From positions 1 to 64,000 of IMG/VR virus record IMGVR_UViG_3300029448_000014: a DNA stretch of 64,000 bases. One strand, given 5' to 3'. Below the pieces are notes generated by a model. The model saw only the letters and a list, made by a program, of their open reading frames with translations. It was not told where the DNA came from and did no database searches. Each line of letters begins with the position of its first letter. Within the stretch, counting starts at the first letter, position 1. Below, piece after piece: positions 1 through 64,000 of the stretch. The translations under genes and the position numbers were made by a program. Source of the stretch: a virus.

Positions 1-201
1 GATTGGGCTTGGTACGGTTGTGCTTTAACTGCTCAATCAATCGAAAACATCCTTGTCTCGTTAGATACTAACGGTCAATCCAACATCACACTTAAAATAG
101 ATAGTGGCACTAACGCAGCTAAAACTACTTGGTCAACTGCTGCAAACACTGCTTACAACAATCTGATCACAAAAGGTTGGACAATTGGTTACAACGCTTA
201 A
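1..201 (+). CDS. C-terminal fragment of a surface/fibre-type protein
   Basis: The frame is open from the first base and stops with TAA at 199-201, giving 66 residues that are the end of a longer gene. It is rich in Thr, Asn, Ser and Ala and ends with a WTIGYNA-type motif. That style of ending (many Thr/Asn, a repeated NLxxKGWTxxYN-like unit) resembles the final repeat of BspA-type or phage adhesin-like surface proteins. The protein class is an inference from composition only; the upstream part lies outside the window. Confidence 0.55.
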   Translation, partial: DWAWYGCALTAQSIENILVSLDTNGQSNITLKIDSGTNAAKTTWSTAANTAYNNLITKGWTIGYNA

Positions 202-207
202 ATAACT

Positions 208-483
208 ATGGGACCATTTACTGAAACAAAATGGATAATATGTCATGGGCCAGAAGTTGTTCATTTATCTGAACTCTTACCTGGTTCTTCTATAATTACC
301 GGTCAACCAAATTGCGAATGCTACGACGACAAACAGGCTGGTTTAGATCGAGCTGCTGAACTTTCAAGTGATGAGCAATTTTCTTTTGAGCATCCTGATG
401 AAAGCTTAATTTATGAACAGATCGACGTAGAGGAGATTGATGAACAGATCGACGTAGAGGCGATTCTCGAACCTTCGAATTAG
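208..483 (+). CDS. hypothetical acidic protein
   Basis: A 91-residue protein starting 6 nt after the preceding stop. The C-terminal 30 residues are strongly acidic and contain an internal duplication: the unit EQIDVE appears twice, and the DNA repeats gaacagatcgacgtagagg at about 415 and 442. I do not recognise the N-terminal part. It sits between the fibre-type fragment and the lysine-rich protein, all on the same strand and tightly spaced, so they are probably co-transcribed. Confidence 0.6.
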   Translation: MGPFTETKWIICHGPEVVHLSELLPGSSIITGQPNCECYDDKQAGLDRAAELSSDEQFSFEHPDESLIYEQIDVEEIDEQIDVEAILEPSN

Positions 484-492
484 GAGATTATT

Positions 493-906
493 ATGTCTGA
501 TGGAACAGCTAAAAAGAAAGATCCAGCAAAATGGGCTGCAGCAAAATCTCGTGCTAAAGCAAAAATGGGCGGTAAGCACTCAGCGCGTGCTATGCAACTA
601 GCAACCAAATACTACAAAGACAGCGGCGGCGGCTATGAAGGCAAAAAGCCTAGTGCCAAAACGAATAAGCTCAAAAAATGGGGCACAGAAAATTGGCAAA
701 CTAAAGATGGTGACGGTGATAAAGCCAAGCAATCTGATGGTTCAACCAAGCGTTACCTTCCCAAAAAAGCTTGGAGCAAATTAACTCCTAAGCAAAAAGC
801 TGCAACAGATGCTAAAAAACGAACAGCTTCTAAGCGTGGAGAGAAGGTTACACCGAATACTAAGGCTGCAAAATCTGCAGGTAAAGCAGCACGCAGCAGT
901 GCATAA
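493..906 (+). CDS. small basic DUF5872-type protein
   Basis: A 137-residue lysine- and alanine-rich protein with a good ribosome binding site (GGAG, 484-487). The N-terminal DPAKWAAAKSRAKAKMGGKH followed by an ARAMQLATKYYKD segment, the central KLKKWG..NWQTKDGDG and YLPKKAWSKLTPKQKAAT match what I know of the DUF5872 family, common in marine cyanophages and other aquatic phages. The C-terminus is a histone H1-like Lys/Ala/Ser tail. Function is unknown; the charge suggests nucleic-acid binding, which is inference. Confidence 0.75.
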   Translation: MSDGTAKKKDPAKWAAAKSRAKAKMGGKHSARAMQLATKYYKDSGGGYEGKKPSAKTNKLKKWGTENWQTKDGDGDKAKQSDGSTKRYLPKKAWSKLTPKQKAATDAKKRTASKRGEKVTPNTKAAKSAGKAARSSA

Positions 907-986
907 AGGGGCAGCCCCTCCAATAGCTAATTGGAAGAGCTATCAATTAAGCGGCTGGAAACTACAAAAAACGCCACAACCTAATC

Positions 987-1019
987 AGAAACTCTGACGT
1001 AGTTCTTCTTCGAGTTTCT
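987..1019 (+). terminator. hairpin between two + strand genes
   Basis: An 8-bp perfect inverted repeat, AGAAACTC at 987-994 and GAGTTTCT at 1012-1019, with a 17-nt loop. It lies in the gap after the DUF5872-type gene. There is no clean T tract after it, so a terminator role is only possible. Confidence 0.3.
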
Positions 1020-1082
1020 TAGTCATACTAGCTAATATTTGTTTTTAATATCTATTAAAATCAGATTAGTTGATAATAAACG

Positions 1083-1523
1083 ATGTCAAAATTTTCTAGC
1101 TGGTTTTCTCGTTGCGCAGGAAGTTGGAAGTCATACAGGCGATATTTAACGTTGCCTTCCTATAACGACGATTCATACAATACTGAATTTACAATTAAAG
1201 TAAACGGTGACAATGTCAATATTAATTGGAATGGGAATGTGAGCTCAGGTGATATGAACCTCACAATTGATGGAGATATCTTGCATCGTGACATTGGTTA
1301 TTTCAGTGATGAACCAAATGACAGCAAATTGACCCTGCTTGATGTTGATACAGTTGTTTTGAACAGTGCCTATAACGGCATGGAATTCCGAGAGGAGATC
1401 CGTCTGCTCGATGACGACAGCCATCGTCTACGGCAAACCGTTGGATATCGAGACAATAAACCTTTTCTAGTGGGTCAATACTGGGAAGAACGGATGCCTG
1501 TGGAAAACTTTGCCATTGACTGA
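1083..1523 (+). CDS. cpeS: CpeS/CpcS-like phycobiliprotein lyase
   Basis: A 146-residue protein resembling the CpeS/CpcS (S-type) lyases, lipocalin-like proteins that attach bilins to cysteines of phycobiliproteins. Seen: N-terminal FSSWFSRCAGSWKSYRRYL, matching the family opening FF..SaGkW.SqRt; a beta-rich middle; and a C-terminal half with YNGMEFREEIRLL, HRLRQTVGY and GQYWEERM, which mirrors the family ending of a Glu-containing strand, an RLRT strand and a final E-R-M strand. Cyanophages are known to carry such lyases. The conserved residues are few and the alignment is by eye, so identification is probable rather than certain. With the NblA-like gene at 5050 it suggests manipulation of phycobilisomes or their pigments. 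Confidence 0.55.
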   Translation: MSKFSSWFSRCAGSWKSYRRYLTLPSYNDDSYNTEFTIKVNGDNVNINWNGNVSSGDMNLTIDGDILHRDIGYFSDEPNDSKLTLLDVDTVVLNSAYNGMEFREEIRLLDDDSHRLRQTVGYRDNKPFLVGQYWEERMPVENFAID

Positions 1524-1593
1524 TAAGCAAAGCTGATTGTTTAATTGGCAATTGTGGGCTAGAGTTAGTGGACAACGCTAATACCGGAAGGAG

Positions 1594-1611
1594 CGAATCC
1601 CTCCCTCTCCG
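1594..1611 (+). other. candidate attP: tRNA-Ser 3'-end match
   Basis: The 18 nt CGAATCCCTCCCTCTCCG are what I expect for the T-loop, T-stem and acceptor 3' strand of a bacterial tRNA-Ser (TTCGAATCCC...CTCTCCG). The sequence ends 80 nt before the integrase start. No complete tRNA is present here: the 5' acceptor strand and D arm are missing. Integrases of this family often use tRNA 3' ends, so this is a plausible attP core. The match to a host tRNA is from memory and needs a database check. Confidence 0.5.
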
Positions 1612-1621
1612 TTAGCTAGCT

Positions 1622-1650
1622 AAAACCTCACTTAACGGTGGGGTTTTTTG
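1622..1650 (+). terminator. rho-independent terminator
   Basis: A stem of nine pairs (AAACCTCAC with GTGGGGTTT, one G.T wobble) encloses the six-base loop TTAACG and is followed by TTTTTTG. It lies between the CpeS-like gene and the integrase on the same strand, so it should end transcription of the left operon and isolate the integrase. Confidence 0.75.
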
Positions 1651-1690
1651 TTAGACATGTATTGGCGTTGCTTATAACCCGATTAACACA

Positions 1691-2497
1691 ATGAAAGTCT
1701 CTCAATTGCTTTTAGATGTCCGTGACATGCAGGACATCCGTGACTCAACATTCAAGTGCTGGCTCAAAGCAGCCAAGCCGATAGCTGATGTTGAAGTCAG
1801 TGACATCGACAGGATGACTGTTACTCGTTATTGGCAGTCTCAACTCAAGCCGATTGGCCCTCTTTCTCCAGAGACACTGCGTCGTCGTCTCAGCCTGCTC
1901 ACAGGCATCTGGAACATGGCAAAAGATGATGAGATCATCGATGTGCCTAACTACTGGAGTAAAGCAAGCAGGAAGGTCAAACTAAATACGGATTACAACC
2001 GCCTAGGTAAAGAGTATCCAGTCAGACCCTTCAGATTCTACGGGCGATATCAGGCAGATCCTATCTTCTTAGCCATCTGGTACCACGGTTTCCGCATCGG
2101 CGAGATAGCAGGACTACTGCCTAACGAAATACGGTTTAACAATCAGATCCCTTACTTCCAAATTAAGAGAAATAGTGTGAGAGATATCAAGCCAGGTGCA
2201 TATCGAGAAGTGCCTATTCATCCTGAGTTCTATGCACATGTCCATCGTCTGACAACTGACTACAGCATGTACCCCGGTAAAAACTGGAGCCAATTGTTTA
2301 GCGAACGTATGCAACTACCGAAAGGCGAAGCAGCACACTCATTGCGGCACAACTTCATCACTCGCTGTAGGACAGCAGATCTGCAGGACTCAATGATCTC
2401 CAAGCTTGTAGGGCACAAACCAAAGGGAATGACAGCACGGTACGGAATCTGGACTTTGGAGGATAAGTTAAAAGCCATTCGTCAGGTAAGGCAGTAA
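1691..2497 (+). CDS. int: tyrosine recombinase (phage integrase)
   Basis: A 268-residue tyrosine recombinase, which would recombine phage attP with a chromosomal att site. Catalytic residues are visible in order: Arg135 in GFRIGE, a Lys candidate at 159 in the beta-hairpin, His216 and Arg219 in HSLRH, His242 in VGHKPKG and Tyr251 in ARYG. The N-terminal 100 residues look like the helical core-binding domain. The full set suggests an active enzyme, although the protein is shorter than many phage integrases (about 350-400). It has its own transcription unit, between a terminator and the first inverted-repeat element, and a tRNA-Ser-like att candidate lies just upstream. No excisionase is recognisable. 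Confidence 0.92.
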   Translation: MKVSQLLLDVRDMQDIRDSTFKCWLKAAKPIADVEVSDIDRMTVTRYWQSQLKPIGPLSPETLRRRLSLLTGIWNMAKDDEIIDVPNYWSKASRKVKLNTDYNRLGKEYPVRPFRFYGRYQADPIFLAIWYHGFRIGEIAGLLPNEIRFNNQIPYFQIKRNSVRDIKPGAYREVPIHPEFYAHVHRLTTDYSMYPGKNWSQLFSERMQLPKGEAAHSLRHNFITRCRTADLQDSMISKLVGHKPKGMTARYGIWTLEDKLKAIRQVRQ

Positions 2498-2503
2498 TCA
2501 ATA

Positions 2504-2617
2504 AAAACTACGTTAACTACAGTAGTTATCTATATATCTATGCTTTAAATCATGGATATATACTATATAAGACTTTCTCTAGAAAGGGTTAGATAGCAGT
2601 GTAGTTAGCGTGGTTTT
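2504..2617 (+). repeat. inverted-repeat element, copy A
   Basis: The left arm 2504-2520 (AAAACTACGTTAACTAC) and right arm 2601-2617 (GTAGTTAGCGTGGTTTT) pair over 17 positions; 15 are Watson-Crick and the other two are U.G in a + strand RNA. The 80-nt core is AT-rich and contains the small hairpin CTTTCTCTAGAAAG. Copies B (32131-32243) and C (41262-41376) share the right-arm sequence and core length. The element ends 41 nt before the start codon at 2659. Confidence 0.7.
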
Positions 2618-2658
2618 GTAGTTAGTAGAATAGATGTGGACTTTATATATCTACGATT

Positions 2659-3056
2659 ATGGCCATTTTAGAATCCGCAGCTTTTTGGATTGTGCTCGCA
2701 GCAGCTAGTGAGCTCATTGCAATTAGCCCACTTAAGGACAACAGTTTGATTCAAATGATTCTTAGCACAATGAAGAGCTTGAAAGGCGGAAAAAAGATCT
2801 AAATGTTCCAGCTGATGGGCGGTGGTTATTACGCTTCAGTACACGTAGTGCATACGATGAGATCAATCGAGCAGTACAAGCAAAGAAGTTCTACAAAACA
2901 CTGCCTATAAAACTAGATAACGCCATAGAAGATGTCATTGAAGAAATGGCAGTTCCAGAAAAGCCAAAAGCTATTATTCAGGAAGATGGTGTATTTGGTG
3001 ATGACGGCTGGAGCATAAGCAAGACAGCGAACTTCTACAAGAAAAATGATACCTAG
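2659..3056 (+). CDS. small membrane protein with predicted -1 programmed frameshift
   Basis: The zero frame from ATG 2659 encodes 47 residues and stops with TAA at 2800-2802. It has a hydrophobic segment (AFWIVLAAASELIAIS) and a Lys-rich end. The last sense codons contain A AAA AAG at 2790-2796, the classical bacterial -1 slippery heptamer in the correct register (GGA AAA AAG). The -1 frame is open from 2766 to the stop at 3054-3056 and looks coding (DLNVPADGRWLLRF onward, about 86 residues beyond the slip), but has no ATG, GTG or TTG start until 2947. I infer a fusion of about 132 residues made by frameshifting, plus the short product. The short protein resembles small membrane proteins common in cyanophages; function is unknown. 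A sequencing error in the A run is the main alternative. Confidence 0.65.
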
Positions 3057-3633
3057 GTTTCAAGTGCCGACACACACGGCACTGCCTGATTCGATTCCTA
3101 TACCAAATATTCCAGTAAAACTACCGTCATTTAATTTGCCACGGTGGACTCCGGTGCCGGTTCCGCTCGATGAGCATCCATTGATGCAGGAACCAAAAGT
3201 ATCTCCAAAAAAAGAAGAAGCAAAAGAAAAACCGAAGCCAAAAAAACTACCATTACCTGAGCCTCAGCTTCCACCGCTACCAGCAATACCTGAGTATCTT
3301 CTAGAACCAGATCCGGTAATTCCTCCTGTTGTGGAGAAAGTTCAGCCCAAAAAGGCAGAAGTTTCAATTATTGAGGTTCCAATTCTTGGTGAAATCCCCT
3401 TACCCACACGAGATGTTCTGATCACAGTGAGTTCAACAGCAGCAGTAGCAGCAACAGTTTCTGTAGCAGCAACAATGGGAGGAACAGCACTTTTAAAGCA
3501 TTTGACTACTGTATTTAAACCAATATTAAAATTTATATTGAAAAAACTATTAAAGCGTAAACAGCTTACTTGGTCACGGCAGAGACTTTCCGTGGGATCA
3601 CGTCAGCGCAAACTGGGTAAAAAGGACTATTAG
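3046..3633 (+). CDS. proline-rich protein with C-terminal membrane segment
   Basis: A 195-residue protein overlapping the end of the frameshifted frame by 11 nt. Residues 1-115 are Pro/Lys/Glu-rich with repeated PxP units, like a TonB-type spacer. A hydrophobic Ala/Thr/Val stretch at about 122-150 is followed by a very basic tail (LKKLLKRKQ). This arrangement suggests a membrane anchor with a long extended arm. I do not recognise a family; similar Pro-rich membrane proteins occur near exported proteins in cyanophages. It converges with the exported-protein pair on the opposite strand and overlaps the end of that ORF. Confidence 0.6.
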   Translation: MIPRFQVPTHTALPDSIPIPNIPVKLPSFNLPRWTPVPVPLDEHPLMQEPKVSPKKEEAKEKPKPKKLPLPEPQLPPLPAIPEYLLEPDPVIPPVVEKVQPKKAEVSIIEVPILGEIPLPTRDVLITVSSTAAVAATVSVAATMGGTALLKHLTTVFKPILKFILKKLLKRKQLTWSRQRLSVGSRQRKLGKKDY

Positions 3634-4132
3634 GGTGGATCATGTATCCACTATCAAAAATATTTATACATTCTTTAATTCTTACGAGTTCATAGTCTAA
3701 GCGGTCTTTTTCAATCAGGTTGCGAGCAAGCTGTTTACAGAGCTCAACTGAGCTTCCATCTAACGGGACTGAGAGACTCACCTGACCACCAAAGTTACGG
3801 CTATGCATGTTGGTTTCTGTAAGCGTTTCAGTTTGTAGATAGTACGGAGTAACACTTAAAACAGCGCCATTACAATAATGTCCCTGCCTAAAACTTTGTG
3901 TACTTAACGATCCTTGATTTATCTGGACAGCTTGATTGGCCACTGAGCCATTAATACTCGCCTGAGGATTGGCAGCAACACTAGTACTCTCAGCAAAGGA
4001 TGGAGACGGCAAGCAAATGATTACTGTGAAAAGACACTTAATGTATTGGTAACAGAGTCTGTTTGAATCGTGCGTGTTGTGTCGATCGTCTCTACTAAAC
4101 CAGCCTCTCTTGATGTAATCTCTAATTGCCAT
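3566..4132 (-). CDS. exported protein (second of a pair)
   Basis: The frame is open for 188 residues from ATG 4132, but the first 110 nt overlap the preceding exported protein in another frame. The real start is probably near 4042, where KCLFTVIICLPSPSFA forms a clean signal peptide with an AxA-type cleavage site. The only codon available there is ATT (4040-4042), an unusual start. The mature part is Gln/Asn/Ser-rich with three or four cysteines and ends in a region of charged and aromatic residues. I infer a periplasmic or outer-membrane-directed protein of unknown function, translationally coupled to the gene before it. Confidence 0.55.
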   Translation of the reverse strand: MAIRDYIKRGWFSRDDRHNTHDSNRLCYQYIKCLFTVIICLPSPSFAESTSVAANPQASINGSVANQAVQINQGSLSTQSFRQGHYCNGAVLSVTPYYLQTETLTETNMHSRNFGGQVSLSVPLDGSSVELCKQLARNLIEKDRLDYELVRIKECINIFDSGYMIHPNSPFYPVCADVIPRKVSAVTK

Positions 4133-4395
4133 GGGAGAGCCGTATCAACAATAACAAATTCGGTATTGGTATCTACAATATTAATGCTGTTGCCGGAATC
4201 ATCAACAGCTTCTACGTTATCGCCATTCCAGACTGTTAAATCTCCACCAAAACGTTCAATAGCAGATACTTCATTAATTGATTGAGTTGTAGTAACTGTT
4301 TGCGTCATTGTGCCAGTCGTAAAATTAGGAGTTACAGACTGAGCATAAGCAGGTATCGCTATAAGAGATAATAGTAATAGTAGATAACTTTTCAT
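4021..4395 (-). CDS. exported protein with signal peptide
   Basis: A 124-residue protein with a textbook signal peptide: MKSYLLLLLSLIAIPAYAQS, cleavage after AYA. The mature part is Thr-rich (TTGTMTQTVTTTQ) and probably all-beta. Similar small exported proteins occur in T4-like cyanophages, but I know of no assigned role. It precedes and overlaps the second exported protein, so the two are probably made together. Candidate roles such as superinfection exclusion or receptor masking are speculation. Confidence 0.65.
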   Translation of the reverse strand: MKSYLLLLLSLIAIPAYAQSVTPNFTTGTMTQTVTTTQSINEVSAIERFGGDLTVWNGDNVEAVDDSGNSINIVDTNTEFVIVDTALPWQLEITSREAGLVETIDTTRTIQTDSVTNTLSVFSQ

Positions 4396-4437
4396 AGTAA
4401 AAATGTAAATCTACTATTCCATTATACTGTCTAGTTC

Positions 4438-4650
4438 ATGCAGGAACAAAACAATAATAATAACAATTGGTTTAAGAATATAGTAGTCAATGCTGTGCCG
4501 GCTGGAGTATTGGTTTGGGCATTAGGGGTCTTAACAGCGAGTTATTTTGGATACGCACAAAGCGTGGACTCAGCATTCATTAGTTCACTTGTGACTACAG
4601 TACTGGCAAGCTATGGTATTACACGAGTTGAGCAAAATAGACGCCGTTAA
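4438..4650 (+). CDS. small two-helix membrane protein, holin-like
   Basis: A 70-residue protein with an Asn-rich N-terminus, two predicted membrane helices (about 14-36 and 44-62) and a basic C-terminus ending QNRRR. That topology fits a class II holin but is not specific. TATACT sits 16 nt upstream of the ATG, a possible -10 box giving a very short leader. It is divergent from the exported-protein pair. Confidence 0.5.
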   Translation: MQEQNNNNNNWFKNIVVNAVPAGVLVWALGVLTASYFGYAQSVDSAFISSLVTTVLASYGITRVEQNRRR

Positions 4651-4709
4651 ATGATCTATAAAGAATCATTGCTAAGTTAGACTATCCGTAAGTTGCTAAC
4701 AACAACTAC

Positions 4710-5105
4710 ATGGGATATGTTGAAGACTGGGGCGAACTTATGTTCAGTCTCCAGTGCCTTTCTAAAGGCTCCGCTAAGCGACAGTTCAGACAAGACATAC
4801 GTTACAGTTTCGGAGGACTATGTGCATACTGCCGAATAAAGAGAGCTGACACTATTGACCATTTAAAGCCCCGCTGTAAAGGTGGTAGTAATTTAAGGTC
4901 AAACTTAGTGCCGTGTTGCAAGGAATGTAACCACTCAAAAGGAAGTCAATTATGGCTACCCTGGTATCAACAACAGCCTTTTTATAATGCTGTTGCTCAA
5001 GAACTAATCGAAGAATGGATAGCTAACAAGCGAATGGACTCAGAAGATTATGACAAACGAATTGACAATAGAACAGAGGTTTGCCTTACAGCGAGCACGG
5101 TATGA
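4710..5105 (+). CDS. HNH endonuclease
   Basis: A 131-residue protein with a compact HNH domain: CAYC at about 39-42, IDHLKPRCKGGSN containing the catalytic His, and SNLVPCCKECNHSKGS with the second CxxC pair and the final N/H residues. The arrangement C-x2-C / DH / C-x2-C is typical of small phage HNH nucleases that act as homing enzymes or in packaging. Its last 56 nt overlap the next gene in another frame. Confidence 0.8.
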   Translation: MGYVEDWGELMFSLQCLSKGSAKRQFRQDIRYSFGGLCAYCRIKRADTIDHLKPRCKGGSNLRSNLVPCCKECNHSKGSQLWLPWYQQQPFYNAVAQELIEEWIANKRMDSEDYDKRIDNRTEVCLTASTV

Positions 5106-5376
5106 AGTCACAAGAATGAGCCGAGGTGCATTAGAGAAAACTGCTGTACGGTTGCTTAAGTCGCGTATGGAGCAAAAGAATGGGGTGCAAGGAATGCTTA
5201 TGGGAAACGGTATTCTATTTAAAGTACAAGAACTTCAGACAGGAATGCCGGAAATCATTTCTGAAGATACTTTTATAGAGCTATTGAAAATGCAGGATGA
5301 TGTACTTCCTTCTGACATTATGGATGAAGGATGGGAAATTGATGATATTGATGATGACGGTCTCACAATGATGTGA
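5050..5376 (+). CDS. nblA: NblA-like phycobilisome degradation adaptor
   Basis: A 108-residue protein whose first 50 residues fit the NblA family: NELTIEQRFALQRARYEV followed by TRMSRGALEKTAVRLLKSRM and EQKNGVQGMLM. The spacing of hydrophobic positions, the LTIEQ opening and the MSR turn agree with cellular NblA (LTLEQEF...MSRE...LL...M). NblA binds phycobiliproteins and delivers them to Clp protease; viral NblA proteins from cyanophages have been reported. The C-terminal half is an acidic tail (IDDIDDDG) absent from the usual 60-residue protein. The identification is by eye and probable. The start overlaps the HNH gene by 56 nt. Confidence 0.65.
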   Translation: MTNELTIEQRFALQRARYEVTRMSRGALEKTAVRLLKSRMEQKNGVQGMLMGNGILFKVQELQTGMPEIISEDTFIELLKMQDDVLPSDIMDEGWEIDDIDDDGLTMM

Positions 5377-5410
5377 TATCTATTAGACTTGCATTAGTCT
5401 AGATATCAAT

Positions 5411-5641
5411 ATGGAATACGCAATTATAGGGTCAGTACTTTCGCTGCTCATTAGCATGAAGTTCGTGGATTACAAGTCGAAAGAGACTGAAGAAAAAATT
5501 AATAAATTAGAAGCAAATATTGAACTTGTCAATAGTGCAGTACAGGTTTCTGAACGGGAAGCTCCTAAGAAGACGATGATGATGGTGGCACCTGTGGCTA
5601 AAGCAGTCAAGGAACTTCAGACAACTATTGGCGTTTCGTGA
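5411..5641 (+). CDS. membrane-anchored coiled-coil protein
   Basis: 76 residues: an N-terminal membrane segment (about 3-18), a charged heptad-like helix (about 22-50) and a short C-terminal part. The architecture resembles phage spanin-like or chaperone-anchor proteins, but there is no specific motif. Its TGA overlaps the GTG of the next gene (GTGA), indicating translational coupling. Confidence 0.55.
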   Translation: MEYAIIGSVLSLLISMKFVDYKSKETEEKINKLEANIELVNSAVQVSEREAPKKTMMMVAPVAKAVKELQTTIGVS

Positions 5642-5811
5642 AACTTACTCAAGTTTTTAAGCAGTACAAGCAACCGCATGAAATTGCGGCAATCAATATG
5701 CTTGAAGACTCAATACCAGCAGAACTGCTTGATAGGAATGCAGACTGGATTGTTTGCTTCTATTCAGAACCACCAGTAAAAGAAGCACTTATAATGGTAG
5801 AAAAGATGTGA
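5638..5811 (+). CDS. small hypothetical protein (57 aa)
   Basis: GTG start overlapping the previous stop as GTGA; 57 residues beginning MKLTQVFKQYKQPHEIAAIN and ending MVEKM. The amino-acid composition is protein-like and the coupling is tight, which supports a real gene. No family recognised. It sits in a run of small same-strand genes from 4710 to 6127. Confidence 0.6.
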   Translation: MKLTQVFKQYKQPHEIAAINMLEDSIPAELLDRNADWIVCFYSEPPVKEALIMVEKM

Positions 5812-5818
5812 AATTGTA

Positions 5819-6127
5819 GTGTCTGCATTTAGAGGTGAACCTATTGACCAACGACGGTTGAATATGCGTGATAGGCATGATTTAAACGCGGGCGGCGGTC
5901 GTCAAAAGGAAGAACGGGCACAACGCTACTTAAAGGCGTATAAAGGTGCTGTCGCTTATGAAGCAAAGAAACCAATCAAAACAACAACTCAGACGCCTGG
6001 TACTGGTGGAATGACACAGGGATTATCTATTCAGCAACAACGTCAGCGTGATATTGGTGATCAGAAGCGTCGCTCTGAAAGCTTTAAGCCAGATATGGAT
6101 AACTCTCTATATGATATTTATAAATAA
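5819..6127 (+). CDS. hypothetical hydrophilic protein
   Basis: 102 residues from a GTG start, 7 nt after the previous stop. Rich in Arg, Gln and Lys with a predicted helical N-terminal half and a Gly/Thr/Gln-rich linker (TTTQTPGTGGMTQG). No recognised domain. The composition is like that of small virion or scaffold-associated proteins of marine phages, but this is only an impression. Confidence 0.5.
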   Translation: MSAFRGEPIDQRRLNMRDRHDLNAGGGRQKEERAQRYLKAYKGAVAYEAKKPIKTTTQTPGTGGMTQGLSIQQQRQRDIGDQKRRSESFKPDMDNSLYDIYK

Positions 6128-6142
6128 AAAATAAAAAAGAGC

Positions 6143-6156
6143 CCGGTGTTAACCGG
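6143..6156. terminator. GTTA-loop hairpin (first of the family)
   Basis: CCGGT-GTTA-ACCGG with an A tract before it (AAAAAAG, 6133-6139), so a - strand transcript would show a stem followed by U residues. It also lies 16 nt after the + strand stop at 6127. It may block antisense transcription from the - strand block or act in both directions. Confidence 0.6.
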
Positions 6157-6217
6157 ACCCTGATTTAATTTAGGTGAGAATAGTTTCTATAATTAATAAA
6201 GGCTATGTAATAATTAG

Positions 6218-6832
6218 ATGTTTCGTAAAGCTGGCGATATTTTTGTAGGATCAGGTCGTTATGGACAAGTTTACGAAAGCCCTATTCCAGGCAGAGTAGT
6301 AAAAGTAGGCGAAGACATACGTGGCATGGAAGATGAAGCTGCTATGCAAAGAGAAGTGGCTGAAATGGGATTAGCACCCAAGGTCACTGATGCAGGTTTA
6401 AATGATGATTACATGCCTACGATTGAGATGAATGATCTTCGTGCTAACTATGAAAAGCATGGACAACGAGCTAGAGGGTTTCCAGAGGGAATTGATGCAG
6501 TACGTGTCAATCAGCAGTTAGGTCAAATGGCTTTAAATAATATATATTTAAAAGATAGACATAACAATAATGTGCTTTATAACAAAATGACTGGCCGTCC
6601 TAAGCACATTGACTTTGGTATCGCAAATCGGGTGACTGGAGCCGATCAAGTGCAAGCCTTGACTGCAGTCACAAGCGATGGATTTGAGGCAGCTGGTATA
6701 CCTGAGATGGGTGATATGCTTCGTGGCATTGTGTATGACTACCTAGAGGGTGGTCAAGTTACAGAAGCAATGGATGTAGCAAAACAGGGATTTAGTCGTC
6801 TACAGAAAATTAAAAATATTGCCCCTCAGTAG
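6218..6832 (+). CDS. minimal protein-kinase-fold protein
   Basis: A 204-residue protein carrying a compact set of kinase motifs in order: Gly-rich loop GSGRYG (11-16), VVK with Lys29, a helix Glu at 46 (MQREVAEMG), catalytic loop LKDRHNNN (Asp113, Asn118) and HIDFG (Asp132). All the phosphotransfer residues of protein-kinase-like folds are present, so activity is plausible, although the protein is about 60 residues shorter than a typical kinase domain and the C-lobe after DFG is reduced. It could phosphorylate proteins or a small molecule. It has its own leader after a hairpin and is the last + strand gene of the left block. Confidence 0.65.
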   Translation: MFRKAGDIFVGSGRYGQVYESPIPGRVVKVGEDIRGMEDEAAMQREVAEMGLAPKVTDAGLNDDYMPTIEMNDLRANYEKHGQRARGFPEGIDAVRVNQQLGQMALNNIYLKDRHNNNVLYNKMTGRPKHIDFGIANRVTGADQVQALTAVTSDGFEAAGIPEMGDMLRGIVYDYLEGGQVTEAMDVAKQGFSRLQKIKNIAPQ

Positions 6833-6845
6833 AGGGGACTAAGCG

Positions 6846-7028
6846 TTACTTGGTGTATGTACGACCACGGTACACAAAAGTGCCGTGTGTTTCGTGTGAA
6901 CCAGAACCAGGTGTGTATTCAACGCCACGATAATGTGTGTCGTTAATACGTGCTAGCTCAAGCTCTTTACGAGCACGCACCATTTGCTTACGAGCAGCTT
7001 CAATGCTCATGATTTGAATGTTTGACAT
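6846..7028 (-). CDS. DUF4278-like small protein
   Basis: 60 residues; the C-terminal half, YRGVEYTPGSGSHETHGTFV then YRGRTYTK, matches the pattern of the cyanobacterial DUF4278 family (a YRG..Y unit repeated near both ends). The N-terminal half is helical and Arg-rich. Function unknown. Its presence supports a cyanobacterial host. The stop lies 13 nt from the convergent kinase-like gene. Confidence 0.6.
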   Translation of the reverse strand: MSNIQIMSIEAARKQMVRARKELELARINDTHYRGVEYTPGSGSHETHGTFVYRGRTYTK

Positions 7029-7090
7029 TTGGAAACTCCATAATTGGGTGAAGATTCCCGTTCCTTCAGTCCTGTCTGACCTACTTGCGT

Positions 7091-7156
7091 CTTGTGGATC
7101 ATAAATTACAAATGGTTAACGACAAAGATATTTGTAGTTAACGAGTGATCCACAAG
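7091..7156. promoter_or_regulatory. large inverted repeat between two - strand genes
   Basis: Perfect 11-nt outer arms CTTGTGGATCA (7091-7101) and TGATCCACAAG (7146-7156), with inner 7-nt arms TACAAAT / ATTTGTA and a GTTAAC site on each side of the centre. The 66-bp nested palindrome could form a cruciform or RNA stem. There is no T tract, so a terminator is less likely than an operator or RNA element. Confidence 0.5.
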
Positions 7157-7173
7157 ATGAACGTATTACTATT

Positions 7174-8889
7174 CTAGTTGATGTCTAAGCCTTCTGAGAA
7201 TCCGAAGTCAGGAATTGTGAAACCTCCAATCTTCCAGCGACCACCACGCTCACGTGCCTGCTTCACTTTCTTTTGAAGTGTTTCTGATTCTTCCTTACGC
7301 TTAGGACTTAGATTAGGAACAGTAGCTTGCATACCAACAGAGTCAGATAATGAACCTGCACCTGCAAGTGGTGCCATTGTCCTTGGAGTAGACATTGCTT
7401 GAATTGCAGGACCAAAGTTACCAGAATCTACAGCTAACTCACGTGCATTCTTTCCTGTAGCAAGAGTGCTTGCAGTATCGATAGCACCAATTGCAGTTAA
7501 TGGTGTAGCAACAATAGAAGAAAGTGCTGATAGAGCGTTAGGTGCTTGAGTTATACCAGCTTTAACGAGTCTATCTGTTGCCATACGTAAACCACCACCA
7601 AAAACTTCACCACCAACATATCCACCACCTACAGTAGCAGCTGCTTCTCCAACCCTACCTTCGCGTAATAGTTTGGCAGCTTCTGGTGAAGTCAAAGCAG
7701 CACCTGCTATACCCATACTTCTACCTTTTACAAACTTAGAATAAGCAGACTGCTTAGGAGAAGCTGCTTCGGGAGTCATTTGAATATAAGCATCAGATTT
7801 TTCAGGCAGAGGAATATGATTAGGTTCAAATGGATCATTATTTTCTTCGAGTAATGAGCCCCAGCCAATACGTGATTTAGTATTTGGTTTCATATTTTTA
7901 AGAGTGAACTCTTCAACCGTAGGAACTTTTCCAGTAGCTCTACCAGGATTACCAGATACAGGATGAGGTGATGCCAAATCTTCTACAACTCTAAATTCAG
8001 ATTTACCTGTAGCATCTGAGATTTTTTTAGTTAAGTCTGATAAGTATTGAGAATTACTAACGTATCCTTTAGGTTGTGGTTTTAGTCCAAGTTCATCTGC
8101 AAATTGATAAAGATCAGCAGCAGTTGTCAATCCTCCTATACGTCTACTTTCACTGCCAAACATTATGTTTTGCGATGAGTCTTCTACTCCCCATGTAGGG
8201 CGAACACCTTTAGTTGCTGCTTCATTAGCACCACCTGTATATAAATACTTTCCTTTTTCAGAAGGTTGTAAATCAGCTCCACTAAAGTGAATAGATGGGT
8301 CAGCCGTGCTTAGTTTACCAGCAGCATAATTGTTATCTGCATAAGAGTAAACAGGATTACTTCTGTGTCCCCAAAGGGTGTTAGAAGTTTGAGCACCAGC
8401 ACCTTGTTGCATTCCTTCTTTAACACCACCAAACCTAGAAGAAGTCGCTGTTGGTGTGACAGTGGCAATTGATTCTAAGCCATCTGAGTTTCGTAGATTG
8501 GTTAGATAACCTCCTCTTTGCGATGTGTCAGGTGGAATGAAGTCGGTTCCTTTGAATGGGAGCTTACGTGCTGGATTAAAGTAACGACCATTTTTAATGT
8601 AGTCAGCTTTTAATTCAGGATCTAAACCAGAAATATCCTTAGCAAAATCGAGACGATCAAACGAATCTGTATAGTCAGAATTGTTTCTAGTGTTATTAAA
8701 TATTTGTGCACCACCAAAACCCATTCCACCAATACCGGCATATAAAGCCTGCTCTCCTGCAAATTTCTTTACAGCATTTAATCTGCGTTGCCCTTCTTTG
8801 GTAACTATTGGTTGGCCGTTTGAGTCACGGCGTGATTCAGGATTGCCTCCTGGTCCATAGTAAGCCTTAAACTCAGGAAACTTTGACAT
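7174..8889 (-). CDS. large hypothetical protein, probable virion or ejection protein
   Basis: 571 residues, no recognised catalytic motif. The N-terminal 370 residues are Gly/Asn/Ser/Tyr-rich and likely beta-structured. Residues of about 385-500 form an Ala/Gly-rich hydrophobic region with GxxxG spacing (AATVGGGYVGGEVFGGGL), similar in style to glycine-zipper regions in phage ejection proteins, also seen in the proteins at 45578 and 48428. A virion role is inferred from composition. It is the last gene of the long - strand block, behind the DNA polymerase. Confidence 0.5.
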   Translation of the reverse strand: MSKFPEFKAYYGPGGNPESRRDSNGQPIVTKEGQRRLNAVKKFAGEQALYAGIGGMGFGGAQIFNNTRNNSDYTDSFDRLDFAKDISGLDPELKADYIKNGRYFNPARKLPFKGTDFIPPDTSQRGGYLTNLRNSDGLESIATVTPTATSSRFGGVKEGMQQGAGAQTSNTLWGHRSNPVYSYADNNYAAGKLSTADPSIHFSGADLQPSEKGKYLYTGGANEAATKGVRPTWGVEDSSQNIMFGSESRRIGGLTTAADLYQFADELGLKPQPKGYVSNSQYLSDLTKKISDATGKSEFRVVEDLASPHPVSGNPGRATGKVPTVEEFTLKNMKPNTKSRIGWGSLLEENNDPFEPNHIPLPEKSDAYIQMTPEAASPKQSAYSKFVKGRSMGIAGAALTSPEAAKLLREGRVGEAAATVGGGYVGGEVFGGGLRMATDRLVKAGITQAPNALSALSSIVATPLTAIGAIDTASTLATGKNARELAVDSGNFGPAIQAMSTPRTMAPLAGAGSLSDSVGMQATVPNLSPKRKEESETLQKKVKQARERGGRWKIGGFTIPDFGFSEGLDIN

Positions 8890-8915
8890 AAGGACTACAA
8901 CTACATGATCTTATT

Positions 8916-9125
8916 TTAACGGTTGAAATCAAACTCAAATACGCAGCCTTGTAACGTTGGTTTGATACCAAGTAAGCACTCTTGGTCAAGTTCTCCTTGA
9001 CCTGCCCATTTCTCTAAAGTGAAGACTACAGCAGAATGTAGCGCCCGAACACTCCGCTCGTTCATCGTAAATGTGATTTCTGTTTGCTCCATAGATAATA
9101 GTATATCTAATGTGTATCTTGCCAA
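8916..9125 (-). CDS. hypothetical protein (69 aa)
   Basis: Overlaps the 3' end of the polymerase gene by 19 nt from ATG 9125; an internal ATG at 9092 (MEQTEITFTMNERSV) would avoid the overlap and is an equally good start. The protein is small, neutral and mixed alpha/beta. No family recognised. Confidence 0.5.
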   Translation of the reverse strand: MARYTLDILLSMEQTEITFTMNERSVRALHSAVVFTLEKWAGQGELDQECLLGIKPTLQGCVFEFDFNR

Positions 9126-10408
9126 CTAGCACCGGTATCAGCAGCAGCTGTAATCGGCACACGGAACTTGTAATACTGACCTGCAATAGGTGCAGCTTTA
9201 ACAAGTAGTTCTGCTACATGGTCAGCTTCAGTCGGCACAACAGATAGCTGAACTTCATCGTGCACATACGCACAACGGGTGTAGTCACGGTCGTATGTAA
9301 GACCTGCTTGATCAAGTAAGTCCTGCCCAACTACCACCCAACGCTTGCTGAGGATGGCGCCACATGACTGGAGTAAATAGTTGAGTGACGCATGCTCTGC
9401 GCGACAGAAAATAGGGCGGCCATCGAGGCCCCTAAGACGACCGGTATTACGGACTTTTTGTTTAACAGCATCAATAAGTGGCTCCAAACCTGGGATAGCA
9501 TCAAGGAATTTGCGGCGTAACTCTTGCCCCAGATGTTTCTTCTGTGCATCTGACAAAGCAGGCTGCAGAATATGAGCTAATTTTAGATCTCCAGCTCCAT
9601 AGATGAACCCATAGACTAAACTTTTGACCTCAGATCTTGTGCAACCAACACGGTCAGCATTCTGCTGATGTATATCACCATTCAGCACAACGTCAGCAAA
9701 AGCTCCCTCGTCAAAGACTGATAGGTAGTGCCCGAGCGCTCGAAGTTCGAGGCCCTCTAGGTCAGCACCGACCATGACGTGGCCAGGATGCGGAATGAAA
9801 AGTTGACGTGCCCACGGTGCAGAAACGACCTGTCCGAGATTCGGACCACGGTGTGCGTTACGCCCTGTCTGCGTAGCGAGGCTGCAGCTGTGATGGATGC
9901 AGTTGTCTTGTTCAATCGTGTTGAACCAAGAGTTAGCACCCTCAGACAGCTGTCCAAGCCACTTCTGCAGGGTGAGTAGACGAATGAACATCTCGCACTC
10001 TTCATGGAGTAGATCGTTTTTCTGCTGCAGTGCAAGGTCACGGATCTCAGCTAAGCAAGCTTCATCCACCTTTGGCTTACCGCTGTCAGTGAGCTTGGTG
10101 AAACGAGCACCACGGAACTGCTGTAACGCCCAGGCGATGTTCAGTCTGCTAGTCGGATTAAAGTCGATCAGCTTTGTAAAGGGAGCGCCAGCCACATAAC
10201 CCTTTGCTTTGTTCTGTCGTTTAGGCGTAAACACTTTTCCAGGCACGTAAGGGAAGCGCTTGAGAATTGCAGCTTCAAGGTCTTGCATTTCTGCAGAGAG
10301 CTCATTACGAACACGTTCAGCTGCTGCTATGTCAAAGCGGAAGCCTGAAGCTTCTTGTTGAGACATAATCTCAGCCATACGCATTTCAAGTTCAACACAA
10401 TCAAGCAT
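9107..10408 (-). CDS. polA: DNA polymerase family A, polymerase domain
   Basis: 433 residues covering thumb, palm and fingers of a family A polymerase with no exonuclease domain. Motif A is ADLEGLELRALG (Asp216), motif B RSEVKSLVYGFIYGAG (Lys262, Tyr266, Tyr270) and motif C VHDEVQ (His383, Asp384, Glu385). Position 266 corresponds to Phe762 of E. coli Pol I and is Tyr, as in T7 polymerase, a residue linked in the literature to fast replication and a virulent lifestyle. The 3'-5' exonuclease is a separate upstream gene (10485), so the replicase is split in two. Expected to be the phage replicative polymerase. Confidence 0.92.
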   Translation of the reverse strand: MLDCVELEMRMAEIMSQQEASGFRFDIAAAERVRNELSAEMQDLEAAILKRFPYVPGKVFTPKRQNKAKGYVAGAPFTKLIDFNPTSRLNIAWALQQFRGARFTKLTDSGKPKVDEACLAEIRDLALQQKNDLLHEECEMFIRLLTLQKWLGQLSEGANSWFNTIEQDNCIHHSCSLATQTGRNAHRGPNLGQVVSAPWARQLFIPHPGHVMVGADLEGLELRALGHYLSVFDEGAFADVVLNGDIHQQNADRVGCTRSEVKSLVYGFIYGAGDLKLAHILQPALSDAQKKHLGQELRRKFLDAIPGLEPLIDAVKQKVRNTGRLRGLDGRPIFCRAEHASLNYLLQSCGAILSKRWVVVGQDLLDQAGLTYDRDYTRCAYVHDEVQLSVVPTEADHVAELLVKAAPIAGQYYKFRVPITAAADTGASWQDTH

Positions 10409-10484
10409 CTAGTTTCTCCATAATTGATTAAATCTAAATTTGAGTTTTTCTCTTCACCAGGTTTATTAGTAGAAAGCTAATTTG

Positions 10485-11024
10485 TTAGGCATAGTCGTTC
10501 ATTCTGCGAAGCATTAGTTCATATAATTTGACAGTAACTTCTGTATCTTGAATACAGTAGTCAAGCATTTCTGGTGTGTATACATCCCAGGCAGCTTCGT
10601 GTTTACCGAAGTCACCTTTAAAGCACTTAAGGCGGTAGCCCCATGCTTCTAGACTATGTCGTCCATAGAGTTTTTGTGGCATACCGTAAGGCCTACGCTC
10701 TTGATCTCGCTCCATGATGTGTGGATAAAATAATCTGCTAAGAACAAGCGTGTCGATAGCTTGTCCTTGGAAATTAAAATCATACGCTTCTTTGATTAAG
10801 GGGATGTCATAACCAAGAATGTTATGACCAATGAGTACATCTGCACGACATAGAGTATCAATGCCATCATCAATATCAAGACGTGGAGCGTCCCAGACAA
10901 TTGGTTTATCAGCTTGACTTAGGTCTCGTGCGACAATACAGTGAATTTTAGATCCACGGCGAAGTAAGCCCGTTGATTCCAGATCAAAAAGTAGTGCTTT
11001 CTTGGTCATTGGTTTGTTCGTCAT
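10485..11024 (-). CDS. 3'-5' exonuclease subunit of the split DNA polymerase
   Basis: DnaQ-like exonuclease with ExoI FDLEST (Asp and Glu near the N-terminus), ExoII IGHNILGYD and ExoIII YCIQDTEVT. The frame is open further upstream, but the likely start is ATG 11024 (MTNKPMTKK) or 11009, because the upstream part lies inside the deaminase-like gene. About 175-180 residues. It supplies proofreading for the polymerase encoded next on the same strand, 76 nt downstream. In many family A polymerases these domains are fused; here they are two genes. Confidence 0.85.
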   Translation of the reverse strand: MTNKPMTKKALLFDLESTGLLRRGSKIHCIVARDLSQADKPIVWDAPRLDIDDGIDTLCRADVLIGHNILGYDIPLIKEAYDFNFQGQAIDTLVLSRLFYPHIMERDQERRPYGMPQKLYGRHSLEAWGYRLKCFKGDFGKHEAAWDVYTPEMLDYCIQDTEVTVKLYELMLRRMNDYA

Positions 11025-11568
11025 GTAGTGAAGATTCGATACGGCTTGGTTCTGTCGGGATATGAACGTAGAGGTCTTTGTTGTCAAATTGCTCTTCGCG
11101 GTCGTCGAATCTTGGTGCTTGATTGTTGGTACTGAAACGTTCGTCTTCATTATCAAATAGTGGTTCAATGGATATAAAAAGTTCTCGGGCTAATCGTGCC
11201 GCACGTCTAAATTCATCTTTGTAGTATGGTTCCCAATCGTGAGCTAGAACCATAATTTTACGAATGCCCATCAGGTACAACTGAAAGACAGATGCAGAGA
11301 AGGGATAGCGAGTCGAGTAAATGACAGCTCCAGTAATTGGAGTGCCTCGTTTGCAAGCAGTGGCAATAGCATACGTTATGCAATCAAGTTCAACTTTGCA
11401 GTCGGCAAGGATACTGCGGCCATCACCACATATTTCACGATCACGAATAATCACGCAACCACCTGGTGCGATTGGATGTGTACTAGCAGTAGCTACTTGC
11501 TTGGCTAAATTCATGAAGTATTTATCTTTGTTTTTGATAAATGTTGGATCTGACTTAGGTGCAGGCAT
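10984..11568 (-). CDS. deaminase-fold protein lacking zinc ligands
   Basis: 194 residues. Residues 30-110 follow the cytidine/dCMP deaminase fold: GGCVIIRDREICGDGRS strand-turn, helix ELDCITYAIATA, then ITGAVIYSTRYPFSASVFQLY and a GIRKIMVLA strand. At the zinc-binding helix the expected HAE is ELDC (60-63), and the PCxxC motif has become YPFSASV (88-94). Both cysteines and the catalytic His/Glu are therefore missing, so a pseudoenzyme is likely. The C-terminal 70 residues are acidic and unstructured. It overlaps the exonuclease gene. It could bind a nucleotide or a partner; I cannot say which. Confidence 0.6.
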   Translation of the reverse strand: MPAPKSDPTFIKNKDKYFMNLAKQVATASTHPIAPGGCVIIRDREICGDGRSILADCKVELDCITYAIATACKRGTPITGAVIYSTRYPFSASVFQLYLMGIRKIMVLAHDWEPYYKDEFRRAARLARELFISIEPLFDNEDERFSTNNQAPRFDDREEQFDNKDLYVHIPTEPSRIESSLHDEQTNDQESTTF

Positions 11569-11618
11569 ATCTCACATATAGAGTCGGTTGTTTCTATATT
11601 AGATAGGCAGGCTAATAA

Positions 11619-12014
11619 ATGAGACATATGGATTACGATGAGTTCAAGAAAGAATATAAAACATATATGGAAAATGATATGTGGAATTTCAACCAAGAGG
11701 AAGATTCTATTGAGCCTGAAGGTGTTTCGAGACTTACTGATTTTTTAGAGCGTCGTAACAAAGTAGTTTCATTATCTAAAAACTATACAAGTCCAAACGA
11801 TATGGTCAACAGTCCTGCACACTACACTCGTGGTAGTCAAGAGGTTATTGACATTATCGAGCAAGCTATCAGTGACGCACCCAGTAATACAGAAGGGTAT
11901 TTACAGGGGCAAGCACTGAAGTATTTACTTCGTGTTTGGCTGAAGGATAATCCGAAACAAGATTGTGAAAAAGCTATGTGGTATATGAATCGATTAATTG
12001 ATAAGCTCGACTAA
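11619..12014 (+). CDS. DUF3310 protein (T7 gp1.7-like)
   Basis: 131 residues on the + strand inside the - strand block. The C-terminal 70 residues, NSPAHYTRGSQEVIDIIEQ ... GQALKYLLRVWLKD ... AMWYMNRLI, are the DUF3310 signature (HY...G..E.iD.i..........G...KYi.R...K....DL.KA.wYl.rLi). T7 gp1.7 of this family is a nucleotide kinase; in other phages the role is less clear. The N-terminus is acidic and variable. Divergent from the deaminase-like gene, with only 50 nt between them. Confidence 0.8.
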   Translation: MRHMDYDEFKKEYKTYMENDMWNFNQEEDSIEPEGVSRLTDFLERRNKVVSLSKNYTSPNDMVNSPAHYTRGSQEVIDIIEQAISDAPSNTEGYLQGQALKYLLRVWLKDNPKQDCEKAMWYMNRLIDKLD

Positions 12015-12020
12015 GACAGT

Positions 12021-12036
12021 GCCGGCGTTAGCCGGC
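12021..12036. terminator. GTTA-loop hairpin between convergent genes
   Basis: GCCGGC-GTTA-GCCGGC, 6-bp perfect stem. It lies 7 nt after the DUF3310 stop and touches the stop codon of the convergent gene at 12036, so it can serve both strands. No strong T tract on either side. Confidence 0.6.
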
Positions 12037-12455
12037 TAACATCGTTGAAAGTATAGATTACCATCAGCATGTGAGAGAGATTCGAACTCTTGAATATGGG
12101 GGCTAATTTTTTCTAATACAGTTTTAGTGTCTATAGAGGCGTGTCGAAAGGTACATGCATAACCCTCGGCAAAAGGGTGATGCTCGTGTATTGGTATGTA
12201 CCACATTAAAGGTATTAAACAATCCCATAGTTCTAGGCCTTGCGATGCCCAGCAATTAAGCTCTTCCAATCGAGCCGCTGTTTTGATGATATGGGCTTCG
12301 TGAGCTTCAGTTTCAGGTAGAAACAGTTCTTGGTAGGGAGATACAAGAGCATGTCTCCACATAATTGTCCCATCCCGATGTATTAGCCGGGAGTGATGCA
12401 CTTGATTTCCAGAAGGTAAAGTGTAAAAAGAAGAAGCTACGAGATGCTTAACCAT
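12036..12455 (-). CDS. hypothetical His/Trp-rich protein
   Basis: 139 residues with many His, Trp and Tyr (VHHSRLIHRDGTIMWRHAL, LMWYIPIHEHHPF). No family recognised; the regular aromatic content suggests a folded globular protein. It abuts the methyltransferase-like gene, sharing the base at 12455, so the two are translationally coupled. Confidence 0.55.
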   Translation of the reverse strand: MVKHLVASSFYTLPSGNQVHHSRLIHRDGTIMWRHALVSPYQELFLPETEAHEAHIIKTAARLEELNCWASQGLELWDCLIPLMWYIPIHEHHPFAEGYACTFRHASIDTKTVLEKISPHIQEFESLSHADGNLYFQRC

Positions 12456-13123
12456 CAGACATTACCTTTGCGTTCTTCGTAATATTCAAGATCTCTTTGC
12501 CAGGAATCACCAGTAAACTCATTTAATACTACTCTGCCGATATCACGGAAAGTATTATAAAAAAGTGAAACTTTATCGACCGAAGTTATCATGACATCAA
12601 TGGGAGGTCCGTAAATGATCAAGTTCCAGGTAGACGGACAAACTGGCTCAAATCCCTTAGCTGTTGCTCTAAGTTGTTTTACCCGCTTGAATGGTATGCA
12701 GAATGGATAATCAAGCAGAGCGGGAGCTGCTCGTATAATTTCCGAAGCACTAGTAAAGAATACAAAACTATTAATATAATGATTACGATATTCATTAATG
12801 GTTTTGTTTAGCCAAATTCGATTTGTACGTACTGCACCTTTAGGTGAGACGAAGACATTTCCATGCCAATGTTCTTGCAAAGGATTTGCTTCAACAGAGG
12901 GCACAGATGTTGCATCAACAAGTACCTGCTGAACTGGATCAGACGTGGGGTCAAAATCAATTGATCCCATAACTGTACGAGCTCGCTCAATGATTTCAGG
13001 TGTTGGATATAGCGGTAGTTTTAATCCAGATGCTTTTAGCTTATCCGCTAAATTCTGCTGTGACCGCTCGGAGGCTTTCTTGGCCCCCTCCTGCTTCGAT
13101 ACTAAATGTTCTTGTTCCAGCAT
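12455..13123 (-). CDS. Dam-like adenine methyltransferase relative, catalytic motif degenerate
   Basis: 222 residues. The central part resembles phage DNA N6-adenine methyltransferases (PF05869 type): YPTPEIIERARTVMG, IDFDPTSDPV, LQEHWHGNVFVSPKG. The expected motif after VFV is NPPY or DPPY; here it is SPKG, so the residues that hold the target adenine are lost. The C-terminal IIYGPPIDVM also fits the fold. Most likely an inactive or altered enzyme. It overlaps the next upstream gene by 83 nt. Confidence 0.6.
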   Translation of the reverse strand: MLEQEHLVSKQEGAKKASERSQQNLADKLKASGLKLPLYPTPEIIERARTVMGSIDFDPTSDPVQQVLVDATSVPSVEANPLQEHWHGNVFVSPKGAVRTNRIWLNKTINEYRNHYINSFVFFTSASEIIRAAPALLDYPFCIPFKRVKQLRATAKGFEPVCPSTWNLIIYGPPIDVMITSVDKVSLFYNTFRDIGRVVLNEFTGDSWQRDLEYYEERKGNV

Positions 13124-13463
13124 TACTGATCAGTGTAATTAATACGTTTTTAGACCAGTCATTCTCGTCAATTTGCTCAAGCAGCGAACGTAAGAACTCC
13201 ACAATTTCTGTATCCTCTTCGCGTTCAGCAGAGACTAAATCAGATTCAACATCATGCCCAGACATATATGTTGTGGAGTCGTTGACTAAATTGATAACTA
13301 AGGAACCTGCGCCATTGGCTTCAACTCCATTCATTGCAACGTTAATTAAGTCTGTAAGTATAAGCTCAGCAGTAGCGGCCAAAAATTTTTGTTCGTTATC
13401 TTTCTCTTCTCCGAATTTATCAGATTGAAGAAGTTGCTGAAGTAGATCTGTACGTCTAGACAT
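13041..13463 (-). CDS. hypothetical acidic helical protein
   Basis: 140 residues with a helical N-terminal half (SRRTDLLQQLLQSDKFGEEK), then an acidic stretch (SAEREEDTEIVEFLRSLLEQ). No known domain. It begins the transcription unit that continues into the methyltransferase-like gene, overlapping it by 83 nt in another frame. Confidence 0.5.
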   Translation of the reverse strand: MSRRTDLLQQLLQSDKFGEEKDNEQKFLAATAELILTDLINVAMNGVEANGAGSLVINLVNDSTTYMSGHDVESDLVSAEREEDTEIVEFLRSLLEQIDENDWSKNVLITLISNAGTRTFSIEAGGGQESLRAVTAEFSG

Positions 13464-13495
13464 AATTGAATGACTCTTTAATAAGGATAAGTAAT

Positions 13496-14311
13496 TTAAT
13501 GTTCTTCTGTGGGGTTACTATCGTTTTCCTCTATATCTGTTGGAGCACGAAATAGTCCAGGATCAGAAGGCTCTGTTTGAGAAATATGAGTACCGGATAA
13601 CATATCGTTCATGACAGCTTCAAACCGGTCTGCAAATGCAGTAGATGGATCTAGAAGAAGAGCTGCTCTAGCTTCAATTTCTTCTGTATTGTCATTCTTC
13701 TGCTCTTCTTTTAATGCCTCTTCAATCACATACTCAGCAACCTGCTGGCGTAATGTGTGAAGCTGACATGCAAGTTCAAATGAATCAATATAACTGTCTT
13801 GATCTACAAATACACCAACATGCTGCGGAATTAGATGGAACGGGTTACAGCAATATTTTTCGCCACATGTTGTTTTGACACCAGTGAAACCTAAGTCACC
13901 CCACGTTAACCACATTGCAACTCGCTGAGGATGATGCTGAGTGGAAGTAGAGATTCCAGGCCTACGCCATGAAAACTGAGGTTGCTTTGTTCTAGGATTA
14001 ACAACCCCATTCCACAACCAGCATTCATCAGGCTGACCTATATCAACTTGAGACCAGAACTTTAATGCCTTACTTCTATATTTTTTAAGCAGTCGGTCAA
14101 TATCAAAGGAAAGCATTCCTTCTCTTGCTGAGGCAACACAACGAACACAAGCTTGATGGCTGTCGTAACGCATTGAGTGTGAACTAAATCGTCCTAGCGA
14201 ATGTCCACTGTAGATGCATAATTCACCCTCTTCGGCAGTATTGGACATTTGCATATGACGTCTGCCATATGCATGTCCTCCTACCCGTTTGTTAGGTTTT
14301 GCTTCAGCCAT
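13496..14311 (-). CDS. protein with HNH-like zinc domain
   Basis: 271 residues. The core of about 80-170 reads KFWSQVDIGQPDECWLWNG, then HHPQRVAMWLTWGDL, then CGEKYCCNPFHLIPQHVG: the CWLWNG opening and the C....CCNP.HL ending are characteristic of HNH_3-type homing nuclease domains. The N-terminus has Cys pairs (CVRCV). The C-terminal 90 residues are acidic and low-complexity. It could be an endonuclease or a derived DNA-binding protein; catalytic residues are only partly visible. Confidence 0.6.
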   Translation of the reverse strand: MAEAKPNKRVGGHAYGRRHMQMSNTAEEGELCIYSGHSLGRFSSHSMRYDSHQACVRCVASAREGMLSFDIDRLLKKYRSKALKFWSQVDIGQPDECWLWNGVVNPRTKQPQFSWRRPGISTSTQHHPQRVAMWLTWGDLGFTGVKTTCGEKYCCNPFHLIPQHVGVFVDQDSYIDSFELACQLHTLRQQVAEYVIEEALKEEQKNDNTEEIEARAALLLDPSTAFADRFEAVMNDMLSGTHISQTEPSDPGLFRAPTDIEENDSNPTEEH

Positions 14312-14312
14312 A

Positions 14313-14549
14313 TTAACTTTTTACATGTGGATTAACATAGGATCCACCCAATGCTGGATACTGATCTTCATTAGGTAATGCGCTTAACTGATGATTGATC
14401 ATGTATTCATAACGAGTGCTATTTTCATACTTTATACGAACAAGCTTCGATTTGGGAGTGTAATACTCAGGATTGCCTACAACTAATGCAGTCATGTCAT
14501 TAGGCGACACGAGCACTCGTAAGCCGATTTTAATATCAGTTGATTCCAT
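14313..14549 (-). CDS. hypothetical small beta-rich protein
   Basis: 78 residues. The N-terminal part KIGLRVLVSPNDMTALVVG looks like an SH3/KOW-type small beta barrel. It lies between the primase-helicase and the HNH-domain gene, 1 nt from the latter. No family assignment. Confidence 0.5.
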   Translation of the reverse strand: MESTDIKIGLRVLVSPNDMTALVVGNPEYYTPKSKLVRIKYENSTRYEYMINHQLSALPNEDQYPALGGSYVNPHVKS

Positions 14550-14569
14550 TTTAAAAAAAAATATATTGT

Positions 14570-16783
14570 TTAGAAGTCGTTGAGAATATGATCTTCTGTT
14601 AGTGGATCATCAGATGGACGAATCCATAGACGAATAGACTTAACTTTATTAGTCACAGGATCTTTACGTGAAGTATTTAATCGTCGCCAGCCAAGTGTCT
14701 GTAGGACATCAGCTACACGTCGAGCTTCCCGCCTCCCTTGTTGCCTAGGGTCAAGGTCAAGAGCTTTGGTAAGAACCTCAGCAGCAGTAACCTCTTCTCT
14801 AATTGTGACATAGTGACTAATTTTTTCCATCCAAGGATCTGGATCACCAAACTCTTGAATGTACTCAGCTATTTGTGCAATTTCCCCACTATTGAATTCA
14901 TATGAATTGCCATTTCGATAGGCTTGAACAGCTGAAGCCCAAAGGGAATCACGTTCATCGCTAATCTGCTTCCAAGGAATAAGGAAGCCACTGCCAATTT
15001 CAAGAGGTACAAAGCGACGATTCCCTGTACTGTCAACCAGAAACTGATTACGATTAGTCGTGCCAATCATAACAAAGCGACGAAGAAGTCGCTCTGGAAG
15101 ACTAGCATAAGGACGCCTTACTTCATCACAACGTGTTGTAATTAGATTCTTAAAGTTCTCAATATTACGAGACTGAAAGAAGTGATCAATCTCAGGAAGC
15201 TCTAGCAACCAAGCAACGTGCAATCTATATTGCTCTTTCATTAAGGTCTCCAATGGTGTAGAGACTTCAGCAAAGAGCTTCTCAGGAACAAGGCTACGGC
15301 TAAACATTGACTTACCGACGCCTTGTGCACCGACTAAGATCGGAAGCCAGGACATAGAGCAGCCAGGGTTATAAGCACGAGCTACTGCACCAATCATCAT
15401 CCGCTGCATAGCTAGGGTTGCTAGTTGATGCTTATTACCAAGAAATACTTCTCCTATGGAATCCCAGTCTTTATGTGGAATTGCATGTGCAGAACAGGAA
15501 TCTAAGTAGCTCTTGATAGGGCAGTACTTGTTTTTACCTGCTGCATATTGAATAGCTGACTTGATACGTTGCTCAGGAATAAAGACGCCATACTCACAAG
15601 CTAGCTTGGTAGTCATTAAGTCAAGGTCACTACCCTCTAACTCAATAGTTCGACCTTGAGCGTTGTTATATTCAATAGCCCCAGTAAGTTGATTTTTTCG
15701 TAAGTTACTGAGAATTTCTTTGACTTTGTTTACATCAGCTTCACGTTCTTTTGCAGCATCACTACTAGAACGCTTAGGTCTTCCTTTAGTTCTTTTGGCT
15801 AGAGAAGAATCGGGAATAGGTTCGAATACAGGATCCAATTTCATCTCCATGTTATTTATTACTTCATCAAAATTTGGCAGAGCATCAAACTCTATATAAC
15901 CTACCGCTGAACCGACTGCACCAAAGCGTAGCTCTGGAGGTAATTGTGATGACCAATTACTACTTTGTCGTTTAGCTAGTGAGTACAATTTAGCAGGGCC
16001 ACTATGGTTACCGAGACCACGCCATTTAAATGGTTGTATATTTTCTGGTTTTTCTCCATGGTGCCCACGTAATACCCAGTCAACCCAATCATCAAAGAGT
16101 GGTTGGCCTATGGCCGCACAGGCTGCCATAACTGGCACAAAACGTGTTTCATATTCGCCGTCTTCTGATGGCACTAAAAAGTTTTTAAGTAGCCACTGAC
16201 ATCTTTTGACATCTGTATCAGTTACATCGGACGCTACAAAATCTGTAGGGTCGTCATAGTCAATATCAGTCAGTAAGAACTCAGGGACAAGAGCACCTTC
16301 ATTAGTGAGCCAGTCAGCATTGGTGTTGCCATACCAAAGACGCTCTGACTTTTGACCACAGTTATCTTTAATAGTTTCAATACCGAGGTCAGCAAACAAA
16401 CGGTTAACGACAAGCCAGTAAGCACCACGATGCTGTGACGTAGAAGTCAGTTGCAACCCCAGGGGGAATAAAGCACGGAACCTGTGCTCTGCTTCCGTAT
16501 GACTAGCAGTGGTGTAGGTAGCAACACACCAATTACGTGCAGTATCTGTTTTCCAGAATGCATCAAGAGTAGTGTCACCATCAATATCTACAACAACTAA
16601 GTTGCTGCCTGATGCATTATCTACACGTCTGTGACGTTCAACAAAATGAGTGGCACACCAGCCGTAGCCGGCTTCCACCCATCCTCGTAGCCAAGTAAGG
16701 CTTTCTTCAATGTTTAGCCAGCCATGAGCTGGTTGCTTTTCTTTGTTTCGGCAGTCTTTATGTACTGCTATCCGCAGCTTCAT
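14570..16783 (-). CDS. fused AEP primase / VirE-type helicase
   Basis: 737 residues, the main replication initiation enzyme. N-terminal third: archaeo-eukaryotic primase-like, with NLVVVDIDGD (Asp66-Asp68), an ATYTTASHTEAEHRFRALF segment and a SERLWYGNT strand. C-terminal third: VirE-family ATPase with Walker A GAQGVGKS (485-492), Walker B WLLELPEID (about 525-533), a GTTNRNQF sensor and RRFVPLEIG. The middle (about 320-360) is a charged linker. The AEP+VirE fusion is common in phages and plasmids; it should both prime and unwind. It overlaps the nuclease gene upstream by 26 nt. Confidence 0.85.
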   Translation of the reverse strand: MKLRIAVHKDCRNKEKQPAHGWLNIEESLTWLRGWVEAGYGWCATHFVERHRRVDNASGSNLVVVDIDGDTTLDAFWKTDTARNWCVATYTTASHTEAEHRFRALFPLGLQLTSTSQHRGAYWLVVNRLFADLGIETIKDNCGQKSERLWYGNTNADWLTNEGALVPEFLLTDIDYDDPTDFVASDVTDTDVKRCQWLLKNFLVPSEDGEYETRFVPVMAACAAIGQPLFDDWVDWVLRGHHGEKPENIQPFKWRGLGNHSGPAKLYSLAKRQSSNWSSQLPPELRFGAVGSAVGYIEFDALPNFDEVINNMEMKLDPVFEPIPDSSLAKRTKGRPKRSSSDAAKEREADVNKVKEILSNLRKNQLTGAIEYNNAQGRTIELEGSDLDLMTTKLACEYGVFIPEQRIKSAIQYAAGKNKYCPIKSYLDSCSAHAIPHKDWDSIGEVFLGNKHQLATLAMQRMMIGAVARAYNPGCSMSWLPILVGAQGVGKSMFSRSLVPEKLFAEVSTPLETLMKEQYRLHVAWLLELPEIDHFFQSRNIENFKNLITTRCDEVRRPYASLPERLLRRFVMIGTTNRNQFLVDSTGNRRFVPLEIGSGFLIPWKQISDERDSLWASAVQAYRNGNSYEFNSGEIAQIAEYIQEFGDPDPWMEKISHYVTIREEVTAAEVLTKALDLDPRQQGRREARRVADVLQTLGWRRLNTSRKDPVTNKVKSIRLWIRPSDDPLTEDHILNDF

Positions 16784-17531
16784 TATTATCTTCCTCAGGG
16801 TAAAGTTCGTGAAACATTTTTGCTCTTTTTAAAAAGCGTGATTCATAAAGATCAAGCTGATCTCCATCAATGAAGATTGCTTGAGTAGTTTCTTCAGTAG
16901 CAACAAGGATGAGTGCTACATCACAGAGATAACCAACACGTTCGTTAAGAGCGTATCGGTATGCAGCCATTTGTTGCGCACACTTTTGAAACTTACGCCA
17001 TCCTCCATATCCAATTCGATCTCCCCTGTCAGGTGAGAAAGCAGAGTAAGGAGCGTTACTTGTTTTGAAGTCAGCGATGATTTTGACACCACCGATTTCT
17101 CCAATTAAATCTGGACAACCAGCATATAAATGTTCTGTACTCCAAACATATGCAACCTCTTTATCATCACTACGTAAATGATTCCAGTCAGGACGAAGCG
17201 GACGTTCCGACCAATGAATTGTATCAAACCAATCGAGATAAGTTGAGAGTCCGTTCCAAAAACTTTGATATTCTTCAGGAACTCCAGGATCAAGGCCACG
17301 AAGATAGTTTTCGCAACCAAGATGAATGGCAGTTCCACGAATACCAGCAGCTTCTAAGGCTCCTGGGTTTTTATCTTGCCACTGACGTAAGCCTGCCTTT
17401 GATTTTTCACTCTCAGTACCGGAAAGGACCGTCGTAACTGACGGCATATATAGGCCGGAGCATAAGTATTTACGGTGTCCTGCGCTTGTTTGTATACGAT
17501 AAGGCTTATCATGTGTTGTGGAAGATGTCAT
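16758..17531 (-). CDS. PD-(D/E)XK nuclease, RecB/Cas4-like
   Basis: 257 residues. The active-site core is YAGCPDLIGEIGGVKIIADF then KTS: the PD in CPDL and D-x-K in ADFKTS, followed by a conserved Q..AY (QQMAAYRYAL). This matches PD-(D/E)XK exonucleases of the Cas4/RecB superfamily used by phages for recombination or end processing. The N-terminal YMPSVTTVLSGT with TAIHLGCENYLRG is also typical of this group. It lies in the replication operon, overlapping the primase-helicase. Confidence 0.85.
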   Translation of the reverse strand: MTSSTTHDKPYRIQTSAGHRKYLCSGLYMPSVTTVLSGTESEKSKAGLRQWQDKNPGALEAAGIRGTAIHLGCENYLRGLDPGVPEEYQSFWNGLSTYLDWFDTIHWSERPLRPDWNHLRSDDKEVAYVWSTEHLYAGCPDLIGEIGGVKIIADFKTSNAPYSAFSPDRGDRIGYGGWRKFQKCAQQMAAYRYALNERVGYLCDVALILVATEETTQAIFIDGDQLDLYESRFLKRAKMFHELYPEEDNNEAADSST

Positions 17532-17950
17532 TAATAATCTGCGTCTTGTTCTACGCTTTGTGTGAAGGTGTCGCTGTACGTTGGGCCTTGGCGAGGCGCC
17601 GCCCCTGCCGCATTAGCTTGGGCTGACGGTTGAAACATTTGATATAGAGTTCCAACGGCTTGGCCGACTGCATCAACAACATTTGAATTAGCGTCAATTT
17701 GTTGCATAAGTTGTGCAACTTCATTGCGCATATCGGCAATTTCTCCACGCAAATCAATGATGTGATCCATCAAAGAAGGTGGTCGTGTAGCAAGTAAGTC
17801 TGGATTGGTAAGTCCGACTTGTGGTTGTGGAACAATAGGTGGAGCAGGTACAGGTGCAGCCGGAGCATTACCTGTGATTTGCTGCCCTGCCATAATTTGT
17901 GCAAGACGCTCCTGCATTTCAGGAGGTAAATTTTGAAGTGCGTTAGTCAT
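17531..17950 (-). CDS. hypothetical Pro/Gln-rich coiled-coil protein
   Basis: 139 residues: helical N-terminus (QNLPPEMQERLAQIMAGQ), a Pro/Val/Ala-rich linker (about 28-50), a coiled coil (HIIDLRGEIADMRNEVAQLM) and an acidic end. It overlaps the nuclease start by 1 nt and follows the ssDNA-binding-like protein. Position and architecture suggest an accessory replication factor; not recognised. Confidence 0.5.
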   Translation of the reverse strand: MTNALQNLPPEMQERLAQIMAGQQITGNAPAAPVPAPPIVPQPQVGLTNPDLLATRPPSLMDHIIDLRGEIADMRNEVAQLMQQIDANSNVVDAVGQAVGTLYQMFQPSAQANAAGAAPRQGPTYSDTFTQSVEQDADY

Positions 17951-17952
17951 AA

Positions 17953-18690
17953 TTAAAACTCAGTGTTATCTTGTTCTGGTACAGCATTAGTTACAGTCGG
18001 TGCGACTACAGCGCCTCGCTTATCCTGTCCGCCAGCAGGGAGACCTTTTTCGTTAGTTGCACGGCCCTCAAAAGGATCCTTTCCTTCAAAGAAATTGGGG
18101 AGCCAAATACTATCTCGTGAGGTCTTCCACTCTTCAGCAATTTTCGCCGGTACTTTACGTACTTTCGGAAGAATACTATATGTAGTTTCCAGCCCAGCTC
18201 CCTTACGGCTAATTTTAATCGAAAAATTTGCCAAGCCTTCTTCTGTCCAAGTGTAGTCTTCAATTTCTTGAAGGACTTCTGTAAGTTGATCACGGATTGA
18301 TTTCTGCTCAATAAATAAAACTTCTAATCGTGCACGTGTTGCTGAGGTTGCAACCCATGCAAGGAAGCGGCGGGGTTTGACATAACTTCCGTCGATTTTG
18401 GGGCGATCTGGTTTGGACCAGTCGGTTTCACGGGCAATATCAGTAGGAGAACCAGGGTGGCTCCTAGTAACGACGTAACCATTAAAGCGGAGGTCACCGG
18501 TCTTAGGATCTTGGATTTCTGATGCATACTGCCAGCCTGTAATAGCGTGACCTGTTTCATAACATCCAAGAAGTCTAAATTCCTCTGATTCTCCATCTTT
18601 TAGTGAACTAGGTTTCCAGTATGGTTGTGGTTCTTGTGTTGTAATTTTGTTGTCCGCCAGTAATTCTGGTGGAAGGACTTGTAGGTTCAT
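17953..18690 (-). CDS. putative ssDNA-binding protein with acidic tail
   Basis: 245 residues. It ends in a flexible tail closing EQDNTEF, the acid-plus-terminal-Phe ending of phage ssDNA-binding proteins such as T7 gp2.5. The body has many aromatic and basic residues and probable OB-fold strands, but no diagnostic motif. It is the first gene of the operon leading to nuclease and primase-helicase, where an SSB is expected. Two other OB-fold proteins (19070, 36093) exist, so roles may be divided. Confidence 0.45.
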   Translation of the reverse strand: MNLQVLPPELLADNKITTQEPQPYWKPSSLKDGESEEFRLLGCYETGHAITGWQYASEIQDPKTGDLRFNGYVVTRSHPGSPTDIARETDWSKPDRPKIDGSYVKPRRFLAWVATSATRARLEVLFIEQKSIRDQLTEVLQEIEDYTWTEEGLANFSIKISRKGAGLETTYSILPKVRKVPAKIAEEWKTSRDSIWLPNFFEGKDPFEGRATNEKGLPAGGQDKRGAVVAPTVTNAVPEQDNTEF

Positions 18691-18753
18691 ATGAAGTGAC
18701 TATCAACTATTCAAATATACTTAGTACAATAAGTAAATGTGAGTTAATTAGTC

Positions 18754-18978
18754 ATGCGATTTGCTAAAGAATACGTAGATCCAGAGTTGCTTGAAGCTCT
18801 TCTACCAGATCTAGGTAGACCAGGCACGAATTACGACCAATATGAAATCTTAACTCCACCAGCGGAAGGTGGCTATTCAACATTCAAATTAACTCCAGAG
18901 TTGGAAGATTTTTTTGCTAGTCAACGTGGTTTTAGACACCATGGGTGGATGGGCGGACCAACACCAGACCAATACTAA
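18754..18978 (+). CDS. small hypothetical protein (74 aa)
   Basis: A + strand gene between two - strand genes, diverging from the SSB-like gene. 74 residues with balanced composition (YVDPELLEALLPDLG at the start, GGYSTFKLTPELEDFF in the middle). No family recognised. Confidence 0.55.
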   Translation: MRFAKEYVDPELLEALLPDLGRPGTNYDQYEILTPPAEGGYSTFKLTPELEDFFASQRGFRHHGWMGGPTPDQY

Positions 18979-19040
18979 TTTTTCAAATCACCTTTCTTTG
19001 AAGCGTTTCCAGAGCGTTAATCGCTTCAGCTACACTCATT

Positions 19041-19062
19041 AAAAAAGCCGGTGCTAACCGGC
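19041..19062 (-). terminator. rho-independent terminator of the OB-fold gene
   Basis: On the - strand: GCCGGT-TAGC-ACCGGC followed by TTTTTT (19046 to 19041). It begins 8 nt after the stop of the OB-fold protein gene at 19070, as expected for its terminator. Member of the GTTA-loop family, with GCTA as the + strand loop. Confidence 0.8.
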
Positions 19063-19069
19063 AGTATTA

Positions 19070-19729
19070 TTAGTAATCTGGCGTCGGATCAAGTTCTGTA
19101 TATCCTACTGCTGAACCACTTGATTGTGGATTATTAGACTGACGTTGCTGATCAGCTCTGGTACTAAAGTCAGTTGCAACAATAGCTCGATATGGACTAT
19201 CTGAATCATCTTTACGATATTCGCGAAGATAACCTTGGACGCAAATAGCACGACCTTTTCGGCACCTTTCAGTTAGCTTTTTCTTACGTGATTCGTGAGT
19301 CTCTAAGTAAAGCCAGGTAGTGACACTAGAGTTATCTAGTGAAGTACCGATTTTGACAGCAATTTGACTATTCTTGCGTTCTTTAATTTCATCGCTACCA
19401 AAGAATGCATTTCCAAGAACGACTTGATTGCAATACATATCTTGTGGGATATTGGTTTCTATCGTAGTGATAATCAGATCCAATGGCTTAGATGTATCGT
19501 CACTAAAGTGAATGTTGCCAGTCACTAAAGCTCTGGTGCCTGCTTTCCAGTTTTGGAAAGTTGTAAGTTTGGCACCGGCTTTGTCGTAACAGAGTAGACG
19601 TAGTTTGACCTCTGAGCCACTGTTACCAGCGGGCACAATAGCGTCAGCACCCCGATAGTCCAACCCATAAGCGTTGATTGGATCGTTAATGGGAGATTTG
19701 AATTCAACGGTTGCTGCTATAAAGTTCAT
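19070..19729 (-). CDS. ssb: single-stranded DNA-binding protein, two OB folds
   Basis: 219 residues. The second half (about 105-185) matches an SSB OB fold: NQVVLGNAFFGSDEIKERKN, IAVKIGTSLD..VTTWLYLET, KKKLTERCRKGRAICVQGYL and AIVATDFS. The first 100 residues form a similar beta series, suggesting a duplicated fold. The tail ends in acidic/aromatic residues (TELDPTPDY). It likely protects ssDNA in replication. It has a terminator directly after its stop. Confidence 0.7.
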   Translation of the reverse strand: MNFIAATVEFKSPINDPINAYGLDYRGADAIVPAGNSGSEVKLRLLCYDKAGAKLTTFQNWKAGTRALVTGNIHFSDDTSKPLDLIITTIETNIPQDMYCNQVVLGNAFFGSDEIKERKNSQIAVKIGTSLDNSSVTTWLYLETHESRKKKLTERCRKGRAICVQGYLREYRKDDSDSPYRAIVATDFSTRADQQRQSNNPQSSGSAVGYTELDPTPDY

Positions 19730-19768
19730 TTAGACAGATATAGATATTATCAGTCTCAATCATATACA

Positions 19769-20401
19769 TTAACCCCACATTGCGCGAGATATATTTGGAA
19801 GTTCAGTGTCAAGAATTTCACCAACTGACCTTGCAATCTTCATATGCTCTTTTTGGGTACCATTTTCTCCGCGTAAAGCTACGTAATGAAGCCAACTTCG
19901 GATTGTTCCTGACATATAAAGCCTGGTCACAGTATTTAGTGGCAGAACAGCACGTGCACATTCTTTAGCTACATCTGAATGCAACAGAGATTCATACAAA
20001 TTGACTGACTCTCGAAAGTGATCGTCGATTCTATTCTTATAATATTCTAAAGTTTCTTTAGGTAGGTCATCAATAGAGTTCTGCCTATTGCTTGTGTCTT
20101 GTCTGCGTAATTCAGGAAGAACAGTTGCAAAAGTGTCTGTAGGAATCGCGTACCGTTGAGAAAACTCTTGAAAAGAAAAACTACGATGACGCAAAATCTG
20201 TGAAGAAATAGCGCGAGTCGTATGAATTTCAATGCACATTGATGCCATTTCGAATGGGCTCCAATGCTTATGTTTGATTAGATACTTAAGTAGTTTCTTT
20301 GAATCAGGATTGTTTTCATTAGAAGGATTGGAAACTCTAGCAATTTTTCCAATAAGTTGTTCAGCATCTGGAGTTACCCAGATGAGTTTAGCGCTGTGCA
20401 T
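19769..20401 (-). CDS. thyX: flavin-dependent thymidylate synthase
   Basis: 210 residues. The ThyX signature RHRSFSFQEFSQRY (71-84) fits the family motif RHR-x7-8-S-x-R-Y. The N-terminal helices and a C-terminal RSWLHYVALR are also typical. It makes dTMP from dUMP using methylene-tetrahydrofolate and FADH2, and sits beside the ribonucleotide reductase genes, forming a nucleotide-supply module common in cyanophages. Full length, probably active. Confidence 0.93.
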   Translation of the reverse strand: MHSAKLIWVTPDAEQLIGKIARVSNPSNENNPDSKKLLKYLIKHKHWSPFEMASMCIEIHTTRAISSQILRHRSFSFQEFSQRYAIPTDTFATVLPELRRQDTSNRQNSIDDLPKETLEYYKNRIDDHFRESVNLYESLLHSDVAKECARAVLPLNTVTRLYMSGTIRSWLHYVALRGENGTQKEHMKIARSVGEILDTELPNISRAMWG

Positions 20402-20425
20402 AACTTGTCAAAAATTTTTTAAGAT

Positions 20426-20644
20426 TTAGGAGTCTTCATGTGTTGGGATTGTAGATTCCAATTTATCCTCTACTCTATCCAATTCAAGTATTTGGTTGAC
20501 GTGATATTTTCGCCAATCATCGATAGCGAGTTTAAACCCTAATACAAGATTATTGCCAAAATCAGGCGAATCGTGCTGAATGTCTGCAATAAAATCAGCA
20601 AACATCTCTGCGTAGTATTTAGTTGTTCCATATTCACTTGTCAT
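20426..20644 (-). CDS. small hypothetical protein (72 aa)
   Basis: 72 residues, acidic and helical (MFADFIADIQHDSP). Its start overlaps the stop of the preceding gene by 4 nt (ATGA), showing coupling within the nrd-thyX operon. Similar small proteins occur among cyanophage nucleotide genes; function unknown. Confidence 0.6.
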   Translation of the reverse strand: MTSEYGTTKYYAEMFADFIADIQHDSPDFGNNLVLGFKLAIDDWRKYHVNQILELDRVEDKLESTIPTHEDS

Positions 20645-20934
20645 TCTTCTTTCCCTCCAGTTTGAATTCTTCCATACATATTTGGTCTGATGTTGCCGTA
20701 GCCAGATTTGACAGTCTTTACTTTACCTTTGAGAGGCTGTACTTTATCGTAGTAAGCATCAAAGATATCAACCTTATTGTAGGCACGTACAGCGTCATAT
20801 AAGATTTTACCTTCAATTTGATACATAACAATGTGTGTATCTGAAGGCAAACCTTTGTGGTCAAAAGTCTCTGGGTCTATTTCTTGATCAAGTATTTGTA
20901 TTCTGTTCAGTTCTTGTTTAGTAAATTCAAGCAT
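20641..20934 (-). CDS. hypothetical protein (97 aa)
   Basis: 97 residues, alpha/beta, with a basic Gly/Lys/Arg end. It directly follows NrdB with no gap and overlaps the next gene by ATGA. Glutaredoxin-like proteins often sit here but I see no CxxC, so no function is assigned. Confidence 0.6.
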   Translation of the reverse strand: MLEFTKQELNRIQILDQEIDPETFDHKGLPSDTHIVMYQIEGKILYDAVRAYNKVDIFDAYYDKVQPLKGKVKTVKSGYGNIRPNMYGRIQTGGKEE

Positions 20935-21669
20935 TTATGCGTATTGAGGTAAGTTTTGGTTGGCAGTTTCAAAAAAAGCTGGCATTCTGCTAGCTCTTGT
21001 TTCCGCTAGACCTTCGGCTTTTCCACGGGTGTACAAGCTATCTGAACATCCCAGCCAGAAGTTCGACGAGAGATGCTTGTTATCTGCTTCCCCTTTAAGG
21101 GATTGAAGCACCCAAGCAACCGTAGCTCTTCTAAGGTTATTGAGCTCTTTGTCAGACGTAAGACCGAGCTCTTGGCAGACGAGGGTGTTGGCTGCGACGT
21201 GGGTAGTTTCGTCTCTGCTGATATCGGCGCTTGTAGTACGTAATCCTGTATCTCCGAGGAATCGGAAGATGGGGAGGAGAACGAAGAAAACACTACGCTC
21301 CAACACAACTGCCTTGAGGACTGGATGTCGGTCGAGTTCGAGCCACGCTTTAGTAATGCGCGAAGCTTCCTTCTCAATCCGATCGGGGATTCGATGCGCT
21401 TTAGCAGCGAAATTGAGGGCAATATCATGGTTATCTTCATCTTTAACGTTAGAAAGCAGCAGTTCTTTACATCCTTCAATATTAGGTAAGTCGCCTTTCA
21501 TTGCCTCTGCAATAAAGTTACCAACAGGAATCTCTAAACTTCGCAATGCAAGTGCTCGTTGTACTGCTTCTTCACCACCAATTAGTAGTTTACCAGCAGA
21601 TACTTGAACAGGTGTCCAAGTTCTTTTACGCTGATGAAGGTGAATATAAGGTGTTGCTGCTTTTGTCAT
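20935..21669 (-). CDS. nrdB: ribonucleotide reductase small subunit, Tyr-less
   Basis: 244 residues, ferritin-like. Two ExxH metal motifs are visible: E78-D-N-H81 and E154-T-T-H157; Glu46 and Glu124 complete a dimetal site with class I spacing between Glu124 and Glu154. At the place of the radical Tyr (four after the first His) there is Leu85, so a classical tyrosyl radical cannot form here. This fits the short cyanopodovirus-type class I RNR clade that was long annotated as class II. The C-terminal residues should dock to NrdA, encoded directly upstream. Confidence 0.8.
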   Translation of the reverse strand: MTKAATPYIHLHQRKRTWTPVQVSAGKLLIGGEEAVQRALALRSLEIPVGNFIAEAMKGDLPNIEGCKELLLSNVKDEDNHDIALNFAAKAHRIPDRIEKEASRITKAWLELDRHPVLKAVVLERSVFFVLLPIFRFLGDTGLRTTSADISRDETTHVAANTLVCQELGLTSDKELNNLRRATVAWVLQSLKGEADNKHLSSNFWLGCSDSLYTRGKAEGLAETRASRMPAFFETANQNLPQYA

Positions 21670-21687
21670 TGGTATATACGGTGTAGT

Positions 21688-23115
21688 TTATTCAGCACAA
21701 CCGACACAAAGTGTTGGGTCAGTGAATTGATCTAGGTTAGGTACAGCATCAGTCTCATCATCAATATCATTGAAGTCAAATAAATCACCAAACTGATTAT
21801 CGAGTGCAACCATGGCATCGTCTTTAGCTTGTGTATTTTGATTTACTTGTAATGAGTAATACATACTTGTTTGCGGTGAAGTTAACCACTCATCAATAAA
21901 TTGATCAGTATAGGAAACTACATCGCTCCAAGTGTTGTAGCTGTAACCGTGACATAGATTAGTACGCATCAGCATTTCCATAATGCCGTTAACAACTTGT
22001 GTGTAAACAGGCCAACCAACTTGATCAGCTGTTTCAACGTTGCCGTAGTCATAATGTTCTACGCCAAATGTAGAGCTGTCCCTATCAACTTTGCGCCCAA
22101 TCGGTGGTGCGATTTCGGGTGCAGTTGTATAGCCTGCTCGGTCTTTGTAGCGATATGAGCAAGAGGCCGTTGGTGCAATTGCAAATGCTCGATCCATGTT
22201 GGCGGATTTAGCAATGTCAGCTGCAGCATTGATACCTGCTTGAAGTGCTTTTACAATCTTAATAGCTTCAGGAGTCACTAAATAATCACCATCAGCATAG
22301 AGGTGATAGTTAAGCGCATCAGCAAATTGAGCATATGTAACCCCTTCCAATGAAAGGAGATTAGCAAGACCAAGCATTCCTAAACCTACTTGTCTATCAT
22401 CTTCTTGAGAAAGATACTCGCCAGTTTTCTCAACACCGGTTTTTGCATGAAGCTCGATGAGCTGTGTCATTCCCGTAGAGAATGCACCAACAATATCTTC
22501 TGGACGACAACCGCCTAGTGATATGTGTTGTAACAAGCAAGTGCCCCTTGATTTGAGAAAAACTTCAAGGCAAACGTTGGCATAAATACGTTCGCCTTTA
22601 TTATCTTTTCGAATCTTCGCTAACCAAATATCGCCACGTGAGATGCCCTTAAGAATTGCATTACGTACTTCTTCATTTGCATTGTTCCACATCTTTTCAT
22701 TAAGATTAATGCAACGTTTAGCCCATGGAATTTCGTGACGTGGTGTCTCAATGAACTCAAGGATATCTTTGTGTTCAAGGTCTAGATGCAGGACAACCGC
22801 ACCATTTTTGTAGACACCGCCTCTGCGGAGCTGCTCATTAAGACAGCTATATATTTTGCCAAAAGAGACTGGACCAGAAGCTACCAGACCTTTACCGTTG
22901 TCTTCACCTGCAGCACGAAGCTTACTTAAATGAACAGCTACTCCTGCCCCAAATCTCAATCCGTGGCTGACATAGCGCCAGCTAGCCTCAATGCCATTAC
23001 GGCCTTCCATACTATCTTCAACTACAAAAACGGTACATGAAACGGGCAAGCGGCTAGTAGGGTCATCAATCCAATTTTGAACGCGACCAGTGCGGGCTAT
23101 TAAATTATTTTCCAT
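21688..23115 (-). CDS. nrdA: ribonucleotide reductase large subunit, short form
   Basis: 475 residues, far shorter than the 700-850 of host enzymes and without an ATP-cone. Catalytic residues: Cys27 (PVSCTVF), the N-x-C-x-E motif NVCLE (Cys182, Glu184), Cys193 (GTCLLQ), and the phosphate loop region APTASCSYRY. The C-terminal tail ends CVGCAE, with the redox pair Cys470/Cys473. It reduces ribonucleotides together with the Tyr-less small subunit. The thioredoxin-like protein at 24492 is a plausible reductant. The start overlaps MazG by 11 nt. Confidence 0.88.
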   Translation of the reverse strand: MENNLIARTGRVQNWIDDPTSRLPVSCTVFVVEDSMEGRNGIEASWRYVSHGLRFGAGVAVHLSKLRAAGEDNGKGLVASGPVSFGKIYSCLNEQLRRGGVYKNGAVVLHLDLEHKDILEFIETPRHEIPWAKRCINLNEKMWNNANEEVRNAILKGISRGDIWLAKIRKDNKGERIYANVCLEVFLKSRGTCLLQHISLGGCRPEDIVGAFSTGMTQLIELHAKTGVEKTGEYLSQEDDRQVGLGMLGLANLLSLEGVTYAQFADALNYHLYADGDYLVTPEAIKIVKALQAGINAAADIAKSANMDRAFAIAPTASCSYRYKDRAGYTTAPEIAPPIGRKVDRDSSTFGVEHYDYGNVETADQVGWPVYTQVVNGIMEMLMRTNLCHGYSYNTWSDVVSYTDQFIDEWLTSPQTSMYYSLQVNQNTQAKDDAMVALDNQFGDLFDFNDIDDETDAVPNLDQFTDPTLCVGCAE

Positions 23116-23545
23116 AGGTATCGTAGTCAGTTGATGTTGTTTGTGGAACGCAGTCTTGGAGATTCGGAGGCATATAATTAGGACCTTTCAATACCTTACC
23201 GTCAGCCCTATAGATGGGTTTTCCTTGTTCATCTAGTTTACTCATATTAGAATCGTAAACGCGCTGCATTGCTTCATCTAGGTCAAGATTAAACGCAGCA
23301 GCAAACTGATAGCAAACAAAAACAACGTCAGATAGTTCTTTGAGAAGATTTATTCGTTTTGCATTGTTTTCGGGGTCTGCATATACTTCATCAGATGCAT
23401 CTAAAAATTCCTTTGACTCTTCACAGATAAGGCCAACTTGCATGTCCCATAATTGCTTTTTGACGAAACCATAACGGGACAGATTGTCAAGTGATTCTTG
23501 ATTAAATGTTTCGCGGAATATTTGTGCTTGTTCTTGTAATGTCAT
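23105..23545 (-). CDS. mazG: MazG-family pyrophosphohydrolase
   Basis: 146 residues of the all-alpha NTP pyrophosphatase type: EESKEFLDA (the ExxE(x)12-28ExxD pattern), then LKELSDVVFVCYQFAAAFNL and DSNMSKLDEQGKP, with GPNYMPPNL near the end, as in phage MazG-like proteins. Metal residues Glu/Glu and Glu/Asp are present. MazG in cyanophages may adjust (d)NTP pools or, as proposed, ppGpp; the latter is debated. Overlaps nrdA by 11 nt. Confidence 0.88.
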   Translation of the reverse strand: MTLQEQAQIFRETFNQESLDNLSRYGFVKKQLWDMQVGLICEESKEFLDASDEVYADPENNAKRINLLKELSDVVFVCYQFAAAFNLDLDEAMQRVYDSNMSKLDEQGKPIYRADGKVLKGPNYMPPNLQDCVPQTTSTDYDTYGK

Positions 23546-23546
23546 T

Positions 23547-23774
23547 TTATTTTTCTCTTAAGATAATGCGTCCTCTTGTTAAGTCAAAAGGGCTAAGTTC
23601 GACAGTGACACGGTCACCAACTAATAGTTGAATCTTCCGTGTAATAAGTTTACCTGAAGCACGACACAAGCATTTGTGTCCTTCAGGCTCCTCTAATTCA
23701 ACGTTAAAAAAACCGTTGCCACTCTCTTTAAAAATCAGCCCCTTCGCTGATATTACGTTTGTTTTTTTGGACAT
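23547..23774 (-). CDS. infA: translation initiation factor IF-1 homologue
   Basis: 75 residues over the full length of bacterial IF-1 (about 72), an S1-type OB fold. Seen: GLIFKESGNGFFNVELE at strands 1-2, LCRASGKLITRKIQLLVGD, and RVTVELSPFDLTRGRIILRE, the family's most conserved end. IF-1 binds the 30S A site and helps start-codon selection. The core surface residues look intact, with an unusual Cys pair in CLCRASGK. The gene sits in the nucleotide operon, 1 nt from mazG, not near ribosomal genes. Whether it competes with host IF-1 is unknown. Confidence 0.92.
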   Translation of the reverse strand: MSKKTNVISAKGLIFKESGNGFFNVELEEPEGHKCLCRASGKLITRKIQLLVGDRVTVELSPFDLTRGRIILREK

Positions 23775-23895
23775 AAGGCAAGTAATAAAAAATATATGTG
23801 ATTAATCCAGTTGCTTCGTTTTCAGTTATGAATTTCCAGTCAATAGGACATTCAGAAAGCCATTTGTTAAATTGTTTGCGTTCTGTTTCGTTCAT
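23728..23895 (-). CDS. small hypothetical protein (55 aa)
   Basis: 55 residues from ATG 23895 (MNETERKQFNKWLSECPIDW at the start). It overlaps the 5' end of infA by 47 nt in another frame. Composition is protein-like, with aromatic and charged residues, and it starts just after the stop of the upstream small gene. No family assigned. Confidence 0.55.
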   Translation of the reverse strand: MNETERKQFNKWLSECPIDWKFITENEATGLITYIFYYLPYVQKNKRNISEGADF

Positions 23896-23900
23896 TCAGC

Positions 23901-24059
23901 TCATAAATTATCATCTATTTTGAGGCCATAGTATGTATAAGAATGTACTACTGCATTTTCATAATCAGCAGTAGCACATATCTCTTCTAACAGATGTTCG
24001 ATCAGACTGGGTTTACAGTCAATGATCATTTCAACTTTAAACTTCTTACGCTGTTGCAT
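23901..24059 (-). CDS. small hypothetical protein (52 aa)
   Basis: 52 residues from ATG 24059, beginning MQQRKKFKVEMIIDCKP, with the predicted beta-alpha pattern of a small ferredoxin-like fold. The start abuts the preceding stop at 24059. Part of a chain of overlapping small genes. Confidence 0.55.
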   Translation of the reverse strand: MQQRKKFKVEMIIDCKPSLIEHLLEEICATADYENAVVHSYTYYGLKIDDNL

Positions 24060-24310
24060 TATTTTTGTGAGACGATGGGGCGCATTGAATCCATAAAAGA
24101 AACCGCATCTTCAGTGCCATATTTTTTTAGAACGTATAAAAGACATTTAGCTAACTGATTGTCAGCTATTTTTTGAACCAATTCTTGTTCTTGTTCTTCA
24201 AGCCATCCGTCTTTAGATAATGGATAGAGATAATCGTCACCATTACCAATAGGCGATGGATCAAAGTCATCCAAGTATTCTTGGTAGGCTTTGCGTTGTT
24301 CAGGTGTCAT
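24059..24310 (-). CDS. hypothetical protein (83 aa)
   Basis: 83 residues, helical and acidic (YQEYLDDFDPSPIGNGDDYL). Overlaps the upstream gene by 4 nt (ATGA). Not recognised. Confidence 0.6.
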   Translation of the reverse strand: MTPEQRKAYQEYLDDFDPSPIGNGDDYLYPLSKDGWLEEQEQELVQKIADNQLAKCLLYVLKKYGTEDAVSFMDSMRPIVSQK

Positions 24311-24495
24311 TCAGGAGAGATTGGTAGAGATACATGTAAATATTCAGCTTCTTCTATTAATTCAGACGGGGAGTATTCGCCCCATCCGTCATATAGAAGT
24401 TGTTGAGCAATTTCAAAGATTTCTTCTTTAGAAGCATCTTTTAAAATAGCATCAGTAAGTGCAAACTTGAGTTCTTGAATTTGTTCGTCTGTCAT
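24307..24495 (-). CDS. hypothetical protein (62 aa)
   Basis: 62 residues, helical, opening MTDEQIQELKFALTDAIL and ending with an acidic segment (LIEEAEYLHVSLPISPE). Overlaps neighbours by ATGA on both sides. Not recognised. Confidence 0.6.
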   Translation of the reverse strand: MTDEQIQELKFALTDAILKDASKEEIFEIAQQLLYDGWGEYSPSELIEEAEYLHVSLPISPE

Positions 24496-24842
24496 TCAGG
24501 AGGATTTGCGTAGGTATAAGCTTCAATGGTGCTATCAAGTGCATCGATGATTGCATTGGCACCAATGAATGTTTCAACAGGTTCTTCTGTATAGTCACAG
24601 TCTTCATCACCCTCGGCGTCAACTTCACAGTGGAGACCTTCGTAGGTAACAACCAAGGTAGGTGTTAGCTCGACTCCAAGCTCCTCTGCAAGGGCTGTGT
24701 AGTTACCGTTAGGTGCACGTAGAGGTACGTAATGCAACGCACTCTGTTGAGCTTCTGTAAGGCAACTTACGTGAGCTTTAAGTCGTTCGCAAGGCGGACA
24801 ACCTGGTTGAGTGAAGACATATAGTTCGTACTGTTTCATCAT
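24492..24842 (-). CDS. thioredoxin-like protein
   Basis: 116 residues with a thioredoxin/glutaredoxin fold: strand ELYVFTQPGCPPCERLKAH carries the redox CPPC at 15-18, and VELTPTLVV contains the conserved cis-Pro. An acidic insertion with two further Cys (CEVDAEGDEDCDYTEE) is unusual. It probably reduces the C-terminal cysteines of the nearby NrdA. Coupled by ATGA to both neighbours. Confidence 0.8.
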   Translation of the reverse strand: MMKQYELYVFTQPGCPPCERLKAHVSCLTEAQQSALHYVPLRAPNGNYTALAEELGVELTPTLVVTYEGLHCEVDAEGDEDCDYTEEPVETFIGANAIIDALDSTIEAYTYANPPE

Positions 24843-25147
24843 GCTTTGGTTCCATCTGTGTAATAGAAACCTCCTAAGCAGTTTCTACTATTTGATACAA
24901 TCACGTTCCTATTATGCTTATAAGAACGCATACCATGATGATAAACTAACATGACAGGTTCACCGACATTTACGGTGTCAAGTCTGGAACACAAGATAGT
25001 TTTTATCTCGTTTGGTTTACGTTTGTATTGCATCTCTGCTTCATAAGCAAGATGCTGAGTCTCTTCCAACGTATTTGAGTTAAACACAGCTACCATATGT
25101 GGTTTAGACACAGGGATAGCTTCCATCTCAGTGATGTAAGGGTTCAT
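24839..25147 (-). CDS. hypothetical protein (102 aa)
   Basis: 102 residues, alpha/beta (HMVAVFNSNTLEETQHLAYE; GEPVMLVYHHGMRSYKHNRN). The His/Arg-rich second half could bind nucleic acid, but no family is recognised. ATGA overlaps on both sides. Confidence 0.6.
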   Translation of the reverse strand: MNPYITEMEAIPVSKPHMVAVFNSNTLEETQHLAYEAEMQYKRKPNEIKTILCSRLDTVNVGEPVMLVYHHGMRSYKHNRNVIVSNSRNCLGGFYYTDGTKA

Positions 25148-25332
25148 GATTTTGTAGTAATCAAAGGTTCGTTGTATTTATCAATTTGAGAAGTTACAAC
25201 TGTGTTTCCCATCCAACGGTTGTAAGCATCAGGCAGTTCGATCATGAGCTTGCGGCGCATGTCAGACTGCATATGACTTTTAAGAAACTCAAGCAAGAGT
25301 TCTTTTTGTAAGTACGTTAGAGGTTCTGTCAT
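25144..25332 (-). CDS. hypothetical protein (62 aa)
   Basis: 62 residues, helical (TYLQKELLLEFLKSHMQSDM). It resembles the next gene in opening and helix pattern (both have a Leu-rich N-terminal helix and an SDM/SLD turn), suggesting a divergent duplication. Overlap with the next gene is a single base. Confidence 0.55.
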   Translation of the reverse strand: MTEPLTYLQKELLLEFLKSHMQSDMRRKLMIELPDAYNRWMGNTVVTSQIDKYNEPLITTKS

Positions 25333-25532
25333 TAACTTTTAAAAGTGATGCTTAGGAATGCTGCGTCATCTAGTAGTTGTTTTCGTACTTCACCACTTTC
25401 AACATCAGAGCCACGAAAGTGATACTCAGCTACATTTTCAAGGTAGTAATTAATTTCGTTGTGGACATGGTCATCCAGTGATGCCATGAGAAACGTACGA
25501 AAGTTTCTTTGTTGCACTTGATTGAGTGTCAT
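25332..25532 (-). CDS. hypothetical protein (66 aa)
   Basis: 66 residues; opening TLNQVQQRNFRTFLMASLDD, then NEINYYLENVAEYHF. Possible distant paralogue of the 62-residue neighbour. Coupled by ATGA to its upstream gene. No function known. Confidence 0.55.
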   Translation of the reverse strand: MTLNQVQQRNFRTFLMASLDDHVHNEINYYLENVAEYHFRGSDVESGEVRKQLLDDAAFLSITFKS

Positions 25533-25798
25533 AAACTGTCAGTGATGATTGATTGTGCTGCTGCGTTAGAACTTGCTTCGTTGGGACGCACAAGCTTCAA
25601 CGGAGGCAGATACTTTTTCTCAGCAAGATAGACTTCGATTTCTTCTCGCATTCCAGGATATTTAAAAGCGTCAAGACGCCCAAGTATTTCGTTGACATAG
25701 AACGAAGGAAGCTCTGGTGAGTCCTGGGCCAATGCTGCGTGGCACAGGCATACGAGATCGAACAGCTCATAATCTGGAATTTTGATTGTTGTAGACAT
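25529..25798 (-). CDS. hypothetical protein (89 aa)
   Basis: 89 residues, helical, with a short Ser/Ala-rich end. Overlaps the upstream gene by 32 nt. Part of the chain of small coupled genes between IF-1 and the gene ending at 26172. Not recognised. Confidence 0.55.
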   Translation of the reverse strand: MSTTIKIPDYELFDLVCLCHAALAQDSPELPSFYVNEILGRLDAFKYPGMREEIEVYLAEKKYLPPLKLVRPNEASSNAAAQSIITDSL

Positions 25799-25958
25799 TT
25801 AATAGCTCGTAGTATTCTTTTGGATTTTCAGCAAAGTGATCGAGCATTACAAGCAGAGTTGCAACAGTTGTCTCACGTGTATCGATGGGAAGGTTAAGAA
25901 GTACGGCGGTTAGATTCCTCCGTACGTTTCTCAAGCGTCCGACAGTGTCAGCTGTCAT
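25767..25958 (-). CDS. hypothetical protein (63 aa)
   Basis: 63 residues (MTADTVGRLRNVRRNLTAVL then a helical, acidic second half). Overlaps both neighbours (32 nt and 11 nt). No family recognised. Confidence 0.5.
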   Translation of the reverse strand: MTADTVGRLRNVRRNLTAVLLNLPIDTRETTVATLLVMLDHFAENPKEYYELLNVYNNQNSRL

Positions 25959-26172
25959 CCTCTTGTTCTTTCTTTAGTAGATTTAGTTGTTCTTTGGCAT
26001 AATGACTAACGACTTCGTCTACAACATCCTGAAGATGTTCAGCATCGAACCATTCAAGAGCCAATGCACAGACAGAACGACGTGTTGCCATATTCATAAC
26101 CGGGTAGTTTTCTACTAGATAAGAATTAATATCAAAAGAAAACTCCCGATCGTAATCAGGATTAATAGGCAT
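25948..26172 (-). CDS. hypothetical protein (74 aa)
   Basis: 74 residues, helical (RRSVCALALEWFDAEHLQDV), ending acidic. Its first base overlaps the stop of the preceding gene. Not recognised. Confidence 0.55.
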   Translation of the reverse strand: MPINPDYDREFSFDINSYLVENYPVMNMATRRSVCALALEWFDAEHLQDVVDEVVSHYAKEQLNLLKKEQEDDS

Positions 26173-26822
26173 CAGAAATCTTTTACAACTTCGGTCACAA
26201 CAGTCTCAATAACATTTTGTGGTGAAGTTTCAGAAAGTGCAGTATTGATAAGTGTTACAGCATCACGCATAAGAGCGTCAGTTTTTGCCTTGTCTTTGTC
26301 ACTACGTGCTTCCGTAAGTGCTTGATACATATCATTGCTAGTCGCTTTAATGCCACCATTGCGGACAGCAGCAAAGCAAGGCTTCATTGCTGAAGTACCT
26401 TTCCAGGTGTCGATGGCAATGAAGCTATTCAGTGATTCGCCTTCGAACAAGCCCATAAGGCTAGTCATGAGGCACTGAGACCAAATAGTCACCAGACCAG
26501 AAGTAAGCATGACAGTGCGGTCGCTTTGCGTTGTCAAAAAGACATTGAGCTTGCTACCGCTGAAGCCTGCTTCAGCATATACGTCATCAACAATGCTTAG
26601 ACCAGTCAGCCGGACATTACCGATGCGAGATACAGGTTTACCTGATGATTCAAGTAGTGCAACTTTTTGGTCATCACCTACGTACTGGAAGTAAACAGCT
26701 TCACTATCCTTGACTAGGCCAACGCCAATCATGAGATCTACAGATTGTGTTGCTTGTCCTCCAAACTCGGCAACGATTGAAGCGGTTTCGACAGAAGGAT
26801 TAGCAGTTGAAATAACAGTCAT
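26172..26822 (-). CDS. hypothetical protein, probably abundant beta-rich protein
   Basis: 216 residues from ATG 26822 (MTVISTANPSVETASIVAEF); the frame is open to 26864 but the extra residues contain a palindrome and look non-coding. Beta-rich, with long hydrophobic strands (VMLTSGLVTIWSQCLMTSLMG) and a helical C-terminus. Similar proteins occur in cyanophages as hypothetical proteins. It is the first gene of the chain that runs down to nrd and thyX. Confidence 0.6.
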   Translation of the reverse strand: MTVISTANPSVETASIVAEFGGQATQSVDLMIGVGLVKDSEAVYFQYVGDDQKVALLESSGKPVSRIGNVRLTGLSIVDDVYAEAGFSGSKLNVFLTTQSDRTVMLTSGLVTIWSQCLMTSLMGLFEGESLNSFIAIDTWKGTSAMKPCFAAVRNGGIKATSNDMYQALTEARSDKDKAKTDALMRDAVTLINTALSETSPQNVIETVVTEVVKDF

Positions 26823-26848
26823 TTTATTTTTAGATAGGTTGAACGACT

Positions 26849-26862
26849 GCCCCTTAAGGGGC
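26849..26862. promoter_or_regulatory. 14-bp perfect palindrome upstream of a - strand gene
   Basis: GCCCCTTAAGGGGC, a perfect palindrome 27 nt upstream of the start at 26822. It could be an operator or form a very short hairpin with a small loop. It lies between this start and a GTTA-loop hairpin at 26876-26891. Confidence 0.4.
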
Positions 26863-26875
26863 ATTAATGTAAACA

Positions 26876-26891
26876 GCCGGCGTTAGCCGGC
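26876..26891 (-). terminator. GTTA-loop hairpin after small gene
   Basis: GCCGGC-GTTA-GCCGGC, 6-bp perfect stem, 7 nt after the - strand stop at 26898. No T tract follows, so termination would be weak. Confidence 0.6.
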
Positions 26892-26897
26892 ATAGGG

Positions 26898-27068
26898 TTA
26901 TACGGTTGGCGTTAACTCACCAGCAAGCTCAGCTTGTTTGGCAACAGCTAAACACTCAATGATTTTCCAGACCATTTCACCAGATAACTGATGAAGATCA
27001 CATGCATACTCAATCGTGTCTTCGATCACCTCGGTGAGTTCGTTCAACACGTCTGAAGAAATTTTCAT
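26898..27068 (-). CDS. small cyanophage hypothetical protein (56 aa)
   Basis: 56 residues, all-helical, with IEYACDLHQLSGEMVWKIIE and VAKQAELAGEL. The SGEMVW...AKQAELAGE style is familiar from short cyanophage proteins of unknown function. ATG start at 27068; a family hairpin closes the unit 7 nt after the stop. Confidence 0.65.
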   Translation of the reverse strand: MKISSDVLNELTEVIEDTIEYACDLHQLSGEMVWKIIECLAVAKQAELAGELTPTV

Positions 27069-27118
27069 TTAGCTCAAGATATAATTTGCTTTAGCCCTTT
27101 CGGACACTTTTAACTATA

Positions 27119-27134
27119 GCCGGCATTTGCCGGC
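27119..27134 (-). terminator. GTTA-family hairpin (ATTT loop)
   Basis: GCCGGC-ATTT-GCCGGC, 48 nt after the stop of hli at 27182 on the - strand. Same stem as the family, different loop. No T tract. Confidence 0.55.
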
Positions 27135-27181
27135 CATGGGCTGCTACTTTGATGAATTAAATATTAAGTATCAGCTAGTTG

Positions 27182-27376
27182 TTAAAAGATGCCAGGGATA
27201 AGATCACCTGTCAGTGCATAAGCACCAATTGCTGCAATAACACCAAGCATTGCTAGGCGCCCGTTGAGCTTTTCTGCTTTTTCGTTGTGTGTCACGGAAA
27301 TCTCCATTACTTGCATTTGAGGCTCTGTGGCGTAAATATTTGTACGTCCGCCGTCTTCAGTTACTGTTGTCATCAT
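27182..27376 (-). CDS. hli: high-light-inducible protein
   Basis: 64 residues. The single transmembrane helix carries the chlorophyll-binding signature EKLNGRLAMLGVIAAIGAYA (ExxNxRxAMxG), as in host Hli/SCP proteins and LHC helices. The hydrophilic N-terminus (about 35 residues) is typical of phage versions. Acts in thylakoid membranes, protecting or assembling photosystem II. Close to psbA, as often in cyanophages. A family hairpin follows its stop by 48 nt. Confidence 0.93.
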   Translation of the reverse strand: MMTTVTEDGGRTNIYATEPQMQVMEISVTHNEKAEKLNGRLAMLGVIAAIGAYALTGDLIPGIF

Positions 27377-27406
27377 AACTCCTTAATTATTAATTATTGT
27401 AACGGA

Positions 27407-27712
27407 TCAATGCTGGCTAAGTGAGATTCTGTCCAGCTTACTTTCGATCCTTATCATGTGAGCTTCTACCTTAGCTATGATTTCACTAAGATCTTTTTTG
27501 CTTACATATTGTTCTGCTAGTCGTAACTCTAGATTATCGACACGTCTATCAATTTCAGACAGATGTTCTTTGGTAACGTACTTATCTACAATTCGTAATT
27601 CAATAGAATCAAGACGCCTATCAACATGATTGATGCGTCCATGGACTCTATTAGTAAGTGCGCCGAGGCCTGTAATTATGCCAATGGCTCCAACAATTGT
27701 AGCTTCAAGCAT
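27407..27712 (-). CDS. membrane-anchored coiled-coil protein
   Basis: 101 residues: an N-terminal membrane helix (MLEATIVGAIGIITGLGAL), then a repeated coiled coil with two copies of RRxDxxELR(I/L).(D/E)(K/Q)YV(T/S)K (DSIELRIVDKYVTK and DNLELRLAEQYVSK). Similar short anchored coiled coils are common in cyanophages. Function unknown; possibly a spanin-like protein. Confidence 0.6.
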   Translation of the reverse strand: MLEATIVGAIGIITGLGALTNRVHGRINHVDRRLDSIELRIVDKYVTKEHLSEIDRRVDNLELRLAEQYVSKKDLSEIIAKVEAHMIRIESKLDRISLSQH

Positions 27713-27747
27713 TGTCCCATTAGTAAAACGTAGTTCCTTTCATTTTA

Positions 27748-27981
27748 TCAGTTATCTGCTGAGATACATTCAGCAAGTGACTCTTCAGCCCACTCAATAA
27801 ATGCTGTACGTTTGAATTGATGATTGTCCTTGGATTCGACTATTGCGTTTTCTACAATTGCAACAATTAAATTGAATTCTTTGAAGCGTGGATTGTTAAC
27901 ACTGATGTTGTGATTTTGATAATGCTTGAGAGCATTAATCACATCACGCATTTGTTCTGTTGTAAGTTTAATCATAGTCAC
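27748..27981 (-). CDS. hypothetical protein (77 aa)
   Basis: 77 residues, helical (TTEQMRDVINALKHYQNHNI; FNLIVAIVENAIVES). No family recognised. Lies between the coiled-coil protein and the HNH nuclease. Confidence 0.6.
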   Translation of the reverse strand: MTMIKLTTEQMRDVINALKHYQNHNISVNNPRFKEFNLIVAIVENAIVESKDNHQFKRTAFIEWAEESLAECISADN

Positions 27982-28034
27982 CTATATATTATTTAGGCAT
28001 TACAGTAAGAATGTAAGCAATACCAAGAATAGTT

Positions 28035-28421
28035 GTGAAGACCTGCAGTATATGCAGGCAATCGTTGTCAGAAGATAAATTCCACAAGAGAACTTATAAG
28101 ACTGGAAAGATTGGCCTGCAAGCAAAGTGTAAATCATGTTGCACTAAAGTGCGACGAGAAAAATACTACAAGCCTCATTCGTCTATAAGACTAAAGCTAA
28201 AGCTTAGTCAAAGTGAAGTAGATGAATTGCTAGCTCCAGGTAAATGTCAATGTTGTGGCGCTAAAGATAGAAAACTATGCATAGACCACAATCACGACAC
28301 TGAAAAACCTAGAGGCTTACTGTGTCACAACTGCAACACTGCTCTAGGTCTGTTAGGAGATAACGTTGAAACTATCCTATCGCTCAGCCGATACTTGGCG
28401 CAACGAGAGCCACTGGTGTAG
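28035..28421 (+). CDS. HNH recombination endonuclease VII-like, overlaps psbA end
   Basis: 128 residues on the + strand, running head-on into psbA and overlapping its last 38 nt. It has two Cys pairs at the N-terminus (CSIC, CKSC) and the endonuclease VII core [20 protein letters not shown] / [11 protein letters not shown], with DH-N-H catalytic residues. Endonuclease VII-type HNH enzymes resolve junctions or act as free-standing homing enzymes. A homing endonuclease next to psbA is known from the cyanophage S-PM2; this looks like a parallel case. Confidence 0.85.
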
Positions 28422-29472
28422 TGGTTGCTGATGCCAAATCAAGAGGAAAGTTATGTGCATTTCTCTCATGAATCACTTCTAGCCCAAGACCAGCGCGATT
28501 AAGAATATCGCCCCAGGTGTTGACGACGTGACCCTGGCTGTCCTGAATGGACTGGTTGAAATTGAAGCCATTTAGGTTGAAAGCCATTGTACTTACACCA
28601 AGTGCAGTAAACCAAATACCAACCACAGGCCAAGCAGCGAGGAAGAAGTGAAGGCTACGGCTGTTATTAAAGGAAGCGTACTGGAAGATAAGCCTACCAA
28701 AATAACCGTGAGCAGCGACAATATTATAAGTCTCTTCTTCTTGGCCAAATTTATATCCATTGTTATGACTTTCGTTTTCAGTTGTCTCACGAACAAGTGA
28801 GCTTGTAACAAGACTTCCGTGCATAGCACTAAAAAGAGAACCACCAAAGATGCCTGCGACACCCAGCATATGAAACGGGTGCATAAGGATATTATGTTCT
28901 GCTTGGAATACCAACATATAGTTGAATGTTCCGCTGATTCCGAGTGGCATTGCATCGGAGAATGAGCCTTGTCCAAAGGGATATACCAGAAAAACTGCAG
29001 AGGCTGCGGCAACTGGTGCGCTATATGCAACCATGATCCAGGGGCGCATACCTAAACGATAACTAAGTTCCCATTCGCGTCCCATATAGCAAAAGATGCC
29101 AATAAGGAAGTGAAAGATGACTAATTGGAATGGGCCTCCGTTGTAAAGCCATTCATCAAGGGAAGCAGCTTCCCAAATTGGATAAAAGTGTAGACCGATT
29201 GCATTACTGCTAGGCACAACAGCACCAGAGATGATGTTGTTGCCATACATTAGTGATCCGGCAACAGGTTCACGGATGCCATCGATGTCCACAGGAGGAG
29301 CAGCGATAAAGGCGACGATGAAACATGTTGTAGCAGCAAGCAGTGTAGGGATCATCAAGACTCCAAACCAACCGACATAGAGGCGATTGTTGGTGCTTGT
29401 TACCCAGTCAGTGAAAGAATCCCAAGTATCTTTAAGCGGATTAGACTTGGGAAATAGTGTTGTAGTAGACAT
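28384..29472 (-). CDS. psbA: photosystem II D1 protein
   Basis: 362 residues, complete D1. Seen: [19 protein letters not shown] opening, [16 protein letters not shown] with Glu133 (canonical position 130, the high-light D1:2 form; low-light D1 has Gln), [14 protein letters not shown] containing His198-type ligands, and [20 protein letters not shown] at the C-terminus with the manganese ligands His332, Glu333, Asp342 and cleavage after Ala344 by canonical numbering. It replaces host D1 during infection to keep photosynthesis going. The 3' end overlaps the HNH gene on the other strand by 38 nt. No intron is present. Confidence 0.97.
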
Positions 29473-29574
29473 TAAAATAAGACATTGTTTGTGTATTAAA
29501 GGTAAGTACTCGGCACGAAAGCCTACGCAACAATTCTACACTTTAATGTGTGAATATGGTGACAGTAGTTATAC

Positions 29575-29787
29575 TTAGTCGTCAAAGAAAGTTTCAGCAA
29601 ATGATGAAGCCTTTAGGTCGTCGAAGTCTGTAGGAATATAACGAGATAGACGATTAACAGGAGAAATACTAACTTGATGTAATCGAGCATCTGTTTGTAG
29701 ACCATTAAGTTGACGGCGTTCGCTCATCGTATGTGGATGCCTAAGTCCAGTACTGGACTCAGGATTGTGGCGATAAGTTCTAGACAT
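29575..29787 (-). CDS. small Arg-rich hypothetical protein
   Basis: 70 residues from ATG 29787 (MSRTYRHNPESSTGLRHPHT); the longer open frame to 29817 adds ten unlikely residues. Basic N-terminus, acidic C-terminus (FDDLKASSFAETFFDD). No family assigned; short Arg/His-rich proteins with MxRTYR openings occur in cyanophages. Located upstream of psbA. Confidence 0.6.
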   Translation of the reverse strand: MSRTYRHNPESSTGLRHPHTMSERRQLNGLQTDARLHQVSISPVNRLSRYIPTDFDDLKASSFAETFFDD

Positions 29788-29887
29788 AATTAACTCCATT
29801 TCGTATAACAGGAGCATGGGATCTGCTCCCGCTTATTTACAGTTTATGTTGAAAAGCTAACGGTTGTGGTTGTCAGAAGAGGTGGAA

Positions 29888-30229
29888 TTAAAGGTAAGTA
29901 ATTCTTACGTAATCTACACCAGGTCCAGTTAATCCAATTGCCTCAGCAGCACCACGAGATAAGTCGAGCTCACGAGCCCCAATGTACGGACCACGGTCGT
30001 TAATTCGGACGTTGACACATCCTTGATAACAGACCTTTAGTCGCGTTCCGAAAGGGAGCGTCTTATGTGCTCCGGTAAATCCCATTTGGTCATACACTTC
30101 TCCGTTAGCGGTGAGGCGACCGTGAAAGCCTGGTCCATACCAACTGGTGAGCATAGAGCCACCAGCGGATACGGATGTAGACAGAGTTAATAGAAGAGCA
30201 CTAGAAGTGCAAAGAATTTTAGATAACAT
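29888..30229 (-). CDS. RlpA-like double-psi beta-barrel protein, exported
   Basis: 113 residues. Signal peptide MLSKILCTSSALLLTLSTSVSA, then the RlpA-type DPBB core: SWYGPGFHGRLTANGEVYD, AHKTLPFGTRLKV, VNVRINDRGPYIGARELDLS and GGGPGVDYVRI-like end (TGPGVDYVRITYL). The Asp in NDRGP is the catalytic Asp of RlpA lytic transglycosylases. It should act on peptidoglycan in the periplasm. It could serve in lysis or in virion-independent cell-wall opening. Confidence 0.88.
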   Translation of the reverse strand: MLSKILCTSSALLLTLSTSVSAGGSMLTSWYGPGFHGRLTANGEVYDQMGFTGAHKTLPFGTRLKVCYQGCVNVRINDRGPYIGARELDLSRGAAEAIGLTGPGVDYVRITYL

Positions 30230-30304
30230 AGGTTACTCATATTATTTTCTAAACTTAAGTTAGCAAATAGGGAACACATTTACGTGCTCCCAATTGTATA
30301 ACTA

Positions 30305-31276
30305 TCACGCAGTGACTAAGTCACGTGCAACAGCAAAAGCACGCTTGCTAATCTGTGCTCCAGCACCGAAAGTGCCACGTGCAAACTGAGCGCGACCCTT
30401 GGCAGCTGTAGTGCCACGAGTGCTTGTTTCTACCTGGGTGATGGCATTAATACCATTCCAGAGACTATCTGGTGCGTAAGCAATAGCGCCGTAGCCTTGT
30501 TGAAAGGCACGCTCAAGCGCTTGACGTTTACGGAAGACTTGACCTTCGTCAATATTGTAAACCTCGTCAAGAAATTCGTTGAATTGATTGAGGTTCATAG
30601 CTTCACGAGAAAACTCACGCATCAAGTCACACTCAGTCACAAAGTCTTGACGTGCTACATCAATACTCTCAATAAGAGCATCAAAGTTGTTGTTAGCACC
30701 ATTCTTGTGAGTGATGCTGGAGTGCGCACCGCTCTCACCAAGTGCTGCAGTCAGTGTGTTCTGACAGACAACACGGATGTTGGTGAACTTTGCGCCACAG
30801 CCAGTCTTGCCGTCGTGTCCTAAGTAACCGACGATGCGACGTTTTACTGTGTCACCAGGGACGATGTCCGTCTCCGCACCACGGAGTGTGGCGGTAAAGC
30901 AGACTTTGGCACCATCCGATAAAACGATGACGCAGTCCATGTCTGCCTCTTCGCGGATGAACTCAGCCATCCGAAGGAGCGAATCGTTTTGGACGATTTC
31001 GTATTGCTTGGAGACGATACCGAGCAAAGCTTGGGTGTCAGTGCGGACAACTCCGAATGTACCTGTTGGACGAAACTCGTCGGAAGGGAATTCGTCTTCG
31101 TTGTAGGCAGCTGAGACAGTGATTGGTAGTTGAAGCTCTCGCTTCTCGACAGTAAAGAGTGCGTCTGCAGTTTCAAACGCTTCTCGCGCCGGAAGTGTGC
31201 CTGTTGTGACGACACCCATGCCGTGCCAAGCCTGTTCCGAGTTGCCGAGCCAGCCAGATGTGAAGTTTGAGGACAT
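30305..31276 (-). CDS. DUF932 phage/plasmid-like protein
   Basis: 323 residues with the DUF932 pattern: NSEQAWHGMGVV at the N-terminus, FGVVRTDTQALLGIVSKQYE, and NIRVVCQNTLTAALGE (the conserved R-V-V/I-C-x-N-T). DUF932 proteins are frequent in phages and plasmids; function is unknown, with a link to replication or plasmid biology only suggested. First gene of its transcription unit; a family hairpin separates it from the RHH gene behind. Confidence 0.85.
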   Translation of the reverse strand: MSSNFTSGWLGNSEQAWHGMGVVTTGTLPAREAFETADALFTVEKRELQLPITVSAAYNEDEFPSDEFRPTGTFGVVRTDTQALLGIVSKQYEIVQNDSLLRMAEFIREEADMDCVIVLSDGAKVCFTATLRGAETDIVPGDTVKRRIVGYLGHDGKTGCGAKFTNIRVVCQNTLTAALGESGAHSSITHKNGANNNFDALIESIDVARQDFVTECDLMREFSREAMNLNQFNEFLDEVYNIDEGQVFRKRQALERAFQQGYGAIAYAPDSLWNGINAITQVETSTRGTTAAKGRAQFARGTFGAGAQISKRAFAVARDLVTA

Positions 31277-31320
31277 AGGATTAGATCCATATATACGATT
31301 TACCCCGATTGGGGCACATA

Positions 31321-31346
31321 AAAAAAGAGCAGCCGTTAGGCCGCCC
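31321..31346 (-). terminator. rho-independent terminator (GTTA-type loop)
   Basis: On the - strand: a GC stem around GCC-TAAC-GGC is followed by GCTC and TTTTTT (31326 to 31321). It lies 60 nt after the stop of the RHH gene at 31406, which it should terminate. Confidence 0.65.
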
Positions 31347-31405
31347 TTATTATGTTGATTTCAGACTTACTTGTATCAATGAAATATCAAAATGTTCAGA
31401 CATAT

Positions 31406-31729
31406 TTATTCATTAACACAGATAGGGGTGTATTTTGATGCTTTATCGGATACTTCCCAGGTTCCGTTATATGCCCCAACTCGACAGGCAGTTTGGTGCT
31501 TACAGCAGAAGCAGCCGTGTCCGTAACATTCTTTAGATAAGCGCTTATCTTTTGCAATGCCCTTTATTTGAAATAAAGAACTTATGTACCCACAGCAAAG
31601 AGAATGCTTTTGAACATAGGAACGCATCGCTTCATACATGACTTCTGACATAGTCACACCAAAAGCATTGGCATAGTCTTTGAGCATACTGTGACATTGG
31701 TCAGGCATTTGAACTTGCAGTTTTTTCAA
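31406..31729 (-). CDS. ribbon-helix-helix protein with Cys-rich C-terminus
   Basis: 107 residues from a probable TTG start at 31729 (the frame stays open to 31795). The first 45 residues, LKKLQVQMPDQCHSMLKDYA and FGVTMSEVMYEAMRSYVQKH, form a typical RHH DNA-binding fold (strand-helix-helix). The second half is Cys-rich (CCGY, CYGHGCFCCKHQTAC), a possible metal site, unusual in RHH repressors. It may regulate phage transcription. A second, minimal RHH gene lies upstream. Confidence 0.6.
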   Translation of the reverse strand: MKKLQVQMPDQCHSMLKDYANAFGVTMSEVMYEAMRSYVQKHSLCCGYISSLFQIKGIAKDKRLSKECYGHGCFCCKHQTACRVGAYNGTWEVSDKASKYTPICVNE

Positions 31730-31825
31730 GTCATTTCCAAAAAGGTATAGTCGGATTCTAATTACATTGATAAGTAAATTTGCGCAGTAAGACACCGAAT
31801 GGAAACATTTAAGTTACCTTAAGTT

Positions 31826-31993
31826 TTAATGTGAATCAATTTCTACATTTTGCTGTAAATACATTTCAATAGCATTTGCCATGACATCGTTCATTGTGAC
31901 ATTGATTTGAGCTGCATGAATTTTTAATTTCAAGTGAGTTTCCGTGTCTAGAAGAACCGTAACTCGTTTTTTAGGCGACATCATGAGATTCAT
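31826..31993 (-). CDS. minimal ribbon-helix-helix (CopG-like) protein
   Basis: 55 residues starting at 31993 or at ATG 31984/31981. KKRVTVLLDTETHLKLKIHA is the RHH strand and first helix; NVTMNDVMANAIEMYLQQN is the second. Full length for a CopG-like repressor. With the neighbouring RHH gene it forms a possible regulatory pair directly beside inverted-repeat element B. Confidence 0.65.
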   Translation of the reverse strand: MNLMMSPKKRVTVLLDTETHLKLKIHAAQINVTMNDVMANAIEMYLQQNVEIDSH

Positions 31994-32130
31994 GTGCCCA
32001 CACTATAGGGGATTTGCTTAACAAAACTACAGATCACTGTAAAAATGTTTTTACAGTGCGTTTTTGCCACGTTACTGCTGTGGTTTCTAGATCCATTGCA
32101 ATGACTGCAATTCAGGCAATAATTTAGGCA

Positions 32131-32243
32131 AAAACCACGTTTGCCACATTCGATTCTCTATATACTTCTTTTTTAATACATAGTCCTTTCTATAGACTAT
32201 TTATTTTGCAGTTTATAGTAAGTAGTGCAGCAAGCGTGGTTTT
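32131..32243 (+). repeat. inverted-repeat element, copy B
   Basis: Left arm 32131-32147 (AAAACCACGTTTGCCAC), right arm 32227-32243 (GCAGCAAGCGTGGTTTT): 14 of 17 positions pair, one more is U.G, two do not pair. The 79-nt core is AT-rich with TAGTC/GACTA inside. Unlike copies A and C, no + strand ORF follows; it lies between the RHH gene and the convergent end of a - strand gene. Confidence 0.65.
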
Positions 32244-32259
32244 GTAGTTTAGATGGAAA

Positions 32260-32808
32260 TTAAGTCCTATTGCTAGGGACAAGCATATTGCCAAGATTTA
32301 ATTTATAATTATCAGCAAAGGATTGCGCCTCTTTGTTTTTGTCAGGCTTATTTATATATGACTTTCTATTTTCTTGTAAATTAGAACCATACTGCTGATC
32401 AAAGTTATCTTTTACTGATTCATCGCCAAAAATATAATTACCTTTGTAGGGAAGAACTTTTCTTTCATAGGCATCTGTATAAGCATTAGCCTCTGCTGCC
32501 CGTTCAGATAGCTTGACAGGTAATTCAGGTTCAGGTTCAGGTGTAGGTTTAGGAGCTACAGGTTCAGGAGCTGGCGGAGCAGGAGCAGGGGGGGCTGCCT
32601 GATAAATAGGCATGTCAAATGTTCTTTCTTGGTTAGCGGATCGTTTCCATCCATCGATACGGATCGGCTCGTAGCCAGTAAGGTTACGTCCTTCTGCTTT
32701 TGCCTTTTTATCCGCTTCAGACTTTTGCCGACTTAAGTCTTGTAAAATTACATGTAAATCTCTCCCAGTGTTCTCTTTGCTACCATCTGCGTAATAAAGA
32801 GTTGCCAT
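32260..32808 (-). CDS. Pro-rich hypothetical protein, paralogue 1
   Basis: 182 residues: variable N-terminus, a Pro/Ala/Glu linker (about 70-98), then a conserved block shared with the neighbour: ELPVKLSERAAEANAYTDAY and ERKVLPYKGNYIFGDESV. The C-terminus diverges. The two genes are clearly a tandem duplication. Function unknown; the linker plus short domain might be a structural or interaction module. Confidence 0.7.
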   Translation of the reverse strand: MATLYYADGSKENTGRDLHVILQDLSRQKSEADKKAKAEGRNLTGYEPIRIDGWKRSANQERTFDMPIYQAAPPAPAPPAPEPVAPKPTPEPEPELPVKLSERAAEANAYTDAYERKVLPYKGNYIFGDESVKDNFDQQYGSNLQENRKSYINKPDKNKEAQSFADNYKLNLGNMLVPSNRT

Positions 32809-32860
32809 CAGCTTATCCTGCTAATAAAAAGTGTAGATTAATCTTACTTCCTATTTTAAC

Positions 32861-33439
32861 TTAGTATTCACCAAGTTTAAGAGAGTAATCAAGCTTTTCC
32901 CTATCGTTAGCTTTAATTTCTTTAGCTTTATCGTCAAGAATGTTTGGATTCTTTGTTTTTAGTTCGTTTGTAAGGTTAGTTTGGTATTGATTCTTAAAAT
33001 TCTGCTCAACTGATTCATCACCAAAAATATAATTACCTTTATATGGAAGAACCTTTCTTTCATATGCATCTGTATAAGCATTAGCATCAGCTGCTCGTTC
33101 GGATAGTTTGACAGGTAATTCAGGTTTAGGTTCAGGCGTAGGTTCTGGAGTAGGTGCTGGTTCAGGGGCTGGAGTAGAAGCAGGTTCAGGTTGTGGGATT
33201 TTATAAATAGGAATAACTTCATCGTAGTCATTGTCATCTATTCCGCCTGAGCCCCAATCGTCGAATGTAAATGCAGGTTTAGCACCACCGTGTGGCTGGT
33301 ATAGTGTATATTGTTCTGGATTTTTTTGAGCAGCAGTTATATGTTTCAAGTCTTCTGTTCGGCCATACTTAGCGTCATGCTTCGCGTGCGTTGTACGTGT
33401 TCCCCATTGATAGTCATTAATGCCAAAAAGGTCAGCCAT
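32861..33439 (-). CDS. Pro-rich hypothetical protein, paralogue 2
   Basis: 192 residues. N-terminal 80 residues differ from the neighbour; the linker (PAPEPAPTPEPTPEPKPE) and the block ELPVKLSERAADANAYTDAY / ERKVLPYKGNYIFGDESV are nearly identical, also at DNA level (about 32410-32510 versus 33010-33110). Both starts are preceded by a similar leader (TAGTAAAAAGTG-type and TTAATC). Recent tandem duplication with divergence of the ends. Confidence 0.7.
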   Translation of the reverse strand: MADLFGINDYQWGTRTTHAKHDAKYGRTEDLKHITAAQKNPEQYTLYQPHGGAKPAFTFDDWGSGGIDDNDYDEVIPIYKIPQPEPASTPAPEPAPTPEPTPEPKPELPVKLSERAADANAYTDAYERKVLPYKGNYIFGDESVEQNFKNQYQTNLTNELKTKNPNILDDKAKEIKANDREKLDYSLKLGEY

Positions 33440-33515
33440 AGTATTTCACTTTGCTAGTAAAAAGTGTAGATTAATCCCAATTCCTATATTAACTTAGTAT
33501 TTAAGCAAAGTGATA

Positions 33516-33586
33516 CGAGACATACCAGATTCGAACTGGTACAAACTGCGAATAGGCAGTCGTGATAGCCATTTCACTAATGTCCC
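33516..33586 (-). tRNA. tRNA-like gene, anticodon arm irregular
   Basis: 71 nt on the - strand. Acceptor GGGACAT pairs with ATGTCTC (one G.U), the D arm is GTGA/TCAC with GG in the loop, the T arm ACCAG-TTCGAAT-CTGGT is perfect, and the discriminator is G. The anticodon region ACTGC-CTATTC-GCAGT gives a 5-bp stem with only six loop bases; the alternative GACTG/CAGTT pairing gives eight. With the six-base loop the anticodon would be ATT (Asn-like, consistent with G73), but I cannot decide. No CCA encoded. Either a normal tRNA of odd geometry or a decayed or specialised one. Confidence 0.7.
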
Positions 33587-33640
33587 AATAAGAAATGGGG
33601 AGGAATTGCACCTCCCCTAGTTTCAGCTATCTGTCATCTC

Positions 33641-33859
33641 TTAGTTAAGGTGACTTTCTAAAGTTTGCAAAATATCGCGCATGGTTGCACGTGCAAAGCC
33701 ATTAGCACCTATAACAGATTCTGTTGGTTCAGTTTTAGTATGGTAAAGCTCATATTTCGTTAAAAAACGAGCTTTTTCACAGTATGTTGCTGATTCATCT
33801 AGCTGCATGATGAGTTTCTCAACAAGTGGTCGAGAGATACGAATCATCTCTGGTTCCAT
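33641..33859 (-). CDS. small hypothetical protein (72 aa)
   Basis: 72 residues, helical (ISRPLVEKLIMQLDESATYC). No family recognised. Starts at 33859 right after a family hairpin and ends about 55 nt from the tRNA-like gene. Confidence 0.55.
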   Translation of the reverse strand: MEPEMIRISRPLVEKLIMQLDESATYCEKARFLTKYELYHTKTEPTESVIGANGFARATMRDILQTLESHLN

Positions 33860-33893
33860 GGCTGTTACCTGATGTTGGACACAAATATCGAAC

Positions 33894-33909
33894 CCCGGCG
33901 TTAGCCGGG
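33894..33909 (-). terminator. GTTA-loop hairpin
   Basis: CCCGGC-GTTA-GCCGGG, 6-bp stem, 27 nt after the stop of the 25-residue membrane peptide gene (33936) on the - strand. No T tract. Confidence 0.6.
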
Positions 33910-33935
33910 TAAAGCTACTAAATTTGTGTACTTAA

Positions 33936-34013
33936 TCAATGGAAAATTAATGAGGCAGTGATACAGCCTACAGAAAAGCCTGAAAATAAGCTCAACACAA
34001 TTGTAGTACTCAT
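33936..34013 (-). CDS. tiny membrane peptide (25 aa)
   Basis: 25 residues, one hydrophobic helix (MSTTIVLSLFSGFSVGCITA...). ATG start at 34013, 15 nt before the start of the gene behind. Its end is marked by a family hairpin, as for other small genes here, which supports it. Similar mini membrane peptides occur in cyanophages; role unknown. Confidence 0.4.
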   Translation of the reverse strand: MSTTIVLSLFSGFSVGCITASLIFH

Positions 34014-34027
34014 TAAATCAATAGCTG

Positions 34028-34156
34028 CTATTTATTTAATTTAGCGTTGATTTTTGCCGCTTTCTTAAGTATTTTCTGCCCTGTTTTGCGATCAACACAG
34101 TGGGCAGCTAAATTCATTACTTTAATTAATTTTGCGTATTGTTTGGAGTAATTCAT
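34028..34156 (-). CDS. small basic protein (42 aa)
   Basis: 42 residues, helical and Lys-rich (MNYSKQYAKLIKVMNLAAHC ... AAKINAKLNK). Its ATG (34156) overlaps the stop of the HAD-type gene by 4 nt, which supports translation. Not recognised. Confidence 0.55.
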   Translation of the reverse strand: MNYSKQYAKLIKVMNLAAHCVDRKTGQKILKKAAKINAKLNK

Positions 34157-34677
34157 AGACCATAAGCATAGGTTAATTCGGGGTGTTTATCCCAATATTC
34201 GTTGTTAGTATTCAGTTGAATAGTATCAACACCCTGTAGTTCAGCACCACGGATATTGGCTGGTGAATCATCAAACAATGTACCGACCATGCGGTATTTC
34301 TGTTGCAAGTATTGAATCATTGCCTGCTTAACAACACTAGAGGTTTCACCTTCGGTACTAAGTAAGAGTACGTCAAAGGGTATGTTGTTTCGCTGTAGCC
34401 ATTCAAAGGTTTCAGGTAAACGACTTGAAGGCCTTGCAGTTGCAATAGCAATGGCGTCACCAAAGCTGTGCAGCATTTGAACTAACTCAACCATAACGTT
34501 ATTTGCTGGAAAATTACGCGAGGCATCAAAGAACAAGTCTTTAGTCATGCCAGCGTTGTTAAATCCAGCAGGTTTACAAGTAAGAGTGTCATCAACATCA
34601 ATTACGTGCACGACTTGATCCTTAGAGGGATCAGTCATTGAAAGTCCTGTGAACAGGTCGCTTCCGATTGTATTCAT
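34153..34677 (-). CDS. HAD-superfamily phosphatase, PNK 3'-phosphatase-like
   Basis: 174 residues. HAD motif I HVIDVDDTL (Asp27, Asp29), motif II ATARP (like the T4 PNKP phosphatase region), motif IV TLFDDSPANI. The Lys motif III may be the VVKQ helix. Phage HAD enzymes of this kind trim 3' phosphates or act on nucleotides. The DDT plus ATARP pattern resembles polynucleotide kinase 3'-phosphatase domains; no kinase domain is present. It starts the small-gene unit towards the tRNA-like gene. Confidence 0.75.
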   Translation of the reverse strand: MNTIGSDLFTGLSMTDPSKDQVVHVIDVDDTLTCKPAGFNNAGMTKDLFFDASRNFPANNVMVELVQMLHSFGDAIAIATARPSSRLPETFEWLQRNNIPFDVLLLSTEGETSSVVKQAMIQYLQQKYRMVGTLFDDSPANIRGAELQGVDTIQLNTNNEYWDKHPELTYAYGL

Positions 34678-34708
34678 AAATAAATTTCAAAGTTCATTGA
34701 GATTAACA

Positions 34709-34724
34709 GCCGGAGTTATTCGGC
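34709..34724. repeat. GTTA-loop hairpin in divergent region
   Basis: GCCGGA-GTTA-TTCGGC; all six pairs form (one G.U). It is upstream of the HAD gene rather than after a stop, so it is not an obvious terminator. The divergent gap 34678-34870 also holds a second hairpin at 34755-34772. Confidence 0.5.
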
Positions 34725-34754
34725 ATTGACTGTTCTTAGACGACATAAATGCCT

Positions 34755-34772
34755 TTGCTTACTAATAAGCAA
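34755..34772. promoter_or_regulatory. hairpin in divergent intergenic region
   Basis: TTGCTTA-CTAA-TAAGCAA, a perfect 7-bp stem with a four-base loop, between divergent transcription units. No T tract. May be a regulatory site. Confidence 0.35.
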
Positions 34773-34870
34773 GCGTCTTAATTTGTTTTAGTTAGTTATA
34801 CAAACTATCTAAAATAAAGAGGTAAGTAAGTAATACCTAGATGAATAAATAGTCATAGGTATGTGTATGG

Positions 34871-36034
34871 GTGCAGATCAATCCTGGGTATAGAAGTAAT
34901 TTGTCCAATAGGGAAATTGCTCGTATCAATACGTTATCTCCAACAAAAAGGGCTCAGATTCGGCATAGTTTGCAATATTCAAACAATGATGCGCTTGATG
35001 ATTTATTGCGTAATTACGCTGGTGGAACAGATGATCCTGTGATTCAATTATTGTTAGATCAAGAATTTAAGGACGCAATAGTTCACGGTGCTTCTGGTGA
35101 AGGATATAGGTATCAAGATACTAAGCCTGGAACAAGAGGCGAAGGTAATGGTAAATATCTATTGATGGCCGATAAACCTACGGATTACGGTCCTGAAGAG
35201 CAGGCTGCATTAGAAATTCTTGCATTAAGAAAAGAACTTGACTATGTACAGGGTGGAAGGATTGATCCTATTGACCCTGAAAGCGCCTTATACCAAATGA
35301 TTGCTCGTCACAATGCTGCTAACATTAGGCCTACTTCAATTAAAGCAATAGGTGAAGGAGGCATTGATAAAGACAGAAGAATGCATCCTGATTTGCCACC
35401 TCAAACTCTTGCAAATGCTACTGTTGCAACTAATAACCAATTAATAGACAATTTACTGGGTAACGAAAGGTACGAACAATCAATTACCGATGTAGATAAA
35501 AATGGTATTAGAAGCGGTATTCCAGTAGAGCATAAACTTTCATTTGATGGTCATGAAGCTTTAGGCAGGGAGCCAAGTAACAGAATGCTGGGAAGTACAG
35601 TTAAAAACAGTGTACTTAGATCAGAAGGTGATCCATACCGCCAGCAAATATTGTTACTTAGAAAAGCTGCAGAACTTGAAGACGCTTTTAGATTAAATCA
35701 TGGTAGAGATGTAAGGGAATATATGGTTGATAATGATTGGGATTATAAGCCTTATCAAACAGTTATGCCAAAGCTTGAGGATTTCGGTACAGTAGATAAA
35801 GGCGCAAGAAAGTTAACTTCTGACAAATCTATTATGAAATCCCCATTACGAATGGCAGGTACTCGACCTGAAATGGTAAGACTTGCTTCTGGCAAACGTT
35901 ACGAAAGCCCTGGAGAAAGTAAGGAGCGTGGCCTCTATGTGGATAGTGGCGGTGGTGATGTAACCATTGGAGAAGGCGCTCTTCGAAGCAATGGTAATGG
36001 CAACGGTAAGCGTAAGAATGGCAATGGCCACTAA
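34871..36034 (+). CDS. hypothetical protein, possible nuclease-like core
   Basis: 387 residues from GTG 34871, on the + strand in the - strand block. No clear family. The stretch about 220-250 (GIPVEHKLSFDGHEALGREP then SNRMLGST) resembles an HNH-type region with spaced His and Asn, but cysteines and an unambiguous second His are missing. The C-terminal 60 residues are Gly/Asn/Lys-rich and disordered. Could be a virion protein or nuclease. The stop is separated from the convergent SSB gene by a family hairpin. Confidence 0.5.
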   Translation: MQINPGYRSNLSNREIARINTLSPTKRAQIRHSLQYSNNDALDDLLRNYAGGTDDPVIQLLLDQEFKDAIVHGASGEGYRYQDTKPGTRGEGNGKYLLMADKPTDYGPEEQAALEILALRKELDYVQGGRIDPIDPESALYQMIARHNAANIRPTSIKAIGEGGIDKDRRMHPDLPPQTLANATVATNNQLIDNLLGNERYEQSITDVDKNGIRSGIPVEHKLSFDGHEALGREPSNRMLGSTVKNSVLRSEGDPYRQQILLLRKAAELEDAFRLNHGRDVREYMVDNDWDYKPYQTVMPKLEDFGTVDKGARKLTSDKSIMKSPLRMAGTRPEMVRLASGKRYESPGESKERGLYVDSGGGDVTIGEGALRSNGNGNGKRKNGNGH

Positions 36035-36059
36035 AGGCAAGGCTGTTTAAATAAAAGTA

Positions 36060-36085
36060 AAAAAGCCTCCGGTGTTAACCGGAGG
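36060..36085 (-). terminator. terminator of OB-fold gene
   Basis: CCTCCGGT-GTTA-ACCGGAGG, an 8-bp perfect stem, 8 nt after the - strand stop at 36093, followed on that strand by GC and a T-rich run (TTTTTTACTTTT). The longest stem of the family and a convincing intrinsic terminator. Confidence 0.8.
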
Positions 36086-36092
36086 TGCAGGA

Positions 36093-36545
36093 TCAGAAGA
36101 CGGGAGATTCGTCAATTACAGCTTCTGCTGGTTGAGCGTCTGCTGGTCGTACAACAACGCCAGTCTTACGTACAGCATTCTCAACTTTGTCCTTAGGCAT
36201 AGCACCTAAGCCACCAGTTGGGACTTGAACGTCAAGCATCTCAATTGTAGGACGCTTAAGCATTACAACTTCACCTTGTGAGTTAGTGTATGTTTCTGCA
36301 ATGGACTTGATATGTCCAGTGAGAGTAATCATACGACCTACAGGGAGTTTGCCATTGTTGTACAAGGCAAGCAAACCGTTGCTATTCAAGAACTTGATGT
36401 TTGCGCCTTCGTCATCATTCATAAAATTCGTGATGACAGTGACGGCGATAAACTCTCCGTTCCGTCCATTCACCAAGTCAATGTTGCTAATGCGGCCATT
36501 GACGGTGAAAGTGTTAAATGCAGCGTAAGTTTTGTAGTCTGTCAA
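36093..36545 (-). CDS. single-stranded DNA-binding protein, OB fold
   Basis: 150 residues, SSB-like. FNTFTVNGRISNIDLVNGRN and GEFIAVTVITNF form the first strands, GRMITLTGHIKSIAETYTNS and KRPTIEMLDVQVP the later ones, and the tail is acidic with a terminal aromatic (VIDESPVF), the SSB C-terminal tip type. It likely binds ssDNA or recruits partners. A third OB-fold protein in the window, away from the replication operon. Confidence 0.7.
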   Translation of the reverse strand: MTDYKTYAAFNTFTVNGRISNIDLVNGRNGEFIAVTVITNFMNDDEGANIKFLNSNGLLALYNNGKLPVGRMITLTGHIKSIAETYTNSQGEVVMLKRPTIEMLDVQVPTGGLGAMPKDKVENAVRKTGVVVRPADAQPAEAVIDESPVF

Positions 36546-36570
36546 GGTTGTTACCTGTTAGTTGGACATG

Positions 36571-36604
36571 AAAAAACACAACCGGTGTTAACCGGAAGTG
36601 TTGG
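36571..36604 (-). terminator. terminator of 79-residue protein gene
   Basis: ACCGGT-GTTA-ACCGGA core (36582-36595) with outer AACAC/GTGTT arms separated by AA on both sides, and a T tract on the - strand (36576 to 36571). It starts 10 nt after the stop at 36614. Confidence 0.75.
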
Positions 36605-36613
36605 GTTAGGGAT

Positions 36614-36853
36614 TTAGACTTGGGCTAAAAAAGCACCAGCGTCATGGATTTTCTCGCCAACAATGGCAAGTACAAGTCCGACGTTGTTAACGCCACCACG
36701 GCAGCGTTGACGTACTTCTTTCCAATCGACCTGCTTAATCCAGACAATAGTGTCTGATACAGGAGGGAAGCTTTTAAATGCACCTTCGTCAAGTGACCAC
36801 TCAGGGTCGCCACTTACGATTCGTGCATTAGCTTCAAAGTCTGAACTAGTCAT
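36614..36853 (-). CDS. hypothetical protein (79 aa)
   Basis: 79 residues from ATG 36853 (MTSSDFEANARIVSGDPEWS); the frame is open to 36970, but that part crosses a family hairpin and another gene, so the shorter start is preferred. Alpha/beta, neutral. No family recognised. Has its own terminator. Confidence 0.55.
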   Translation of the reverse strand: MTSSDFEANARIVSGDPEWSLDEGAFKSFPPVSDTIVWIKQVDWKEVRQRCRGGVNNVGLVLAIVGEKIHDAGAFLAQV

Positions 36854-36881
36854 CAATTTATTGATTGAAGAACAAGAAAAA

Positions 36882-36906
36882 ACACAGCCGGTGTTAACCG
36901 GCGTGT
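36882..36906 (-). terminator. terminator hairpin containing a stop codon
   Basis: GCCGGT-GTTA-ACCGGC (36887-36902) with ACAC/GTGT extension and a T tract on the - strand (AAAAAA at 36877-36882 on +). The TAA of the 42-residue gene lies in the loop (36894-36896), so the hairpin both ends translation and, probably, transcription. Confidence 0.7.
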
Positions 36907-37022
36907 ATTTCAAAGGTTTCTTCCATTGGTAAGAGTGGCAGCAAAGCCAATCCACACAGTGGTGCTTCAAAATTAAGAGCTAAAGTTAGTGCAGCATAAA
37001 ATGTGATTGCGATACGGTTCAA
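36894..37022 (-). CDS. small hydrophobic protein (42 aa), TTG start
   Basis: 42 residues from TTG 37022, whose TTG overlaps the TGA of the gene before it (TTGA). NRIAITFYAALTLALNFEAP and CGLALLPLLPMEE: one membrane-like segment. The stop is inside a terminator hairpin. The same TTGA coupling is seen in the tiny gene at 39792. Confidence 0.45.
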   Translation of the reverse strand: MNRIAITFYAALTLALNFEAPLCGLALLPLLPMEETFEIHAG

Positions 37023-37381
37023 GAGACATTGCAATCGCAAGGGTCTTCACCGAGATCTACTTTATCGAGGCATGAATATGCTATATGAATAAGCTTTTCA
37101 TCACCTGCCCATAGTAGGCAAGTATCATCTTTCTCACTAAACTTCTTGTCAGCTATAACATCGTGCCATGCACCTAAGTGACTAAGGATGCGAAGACCAA
37201 GAGCTTTTGCAGCAATTGGACCTGGATGATCTTCTTGAAGTGTTTCTATGAGTGCATCAATATATACATCTAAATCGACTTTAGCTCCGTCAGAAGTTTC
37301 TGCAGGGACAAAGTCTGGTTCAGCATCGACTTGAAGACTGAGCAGCTGATTTCGTGAAATGCTGTCAGGTATGAATGTCAT
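37019..37381 (-). CDS. hypothetical protein (120 aa)
   Basis: 120 residues, acidic (DLDVYIDALIETLQEDHPGP) with two Cys in the final CDCNVS. The pattern IAYSCLDKVDLGEDPCDC could hold a metal, but no family is recognised. Coupled to the small hydrophobic gene. Confidence 0.55.
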   Translation of the reverse strand: MTFIPDSISRNQLLSLQVDAEPDFVPAETSDGAKVDLDVYIDALIETLQEDHPGPIAAKALGLRILSHLGAWHDVIADKKFSEKDDTCLLWAGDEKLIHIAYSCLDKVDLGEDPCDCNVS

Positions 37382-37400
37382 TATTTATTGACTAAGAACA

Positions 37401-37430
37401 TAAAAAACCAAGGCCGTCGTTAGATCGGCC
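37401..37430 (-). terminator. terminator hairpin of small gene unit
   Basis: GGCCGTC-GTTA-GATCGGCC (37412-37430) with one bulged T and flanking AACC/GGTT, then a T tract on the - strand (37407 to 37402). It begins 10 nt after the stop at 37440. Confidence 0.7.
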
Positions 37431-37439
37431 AAGGTTGGA

Positions 37440-37607
37440 TTAAAACGGAAGGTGGACTATTCCACTCCCGTTATGTATGTACAACAAAGGTTCAATGTTG
37501 TGATTCTTACGAAGGGAGTGAGCTGCATGTGTAGCTAAGTCCTTATCTCCGTAAGGTAGTACATTTGTAGACCCACGGGGGGTCTTGTACTGCAGGTAGT
37601 AGGTCAT
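37440..37607 (-). CDS. small hypothetical protein (55 aa)
   Basis: 55 residues from ATG 37607 (MTYYLQYKTPRGSTNVLPYG); start overlaps the stop of the upstream gene (TGATGA-type), so coupled. The longer frame to 37628 is less likely. Beta-rich, His-rich; not recognised. Confidence 0.55.
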   Translation of the reverse strand: MTYYLQYKTPRGSTNVLPYGDKDLATHAAHSLRKNHNIEPLLYIHNGSGIVHLPF

Positions 37608-37765
37608 CAAGGATGAGGCCTCCTGCATGTTCGAATGTCTTCGTCGTAGTCATCATAAAGACTTTCAATCCACGCAAGATGGACTGCACGTCTATGCTCT
37701 ACATTTTCGCGCCACTCAGAAGTACCGGGATGGTCTTCAGGATCTAGCGCAGGTTCATAAGCCAT
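37607..37765 (-). CDS. small acidic protein (52 aa)
   Basis: 52 residues from ATG 37765 (MAYEPALDPEDHPGTSEWRE), acidic middle and basic Cys-containing end. Its stop at 37607-37609 shares a base with the next start. No family known, but the DPEDHPGTSEWRE style is coding-like. Confidence 0.5.
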   Translation of the reverse strand: MAYEPALDPEDHPGTSEWRENVEHRRAVHLAWIESLYDDYDEDIRTCRRPHP

Positions 37766-37799
37766 ATTAGATAAACAAAGGATATGAAGTTGTTACGCC

Positions 37800-38012
37800 T
37801 CAGACGAGGGATGTGCTCAATTGAGCCCAACCTGCATCGGAAATAAAGTTTCCGACGTTGTCTGTAAAGAGTGGAGCGGAACCATCTGGTAGGACGGCGC
37901 ACTGTGCCTCTTCAGTGAGGTAGTTGTAAGCATCTTCGTTTAGAGGCATAACCAACGAGAGTCCAGGAATAGCTGTGTTGCTAATGATCTGGAAGTCTGT
38001 GGTTACTGCCAT
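37800..38012 (-). CDS. hypothetical protein (70 aa)
   Basis: 70 residues, alpha/beta (AVTTDFQIISNTAIPGLSLV; EDAYNYLTEEAQCAVLPDGS). No family recognised. Preceded by a leader with a family hairpin. Confidence 0.6.
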   Translation of the reverse strand: MAVTTDFQIISNTAIPGLSLVMPLNEDAYNYLTEEAQCAVLPDGSAPLFTDNVGNFISDAGWAQLSTSLV

Positions 38013-38047
38013 TTAGGTTTTGAAGTTATAGAACATTAAAACCAACT

Positions 38048-38063
38048 CCCGGTATTAACCGGG
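38048..38063 (-). terminator. GTTA-family hairpin (ATTA loop)
   Basis: CCCGGT-ATTA-ACCGGG, 6-bp stem, between the small membrane gene (stop 38131) and the 70-residue gene. No T tract. Confidence 0.55.
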
Positions 38064-38130
38064 AAGGCTGTGAGGTTGTTCAGGCTGTTATTTAGCAAAC
38101 CTGCTTGTTTCTATTTATAGCACCTATTTC

Positions 38131-38253
38131 TTACTGGTATTTACCTGAGCCGGTCCTATTACGTGAGAATCCGTACATAAGGACAACAGCAGTTGAGGTA
38201 ACCCCTATTAGCCCAATTACAGCGAGAATAATGTTTGATTCAGAGAAGATCAT
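38131..38253 (-). CDS. small membrane protein (40 aa)
   Basis: 40 residues from ATG 38253: MIFSESNIILAVIGLIGVTS then a short basic end (GFSRNRTGSGKYQ). One membrane helix with the positive-inside end. The 16-nt sequence ACCTGCTTGTTTCTAT just after it (38099-38114) recurs at 38329-38344. Confidence 0.5.
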   Translation of the reverse strand: MIFSESNIILAVIGLIGVTSTAVVLMYGFSRNRTGSGKYQ

Positions 38254-38285
38254 GGTTATAGATTAAAGTTCGTTAAAACCTATGA

Positions 38286-38300
38286 CCGGCGTTAGCTCGG
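38286..38300 (-). terminator. GTTA-loop hairpin with bulge
   Basis: CCGGC-GTTA-GC(T)CGG with one bulged T, 54 nt after the stop of the exported protein at 38355 on the - strand. Same bulge as the hairpin at 37412. Confidence 0.5.
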
Positions 38301-38354
38301 CAAAGGTTGGTTTAGAGTTAGTTTGGGCACCTACTTGTTTCTATTACCGCATTT

Positions 38355-38570
38355 TTATAAGCCCGCTACCCAACCGCTATTAATGCAGTTAGTAATGACT
38401 TGATGAGCTTCATCGTAGGTAATAATACCTTCGTGAGCGGCAATATTTAGCTCGACAGCTATTTCATAACAGATGTTAGAAGGCTCATGTTCAATGACAG
38501 GTATTTCTATGGGACTAGCAGTTACGGGAGCAACTATTAGCAATAGCCATATACAAGGTAGAAGCATCAT
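38355..38570 (-). CDS. small exported protein
   Basis: 71 residues with a signal peptide (MMLLPCIWLLLIVAPVTASP, cleavage near TAS) and a short mature part with two Cys (ICYEIA, TNCINSG), probably disulphide-bonded in the periplasm. No family recognised. Confidence 0.55.
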   Translation of the reverse strand: MMLLPCIWLLLIVAPVTASPIEIPVIEHEPSNICYEIAVELNIAAHEGIITYDEAHQVITNCINSGWVAGL

Positions 38571-38649
38571 AGTGTTCTTTATAGTGGGTTCTTTATATTG
38601 TCTTAATGTCGCCTAACATTTACAATAGGCGTATGTACATCATACGAAT

Positions 38650-39015
38650 ATGCGACACAAATTAAGAGATAGAATAATGTCCGTCGGACGGAATATACGC
38701 AACTTCGATGATGCATACAGTCAAGAGATTGCGCAGATGTACGAAGGAGCTAATCCAGTCGTAAGAGCTGCCAGTTACATGGTAGGAGGAGCACATCCTT
38801 CATTTCGGAAAGGCGAATTGAGTAAAGGGATGGGTCCTGAAACACGTAGAGAGCAGATGCTACGTAACGCGATGGAGTACGGGGTACCAGCAATGAACGC
38901 TGTCCCCAAATACGTAGTACCAGTCGCCGGAGTGACGCTGGCAGGGAGGGGGTTGATTGATCTAACGAATGCGTTCACCAATCAACAGACCCCAAACACT
39001 GTTATGCCTGACTAG
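38650..39015 (+). CDS. hypothetical basic protein (121 aa)
   Basis: 121 residues on the + strand, Arg-rich N-terminus, mid-region with Gly/Met and a hydrophobic segment (VVPVAGVTLAGRGLIDLTN). Composition recalls virion or ejection proteins. Not recognised; isolated among - strand genes. Confidence 0.5.
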   Translation: MRHKLRDRIMSVGRNIRNFDDAYSQEIAQMYEGANPVVRAASYMVGGAHPSFRKGELSKGMGPETRREQMLRNAMEYGVPAMNAVPKYVVPVAGVTLAGRGLIDLTNAFTNQQTPNTVMPD

Positions 39016-39034
39016 ACATAGCTACCAAGCATGT

Positions 39035-39060
39035 AAAAAAGAGCCCAGCGTTAGCCGGCC
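39035..39060 (-). terminator. GTTA-family hairpin, imperfect
   Basis: CCAGC-GTTA-GCCGG with one mismatch, T tract on the - strand (39040 to 39035), 50 nt after the stop at 39112. A mutated family member. Confidence 0.5.
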
Positions 39061-39111
39061 TCTTGTGAACTCCTAATCTTGAGTAAATTAGGAGACGATT
39101 AGAAATATGTC

Positions 39112-39369
39112 CTACGCAGCTACTGGTGGAGCAGCTTCTGTAGGAACAGTAACCGTCTGCTTATCAGCATCGTTCTTCTTAGCTTTGTTAGCGTCTGCTT
39201 GACGAGCAAGAGACTTGGCATAGCTGAAGGAGCCACCAACGACAACACTGTCGATGGAGCCATCTTCTTGTTGAAGTCCAACGTCGAAAATGTCGTACTG
39301 AGAATCAGTAGTGCCGACACGCTCGAAAAGACGGACAGAAACATCTTGTCCAGGGATCTTGAAAATCAT
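39112..39369 (-). CDS. hypothetical protein (85 aa)
   Basis: 85 residues: beta-rich first half (FKIPGQDVSVRLFERVGTTD), Lys/Ala-rich, probably disordered C-terminus. No family recognised. Confidence 0.6.
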   Translation of the reverse strand: MIFKIPGQDVSVRLFERVGTTDSQYDIFDVGLQQEDGSIDSVVVGGSFSYAKSLARQADANKAKKNDADKQTVTVPTEAAPPVAA

Positions 39370-39416
39370 ATGCTTAATAACGAAGTGAACTGCTCTGATA
39401 GAGCATAAAAACCATG

Positions 39417-39432
39417 CCCGGCATTAGCCGGG
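39417..39432 (-). terminator. GTTA-family hairpin (ATTA loop)
   Basis: CCCGGC-ATTA-GCCGGG with ACC/GGT flanks, 13 nt after the stop at 39445 and with TTTTT nearby on the - strand (39411-39407). Confidence 0.6.
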
Positions 39433-39444
39433 TAAGGTGGCTGT

Positions 39445-39735
39445 TCAAACAGAGAGCAGTTCAAGCTCTTGCTGTAGATGGCTAGGTAGCTCAGTAGACC
39501 ATGGGTCATTGAGAAATACCTTCTTATGAATTGGCTTAGTAGGTACTAGTCCAGGTTCATAGCCATAGCTGATCCATGACTTGTAGCAAGAGCGAAGCTC
39601 AGCTAACGAAGCAAAGGCTTTACACGAAGGTTTGCAACCGCCAAAGGCGAAGAAGCAACCGTCGTCAGTCTGAACGAAACGCCAGACAGAAAGACCTTGC
39701 TTGGTCATTTTGGATACAACAGCTAAATTAGTCAT
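39445..39735 (-). CDS. hypothetical protein (96 aa)
   Basis: 96 residues with Cys/Trp/Phe-rich core (VWRFVQTDDGCFFAFGGCKP; CYKSWISYGYEPG). Possibly a small compact domain. No family recognised. Own hairpin downstream. Confidence 0.6.
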   Translation of the reverse strand: MTNLAVVSKMTKQGLSVWRFVQTDDGCFFAFGGCKPSCKAFASLAELRSCYKSWISYGYEPGLVPTKPIHKKVFLNDPWSTELPSHLQQELELLSV

Positions 39736-39767
39736 TTGAATTTATGAAAAGAACACTAATAAGAAAA

Positions 39768-39783
39768 CCCGGCGTTAGCCGGG
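39768..39783 (-). terminator. GTTA-loop hairpin
   Basis: CCCGGC-GTTA-GCCGGG, 6-bp stem, 9 nt after the stop of the 20-residue peptide at 39792, with T-rich bases after it on the - strand. Confidence 0.6.
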
Positions 39784-39791
39784 GTAGATAG

Positions 39792-39854
39792 TTAGGAACC
39801 TATCACCACCATCCAAAGGATGACAGTGAAGGTTAGTAAGAAATAGATGATCAA
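39792..39854 (-). CDS. tiny hydrophobic peptide (20 aa), TTG start
   Basis: 20 residues, almost entirely hydrophobic (IIYFLLTFTVILWMVVI). TTG start overlaps the TGA of the gene before it (TTGA), and a family hairpin follows the stop by 9 nt. These two features are the only support; length alone would not justify it. Confidence 0.3.
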   Translation of the reverse strand: MIIYFLLTFTVILWMVVIGS

Positions 39855-40039
39855 AGGTACTTAATAGATACACAGTATTTAGTTGTGCCAGAAAAGCCAC
39901 GTACAGATATCAATGTATGAGTAGTGGATTGAGCTTGACAATCACGTGAGGCAATCTCATTGTTCATTGCAGTAAGAGGAATGAGTGAGATAAATCCCAT
40001 GGTGATGCCAAACAAGATGGCGGAGGAATACTTGAACAT
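39851..40039 (-). CDS. small exported or membrane-anchored protein
   Basis: 62 residues from ATG 40039 (MFKYSSAILFGITMGFISLI), or 66 from 40051. Signal-like hydrophobic N-terminus followed by a Cys-containing polar part (RDCQAQSTTHTL; TTKYCVSIKYL). Not recognised. Confidence 0.5.
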   Translation of the reverse strand: MFKYSSAILFGITMGFISLIPLTAMNNEIASRDCQAQSTTHTLISVRGFSGTTKYCVSIKYL

Positions 40040-40071
40040 TAGTGAAAGCAAATGATTACATAGAAATAGAA

Positions 40072-40089
40072 GCCCGGTATTTGCCGGGC
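40072..40089 (-). terminator. GTTA-family hairpin (ATTT loop)
   Basis: GCCCGGT-ATTT-GCCGGGC, 7 pairs including T.G, 7 nt after the - strand stop at 40096. Confidence 0.55.
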
Positions 40090-40095
40090 AATGTG

Positions 40096-40272
40096 TCAGT
40101 TCCCGTTGAGGAACTCAGCAATTTCCCAGTCGTAGTCTGCTTCACAAGCGAAGTAGCGACCGTGGATGGTACAAGGAAATGTACGCTTAGTAGGAGACGT
40201 AGACTGATGAACTTCACGTTCAGTCATTCCAGTCTGCTGCATTATGTTAGTCACATAAGGATTAGTGGACAT
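40096..40272 (-). CDS. small hypothetical protein (58 aa)
   Basis: 58 residues from ATG 40272 (MSTNPYVTNIMQQTGMTERE); two Cys in FPCTIHGRYFACEADYD and an acidic end. Longer frame to 40308 crosses a hairpin. No family recognised. Confidence 0.55.
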   Translation of the reverse strand: MSTNPYVTNIMQQTGMTEREVHQSTSPTKRTFPCTIHGRYFACEADYDWEIAEFLNGN

Positions 40273-40301
40273 AGTAGTTAATGAGATATAGAACAATAAA
40301 A

Positions 40302-40328
40302 AACACAACCGGCATTAGCCGGAGTGTT
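40302..40328 (-). terminator. terminator of 60-residue protein gene
   Basis: CCGGC-ATTA-GCCGG (40309-40322) with AACAC/GTGTT outer arms and a T tract on the - strand (AAAAAA near 40298-40303 on +), 15 nt after the stop at 40337. Confidence 0.7.
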
Positions 40329-40336
40329 GGCAGTTG

Positions 40337-40519
40337 TTAGAAAGGGATGTCAGTGTCGTTGGGAGCAACTATCTTGTGGACACTGGTTTCAGCGTTTACA
40401 TCTTCGTATGTAGCAGCATATGCATCTGCTTCATCGCGAGAGTTGAACTCGAAGTAGTTGTCCTCGGCGTAACCATCGTCACAGGACATGGTACTTACAC
40501 GACACATGTAGATAAACAT
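40337..40519 (-). CDS. small hypothetical protein (60 aa)
   Basis: 60 residues from ATG 40519 (MFIYMCRVSTMSCDDGYAED), acidic and aromatic, ending DTDIPF. First gene of the - strand block next to the gene-free region. No family recognised. Confidence 0.55.
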   Translation of the reverse strand: MFIYMCRVSTMSCDDGYAEDNYFEFNSRDEADAYAATYEDVNAETSVHKIVAPNDTDIPF

Positions 40520-40552
40520 AGTAGTTAATTGATTAAGATCACAAGACATAGA

Positions 40553-40568
40553 GCCGTTGTTAAACGGC
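40553..40568 (-). repeat. GTTA-loop hairpin at block boundary
   Basis: GCCGTT-GTTA-AACGGC, perfect 6-bp stem. It is upstream of the first - strand gene and follows no convincing gene, so its role is unclear; it may terminate a small RNA from the gene-free region. Confidence 0.5.
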
Positions 40569-40569
40569 G

Positions 40570-41260
40570 AAGGGTTATGGATGTTCGGTAGGTGTGGTAG
40601 GAGAATATACTTATGGGTAACTGATTGAGACTAAGGATCACTTAAGAAACACACAAGTATTGGGTAAATGTTGCAACGGAAGTAAGACTTAAGTTGCTAA
40701 TTGCAATAACTTATGTGAACGCAAGATGGAAACGAAAGTTAATTCGTAAGAAAACTTATGCATGATACGAAATCGTATCGCAAAAGAATTAACTTGAGTT
40801 TACTTGCGTGAATCGTGAGTGAAATCGTAAGTGTAACTTACGGTTGATCGAACAAATGCATACGTGAACGAGCGAAGCGAGTGAACAACTGTAGTTATAC
40901 ACTAACTTTTAATCGTAAGTGCAAACGGTTGTTATAACGGCTGTTCTTCCCTTTTTTTTGTTTGAGTAACCTGATGGGTAGTGAGTATATTAGACCAGTC
41001 GAGAAAATCATATTAATTTACGGTTCCTATAGGGTTTTTTGTCAATAAGCCGCGTGCGTATATAACTATAAAATATTTTTTCAACTTTTTTGCCGCCCAT
41101 AGAAAGTTTCTTGCCAAAGACTCACGTGCTCTGCTTATTTGGCAAACGAATGTTCGTCCACTACCTAACTCATACCGACTACGGATAAAGGCTGTGTTTT
41201 GATACCCACAAATTCCACAGATAGTGCATGTTTGCGCAATTTATTGGAGTCGAGCACTAA
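40570..41260. other. gene-free region with short repeats, candidate origin or control region
   Basis: No supportable ORF. It separates the - strand and + strand blocks. Repeats seen: AATCGTGAGTG (40811-40821) and AATCGTAAGTG (40823-40833 and 40911-40921), inverted counterparts such as AACTTACGGTT (40835-), the palindrome GATACGAAATCGTATC (about 40768-40783), and CGAGCGAAGCGAG. Two T-rich stretches near 40951 and 41075. AT-rich overall. Iteron-like repeats plus divergence suggest an origin or a master promoter region, which is inference. Confidence 0.45.
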
Positions 41261-41261
41261 T

Positions 41262-41376
41262 AACCACGCAAACCACGGTAAAACACGTTAATCCCTATAA
41301 ACCTATTCCGTTATTCCTCTCTCTGTACCCCTATTTAAAAATGCTCTTTATAGAGAGTAGTGTGGTAAGTGTGGTT
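41262..41376 (+). repeat. inverted-repeat element, copy C
   Basis: Left arm 41262-41276 (AACCACGCAAACCAC) and right arm 41362-41376 (GTGGTAAGTGTGGTT): 12 of 15 pairs plus one G.U on the + strand. Core 85 nt, AT-rich with CTCTTTATAGAG inside. Ends 40 nt before the start at 41417, similar to copy A (41 nt). Confidence 0.65.
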
Positions 41377-41416
41377 TTGTAGTAGTTACTATTGAGTTGA
41401 TAGAAGCGGCATCTCA

Positions 41417-41743
41417 ATGTTTAAAACTAGTGAAGACAGATGGAGAGATAGAAGCTTGCGATTAGCTTTCGGAGATGATATAGGATATGACGCTGCTAAA
41501 AATGCCCTAAAACAACGTTATGGTGTAGGGAAAATAGTAAAAGGACCATCTAATCCATCTGTAAGAATTCCTGATGGAAAAACTACGGAGATCGCAACAC
41601 CAATTCAGTCAATACCTACTGCATATGCAGAAGAAACAGTAATGCCTGCCTATTTGACTGCTGATACTAGAGAAAATACTGAGGCCGCACAAAAAGCACA
41701 AGCTGTTTTACGGCAATATCTTTCAACGATGAAGGATCGTTAA
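41417..41743 (+). CDS. first gene of late block, hypothetical
   Basis: 108 residues, hydrophilic (RWRDRSLRLAFGDDIGYDAA), Thr/Ala-rich end. It follows element C by 40 nt and starts the long + strand structural block. No family recognised. Confidence 0.55.
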   Translation: MFKTSEDRWRDRSLRLAFGDDIGYDAAKNALKQRYGVGKIVKGPSNPSVRIPDGKTTEIATPIQSIPTAYAEETVMPAYLTADTRENTEAAQKAQAVLRQYLSTMKDR

Positions 41744-41769
41744 ACTAAAGGTACTGTAATATCAGATTA

Positions 41770-42060
41770 ATGCGTAACATAGCTGAAGAAAGTAGACAAC
41801 GTAATTTCTTGAAGAGAAGTCGTCAGGAAATGATTGACAAGGCTATGTGTAAGCCTGGATATACCTGGAATGAAACTCTGAAGAGGTGCCTGCCTGCTTA
41901 TGTCGGTGATATGGATAATGTAATCGAAATTCCAGAACAACCAATAGAAAAACCTGTGCCGGAAACAATCGCGATGCCAAAATCAGAGATGCCACAACTT
42001 AAGGCTCCGGATAAGGCAATTGCTAAAGAAGTAAGTAAAAGGTCAATTAAAAAAAGATAA
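41770..42060 (+). CDS. hypothetical protein (96 aa)
   Basis: 96 residues. Central CKPGYTWNETLKRCLPAY is a small disulphide-type motif (two Cys 12 apart around a Trp), followed by a Pro/Glu/Lys-rich tail (EIPEQPIEKPVPETIAMPKS). Might be a virion decoration or linker; not recognised. Confidence 0.55.
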   Translation: MRNIAEESRQRNFLKRSRQEMIDKAMCKPGYTWNETLKRCLPAYVGDMDNVIEIPEQPIEKPVPETIAMPKSEMPQLKAPDKAIAKEVSKRSIKKR

Positions 42061-42101
42061 AATGATTGTAGAATTAAGTTATTAAGACATTAAATTGAGC
42101 A

Positions 42102-43169
42102 ATGAATTCATACGGAAATGAACCGACCTTTCAGCAGCTTATTGCAAAAGGCCTTAATTATTATAATAATAATTTATACGGTGAGAATGGGGGATATTTC
42201 AACAAAATAAATCAAACGCCTGGGAAAAAATATTTAAATAAGGATGTAACTCTAAACAACGTTTATGGAAGTCTACCTTCAGACTATAAAAGAACTGAAC
42301 TTTTGGCAAGAGGTGACATTTATGGAGCTCTACCTTCAGACTATAAATCAACAGAATTAGCAACCCGTAATGTAACAAAAGATAGTGGCGCAAAAGGTAC
42401 TCAAACCAGCCCTGGTCGTGGGATGAATATCATGTCTATGAAGAATGCTGATGATTTGTATAAAGAGCTTGGACTAGGCCCATATCATCAGAATAATCCG
42501 TTTTCTCAAAAGCTTGATACTTCAAACACTAATTTCCCTACTGAACCAATCACTGGCATTGATACAGGTGAGATGGGAGATTATATGGGACCGGCTAGCA
42601 CTAATTTTTTCAATAATGAAGCTGCATCAAATATTGAGGGAATCCCTACAGCAAAATTATTTTCTAAGGAATTAGATCTAGATATTGCTGACAAGCCTGA
42701 AACACAAAGGGAGCGTGCAAGGAGAGCGTTTCTTGACACCGATGAATCCATGAAAGCGCTTCGTGCCCGTGACAGAGAATTAGGCATGATGTATGCAGGT
42801 GGAAACTATTATGAATTAGGAGATGACGGTGAATTCCAAAAAAATGCAGATGGAAAAACAAACAAACCCCTTACTGCTGAAGAGTTTAAAGATAGATTTA
42901 AAAATAATTTAATTTCAAGTAAAGCATCAGAAAACCCCTTTGCTCAGCAACCAGCTCCAGCCTCATTTGATACTGAATTTAATACTGAGAGAAAAGTTGA
43001 TATCGGAACTACACAAGATCTCGGGAATCAATTTGACATGGAGAATGCGTTTGACTTTAATAATCCAGAAACTCCAAAATACAAAGATGAATATTTTAAT
43101 GGTGAGATTGATTTAAGTAAAATACTAGGTGAAGATTTCAATAGAACCCCTTATATGAGATCCAAATAA
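42102..43169 (+). CDS. hypothetical virion-type protein with short repeat
   Basis: 355 residues, Asn/Gly/Tyr-rich N-terminus. An internal duplication: VYGSLPSDYKRTELLAR and IYGALPSDYKSTELATR (about 50-85), also visible in the DNA (42264-42366). The rest is acidic and probably flexible. Located in the structural block; a virion role is assumed from position only. Confidence 0.6.
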   Translation: MNSYGNEPTFQQLIAKGLNYYNNNLYGENGGYFNKINQTPGKKYLNKDVTLNNVYGSLPSDYKRTELLARGDIYGALPSDYKSTELATRNVTKDSGAKGTQTSPGRGMNIMSMKNADDLYKELGLGPYHQNNPFSQKLDTSNTNFPTEPITGIDTGEMGDYMGPASTNFFNNEAASNIEGIPTAKLFSKELDLDIADKPETQRERARRAFLDTDESMKALRARDRELGMMYAGGNYYELGDDGEFQKNADGKTNKPLTAEEFKDRFKNNLISSKASENPFAQQPAPASFDTEFNTERKVDIGTTQDLGNQFDMENAFDFNNPETPKYKDEYFNGEIDLSKILGEDFNRTPYMRSK

Positions 43170-43218
43170 AGTTAATACAAAACTTTCTACAATAGGTTTA
43201 GGTTTATAAGTAACGAAT

Positions 43219-45288
43219 GTGTCTTTAGAAGATATTCAACGCATCCATAATCGGGTCATTACCGGTATAGGTAATACATCTGCTAGCAATAACTTTAAGC
43301 AGCATAAAAATGACCTCAATAGTAAGCTAATTGCAAGTGCAGAAGCATTTGCTGCTGGTCGAACACTTGGGATGAGCGAAGAAGAGACACTTGCTGCTAT
43401 CTCAAGAAGCCTACGTAAGCAAAAACGCGCTGATGACAGGGTTTCACAAGATGATATTGAGCGTAGATTAATACAATCTTCAAAAACCCTCACTGATCCA
43501 GCCAATCCTGCTGAAATTAAAGGTGTATCACTACGAGAAGAGCCTGAAGTAGACCCATTCGGGCAAGATCAGGGTCAATATTATGAATATAGGGAAGGAG
43601 ATAGTCAATATACAGACCAACAACGTAGAAATACGCTCGAAGCCATGGCTGACATGGAAGCTCGGGACGAAATGGGACAAAGAGTTTACGATCGCTACGG
43701 TGTTCAGCTAAACAACAACGTCAATCCAGCTGATTACGACGAATTAGCTGCTGAATTGGAAACATTACGAGGAACAAGTGCAAGTGCAGGCGACAGATCG
43801 CCAGTTGCTCCACAATCTGCACTCAGAGACGCTGTTGCACGCCTCAATGCCGCTGAATCTCAACAATCAGGCTTAATGTCTAAAGTCAGAGGACTAATTG
43901 GCGGTAATCCAGAAGAAATTCCTGGATTAGTCGGCATAAGAGGCGAATTAGAGGATGAACTACAGGCTGGCAAGGTTCAACGTGATGCTGATTCTGCATT
44001 ATCCCAAGAAATGGTCCGAAGAGATAACGAGAGGTTCTCTGGTCGTCGTGCAGGCTATAGCAACGTAAAAGCTGCGATGGAAGCAGAAGATATCGGTGAA
44101 ACAATGTATCGCCCTTCATCTACTTATCCAGGAATTGAGCTGCCTGCAGTACGTGCAGATAAAACAATAGCTGCTATCGGAGCTGCAAATCCACGTCAAT
44201 TCCCAGTCGCAGGCTTCAATGATGGAGGTATCGCGTTAGATCCAGCTACCGGTAACCCAATCGGTATGCAGGGTATGGATATTTATACAGGTCCTAATAC
44301 GGATTCTGGTTCAACTCTAAATGCACCTATGACGACTAGGGCATGGATGGTTGAGAAACAACCAGGATATAGAGAAGGCGGAAGAATGTTTGGAGACTTC
44401 CCTCAAGCAGGTGTAACTGCAGCAACATCTTTATTTGCAGACCGTATCCGGGGAATGGAAGGAGCAGAAGAGGGATCACGACCATTCAGTAATGTGTCAC
44501 CAAACATTCGAAGTATCAGCGAACTTCAACGCGCTGCTGATGCCGTTATTGCCGATACACCTGGACCTTTTTACACAAAAGAGGTAAATCCAGAAGGTGG
44601 TCGGATGATTAGTAGAAAGCAGCAGATCCCAGATATTCGAGGTGTTCTAGGCAAATTACGTTATACACCTGCCCAAGAAGCTGAACTAGCAAATGCAATG
44701 TATCAATTGGAAGTAGCTCAGGCAACTGAAATCAATCAAAACGGAAAAGGTCAGTACTACACGCGAACTGGCCCAATGGGCAAATTAGAACCAACTGGTT
44801 TCGGAGGCACAACACCAGGTGGAGCAAAAGTCTTCTTTAACTCACCTGAAGCAATTGACCCTCGTGCTGGACAAGCTCCTGTTGCACGAATGAATCCAGG
44901 TCAAACAATTGAAGGCCGTGACATTGTCACCGCATTTAAGGGTCTGCCATCACCAGGAGCTCAACAACCATTCATTGGTCAAGTTGCTGATGAACCTCCA
45001 CGTATGAATAGATTTAATAGTACAGGTCAAACATCGCCTGAAGGTATTGAGCAAGCACTACGGCAACAGGAACAGGAGTTTGCATTTAAGAGGCAAAAGA
45101 CAGCAGCAAAGAAAGATCCACGCACAATCGTAAGACCAGTTGAACAGCAACCAGTAGATGAATCAGCGCTTCGAGGTAAAGTAGTAAAAGCACAACTTAC
45201 GCAAGAACGTGCTAATCGTGACGCTAAAAAACGTCAGGCCAAACAGACCGAAATTATGCAGTACATTCCACGTAGGTTCAGAGGTTAA
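43219..45288 (+). CDS. large hypothetical virion or ejection protein
   Basis: 689 residues from GTG 43219. Helical N-terminus, long polar middle with many Gln/Arg/Pro, basic C-terminus (QERANRDAKKRQAKQTEIMQ). Length and position next to glycine-zipper proteins suggest a component of the internal virion or tail. No recognised motif; no membrane segments. Confidence 0.6.
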   Translation: MSLEDIQRIHNRVITGIGNTSASNNFKQHKNDLNSKLIASAEAFAAGRTLGMSEEETLAAISRSLRKQKRADDRVSQDDIERRLIQSSKTLTDPANPAEIKGVSLREEPEVDPFGQDQGQYYEYREGDSQYTDQQRRNTLEAMADMEARDEMGQRVYDRYGVQLNNNVNPADYDELAAELETLRGTSASAGDRSPVAPQSALRDAVARLNAAESQQSGLMSKVRGLIGGNPEEIPGLVGIRGELEDELQAGKVQRDADSALSQEMVRRDNERFSGRRAGYSNVKAAMEAEDIGETMYRPSSTYPGIELPAVRADKTIAAIGAANPRQFPVAGFNDGGIALDPATGNPIGMQGMDIYTGPNTDSGSTLNAPMTTRAWMVEKQPGYREGGRMFGDFPQAGVTAATSLFADRIRGMEGAEEGSRPFSNVSPNIRSISELQRAADAVIADTPGPFYTKEVNPEGGRMISRKQQIPDIRGVLGKLRYTPAQEAELANAMYQLEVAQATEINQNGKGQYYTRTGPMGKLEPTGFGGTTPGGAKVFFNSPEAIDPRAGQAPVARMNPGQTIEGRDIVTAFKGLPSPGAQQPFIGQVADEPPRMNRFNSTGQTSPEGIEQALRQQEQEFAFKRQKTAAKKDPRTIVRPVEQQPVDESALRGKVVKAQLTQERANRDAKKRQAKQTEIMQYIPRRFRG

Positions 45289-45290
45289 TC

Positions 45291-45575
45291 ATGGCATTTG
45301 ATCCAAAGGTAGTTCTACAAGGAAATGCCGATAAAAAGAAACTTGAAGAAAATCCAACCGTAGGATTTACTGCAAGCGGTGCAAGTAGTCCTGAACCTAC
45401 CGAGATATTAGGCCAAGACACTACGCGAATGGCAGGACCAGGTGGAGCCTTTGCATTCAAGATGATGCAAGATCCAGCTTTCGCCGAAAACATACAAGGC
45501 TGGAATGCGTTATTTGCACAATCAAACCAAGGCATGGAATTTAACCGAGCTAAAAATCAAATGGGAGCTGTTTAA
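45291..45575 (+). CDS. hypothetical protein (94 aa)
   Basis: 94 residues, 2 nt after the previous stop. Short, polar, with a helical C-terminus (FAENIQGWNALFAQSNQGME). Coupled to its neighbours. Not recognised. Confidence 0.55.
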   Translation: MAFDPKVVLQGNADKKKLEENPTVGFTASGASSPEPTEILGQDTTRMAGPGGAFAFKMMQDPAFAENIQGWNALFAQSNQGMEFNRAKNQMGAV

Positions 45576-45577
45576 TC

Positions 45578-46084
45578 ATGGGTTTAAGAATTGCAGGTAA
45601 TGCACTAAAGGGGTTAAGCGGTGGTGCTAAGAACCTTCTGTTCGGCGACATGGGTAAAAAGGCGATTGCAAAGAGATTGGCCTTTGATGCATTCTTTGGC
45701 GGTATGTCTGCAGTTCAAACTCCAGGTGATTTAGTAGACAAACTGATTGCTGGTGGGTCAACGTTTGCAGGAGGAGGCTTAACCGGTCTTGCGGCTGGTG
45801 GCATTGCTAGACGCACTCCAGGATTACGTAAGTTAGAAGGTGCAGCAGATTTGGTGGGTAGTTTTGGTGGTGATTATTTAGGAATGATGGCCGGCGACCA
45901 ACTGCAACGTGGAAAAGACGTATTGATGGGCGGTGAAGGTCGCACTGCTTGGGAAAGAATGAGTGCTGAACAGCAGGCGCAATATGCAGAGGAGCTAGAG
46001 CAACAAATTATGGCTCAGTACGGAATCATCCCAGGAACACGTGAACAGTATGCAGACCCAACCACGGGTTATGGAGTTGCGTAA
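45578..46084 (+). CDS. glycine-zipper protein, possible ejection protein
   Basis: 168 residues. A hydrophobic Gly-rich centre (about 50-110: STFAGGGLTGLAAGGIARRT; LVGSFGGDYLGMMAGDQL) with GxxxG spacing, then an acidic Gln-rich C-terminal helix. Such zippers appear in phage ejection proteins that form membrane channels. Identity is by composition only. Its stop overlaps the next start at 46084. Confidence 0.5.
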   Translation: MGLRIAGNALKGLSGGAKNLLFGDMGKKAIAKRLAFDAFFGGMSAVQTPGDLVDKLIAGGSTFAGGGLTGLAAGGIARRTPGLRKLEGAADLVGSFGGDYLGMMAGDQLQRGKDVLMGGEGRTAWERMSAEQQAQYAEELEQQIMAQYGIIPGTREQYADPTTGYGVA

Positions 46085-47277
46085 TGGTCAAGAAAACAGG
46101 AAGGCTTGCAAGATTTACAGAAGCCTTTAACGATGCTTATGGTGAAGGTCGTGAGGAGTGGACAAGGTCTTTTCGTCAAGGAAGGAAGGCTGAGGGCTTA
46201 GCAGAGAATGCGCCTCGCATGACTGAGATGACAGGTGCCTATCCAACAGGCATTCGTCTAGCTGAAGTCTTTCAAGATGCAGTAGGTCGCGGAGTAACAC
46301 CACAGGAGGCTGCTAGACGTCAGATCAGAGACGACCTAGGTATTGGCGCGAAAGAAGGGTCTGTAGAGCGAGCAGGGCAATTGCTAGGTACAGTTGGAGC
46401 AGACTTAACCCAAGACAACACTCGTAATTTCTACTGGTTAATGAATGCCGCTCAGGCTACGGGTAATGTTCTTGCTGAATCTGCAATGGGCAGTAAGCGT
46501 CTAGGAAATCCCAAGCTTTATGGCAAAAGCCAGATCAGGGATGAGAAAGGTATCCCATTTAGTATGAAGAACAAAGATGATGTTGAAATCGCAAAAGAAC
46601 GGGGTTTTCTAGATTCCAAAGGAAATCCAACAAAAGGTGTATCTATTGGAGATACAAATGAAAAGCTTTTAGAGAAGCGTAACTTTGAACCCGGCCACTT
46701 AGCTGCCTTAATGATTCCAACTGGAGTTGCTATTAATACAGGATTAGGATTGATGTCTCCGTTTGGTGGAGCTGAAGGTTATTGGGCAGCACTTCCTAGT
46801 TCAGAAGATCCCACAGTTACAGACAATGTATTAGGTGAAGTAGCCCTAAAATATTTCATGGGTAAAACAGGTAATCTATTGCCATACGATGAGTTCTCAA
46901 AAATAAGACCTGATGTAAGTCCTGAAGAATATGGACAATACAAAGCATGGAAATATAAAAGGGGTGAAGACTGGAATCCATTAGATGATGGAAAAACAAG
47001 TATGGGTGCTGGGCTGATCCGCACCACAAATGAAGGTATCCATGGTCCTGAACTTCAGTTTATGGGACGAAGCCTTCCTGTTACTACTGGAATCGTGCCT
47101 TACATCGGAGCACTTGCTGGTGGCATTGCTGGCGTCAGAGCACAGAGACCAATTCGAGGTGGAATGATCGGTGGCCTCGGTGGACTAGCTGCTGGCCAAG
47201 TTGTAGGACAATTACTTGAAAGTGAGCGTAGGCGTAGAAATCAAATTGAAAACCAATCTAACATTCCTCAGTATTGA
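46084..47277 (+). CDS. hypothetical virion-type protein with C-terminal Gly-rich membrane segment
   Basis: 397 residues. N-terminal two thirds mixed alpha/beta; residues about 325-380 carry a Gly/Ala segment (IVPYIGALAGGIAGVRA; GGMIGGLGGLAAGQVVGQLL) flanked by Arg, followed by a very basic RRRRNQ tail. Similar style to the preceding gene and to 7174. Likely part of a set of membrane-penetrating virion proteins (inference). Confidence 0.55.
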   Translation: MVKKTGRLARFTEAFNDAYGEGREEWTRSFRQGRKAEGLAENAPRMTEMTGAYPTGIRLAEVFQDAVGRGVTPQEAARRQIRDDLGIGAKEGSVERAGQLLGTVGADLTQDNTRNFYWLMNAAQATGNVLAESAMGSKRLGNPKLYGKSQIRDEKGIPFSMKNKDDVEIAKERGFLDSKGNPTKGVSIGDTNEKLLEKRNFEPGHLAALMIPTGVAINTGLGLMSPFGGAEGYWAALPSSEDPTVTDNVLGEVALKYFMGKTGNLLPYDEFSKIRPDVSPEEYGQYKAWKYKRGEDWNPLDDGKTSMGAGLIRTTNEGIHGPELQFMGRSLPVTTGIVPYIGALAGGIAGVRAQRPIRGGMIGGLGGLAAGQVVGQLLESERRRRNQIENQSNIPQY

Positions 47278-47307
47278 TAAACTATAAGAATATATGACTA
47301 AATTCCA

Positions 47308-47724
47308 ATGACAAGAATGGCGGGTAGTGTTAAAGGTATCTCAAGTTTCTTGAACCTGAAGCCCGGATATGGAAATATTGGAGGTCAAGGGATACAAGAT
47401 ACAGCACAAGAAATTGCAACAATAATGCAAGGAAATGAAATGGCAGCAGATGCAGGATTGAACGCAGTAACAGATACAACATCAGCAAAAAACTTTGGTT
47501 CTAGCATAAACAGTATTGCAGGCTACGAAGCTGGTGCTGACATATTTGGGAGTGTTATGGACAATGTAGTAACACCACTTGGAAACGTAGCTATTTCCAA
47601 ATTTGGTAAACCTAAAGATACTACACAAGGTACAACATTTGGTACATTTGGTGATTACTCTGGCGGCTTAAAGAATTACGATCCAGGAGTTTGGACCACT
47701 AACCTCAGATTTGGAAAAAGCTAA
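47308..47724 (+). CDS. hypothetical protein (138 aa)
   Basis: 138 residues, Gly/Thr/Ala-rich, small hydrophobic segments, no recognised domain. In the structural block between the Gly-rich protein and the S74-domain protein. Confidence 0.55.
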   Translation: MTRMAGSVKGISSFLNLKPGYGNIGGQGIQDTAQEIATIMQGNEMAADAGLNAVTDTTSAKNFGSSINSIAGYEAGADIFGSVMDNVVTPLGNVAISKFGKPKDTTQGTTFGTFGDYSGGLKNYDPGVWTTNLRFGKS

Positions 47725-47750
47725 AATGAATAAAGGCAGGACTTAAACAA

Positions 47751-48431
47751 ATGGCTATTGGTGGAATAAGAACAGGAATAGGCTTTAGCGATTTTACGCC
47801 AACAGCATCGAAACAGATGCAAGGTGGAGCTGGAGCTGCTGAACTAGCATCTGTTGGTGAAAATTTTAATGCACTACGATCAGGTGCTGTTAACTTTGGC
47901 AGCCAAGCCCAGGCAGGCATTGCAGCTGAATCATTAAAGCGACGCGCAATAATGGATTCTAATTCAGAAGGTGCTGAAAATGCTCTAGATGCTATATCCA
48001 CAGTAAAAAGTAAAAAAATATTAGATGAATATGCGAAGGCTGCAGCAAGAAAAGCAGCTGGTGCATCTAAGTTTGGAAGCTTTCTTCAAGCCGGTGGCTC
48101 TTTGATTGCTTCAGCAATAATGAGCGATGAAACGGTAAAAAATAATATTGAGCAAATTGGTGATGCCCTAGCGACTTTACGTGAATTACGTCCAGTCACT
48201 TTTTACTACAATGAAGAATATAGTTCAAGTCCTGAAAGACTTCATCACGGGTTCGTTGCTCAGGAGTATGCAAAGCATATGCCAGATGCAACTTATTACG
48301 ATGAAAGTATTGACAAGCTGTGTATCGACACTACCGAACTTATTGCCCTACTTGTACGTTCTGTACAGCAGTTAGAAACAAAGGTTGCCCGCATGGAAGC
48401 ACAAACAGCATTAGCAGGAGTTAAGTCATGA
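47751..48431 (+). CDS. protein with C-terminal S74 intramolecular chaperone domain
   Basis: 226 residues. The C-terminal 100 residues match the peptidase_S74 self-cleaving chaperone of phage tail fibres: MSDETVKNNIEQI (cleavage Ser and Lys region), LRELRPVTFYYNEE, HHGFVAQEYAKHMPDATY, ELIALLVRSVQQLETKVARM coiled coil. The N-terminal 120 residues are Ala/Gly-rich. In known systems the domain trimerises the fibre and is cut off. Here the pre-domain part is short, unusual for a fibre. Its stop overlaps the next ATG. Confidence 0.8.
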   Translation: MAIGGIRTGIGFSDFTPTASKQMQGGAGAAELASVGENFNALRSGAVNFGSQAQAGIAAESLKRRAIMDSNSEGAENALDAISTVKSKKILDEYAKAAARKAAGASKFGSFLQAGGSLIASAIMSDETVKNNIEQIGDALATLRELRPVTFYYNEEYSSSPERLHHGFVAQEYAKHMPDATYYDESIDKLCIDTTELIALLVRSVQQLETKVARMEAQTALAGVKS

Positions 48432-48922
48432 CTGTCGGACACTCTAGAGAAGACCTTCAATTTCTCATGGATAAAATTGGAGCTACAAGTGTAGATGACG
48501 TTCTGAGGTATCTAGGCGGTAAACCTACACAAGGGCAGGTAATGAGCGGCATGGAGAAAACGCTTAATGACGTGACGTTTAAAAAATTACCTACAAAGGT
48601 TGGACGGTTTGCAGGATCATCAATTGGTCGTGGAATTGCCCGAGTAATTCCTGGTTTAGCCCTTTTAGGTAATGTCACTGATGCAGCGGATATTGTTGCC
48701 GGCGACGATAGCTTAGGAAATAAGGCAATGGATGCAACAGCCATGGTTGTCGGGGGAACAGCAGGGGCACTACTTGGTGGACCACTTGGTGCTTCTTTTG
48801 GTGCAAGTGCAGGCAAGATGCTTAGCGACGGCACACAGTTCTTGTTCGGCGGAGGTAAGTCTCCTGAAGAACGTAGAATGGAAGAAGCATTGTTAGCACT
48901 ACGTGGAGTACAAATATCATGA
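48428..48922 (+). CDS. glycine-zipper protein
   Basis: 164 residues with a central zipper (AMVVGGTAGALLGGPLGASF then GASAGKML), N- and C-terminal hydrophilic helices. ATGA overlap with both neighbours. Similar to bacterial outer-membrane glycine-zipper motifs; in a phage it suggests a membrane-inserting virion protein. Confidence 0.55.
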   Translation: MTVGHSREDLQFLMDKIGATSVDDVLRYLGGKPTQGQVMSGMEKTLNDVTFKKLPTKVGRFAGSSIGRGIARVIPGLALLGNVTDAADIVAGDDSLGNKAMDATAMVVGGTAGALLGGPLGASFGASAGKMLSDGTQFLFGGGKSPEERRMEEALLALRGVQIS

Positions 48923-49650
48923 GACAACTTCCAATTGGTGGATTAGCCGGTTACAACACAGATGCAAGTACCCATAGAAACTGGGCAGATAATTTTGGAG
49001 ATTTCTTTGCGGGAGATGCACGTAGCGTTGCCAACAAACGTGAGTTAATTGATGGGCAGGTAGAAGCCAATTGGTGGGATCGGTTGATGAACAAGTCAAC
49101 TGAAGAGTTGACTAATGCCAAAATGAAGAGCTTAGCTGATGAGCTTAGACGAGATCCAAGAGTTCAAAATATTATCGACAAAGGGGGTAAGGTTAATGTA
49201 AATGACTCCCAGAGAAGTATTTTAAATAGGAACAACGAACTTGTGAAACTAGATGCCGCCAAAGAAAATGCATCACTTTTACTAGGAGATAGGTATTACG
49301 AAGTAGCGGATTTGAATAACTCAAGAGCTGTTAACGCCAAAGTAAAAGAGTTACAAAAAGCAGAAGCAGAAAGAGTATCTAATGAAAGGGGAGGTTCAAA
49401 ATATAATGCTGAGCAGGCTGAAAAAAGGTATGAAGCTGAGCGTGAATACAGACGTTCACAAGATGAAAACCTTCGTCTTGACCGTAATCTTCAACGCCAG
49501 CTATCTGCTGAAAACAACAAGATGCAGCTGCAACTAGAATACGCACGTCTAGGACAAGCTGATAAGTTCAGAGTGCAAGACCGAAAGGATCAAGCAATTA
49601 TGGCACTGATGAGTGGACTTTCAAATCTAGGTGCAGGATTCGCTCTCTAA
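48919..49650 (+). CDS. coiled-coil virion-type protein
   Basis: 243 residues, mostly helical and highly charged (KAEAERVSNERGGSKYNAEQ; LRLDRNLQRQLSAENNKMQL), ending with a short hydrophobic stretch. Coupled by ATGA. May be an internal or tail component. Not recognised. Confidence 0.55.
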   Translation: MRQLPIGGLAGYNTDASTHRNWADNFGDFFAGDARSVANKRELIDGQVEANWWDRLMNKSTEELTNAKMKSLADELRRDPRVQNIIDKGGKVNVNDSQRSILNRNNELVKLDAAKENASLLLGDRYYEVADLNNSRAVNAKVKELQKAEAERVSNERGGSKYNAEQAEKRYEAEREYRRSQDENLRLDRNLQRQLSAENNKMQLQLEYARLGQADKFRVQDRKDQAIMALMSGLSNLGAGFAL

Positions 49651-49742
49651 CCAGCACTATAGATTCGCCATGCTTCATCAGGTGTTAAGCCGCCCTGACC
49701 GTAAAATGAAGTACCAGTCTTGAGTAGGTATAGCTTTAACAA
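49647..49742 (-). CDS. small peptide after the transglycosylase (31 aa)
   Basis: 31 residues from TTG 49742, reading LLKLYLLKTGTSFYGQGGLT then PDEAWRIYSAG. The composition is protein-like, but the length is short and the start unusual. It follows the lytic transglycosylase on the - strand and overlaps the convergent gene's end by 4 nt. It may instead be the remnant of a longer C-terminus lost by a stop in the transglycosylase. Confidence 0.3.
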   Translation of the reverse strand: MLKLYLLKTGTSFYGQGGLTPDEAWRIYSAG

Positions 49743-49750
49743 TCTAAGAC

Positions 49751-50641
49751 TTACATCTTATTTTTATAAATACCTTCGTTGTAGACTGTCCAATCAACAA
49801 ACCCTCCACTCGCATCATGGAGGTATTTTGCTGCCTTCATATTTTTAACTGGATCAAATAAGTCTTCTCTTGAATTAATGCCAAGTTTTTGAAGCCAACC
49901 CCTGTCTTTGTGATAACCCCAGTTAATTTGCATTAAGCCGACGCTATCTTCTCCAGTGGAATCATATAAACCACCTTTAAGTCGTCTAGTACTGTTACTA
50001 GGATCATAACCGCTTTCACCTCCAGCAATACCAACAACAACAGCTGCATCTTGTGGTGAGAATCCCTGTGAAATTGCTAAATCTCTAATCGCCCCTTTTG
50101 ACATAACTCCACTACTGTTAGCAGATTGCTGTGCAGAAATGTTAGTACTTACTGATTCACCTTGATCAGGCTTAGTATTGGCAGGAACAGAAGTAGGTTT
50201 TTTAATCGCTGCTCTAATCTTCTCTGCTTCAATCTTTAAGTCCTCAATACGATTATCATATGTCCCCATTTGCTGCATCAGTGACCCAAGCATTTCATTA
50301 GGCTCAGTCTTCTGACGCATCTTCATAGCGCCAATACCAAGCAATGCAGCACCACCAGCTAGTTTGCCTGCCTTACGTGCACTACGTACTGAATTATCAA
50401 ATGATTTATCACGATCGACCTCAATATTAGTCAGCTTGATGTTTGTAGCTGCATTTGTGGCAGCTTTAGCTACTTTCGCATTTGAAGCAATGATCGCAGC
50501 TTTATCTTGAGCTGCTGCACGTATTGATGCCTGCCCAAGAGCACCAAAGTCAGTTTTATTATCTGCCAGTGTTTTTCGTATAGCAACTGCTTTTCTAACA
50601 GCTGCATTACCAGCTCTAATATAATTATTGACGTTTGCCAT
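49751..50641 (-). CDS. lytic transglycosylase-type protein
   Basis: 296 residues in reverse orientation within the late block. The N-terminal 130 residues are Ala-rich, with a short hydrophobic stretch. The C-terminal 100 residues form an SLT (soluble lytic transglycosylase) domain: IAGGESGYDP (catalytic Glu), GEDSVGLMQINWGYH, NMKAAKYLHD, WTVYNEG. It would cut peptidoglycan, either in the virion for entry or as the lysin. A family-typical aromatic end may be truncated by the TAA at 49751. Confidence 0.8.
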   Translation of the reverse strand: MANVNNYIRAGNAAVRKAVAIRKTLADNKTDFGALGQASIRAAAQDKAAIIASNAKVAKAATNAATNIKLTNIEVDRDKSFDNSVRSARKAGKLAGGAALLGIGAMKMRQKTEPNEMLGSLMQQMGTYDNRIEDLKIEAEKIRAAIKKPTSVPANTKPDQGESVSTNISAQQSANSSGVMSKGAIRDLAISQGFSPQDAAVVVGIAGGESGYDPSNSTRRLKGGLYDSTGEDSVGLMQINWGYHKDRGWLQKLGINSREDLFDPVKNMKAAKYLHDASGGFVDWTVYNEGIYKNKM

Positions 50642-50709
50642 ATCTTATTCAGATTAGATAACTACATTCTAACTTTGTAGAATAAAGGGAGACATAGAAA
50701 AAAAAGTAG

Positions 50710-52581
50710 ATGGCTCAAACTCCTTATGATAATATAAAAAATCCTGATTACAAAGAACCGGATGGGGATGCTGGCAAAACAGGAACTAATACAGGCTTAT
50801 TCAATTTTCAGTCCATTATGGACCAATTTTTTGGTTGGGAACCGGGGCCAGATGATACTGCAGGTCAGGCACTAAAAAATACTTTTTTGGCAGATAATGT
50901 TCAAACAGTAATAAACAATCAGATGGCCAAGGACTTAGCATACACTAATGCTGAGATTGCAACAGGCCAAATGGCAACTGCTGCACAGCTTGAGCTCGCA
51001 AACACATCAGCTGTAATGGCGGATGAGTTAGATTATGGCTTGCAAAAGATGGGAACAGAATATGACTACCAGTCTAAGTTTGCGGTTGATGAAGCAAATC
51101 GCGGTCTAAATGCTGCTGCACAAGCTGGTGATATACAACAGAATCAAACGTTGCTTGAAGGAGATGAAAATAGACTTAATATTGCAGCTCAGGGTCGAGA
51201 AGAGCTTGAGCAAATTAGTGCCCAGGGTCAACAAGATCAAGCTTTACAAGGTCAAGCCTTAACTTCTCAAGAGAAACAGATTGGGTTAAGTGGCGCTGAA
51301 GACCTTAAAAAGATTGAAGCGCAACAGTTTGCTGACGAGAAAATAACAAAAGTCAAAGCTGATGCAGAAAAAATGCTAATTCTTGAACAAGGTGGGGTTG
51401 ATGTGAGTAAGATTAAAGCTCAAGGTGGCATTGATAAGTGGTTGCAGACTGCAGCTGGTAAACAACAGATGGCTCAATTAGAGAAACAAGGTAATATTGA
51501 TGTGAGTAAAATTCTGAAGCAAGGTGGAGTAGACATTGATAAAATTGAAGCACAAGGAGCTGTTGAAGCAGGAATGCAGAAGGCTCAAATTGGAAGTGAC
51601 CAAAAGATGCAAAAAGTATCTGGTCAACAGGCTATGGAGCAACTAAAAGCTTCTAACGCTAGCCAAGAGCAAATTCAGAAGTTACAAAATAGTGGACAGC
51701 TGAACAATATAAAAACTCAAGGTGATATTGATAAATTACTAGCAAAAGAAGGTATCCAAAGTCAAGAGAAGATGCAAGGTAAGGATATTGCTAGCCAGGA
51801 GCAGATGCAACAAGTATCTGGTCAACAGGCTATGGCGCAACTAAAAGCGTCTAACGCTAGCCAGGAACAAATCCAGAAATTACAAAATAGTGGACAGCTT
51901 GACAATATCAAAACTCAAGGTGATATTGATAAGTTAATGCAGTCCTCAGGCATCACAAGTCAAGAAAAGATGCAAGGGAAGGATATTGCTAGCCAACAGC
52001 AGATGCAAAAGGAGCAAGGGAAGATTGATATCAGTAAAATTACTGAGGCAGGATCACAGGATCTGTTAAAGATTGATGCTCAAGCTAGTGCTGATGAAGG
52101 AAATATATATGCCCAAGGCAATGTTGACAAAGCAAGCATTATTGCCAGTGGTGGACAAGAAAGAGAGACACAAGCCCAAGCCTTAGCTTCTCAGGAAAAT
52201 CAGATTGGGTTAAGGGGTGCAGAGGACAGAGCAACACAAGGTCAATCCTTAGCCTCTCAAGAGAGACAGATTGGGTTAAGTGGCTCAGAGGACAGAGCAA
52301 CACAAGGTCAAGCCTTAGCTTCACAAGAAAAGCAGATTGGGTTAACCGGTGCTCAAGACGTTAAGAGGATTGATGCACAAGGATACATGGATCAAAAACT
52401 GCAGGAGGTAAAAGGAAAAACTGATCTTGATAGTATTTCAGCAACAGGCGACCAAGGTGTCCGCACAATTGGAGCGCAAGGAGACCAAGATCGTAAAACC
52501 ATGATGCAAAAAACTAAAGAAGAAGGCAAAACGGCTACTAGACAAAGTAAGTATGCACGTAGTCTTGCAGGTATGTTCTGA
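50710..52581 (+). CDS. repetitive Gln-rich virion-type protein
   Basis: 623 residues, built of repeats. The unit ASQEQIQKLQNSGQL(N/D)NIK with TQGDID and SQEKMQGKDIASQ occurs twice (about 315-425). The unit LASQE(K/N/R)QIGL(S/R/T)G occurs at least five times, starting near 175 and from 490 on. The rest is IDKIEAQGxVD-type. Heptad-like Gln/Ala/Ile spacing suggests a long triple or double coiled coil, as in a fibre or tape-measure. The DNA repeats too, so recombination could vary its length. Not recognised by family. Confidence 0.65.
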   Translation: MAQTPYDNIKNPDYKEPDGDAGKTGTNTGLFNFQSIMDQFFGWEPGPDDTAGQALKNTFLADNVQTVINNQMAKDLAYTNAEIATGQMATAAQLELANTSAVMADELDYGLQKMGTEYDYQSKFAVDEANRGLNAAAQAGDIQQNQTLLEGDENRLNIAAQGREELEQISAQGQQDQALQGQALTSQEKQIGLSGAEDLKKIEAQQFADEKITKVKADAEKMLILEQGGVDVSKIKAQGGIDKWLQTAAGKQQMAQLEKQGNIDVSKILKQGGVDIDKIEAQGAVEAGMQKAQIGSDQKMQKVSGQQAMEQLKASNASQEQIQKLQNSGQLNNIKTQGDIDKLLAKEGIQSQEKMQGKDIASQEQMQQVSGQQAMAQLKASNASQEQIQKLQNSGQLDNIKTQGDIDKLMQSSGITSQEKMQGKDIASQQQMQKEQGKIDISKITEAGSQDLLKIDAQASADEGNIYAQGNVDKASIIASGGQERETQAQALASQENQIGLRGAEDRATQGQSLASQERQIGLSGSEDRATQGQALASQEKQIGLTGAQDVKRIDAQGYMDQKLQEVKGKTDLDSISATGDQGVRTIGAQGDQDRKTMMQKTKEEGKTATRQSKYARSLAGMF

Positions 52582-53117
52582 TGACTACATCAACAGCAAA
52601 AGGTTCAAAGGTCTACCTTACGTTTGTAGACCAATGGCTGGACACACTACCAGCATCAGAGAGCGAAGAGTTCAAAGAATTTGCTGAGTACACTCCATCA
52701 ATTATTGAGATTTGGGTATACTCAGGCATTCTTGGTTATCCAGGCACGTTTAATGACCTGTCTAGATGGGTAAAGATGAAATATAAGAAGCTGAACAGAC
52801 GTGAAATCCTGAATAGTGAAATAGCCGCACTGCATTGTGATATTCAAGAGTTACGCATGGCTGTAACCTCAGGAGAAATTAAAGGAGATAATGGAGCTGC
52901 ACGATTGGCAGCACTAGAGAAAGAACTCCGATCACACATTGAAGTAAGTGAACGACTTAACCGATCTACAGATAAAAGAGGATTAATCCTTGCAGGTGCT
53001 GATCGAGTAATGCGTGAGATGACAAACATTTTTAAGGACGATCCACAATTTGCAGAACCTATTGATAATGCAATGAATGCCGTGTGGGCTAAAGTTTATA
53101 GTGAGGTAAGCAGCTAA
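52581..53117 (+). CDS. probable terminase small subunit
   Basis: 178 residues, one base overlap with the previous stop. Helix-turn-helix-like N-terminal region (TPSIIEIWVYSGILGYPGTF, LSRWVKMKYK) then a long helix (REILNSEIAALHCDIQELRM) and charged end. This DNA-binding plus coiled-coil layout directly before the large terminase fits a small subunit. No sequence motif proves it. Confidence 0.55.
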   Translation: MTTSTAKGSKVYLTFVDQWLDTLPASESEEFKEFAEYTPSIIEIWVYSGILGYPGTFNDLSRWVKMKYKKLNRREILNSEIAALHCDIQELRMAVTSGEIKGDNGAARLAALEKELRSHIEVSERLNRSTDKRGLILAGADRVMREMTNIFKDDPQFAEPIDNAMNAVWAKVYSEVSS

Positions 53118-53404
53118 TGATGATTCCAGAGTTACCAGAACTTCCTGAAATTATCGATCATAGTTCACGTGCTATAAGATTACGTAGCACAATTCAAGCA
53201 ACACTTCCTGGTATGGAAAATTTAGATATTAAAGAATTTTATTCAGTTGATCCTCGCATTATAGAGAGACAAAGATTTTTAGAGGCCATGAGGATTGCAT
53301 ATGAGATTACACGTAGACAAAATCAAATTCAAGCTACTCGTGCAGCTTATGCCGACAGAAGGATGCAGTATCAAGCAGAGCGAAAACGGGGATGGTGGCG
53401 TTAG
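53117..53404 (+). CDS. hypothetical protein between terminase genes
   Basis: 95 residues, acidic/Pro-rich N-terminus (MMIPELPELPEIIDHSSRAI) and a basic helical C-terminus (RMQYQAERKRGWWR). One-base overlap with the previous gene. Might be an accessory packaging factor. Confidence 0.55.
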   Translation: MMIPELPELPEIIDHSSRAIRLRSTIQATLPGMENLDIKEFYSVDPRIIERQRFLEAMRIAYEITRRQNQIQATRAAYADRRMQYQAERKRGWWR

Positions 53405-53431
53405 ACTATAAACACTATTTAATATATATAT

Positions 53432-54970
53432 ATGGCAGTTCCAAGTGTCGCTTTAGCATACAGAAGAACGGCACTAATGAATGCCACAAAAGTAACAGTT
53501 AAACCGCCATCTCCAGAAGTTCTAAAAGCCAGAGACAACTTTCAAGACTTCTGTGTATTAATGGGAAAACCTCCAGCAAAGCACATGCTGGAGTGGCATG
53601 CTCAGCTGTGTACAGGCAAGGACAGCGAATGTCTGATTGGCATTGGTGGAGCAAATACTTCAATCCTTGCCCCTCGTGGCTCTGCAAAATCCACTGTTCT
53701 TGGATTATTTGCTGCATGGATGATTGGTAGACATACCGCAGCCAAGAAAATGCTGAGGATACTATATATTGCTTACATGGTGGATATTAGTCGTGCAAAG
53801 TCTGCCACGATAAAAGGAATATTAGCTAGTAGTAAGTATCGAGAAATATTTCCAATGGTTAGGTTATCTAAGATAAAACGTAGTGATGAATATTGGAGTA
53901 TTGACTATGAATTTGCGGGTATTGATACAGCGGGTGAGGAAGCTTTTACCATTGCGTGTGGAGGTCTTAAGGGTGCAATCACCTCCAAACGATCCCAGCT
54001 GGTTCTTATCGATGACCCTATTAAATCCGCTGCGTCAATCAATAACCCGGATATTCGCCGTGAGATGGAACAGACATGGAGTAACGTTATTGCGCCCACT
54101 ATGTTTCAGGGAGCACGTGCCGTTTGTTTGGGCACACGTTTTCACTTTGACGACATCCACGCCACGTTGTTTGTTCCAAAAAATAATTGGAGGCAGATTG
54201 TACAAAAGGCAGTAATAACAGACAGTGAAGGACGACAACGTTCGTACTGGCCTGAGTTTTGGTCAATGAAATATCTCAATGAACGTAAGTTAGAGAATCG
54301 AGTTGCCTTTGCTTATCAGTATTTGAACACCGCAGTTCAATCTAGTGATGTTGGAATATCGCCAGATCTCATTGTGCATGGTGAAGTACCTGAAGACTAT
54401 GACTGTATTGGTGTAGGAATTGATCTGAGTGCAGGATTAAGTGAAAAGAATGATTGGACAGTATTTACGTTAGGTGGCATTAAAGACGGAAAGATCTATA
54501 TGATTGACCAACGTCGTGTTAGGAGCATGGGTAATCTTGAAAAGATGGACACGTTATGTGAGATGCTTGCTGATTGGAATATTGTTCTTGAAAATGATGA
54601 AGGTCAATATTTTCCATCCATGTCAACATGTATGATTTGGCCTGAAGCTGTTGCATATCAATCATCATTTGAGGGTGATTTTAAACGTGTTATGTTCGAT
54701 CAACGTGCATTATATAATTTAAGCTGTTCACCAGTAAAAGGATTTAAAGGCGACAAATTAGCAAGACTACGAGGAGTGCTTGGACTATATGAACATCGAA
54801 AAGTAGTATGGAATAAATGGCGTAAGTGGAATATTCTAGAAGACGAACTGATTAACTTTGGCCATTCGCCACATGATGATGCTGTTGATTCAATGGTGCT
54901 TACTATGGGTGGATTATTAAGGCGTGGTGTACTCCAGATGGAGTTCAATGAAAATAGTAACTTAGTATAG
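53432..54970 (+). CDS. terL: terminase large subunit
   Basis: 512 residues. ATPase: Walker A LAPRGSAKST (79-88), Walker B VLIDDP (191-196), adenine-region Gln near the N-terminus. Nuclease (RNase H-like): GVGIDLSAG (Asp331), and HDDAVDSMVLTMGG near 490 with conserved Asp residues. It packages DNA into the procapsid through the portal. Length is typical. The ASNNPDIR and GTRFHFDDIH motifs (coupling motif region) are also intact. Confidence 0.93.
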   Translation: MAVPSVALAYRRTALMNATKVTVKPPSPEVLKARDNFQDFCVLMGKPPAKHMLEWHAQLCTGKDSECLIGIGGANTSILAPRGSAKSTVLGLFAAWMIGRHTAAKKMLRILYIAYMVDISRAKSATIKGILASSKYREIFPMVRLSKIKRSDEYWSIDYEFAGIDTAGEEAFTIACGGLKGAITSKRSQLVLIDDPIKSAASINNPDIRREMEQTWSNVIAPTMFQGARAVCLGTRFHFDDIHATLFVPKNNWRQIVQKAVITDSEGRQRSYWPEFWSMKYLNERKLENRVAFAYQYLNTAVQSSDVGISPDLIVHGEVPEDYDCIGVGIDLSAGLSEKNDWTVFTLGGIKDGKIYMIDQRRVRSMGNLEKMDTLCEMLADWNIVLENDEGQYFPSMSTCMIWPEAVAYQSSFEGDFKRVMFDQRALYNLSCSPVKGFKGDKLARLRGVLGLYEHRKVVWNKWRKWNILEDELINFGHSPHDDAVDSMVLTMGGLLRRGVLQMEFNENSNLV

Positions 54971-55007
54971 CTCTAGTTATAATAAAGAAAATAAAAGTAT
55001 CTCACTC

Positions 55008-56222
55008 ATGGCCATAAAGCGTACTAATTACAGCCGGATACACCAGTTAATATTACAAAATCAATCTAAAAAGGCACCAAAACGACCAGAGGGTTTTACG
55101 AAATCAAAAACTGAACTAGCCAAAGAGAAGGCTGCAGCATATAATAACAAAGAAGAAGCTAAGAAGAAGGCTTTTGCACTTAGGTCGCAAAAACAAGATC
55201 CCAAGGCAAAAACTTTGCGGAAAGAGTCAGCCAAAGAAAAGGCTGTAGCATATAAAGGGAATTCAAATATTCAGGTTAAAGGTAACGATAATTCTAATAT
55301 TGGTAATAATTATAGTAACAATAATGGTCGATCACGACCTGTTGTTTCTCGACCAGTAGTCCAACCTCCAGAGAACAATAGACCTGTACAACAACCAAGC
55401 GTTGATACTAGTACTCCTAGGAAACAACTCAGTGGTGGTTATGGTAATTATGAAGAATGGAGCAAGAATAGATTCCAAATGCGCACCGCGGACTGGCAAG
55501 ATTATGATAACGATGGTATAGACAATAGAGATCAAGCTGGTCCCGGTCAACCTCGTTTTAGTGATTATGTAGATGGCAAACCACCATCCTCGGGAAATGA
55601 TCAGCTATCTCAAGATCAAGGGCTGGATCGCGTCGCCTTCGCGAAGGAGATGCCTAATAGGGAATCTGCACAAAAAAGATACAGGGAATCAATGCAACAA
55701 TTCAAAGATCAGTACACTTCTAATTTAAAGAGGAGAGGCGTTGGAAATAAATCCACGAATATTGATGTAACAGGAAACAACAATAGCAATGTAGGAAATG
55801 ACTATAGTAATAACACAACTAATCAAAACGATTACAGTGTGAATATTTCAGGCAACAATCGTGGAAGATATGGTGGTTTCAGCAATATGCAGGGTGCTGC
55901 TGCCTATTCAGCATTAAACAATAATCAGTCACGACGCTCAAACAGTGAACTAAGTGGAAGTACTCGTGCAGCTCAAGCATCGGAAGATGCTGACAGGATT
56001 GTTGACGGAAGGGGACGTGCTAAAAGATTGTATAATATGACTGGTTTTGACCAAAATTATTGGCGCTCAAAAGCAGACGCTCAGCAGAATTTCTACTTAG
56101 GTGACATATTTAAAATGAACTTAGGTGATTATAAGTTACCATCGCCACCATCTAATCCTTTTGACAACGATAAGACAGATAAATATTACGATGATGCTAT
56201 AGAGAGGATAGAGAACATCTAA
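55008..56222 (+). CDS. Asn-rich repetitive protein
   Basis: 404 residues. Two copies of a unit of about 20 residues (IQVKGNDNSNIGNNYSNNNG and IDVTGNNNSNVGNDYSNNTT), Lys-rich N-terminus, Gln/Arg/Asn-rich middle. Such (N-x-S-N-I-G) units are reminiscent of stacked beta-helix or adhesin segments. It lies between terminase and portal, an odd place for a fibre. Not recognised. Confidence 0.6.
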   Translation: MAIKRTNYSRIHQLILQNQSKKAPKRPEGFTKSKTELAKEKAAAYNNKEEAKKKAFALRSQKQDPKAKTLRKESAKEKAVAYKGNSNIQVKGNDNSNIGNNYSNNNGRSRPVVSRPVVQPPENNRPVQQPSVDTSTPRKQLSGGYGNYEEWSKNRFQMRTADWQDYDNDGIDNRDQAGPGQPRFSDYVDGKPPSSGNDQLSQDQGLDRVAFAKEMPNRESAQKRYRESMQQFKDQYTSNLKRRGVGNKSTNIDVTGNNNSNVGNDYSNNTTNQNDYSVNISGNNRGRYGGFSNMQGAAAYSALNNNQSRRSNSELSGSTRAAQASEDADRIVDGRGRAKRLYNMTGFDQNYWRSKADAQQNFYLGDIFKMNLGDYKLPSPPSNPFDNDKTDKYYDDAIERIENI

Positions 56223-56265
56223 TGACTACTGACGCTAGACTTAATAATATAATTATGAAATAAAG

Positions 56266-58518
56266 ATGTCTAACAATAATGCTCAGTTTCAGGAGATTTT
56301 GAATGCAGCAAAAGAGAAACGTGGTGATTTACCAGTAGACACAATGATTGTGTCATCACATCTTGCGCAAATGCGTTTGTTCATTCTTCGTCGAGGCGTA
56401 GAGTTTTTCTGTGATCAAGATACATATGGTGATCGACGAGAATTCTTAAGTAAGGTTTATGAGAGCAATATGCTCGAAATGAAGCTTGATAGCATCATTG
56501 ATTATTTCTTGTGTGATGGTCAAGGTCTATTTTATTTCAGACCTTCAGGAGATACATATCAACTTTTATATTTTCCAAAGGATAGTTACAGGTGTTATCG
56601 CGATCAAGTTAATGATATTGAACATGTCGAGCTTATCTATACCTTTGCTGTAAAAGAGCCAAGCATGATGGACGCATATGCCACGCCTGGCCAGCGCGGC
56701 GGAAGAAAAAAATATATCAAGCTTAAGGTCTATAAAGATCGAATTGAACAAACTATCTCAAATGAAAAGATAGAGTTTGAGAATTCTGGTGGTGCAATGA
56801 TGATGCAGCAGCCAGGTCAAACCGAGACACTTAGTAATAGCCTTGGATTTATCCCTGCCGTTGAAGTATTTAACCATTTGGATTGTACAGGCGAATCCAC
56901 AGGTACAGGTGAGTTCGATTGGATGTCTAATCAAATCTTGTTCCACGACGAGCTAGTACGAAATGTGCGTAAGAACATGAAGTTCTTCGGCAACCCCACA
57001 TTGGTATCTAGCCGGCCACGACACGACATTCTTGAGAGTGGCGATGAAGGTGCAATGCGACCAACCATCAGCTCACAAGCTGGATTTTACGCGATGGATA
57101 GGCCTAGCACTCGCACTAGTCAACCAGGTTTCAGTGCAGGTGCTGATGGACAAATCAAAGTGCCAAGGGTGATTGCAAATCTTGAGCCAACTGACCGTGT
57201 CTCATACATGACACCTGATGCAGTCAGTGGTGATCAGAACATGTACGTTAAACAGTACAGGTCTGAAATTCGTTTAGCACTCGGTGGAGTTGATGACCTT
57301 GACTTCAATATGGCATCTTCTGCTTATGAAATGAAGTCTTTATACGGTAGATGCGCAGCTACTGCAGAGAAGAAAGCGAAAGCACTTTTTGAGTTTGGAC
57401 TGTGTAAGTTGTTTGCATTAATGATTCAGCATGAAGAATACCTGTTTGAACAGTCATTTGCTACAGCAATGGGGCTAGTGAATCCAGAACCACCCCTAGA
57501 AGAACAGTTCGAAAGTACTGAAGACTTTGAACAGGCACTACTTGCTTATCAACAGGAACAGAAAAATTTCTTAGATACAAGAGCTCAATTGTTTTCTGCT
57601 AGTATTGAGTCAGGTAATATACCTAATGGGGTTATTGGACTAATCCCAGATGGCAGTAGCAAAGTTAATTGGCGCTGGACCGGAGAAATTTTCGAAGAGG
57701 ATTCCCAAGGCATTCTAAATAACAGTATTGTCGTAAGGAACCTACAAGAATTAGGTGTTGATTCTATTGAGGCACTTAAGTATCTCTTCCCCAGTAAAAC
57801 TGATGAAGAACGCGCTGCTATGTTAACTGGATATCCATTTAGGATGGTTCAGCAGTCACAACAAGCTTTCAATACATTCATACAGATGCTTGGTCAGTTG
57901 TATCAATTGCCGCATCCACAAATGCCCAATCAGCCATTAGCAGCTGACCCGAATCTTGATATCACAGGGTTCCTATATAGATCACTAGAGTTTTTACGTA
58001 AGGAGTTAAGTTACAGTGGAAAGTACAAGTCCGATGATGGCGAGCAACGCCCCAACAAGCTCAGCGACGCCGACCGTAAGCGCGCCAAGCTTGGCCTCCC
58101 AACCAGGGATGAGCGCCCCGTCCAGTTACCAGGCAGCACCCCAGGTAACACCCCAGGCACCAACGGGTTACCAGCCAATGGCGGCCCAGCAGGCTTCGGC
58201 GGCCCCGGCAGCAGCAGCCAATCCTTGGCAGGAAGCGTTCCAGGCACTGAGCGCAAGCCTGAATACGCCTCAAGCATCCCCGGCCCCGGCGTCGTACTCG
58301 GCGTATCAAACACCGACAGCACAGAGCAATACCCAGGCCAGTTGGGGCTATCAACCCCAGCAGGAATTGGTAAGTCAGGCTCAGCAGACCTACGCTCCGC
58401 AAGCTTCAACCCAGGGTTATTCGGCCCAGGAGCTCAGCCAAATCCAGCAGCTGGTCAGCCAGCAACAACAGGCAGCGCAGGCTCAGTATCTAAGCCAAGG
58501 CGCAAGCGATCCAAGTGA
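56266..58518 (+). CDS. portal protein, C-terminal extension overlapping scaffold
   Basis: 750 residues. Recognised as a portal by position directly after the terminase and by the core LGGVDDLDFNMASSAYEMKS, DTYQLLYFPKDSYRCYRD, and large alpha-helical C-terminal half. The core ends about residue 585. The last 165 residues, Pro/Gly/Ser-rich (GSTPGNTPGTNGLPANGGPA) and ending with KPRRKRSK, are read from the same DNA as the scaffold start in another frame (58016-58518). Portal identification is inferred from context and size. Confidence 0.7.
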   Translation: MSNNNAQFQEILNAAKEKRGDLPVDTMIVSSHLAQMRLFILRRGVEFFCDQDTYGDRREFLSKVYESNMLEMKLDSIIDYFLCDGQGLFYFRPSGDTYQLLYFPKDSYRCYRDQVNDIEHVELIYTFAVKEPSMMDAYATPGQRGGRKKYIKLKVYKDRIEQTISNEKIEFENSGGAMMMQQPGQTETLSNSLGFIPAVEVFNHLDCTGESTGTGEFDWMSNQILFHDELVRNVRKNMKFFGNPTLVSSRPRHDILESGDEGAMRPTISSQAGFYAMDRPSTRTSQPGFSAGADGQIKVPRVIANLEPTDRVSYMTPDAVSGDQNMYVKQYRSEIRLALGGVDDLDFNMASSAYEMKSLYGRCAATAEKKAKALFEFGLCKLFALMIQHEEYLFEQSFATAMGLVNPEPPLEEQFESTEDFEQALLAYQQEQKNFLDTRAQLFSASIESGNIPNGVIGLIPDGSSKVNWRWTGEIFEEDSQGILNNSIVVRNLQELGVDSIEALKYLFPSKTDEERAAMLTGYPFRMVQQSQQAFNTFIQMLGQLYQLPHPQMPNQPLAADPNLDITGFLYRSLEFLRKELSYSGKYKSDDGEQRPNKLSDADRKRAKLGLPTRDERPVQLPGSTPGNTPGTNGLPANGGPAGFGGPGSSSQSLAGSVPGTERKPEYASSIPGPGVVLGVSNTDSTEQYPGQLGLSTPAGIGKSGSADLRSASFNPGLFGPGAQPNPAAGQPATTGSAGSVSKPRRKRSK

Positions 58519-59050
58519 TTCTTACCTCAGTCAGATTTCTGACGTAAGTCTTGAAGTACTTGAGCACTTTGGGTCCGAAGCACCAGCTCTACTCAATAAC
58601 TATGCCTGTGCTGTAGAAGATGCACTAATTGAACAGGTTGGCCGTAACGGCACAATGAACCTGATGCTTGATGCAGCTTCAGAAGAACGTGCAGCAATGA
58701 ATATCATGCTGACCAATCCTGATGTTTTGTCTGATTACGTCAATGGCTTCTTTGGTCAAGAAGGTCCTTATCCAGTTCCGACTGCTGCTGAAACAGCCGC
58801 AATTAACGAGCAACAGGCACGTGAACAGTTTGCACAAGAAATTGCTCAACAGGAAGAGCGTGGAGTTCCTACAAACTTCCAACGCCCTGTAATGGATATG
58901 CCTACACCAGGTCGTCAACAAAGCGCATCCACCTCCTTCTGGGGTGACTTCAGCGCTCTGATGGATAACAACCCTGAAAACGCATGGCAGTACCTTTCCG
59001 GTGCACCTGCTCAGGCTTTCCAAAGCAAAATGCTTGTCCAAGACTACTGA
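58016..59050 (+). CDS. scaffold protein, N-terminus overlaps portal by 503 nt
   Basis: 344 residues. The N-terminal 165 residues are Ala/Pro/Gln/Ser-rich and disordered; residues from about 170 on are helical and acidic (LSQISDVSLEVLEHFGSEAP), as in T7-type scaffolds, and the gene precedes the capsid. The first 503 nt also encode the portal C-terminus in another frame. The overlapped DNA is much more GC-rich than the neighbours, a sign that both frames are constrained. Start at ATG 58016 follows TTACAGTGGAA; a later start would reduce the overlap but lose the typical scaffold N-tail. Confidence 0.7.
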   Translation: MESTSPMMASNAPTSSATPTVSAPSLASQPGMSAPSSYQAAPQVTPQAPTGYQPMAAQQASAAPAAAANPWQEAFQALSASLNTPQASPAPASYSAYQTPTAQSNTQASWGYQPQQELVSQAQQTYAPQASTQGYSAQELSQIQQLVSQQQQAAQAQYLSQGASDPSDSYLSQISDVSLEVLEHFGSEAPALLNNYACAVEDALIEQVGRNGTMNLMLDAASEERAAMNIMLTNPDVLSDYVNGFFGQEGPYPVPTAAETAAINEQQAREQFAQEIAQQEERGVPTNFQRPVMDMPTPGRQQSASTSFWGDFSALMDNNPENAWQYLSGAPAQAFQSKMLVQDY

Positions 59051-59061
59051 TAAATAACTGT

Positions 59062-59093
59062 AGGGGGGTTACTTAAAGTAGTCCCCTTTCCTT
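59062..59093 (+). terminator. rho-independent terminator after scaffold
   Basis: Stem GGGG-x2-TACTT / AAGTA-x2-CCCC around a short loop, followed by TTTCCTTT, 11 nt after the scaffold stop. It differs from the GTTA-loop family and is the only clear one in the late block. It would reduce transcription into the sigma factor region. Confidence 0.65.
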
Positions 59094-59157
59094 TAATAAG
59101 ACAAATCCTTATTTAAAGATATGTTATTACAATAGAACTATAGATTGTTGATTAAAA

Positions 59158-59649
59158 ATGGCACAACGTATTTCTCAATTACCAAGTGAAGCTATTCCTT
59201 TTGCACAGGAAGCTCTGCCTTATTCCTCAGTAGCACAAGGCATTGGTGCAATGACTTTGCCTAATGTAGGTATGAAGAATATTCAAGACGGTGGAGCCTA
59301 TACAAAGTTGCAAGTTAACCCTCAAGGTCAACGTATGCAACAGCAGCAAATGCAAGAAGTACAGCAGAATGCCCTTGCACAACAAGGACAGATGGCAGCA
59401 GCGGCATCAGGTCTAGTAGATAAAGCGTTACTAGAGCAAAGTAATGCAGATTATAAAGCTCAGATTGGAATGAACAGCTATATTGCAAACATTATGGATT
59501 TAACTGATAGTGGTATGGCAACAAGAGAAATGGGTAATCCCGTGTTGTTTGACAAACGTATGAATGATATTGCTGTTAATCGTGCAATAGCTTCAATGCA
59601 AGCGGCAGAACTTGGACAACTTCAAGCAGAGGCTGGACGCTACAGTTAA
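59158..59649 (+). CDS. hypothetical Gln/Ala/Met-rich protein
   Basis: 163 residues, helical with Gln/Ala/Met-rich stretch (QMQEVQQNALAQQGQMAAAA), resembling virion-associated helical proteins. TATAGA-like -10 sequence lies upstream. Not recognised. Confidence 0.55.
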   Translation: MAQRISQLPSEAIPFAQEALPYSSVAQGIGAMTLPNVGMKNIQDGGAYTKLQVNPQGQRMQQQQMQEVQQNALAQQGQMAAAASGLVDKALLEQSNADYKAQIGMNSYIANIMDLTDSGMATREMGNPVLFDKRMNDIAVNRAIASMQAAELGQLQAEAGRYS

Positions 59650-59694
59650 AGAATTTATTAGAATATACAGATAGGTGTATAGACGGTAAAACTT

Positions 59695-59985
59695 GTGCGA
59701 TTAGCTGGTCAAAATGCAGATGCAAATCCAGAAGTATTCCAAACTATATGGAAGCATCTGAGGACTGATGGTGTGCCTGATCAGGCTGCTAATCAGATGA
59801 CAGCTGAGATGCTGACACATGGAGAAGACTTTGAGAGCTCAGTAGAGAAGTATCAACAATACGAAGACAACTATAAGTCAAAAGGTTTTAACGAGCATGC
59901 TGCACAAGCAATGGCCGTTGAAGCATTAGAGGGAAGAGAAGAGGCACCTTCAGAATCAATTAGGTTTGCAAGGATTAATTTTTAG
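59695..59985 (+). CDS. hypothetical acidic protein (96 aa)
   Basis: 96 residues from GTG 59695, helical and acidic (KYQQYEDNYKSKGFNEHAAQ; EALEGREEAPSESI). Just upstream of the sigma promoter. Not recognised. Confidence 0.55.
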   Translation: MRLAGQNADANPEVFQTIWKHLRTDGVPDQAANQMTAEMLTHGEDFESSVEKYQQYEDNYKSKGFNEHAAQAMAVEALEGREEAPSESIRFARINF

Positions 59986-59987
59986 TG

Positions 59988-60017
59988 TTGACAATAGTAA
60001 GAATTAGGGGCTATAGT
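59988..60017 (+). promoter_or_regulatory. consensus sigma70 promoter of the sigma factor gene
   Basis: -35 TTGACA (59988-59993), 18-nt spacer, -10 TATAGT (60012-60017), 23 nt before the sigma start. The -35 is perfect and the -10 has five of six consensus bases. It would be read by the host housekeeping sigma factor, allowing the phage sigma gene to be expressed independently of phage-made factors. Confidence 0.75.
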
Positions 60018-60040
60018 TAGTACATAGGCGAGTCATTTAT

Positions 60041-60982
60041 ATGTCAAACATAAAACTATCAGGGGACTCAGTTCGTTCATACTTGCGTGATATTGGGCGG
60101 ATTCCACTGCTAGAGCATGAAGAAGAAATCTTGCTAGGACGCAAGGTCCAACGACTGATGGAGATAAAAGAGATTGAAAAAGAAATGGTGATTAAGGATC
60201 AAGATGATTTGGCTAGGATCCTTGGTATTGGCAATAAGGAACTGAAACGTCAACTGAGAGAGGGTGAAAAGGCAAAAGAAAAAATGGTGACTGCAAACCT
60301 AAGGTTGGTTGTCAGTGTTGCCAAGAAATATACCAAACGCAATATGGAGCTATTAGACATAATTCAGGAAGGGACAATTGGCCTCGTTCGTGGGGTTGAG
60401 AAATTTGATCCTGGTCGTGGCTATAAATTCAGCACTTATGCTTACTGGTGGATTCGACAAGGAATTACAAGAGCTATTGCAGAAAAATCACGAGCTATAC
60501 GGTTGCCAATTCATGTAACAGAGAACCTCAATAAACTCAAGAAAGCTCAGCGTGAATTAAGTCAAATTAATGGAGAAATGCCAACGGTTTATCAAGTTGC
60601 TGAGTACCTCGACTATTCAGTTGATGAGATCAAAGATCTTATGTGTAAGGCACGTCAACCTACGTCACTTGAAATTAAAATTGGTGAAAACCGAGATACA
60701 GCATTAATTGATCTGCTTGAAGATGAGACGCAGCTACCGGAGATGTTGATGGAGCGCCAAGCGATCAAAGAGGATATGAGAGCAGTAATTTCCGAATTAC
60801 CTGAAATGCAAGCTGCCGTTATCAGGATGAGATACGGTATCGGGGAGGAAGTGTTTGAGCCAATGTCAATGACTGCAATTGGCCAAGTGCTTAATATGAG
60901 CCGTGACCGGGTGCGGACTCTAGAAAATAAAGCTCTTAAATTTATACGTGAGTGTCCTGATACGTTAATTGCACATCTTTAA
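60041..60982 (+). CDS. host-type RNA polymerase sigma factor (sigma70, group 2)
   Basis: 313 residues, cyanobacterial RpoD-like. Region 1.2: DSVRSYLRDIGRIPLLEHEE. Region 2: ANLRLVVSVAKKYTKRNMEL, DIIQEGTIGLVRGVEKFDPG, YAYWWIRQGITRAI (-10 recognition). Region 3 spans about 165-230; region 4 has LNMSRDRVRTLENKAL, a helix-turn-helix for -35 binding. Group 2 factors are non-essential relatives of RpoD. It probably redirects host RNA polymerase to phage late promoters. It stands next to the capsid gene, with its own promoter. Confidence 0.9.
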   Translation: MSNIKLSGDSVRSYLRDIGRIPLLEHEEEILLGRKVQRLMEIKEIEKEMVIKDQDDLARILGIGNKELKRQLREGEKAKEKMVTANLRLVVSVAKKYTKRNMELLDIIQEGTIGLVRGVEKFDPGRGYKFSTYAYWWIRQGITRAIAEKSRAIRLPIHVTENLNKLKKAQRELSQINGEMPTVYQVAEYLDYSVDEIKDLMCKARQPTSLEIKIGENRDTALIDLLEDETQLPEMLMERQAIKEDMRAVISELPEMQAAVIRMRYGIGEEVFEPMSMTAIGQVLNMSRDRVRTLENKALKFIRECPDTLIAHL

Positions 60983-61011
60983 TACAATAGAAAAAACAGC
61001 ATATATGGCAA

Positions 61012-61704
61012 ATGAATGTCACCAAAGAGATAAACAATAATTATATTGTTTATGGTGCAAGTGAGTACACTGCAAGCAAGGGACTTTCGGCCAGTAAACA
61101 GCTTAACTACGCCGCTGGTCCATCACTTACTAATCCTGAAAAACAGACGGTAAGTGTTATTCCGCATACGTTTAAGTATAAGGATAGTGTTGGCTTGATG
61201 GGGGCTGAAAACTATTTTACGAAGGTAATCCTTACTATTGCCGGTGATATTGTCAGATCTTGCTTTGAAGAAGAATATTGGTCATGTGCCAAAATAACAC
61301 CTGGAAGTGATGCATTAGATCCAAACTATAGTGGTGGAATTGTTGATTTCGGTAGTTTTGCAACTGTAAATACTTACGTTGAAGCTGTTGCCGCTGAGGA
61401 CAGTTTACCTTTTCTGCCAGGAGCAAGAGGGTTTCTTAGTGTTGATCTAAGCAACCTTAAGACTGGTAATGCATATGTAGATAAAGATCTAGATGTTCGT
61501 TTATACACAATGGATAGGGAAGAACATCCATTTGACAAAATGTATTTACAAGCCAATGATTATTTTTACATTGGCTTTCATGCACGAAATACTAAAAGGA
61601 TAAATTATGACATTGAATGCACGATTGGGACTGAACTCAGAAGCTATGATTCGATCGCGGATAAAACACTAATTATGAGGAAGATAAACTCAGGCTGTTA
61701 TTAG
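61012..61704 (+). CDS. hypothetical protein, likely virion component
   Basis: 230 residues, beta-rich (KTGNAYVDKDLDVRLYTMDR; DYFYIGFHARNTKRINYDIE), mixed charge. Position near the capsid suggests a head, neck or fibre protein. Not recognised. Converges with the Ig-like gene, sharing 4 nt. Confidence 0.55.
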   Translation: MNVTKEINNNYIVYGASEYTASKGLSASKQLNYAAGPSLTNPEKQTVSVIPHTFKYKDSVGLMGAENYFTKVILTIAGDIVRSCFEEEYWSCAKITPGSDALDPNYSGGIVDFGSFATVNTYVEAVAAEDSLPFLPGARGFLSVDLSNLKTGNAYVDKDLDVRLYTMDREEHPFDKMYLQANDYFYIGFHARNTKRINYDIECTIGTELRSYDSIADKTLIMRKINSGCY

Positions 61705-62387
61705 TCACTGTCTTCGTCGATCTCTACTGCTACTACACGGTATCCAGAAGGTGAAGCGTCACTCTCAGATATATCGTCAGATGAGATAGTACAGGTCACA
61801 CCAACGCTTGATGAACCAAGTACAACTTCCACTGTTTTGTTAGTGGTTTTTCCAGAAAAAGTGGCATTGCCAGTAAGAGTCCATTGATAGGTTAATTGTG
61901 ATGCATTACCATCATTTGAAGCAGTAAAGGTACAAACATCACCTTCCTTACCTGAGGAAGGACCACTTACATTAACTACACCAATTGACTTTGTTGTTGG
62001 ACGAACTGCTGCAGTTGGTGGAGTTACAGTCATAATTTTTCCGCCACTAATTTTGGGAAATACATAATGCTCAATGATCTGCTTATCTTCTGTAAACAGG
62101 GCTGCTCTAGCTACGCCATTACAGATATAGAAGTTAAAGTTAAAATTTCCGTCATGATCGATACGAATAGTTGACAGAGAACTTGCATCAATTGCTAACA
62201 GTACCGAATTTCCATCAACAGTAACTTTAAAAAGTGCGCAAGATGCATATTGAACACTACCCGCATTGACAGCCCACCACTTTTTAATAGGAAACTCAGT
62301 CCCACTCCTTGGACGTTGCAGCTTCATTTCTGTACCAGTATGCTTTTTAACTTCTTTAAAGCCTTTAAGCACAAGACTATCAGCCAT
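61701..62387 (-). CDS. protein with C-terminal Ig/PKD-like domain
   Basis: 228 residues in reverse orientation. The C-terminal half has the immunoglobulin-like pattern of phage decoration or adhesin domains: GKEGDVCTFTASNDGNASQL, YQWTLTGNATFSG, VTCTISSDDISES, with a Cys pair (177ish and 210ish). N-terminal half contains alternating strands. Phage Ig-like domains often sit on virion surfaces and spread horizontally. Orientation against its neighbours suggests a mobile module. Confidence 0.65.
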   Translation of the reverse strand: MADSLVLKGFKEVKKHTGTEMKLQRPRSGTEFPIKKWWAVNAGSVQYASCALFKVTVDGNSVLLAIDASSLSTIRIDHDGNFNFNFYICNGVARAALFTEDKQIIEHYVFPKISGGKIMTVTPPTAAVRPTTKSIGVVNVSGPSSGKEGDVCTFTASNDGNASQLTYQWTLTGNATFSGKTTNKTVEVVLGSSSVGVTCTISSDDISESDASPSGYRVVAVEIDEDSD

Positions 62388-62392
62388 CAGAT

Positions 62393-62764
62393 TTACATAT
62401 AACTTTCTTCTATTTTAGTCCATTTAAGATTGTCTATAGTGTTATTTAATTTATCACCATCAATATGCTTAATTCTGCTGCTTGTCCTATATTTACCGAG
62501 AGGTGTTGGTGGTGATTCAAGAAATGCCAAGGCGACTAACTTATGAACCGCAACTGTTATTGTTTGTTTGCGTCCTATACGTTGAGTTAGATTGACTTGT
62601 GAATAACCATTCTTATTTCTTCGAGCTTTAAGGATACGTTCAACAATTCCCTTGGTACTTTTGACTTCTCCTAAACAGTTCACATAGTACTCAATACAAC
62701 ACTCAAAGCCTGGCAGTAAATGTATCGGCTTCCAAACACTGTCATCTATAAATTCCATTACCAT
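62393..62764 (-). CDS. NUMOD4/HNH homing endonuclease
   Basis: 123 residues. NUMOD4 part: SVWKPIHLLPGFECCIEYYV then NCLGEVKSTKG (DNA-binding motif); HNH part: VHKLVALAFLESPP and IKHIDGDKLNNTIDNLKWT (H..D...NN...NL.W). Typical free-standing homing endonuclease of phages, here beside the capsid gene. It and the Ig-like gene are both reversed relative to neighbours, consistent with insertion. Confidence 0.85.
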   Translation of the reverse strand: MVMEFIDDSVWKPIHLLPGFECCIEYYVNCLGEVKSTKGIVERILKARRNKNGYSQVNLTQRIGRKQTITVAVHKLVALAFLESPPTPLGKYRTSSRIKHIDGDKLNNTIDNLKWTKIEESYM

Positions 62765-62870
62765 AATATTTTGGGGTTCTATTAATAAATACTAGCAATT
62801 ATTATTAATATCTAATTATGTGGCTAAGTCGAAGTCACTTATATAACTATTAGTTTGGAGTTACGATCCT

Positions 62871-64000
62871 ATGTGGATTGATAATGACTTTCCCAAACTT
62901 CTTGGTGCAGAACTTTACCGTCCTCATCCTGCTTACATCATTGAGATGGCAGTTGAGCCAGTAGTCGTACACGATTTCTCAAAGCAGCCCGGCCAGACCG
63001 TTCAGCTTGATCGTTACCGCTTCTGGGGTAAGCCTGGCACTAAGGAGTCCCGTGAGCGCACAGCCGACCAAACCCTCGGTACCGCTTCCGCCCGCAATAT
63101 TGTCAAGGACAAAGTGCTTGTCACTCTGCGTGAATACACCGGCCCCGCCGATACTCGCGACAGCGCACAGCCTTCTACTTTCAAGGTTGCTCGTGAAACC
63201 CTGATCACTGCTCAGCGTCTTCTACTTGACACTGGCAATCTCAACGTCTTCCACCAGTCGATTGGAAGCTTGACCCTTTTGGATGATTACCGCCGCTGGC
63301 GCGATCGCGTCTTCGCGAACGAACTGCTTAAAGCAGAAGCTGCCGGTCAAGCATCTAAAGAACAAGGCGGCTACTACCTTCCCGGTGGTAAAGCCAAAGG
63401 TGGTTCAGGTGGCACCCTAGGTGTTACTTACGCTGCTGGCGAATCTGCCAAGTTTGACATCACAACTGACCTTCTTGAAGTTGTAAAGGACATGCGTAAG
63501 CGCAACGTCCCAACCTTCTCAGATGGTTACTACCGCTGCATCGTGGACCCCACGGCAATGATGCACTTGCGCCAGAACAACGACTTCCGCGAGATTGCTC
63601 GTTATCCCGGCACAGGCATGATCAACCCCATGCAGCCAAACCAGGCACCCAACGCTAATTTCTACCAAGGAATGGGTCCTGCTTATGGACAAGCCGGCTT
63701 TGTTGCTGGTCAGCCCGTAATGCCAACTGGCTTCCTCTTCGAGGGCGTCCGCTGGTTCGAGTCCACCAACCTGCCTGAAACTTCATACAACCTTATTGTT
63801 ACTGACCAAGCCAGTGGCGCAGCTGATTACAGCGCTAGCCAGCTGATCTTCTTCGGTCCTCAAGCTGTAGGCGTTGGCATCGGTGGTAATAACGCTCAGA
63901 TTCTTCTCAACAACAATGATGATTTCTCACGTTTCATCATTATGATTTGGAGTCTGTTCGCCGGTTTTGAAACCCTGAATAAGGATTTCATCACGGTTGG
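62871..64000 (+). CDS. major capsid protein, N4-gp56 type (partial, cut by window end)
   Basis: Open from ATG 62871 to the end (376 complete codons). Good ribosome site TTTGGAG 10 nt upstream. The opening WIDNDFPKLLGAELYRPHPA, the TVQLDRYRFWGKPG region, TLLDDYRRWRDRVFANELL and DGYYRCIVDPTAMMHLRQNN agree with the N4-gp56 family of HK97-fold capsid proteins found in many marine phages. DNA here is more GC-rich than in most of the window, consistent with a highly expressed gene. It builds the head shell with the scaffold and portal encoded upstream. Confidence 0.88.
   Translation, partial: MWIDNDFPKLLGAELYRPHPAYIIEMAVEPVVVHDFSKQPGQTVQLDRYRFWGKPGTKESRERTADQTLGTASARNIVKDKVLVTLREYTGPADTRDSAQPSTFKVARETLITAQRLLLDTGNLNVFHQSIGSLTLLDDYRRWRDRVFANELLKAEAAGQASKEQGGYYLPGGKAKGGSGGTLGVTYAAGESAKFDITTDLLEVVKDMRKRNVPTFSDGYYRCIVDPTAMMHLRQNNDFREIARYPGTGMINPMQPNQAPNANFYQGMGPAYGQAGFVAGQPVMPTGFLFEGVRWFESTNLPETSYNLIVTDQASGAADYSASQLIFFGPQAVGVGIGGNNAQILLNNNDDFSRFIIMIWSLFAGFETLNKDFITV

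Follow-up and report, generated by a model that had tools for sequence, protein, structure and literature searches.

A probable core gene for a translation initiation factor IF-1 homologue in marine S-EIV1-like phages

The DNA analyzed here (the window) comprises 64,000 nucleotides of a 73,051-bp IMG/VR virus record. On its minus strand, at positions 23547 to 23774, lies an intact ORF of 75 codons, running from ATG to TAA, whose translation is MSKKTNVISAKGLIFKESGNGFFNVELEEPEGHKCLCRASGKLITRKIQLLVGDRVTVELSPFDLTRGRIILREK. The 75-aa product passed both the NCBIfam infA equivalog model TIGR00008 (67.9 bits against a cutoff of 61.15, E 5e-19, residues 4-73) and the Pfam eIF-1a/IF-1 family PF01176 (56.5 bits against a cutoff of 30.2), confirming that it is a genuine and complete homologue of IF-1 (infA), as proposed in a first-pass annotation made from the sequence. 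It also matched PHROG 30201, which carries no assigned function. An alternative assignment, to the N-domain of RsgA, was dropped, as the Pfam match was weaker than that to IF-1 and no GTPase domain follows it.

In a sequence search of the PDB, the strong matches were to IF-1 chains only (down to 2e-15). The AF2 model of the protein (pLDDT 83) is an OB fold with five strands and a short helix (41-45) in the b3-b4 loop. IF-1 structures (4ql5, 9fco and 1hr0), 30S-bound ones included, were top-ranked when this model was searched with Foldseek, with TM scores of 0.87/0.93 against the E. coli 30S-bound chain 9fco_I and 0.87/0.92 against 1hr0_W. By homology, the 30S-binding loop of the phage protein would be LITRKIQLL.

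The IF-1 gene is part of a long run of overlapping and apparently co-transcribed genes, and its reported location beside genes of nucleotide metabolism was upheld by domain matches as well as by synteny. A gene encoding a MazG-like nucleotide pyrophosphohydrolase (23105..23545, minus strand; PF01503, 27 bits against a cutoff of 21.3) starts 1 nt downstream of IF-1 and adjoins it in nearly all relatives. Further along the same strand are genes encoding a compact, 475-aa ribonucleotide reductase (RNR) large chain (21688..23115; PF02867, NrdJ_Z-like, with the assignment also drawing on synteny), a conserved 244-aa protein that always adjoins RNR and has no Pfam or NCBIfam match (20935..21669), and the FAD-dependent thymidylate synthase ThyX (19769..20401; TIGR02170, 164 bits). 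On the upstream side of the module is a gene for a thioredoxin-like protein (24492..24842, minus strand; PF13098, 28.3 bits against a cutoff of 27, and synteny). A small ORF of 55 aa (23728..23895, minus strand), whose last 47 bp are shared with the start of IF-1, is not kept beside IF-1 in other relatives.

Other genes in the record indicate what kind of virus carries this module. These include a D1/PsbA gene (28384-29472) with 91% identity to Synechococcus phage D1, a gene for a high-light-inducible-type protein (hli, 27182-27376), which was read from its sequence and has a weak Pfam match, a gene for a CpeS-like phycobilin lyase domain protein (1083-1523, plus strand) and a gene for a family A DNA polymerase. 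For both the terminase large subunit (TerL) and the structural protein, the nearest isolate is Synechococcus phage S-EIV1. Judged by these genes, the record represents a cyanophage distantly related to S-EIV1, and a marine picocyanobacterium is the natural inference for the host, given psbA, Hli, CpeS, the family A DNA polymerase and the S-EIV1-like TerL and structural protein. The cyanobacterial setting assumed in the first-pass annotation is thus supported by psbA, Hli and CpeS. The CpeS-like protein in addition points to a host that bears phycoerythrin.

Relatives of the IF-1 gene were found in 55 viral contigs (L002-L055 and L060), with 71-100% identity. In 54 of these 55 relatives, IF-1 is followed by MazG, RNR, the 244-aa protein and ThyX in the same order and orientation; the exception is L041, where MazG is absent and RNR comes directly after IF-1. 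Contigs of the lineage that bears IF-1 are about 67-106 kb long. All seven marine contigs of more than 60 kb that were located through the lineage structural protein carry IF-1, one of them as a frameshifted copy. This frameshift, in a 67-kb contig (L052, 2875-3103), may come from faulty assembly or mark a gene in decay. Among 46 distinct homologous sequences, the median pairwise dN/dS was 0.098, showing that the phage IF-1 is under strong purifying selection, and the N-terminal MSKK is conserved among the homologues, which places the ORF far beyond chance.

The freshwater isolate S-EIV1 is related to the marine lineage in its TerL (54.6%), structural protein (44.2%) and ThyX (48%), but a profile search at maximum sensitivity found no IF-1 in its genome, and no homologues of the MazG or RNR of the marine lineage were found. 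When relatives of RNR were considered, nine of the ten with more than 75% identity were accompanied by IF-1, and the tenth contig begins at its RNR; by comparison, the 70 loci with RNR identities of 67% or less had no IF-1 within the flanks searched. Taken with its absence from S-EIV1, the distribution among RNR relatives suggests that the marine branch either acquired or retained IF-1. IF-1 appears to be a core gene among the marine S-EIV1-like phages, and the freshwater isolate is without the gene.

In a tree built from 75 alignment columns, the phage clade stood apart, with 100/100 support, from every other IF-1 sampled, whether from phages or bacteria, and the branch connecting it to the other IF-1s was long (1.27). 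As had been claimed, IF-1 is uncommon in phages of this size, at least in the annotated phage collection, where only 36 of 50,697 records matched IF-1 and the convincing phage genomes among these were at least 167 kb. One infA, in a record labeled as an Acinetobacter phage, lies beside truA and leuB and is probably host DNA, and the infA matches examined in a plasmid collection were ribosomal-operon or other chromosomal segments rather than mobile IF-1s. One infA gene each has been tabulated for WH8102 and MED4 (PMC6337551).

Phage IF-1 as such is already known from huge phages, which have been reported to encode both IF1 and IF3 (PMC7162821); Lak phages, the Sinorhizobium jumbo phage Phosso and the Jug phages likewise encode IF-1. 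The Jug phages, too, have "translation initiation factor 1A" among their conserved core genes (PMC12363816), and in Phosso IF-1 directly follows a gene for a MutT-like nucleotide pyrophosphohydrolase (L219, 1047-1713), an arrangement comparable to that of IF-1 and MazG. The sampled huge-phage IF-1s, however, fall outside the marine cyanophage clade and retain R or K at the R41 position, and their genomes are at least 167 kb, compared to the contigs of about 67-106 kb in the marine lineage. Ribosomal proteins carried by phages, bS21 among them (PMC6375957, PMC7162821), represent a similar case of a phage-borne translation component, with a suggested role in commandeering the ribosomes of the host, although bS21 is a ribosomal subunit protein and IF-1 is a soluble initiation factor. 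In the collection of papers searched, no report combining cyanophage with translation initiation factor IF-1 was found.

The phage protein resembles bacterial IF-1 (InfA; TIGR00008, PF01176) in length, OB fold, SGK motif and the SPYDLxRGRI C-terminal half. It differs by a two-residue insertion in the b2-b3 loop, by GNG(Y/F)F in place of PNxMF and by CLCRA in place of xxAHI; a search of viral contigs for the motif CLCRAAG[KR]L gave no match. In addition, while bacterial infA is located beside rpmJ/rpsM, the phage copy is located in a nucleotide operon.

A further difference concerns residues that face the ribosome. In a model of 30S-bound C. difficile IF1, the contacts to A1492/A1493 are made by R41 and R46 and those to the 530 loop by K39 and M42 (PMC10913371). 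The first-pass annotation had named the loss of key 16S-contacting residues as grounds for rejecting an IF-1 function, and the outcome was divided. Every one of the 46 phage sequences has Ile or Val in place of R41, and 44 have Gln in place of R46 (Q/H overall), but the fold is preserved and the equivalents of K39, R64 and R66 (C. difficile numbering) are kept as K/R, R/K and R, respectively. The 30S-facing residues K/R42, R67, R69, R73 and Y/F63 are also kept in the phage protein, and loop columns 43-54 are nearly invariant. As 72 of 77 other IF-1s carry R or K at position 41, whereas Q46 is seen in 11 of the 77, the loss of R41 represents the unusual change. One lead on its origin comes from a putative picocyanobacterial IF-1 sequence; it has Thr at the R41 position and, in the tree, this presumed host sequence clusters with the phage IF-1s (100/100 support). 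If so, the loss of R41 in the phages may be inherited from the host.

Start codons and Shine-Dalgarno (SD) usage were assessed for 55 genes hand-picked from the ORFs, so the counts are approximate. ATG was the start codon of 54 of the 55 genes, and SD-like motifs preceded 10 of the 55, against a background of about 10%; in S-EIV1, which has no IF-1, such motifs precede 7 of 32 genes. The description of small genes in this module as frequently starting by overlap (ATGA and similar) was accurate, but GTG and TTG starts are not common. With ATG in 54 of 55 genes and SD usage resembling that of S-EIV1, the suggestion that altered start selection favors phage messages found no support. The common tight overlaps point to translational coupling instead of altered start choice.

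With moderate confidence, we favor the explanation that, in infected cells, the phage protein supports initiation and supplements or replaces host IF-1 at the 30S A site. IF-1 would have entered an ancestor of the marine S-EIV1-like cyanophages, probably from its picocyanobacterial host or a relative, and the lineage would have retained it as a core gene in a DNA-precursor operon. Produced with MazG, RNR and ThyX during infection, the protein could lie in the A site, flanked by h44, the 530 loop and uS12, and initiation may thereby remain efficient after shutdown of host gene expression. The replacement of both arginines reported to contact A1492/A1493 argues against such a supplementary IF-1. 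It could also mean that LITRKIQLL enters the A site but does not make the usual contacts there, and changes start selection or subunit joining, favoring phage messages or damping host initiation; the nearly invariant loop, the I/V at a position that is R/K in most other IF-1s and the long, fully supported branch are consistent with a specialized factor of this type. Nevertheless, it seems rather unlikely, considering that Gln46 occurs in other IF-1s, that the presumed picocyanobacterial IF-1 also has no R41, so that the loop may come from the host, and that SD and start-codon usage does not differ from that in S-EIV1. It is, in our view, doubtful that such a loop re-tunes 50S joining or start selection on the ribosomes of infected cyanobacteria.

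RNA chaperone and transcription antiterminator roles have also been described for IF1, and the phage protein could act mainly off the ribosome in either capacity on a long early transcript. Its OB fold is related to S1 and cold-shock domains (a weak match to the S1 family was obtained in Pfam) and its gene lies among apparently co-transcribed genes, but the IF-1 equivalog model was matched rather than the Csp or S1 families, the ribosome-facing R67 and R69 are retained and the closest structures are IF1s, including 30S-bound ones, making this improbable. Two cellular matches in a genome scan (L061 and L062) raised the question of a host fragment or assembly chimera, which is already refuted by synteny, as more than 50 viral contigs have IF-1 in the same phage neighborhood. 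L061 has phage neighbors beside IF-1/MazG and its bin contains an ordinary Rhodobacteraceae-type infA elsewhere, indicating a mis-binned phage contig, and the L062 match spans only 13 residues.

If the protein does function as a supplementary IF-1, widespread marine cyanophages would act directly on translation initiation with one core gene for a 75-aa protein, carried in a genome of about 75 kb. As such factors were previously reported mainly from huge phages, a real IF-1 that looks functional and is probably core to a lineage of mid-sized marine cyanophages represents a solid, rather than revolutionary, extension. The protein is small and readily testable, its host is ecologically important, and the conserved but divergent loop poses a sharp structure-function question.

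Three additional features were identified in the window. A tRNA called by ARAGORN (33515-33587, minus strand), with an undetermined anticodon and without an Rfam tRNA match, is probably spurious. A glutamine riboswitch (glnA leader, RF01739) was found at 7055-7165 on the minus strand (39.5 bits against a gathering score of 35), and a protein of the tyrosine recombinase/phage integrase family, encoded at 1691-2497 on the plus strand, hints at possible lysogeny.
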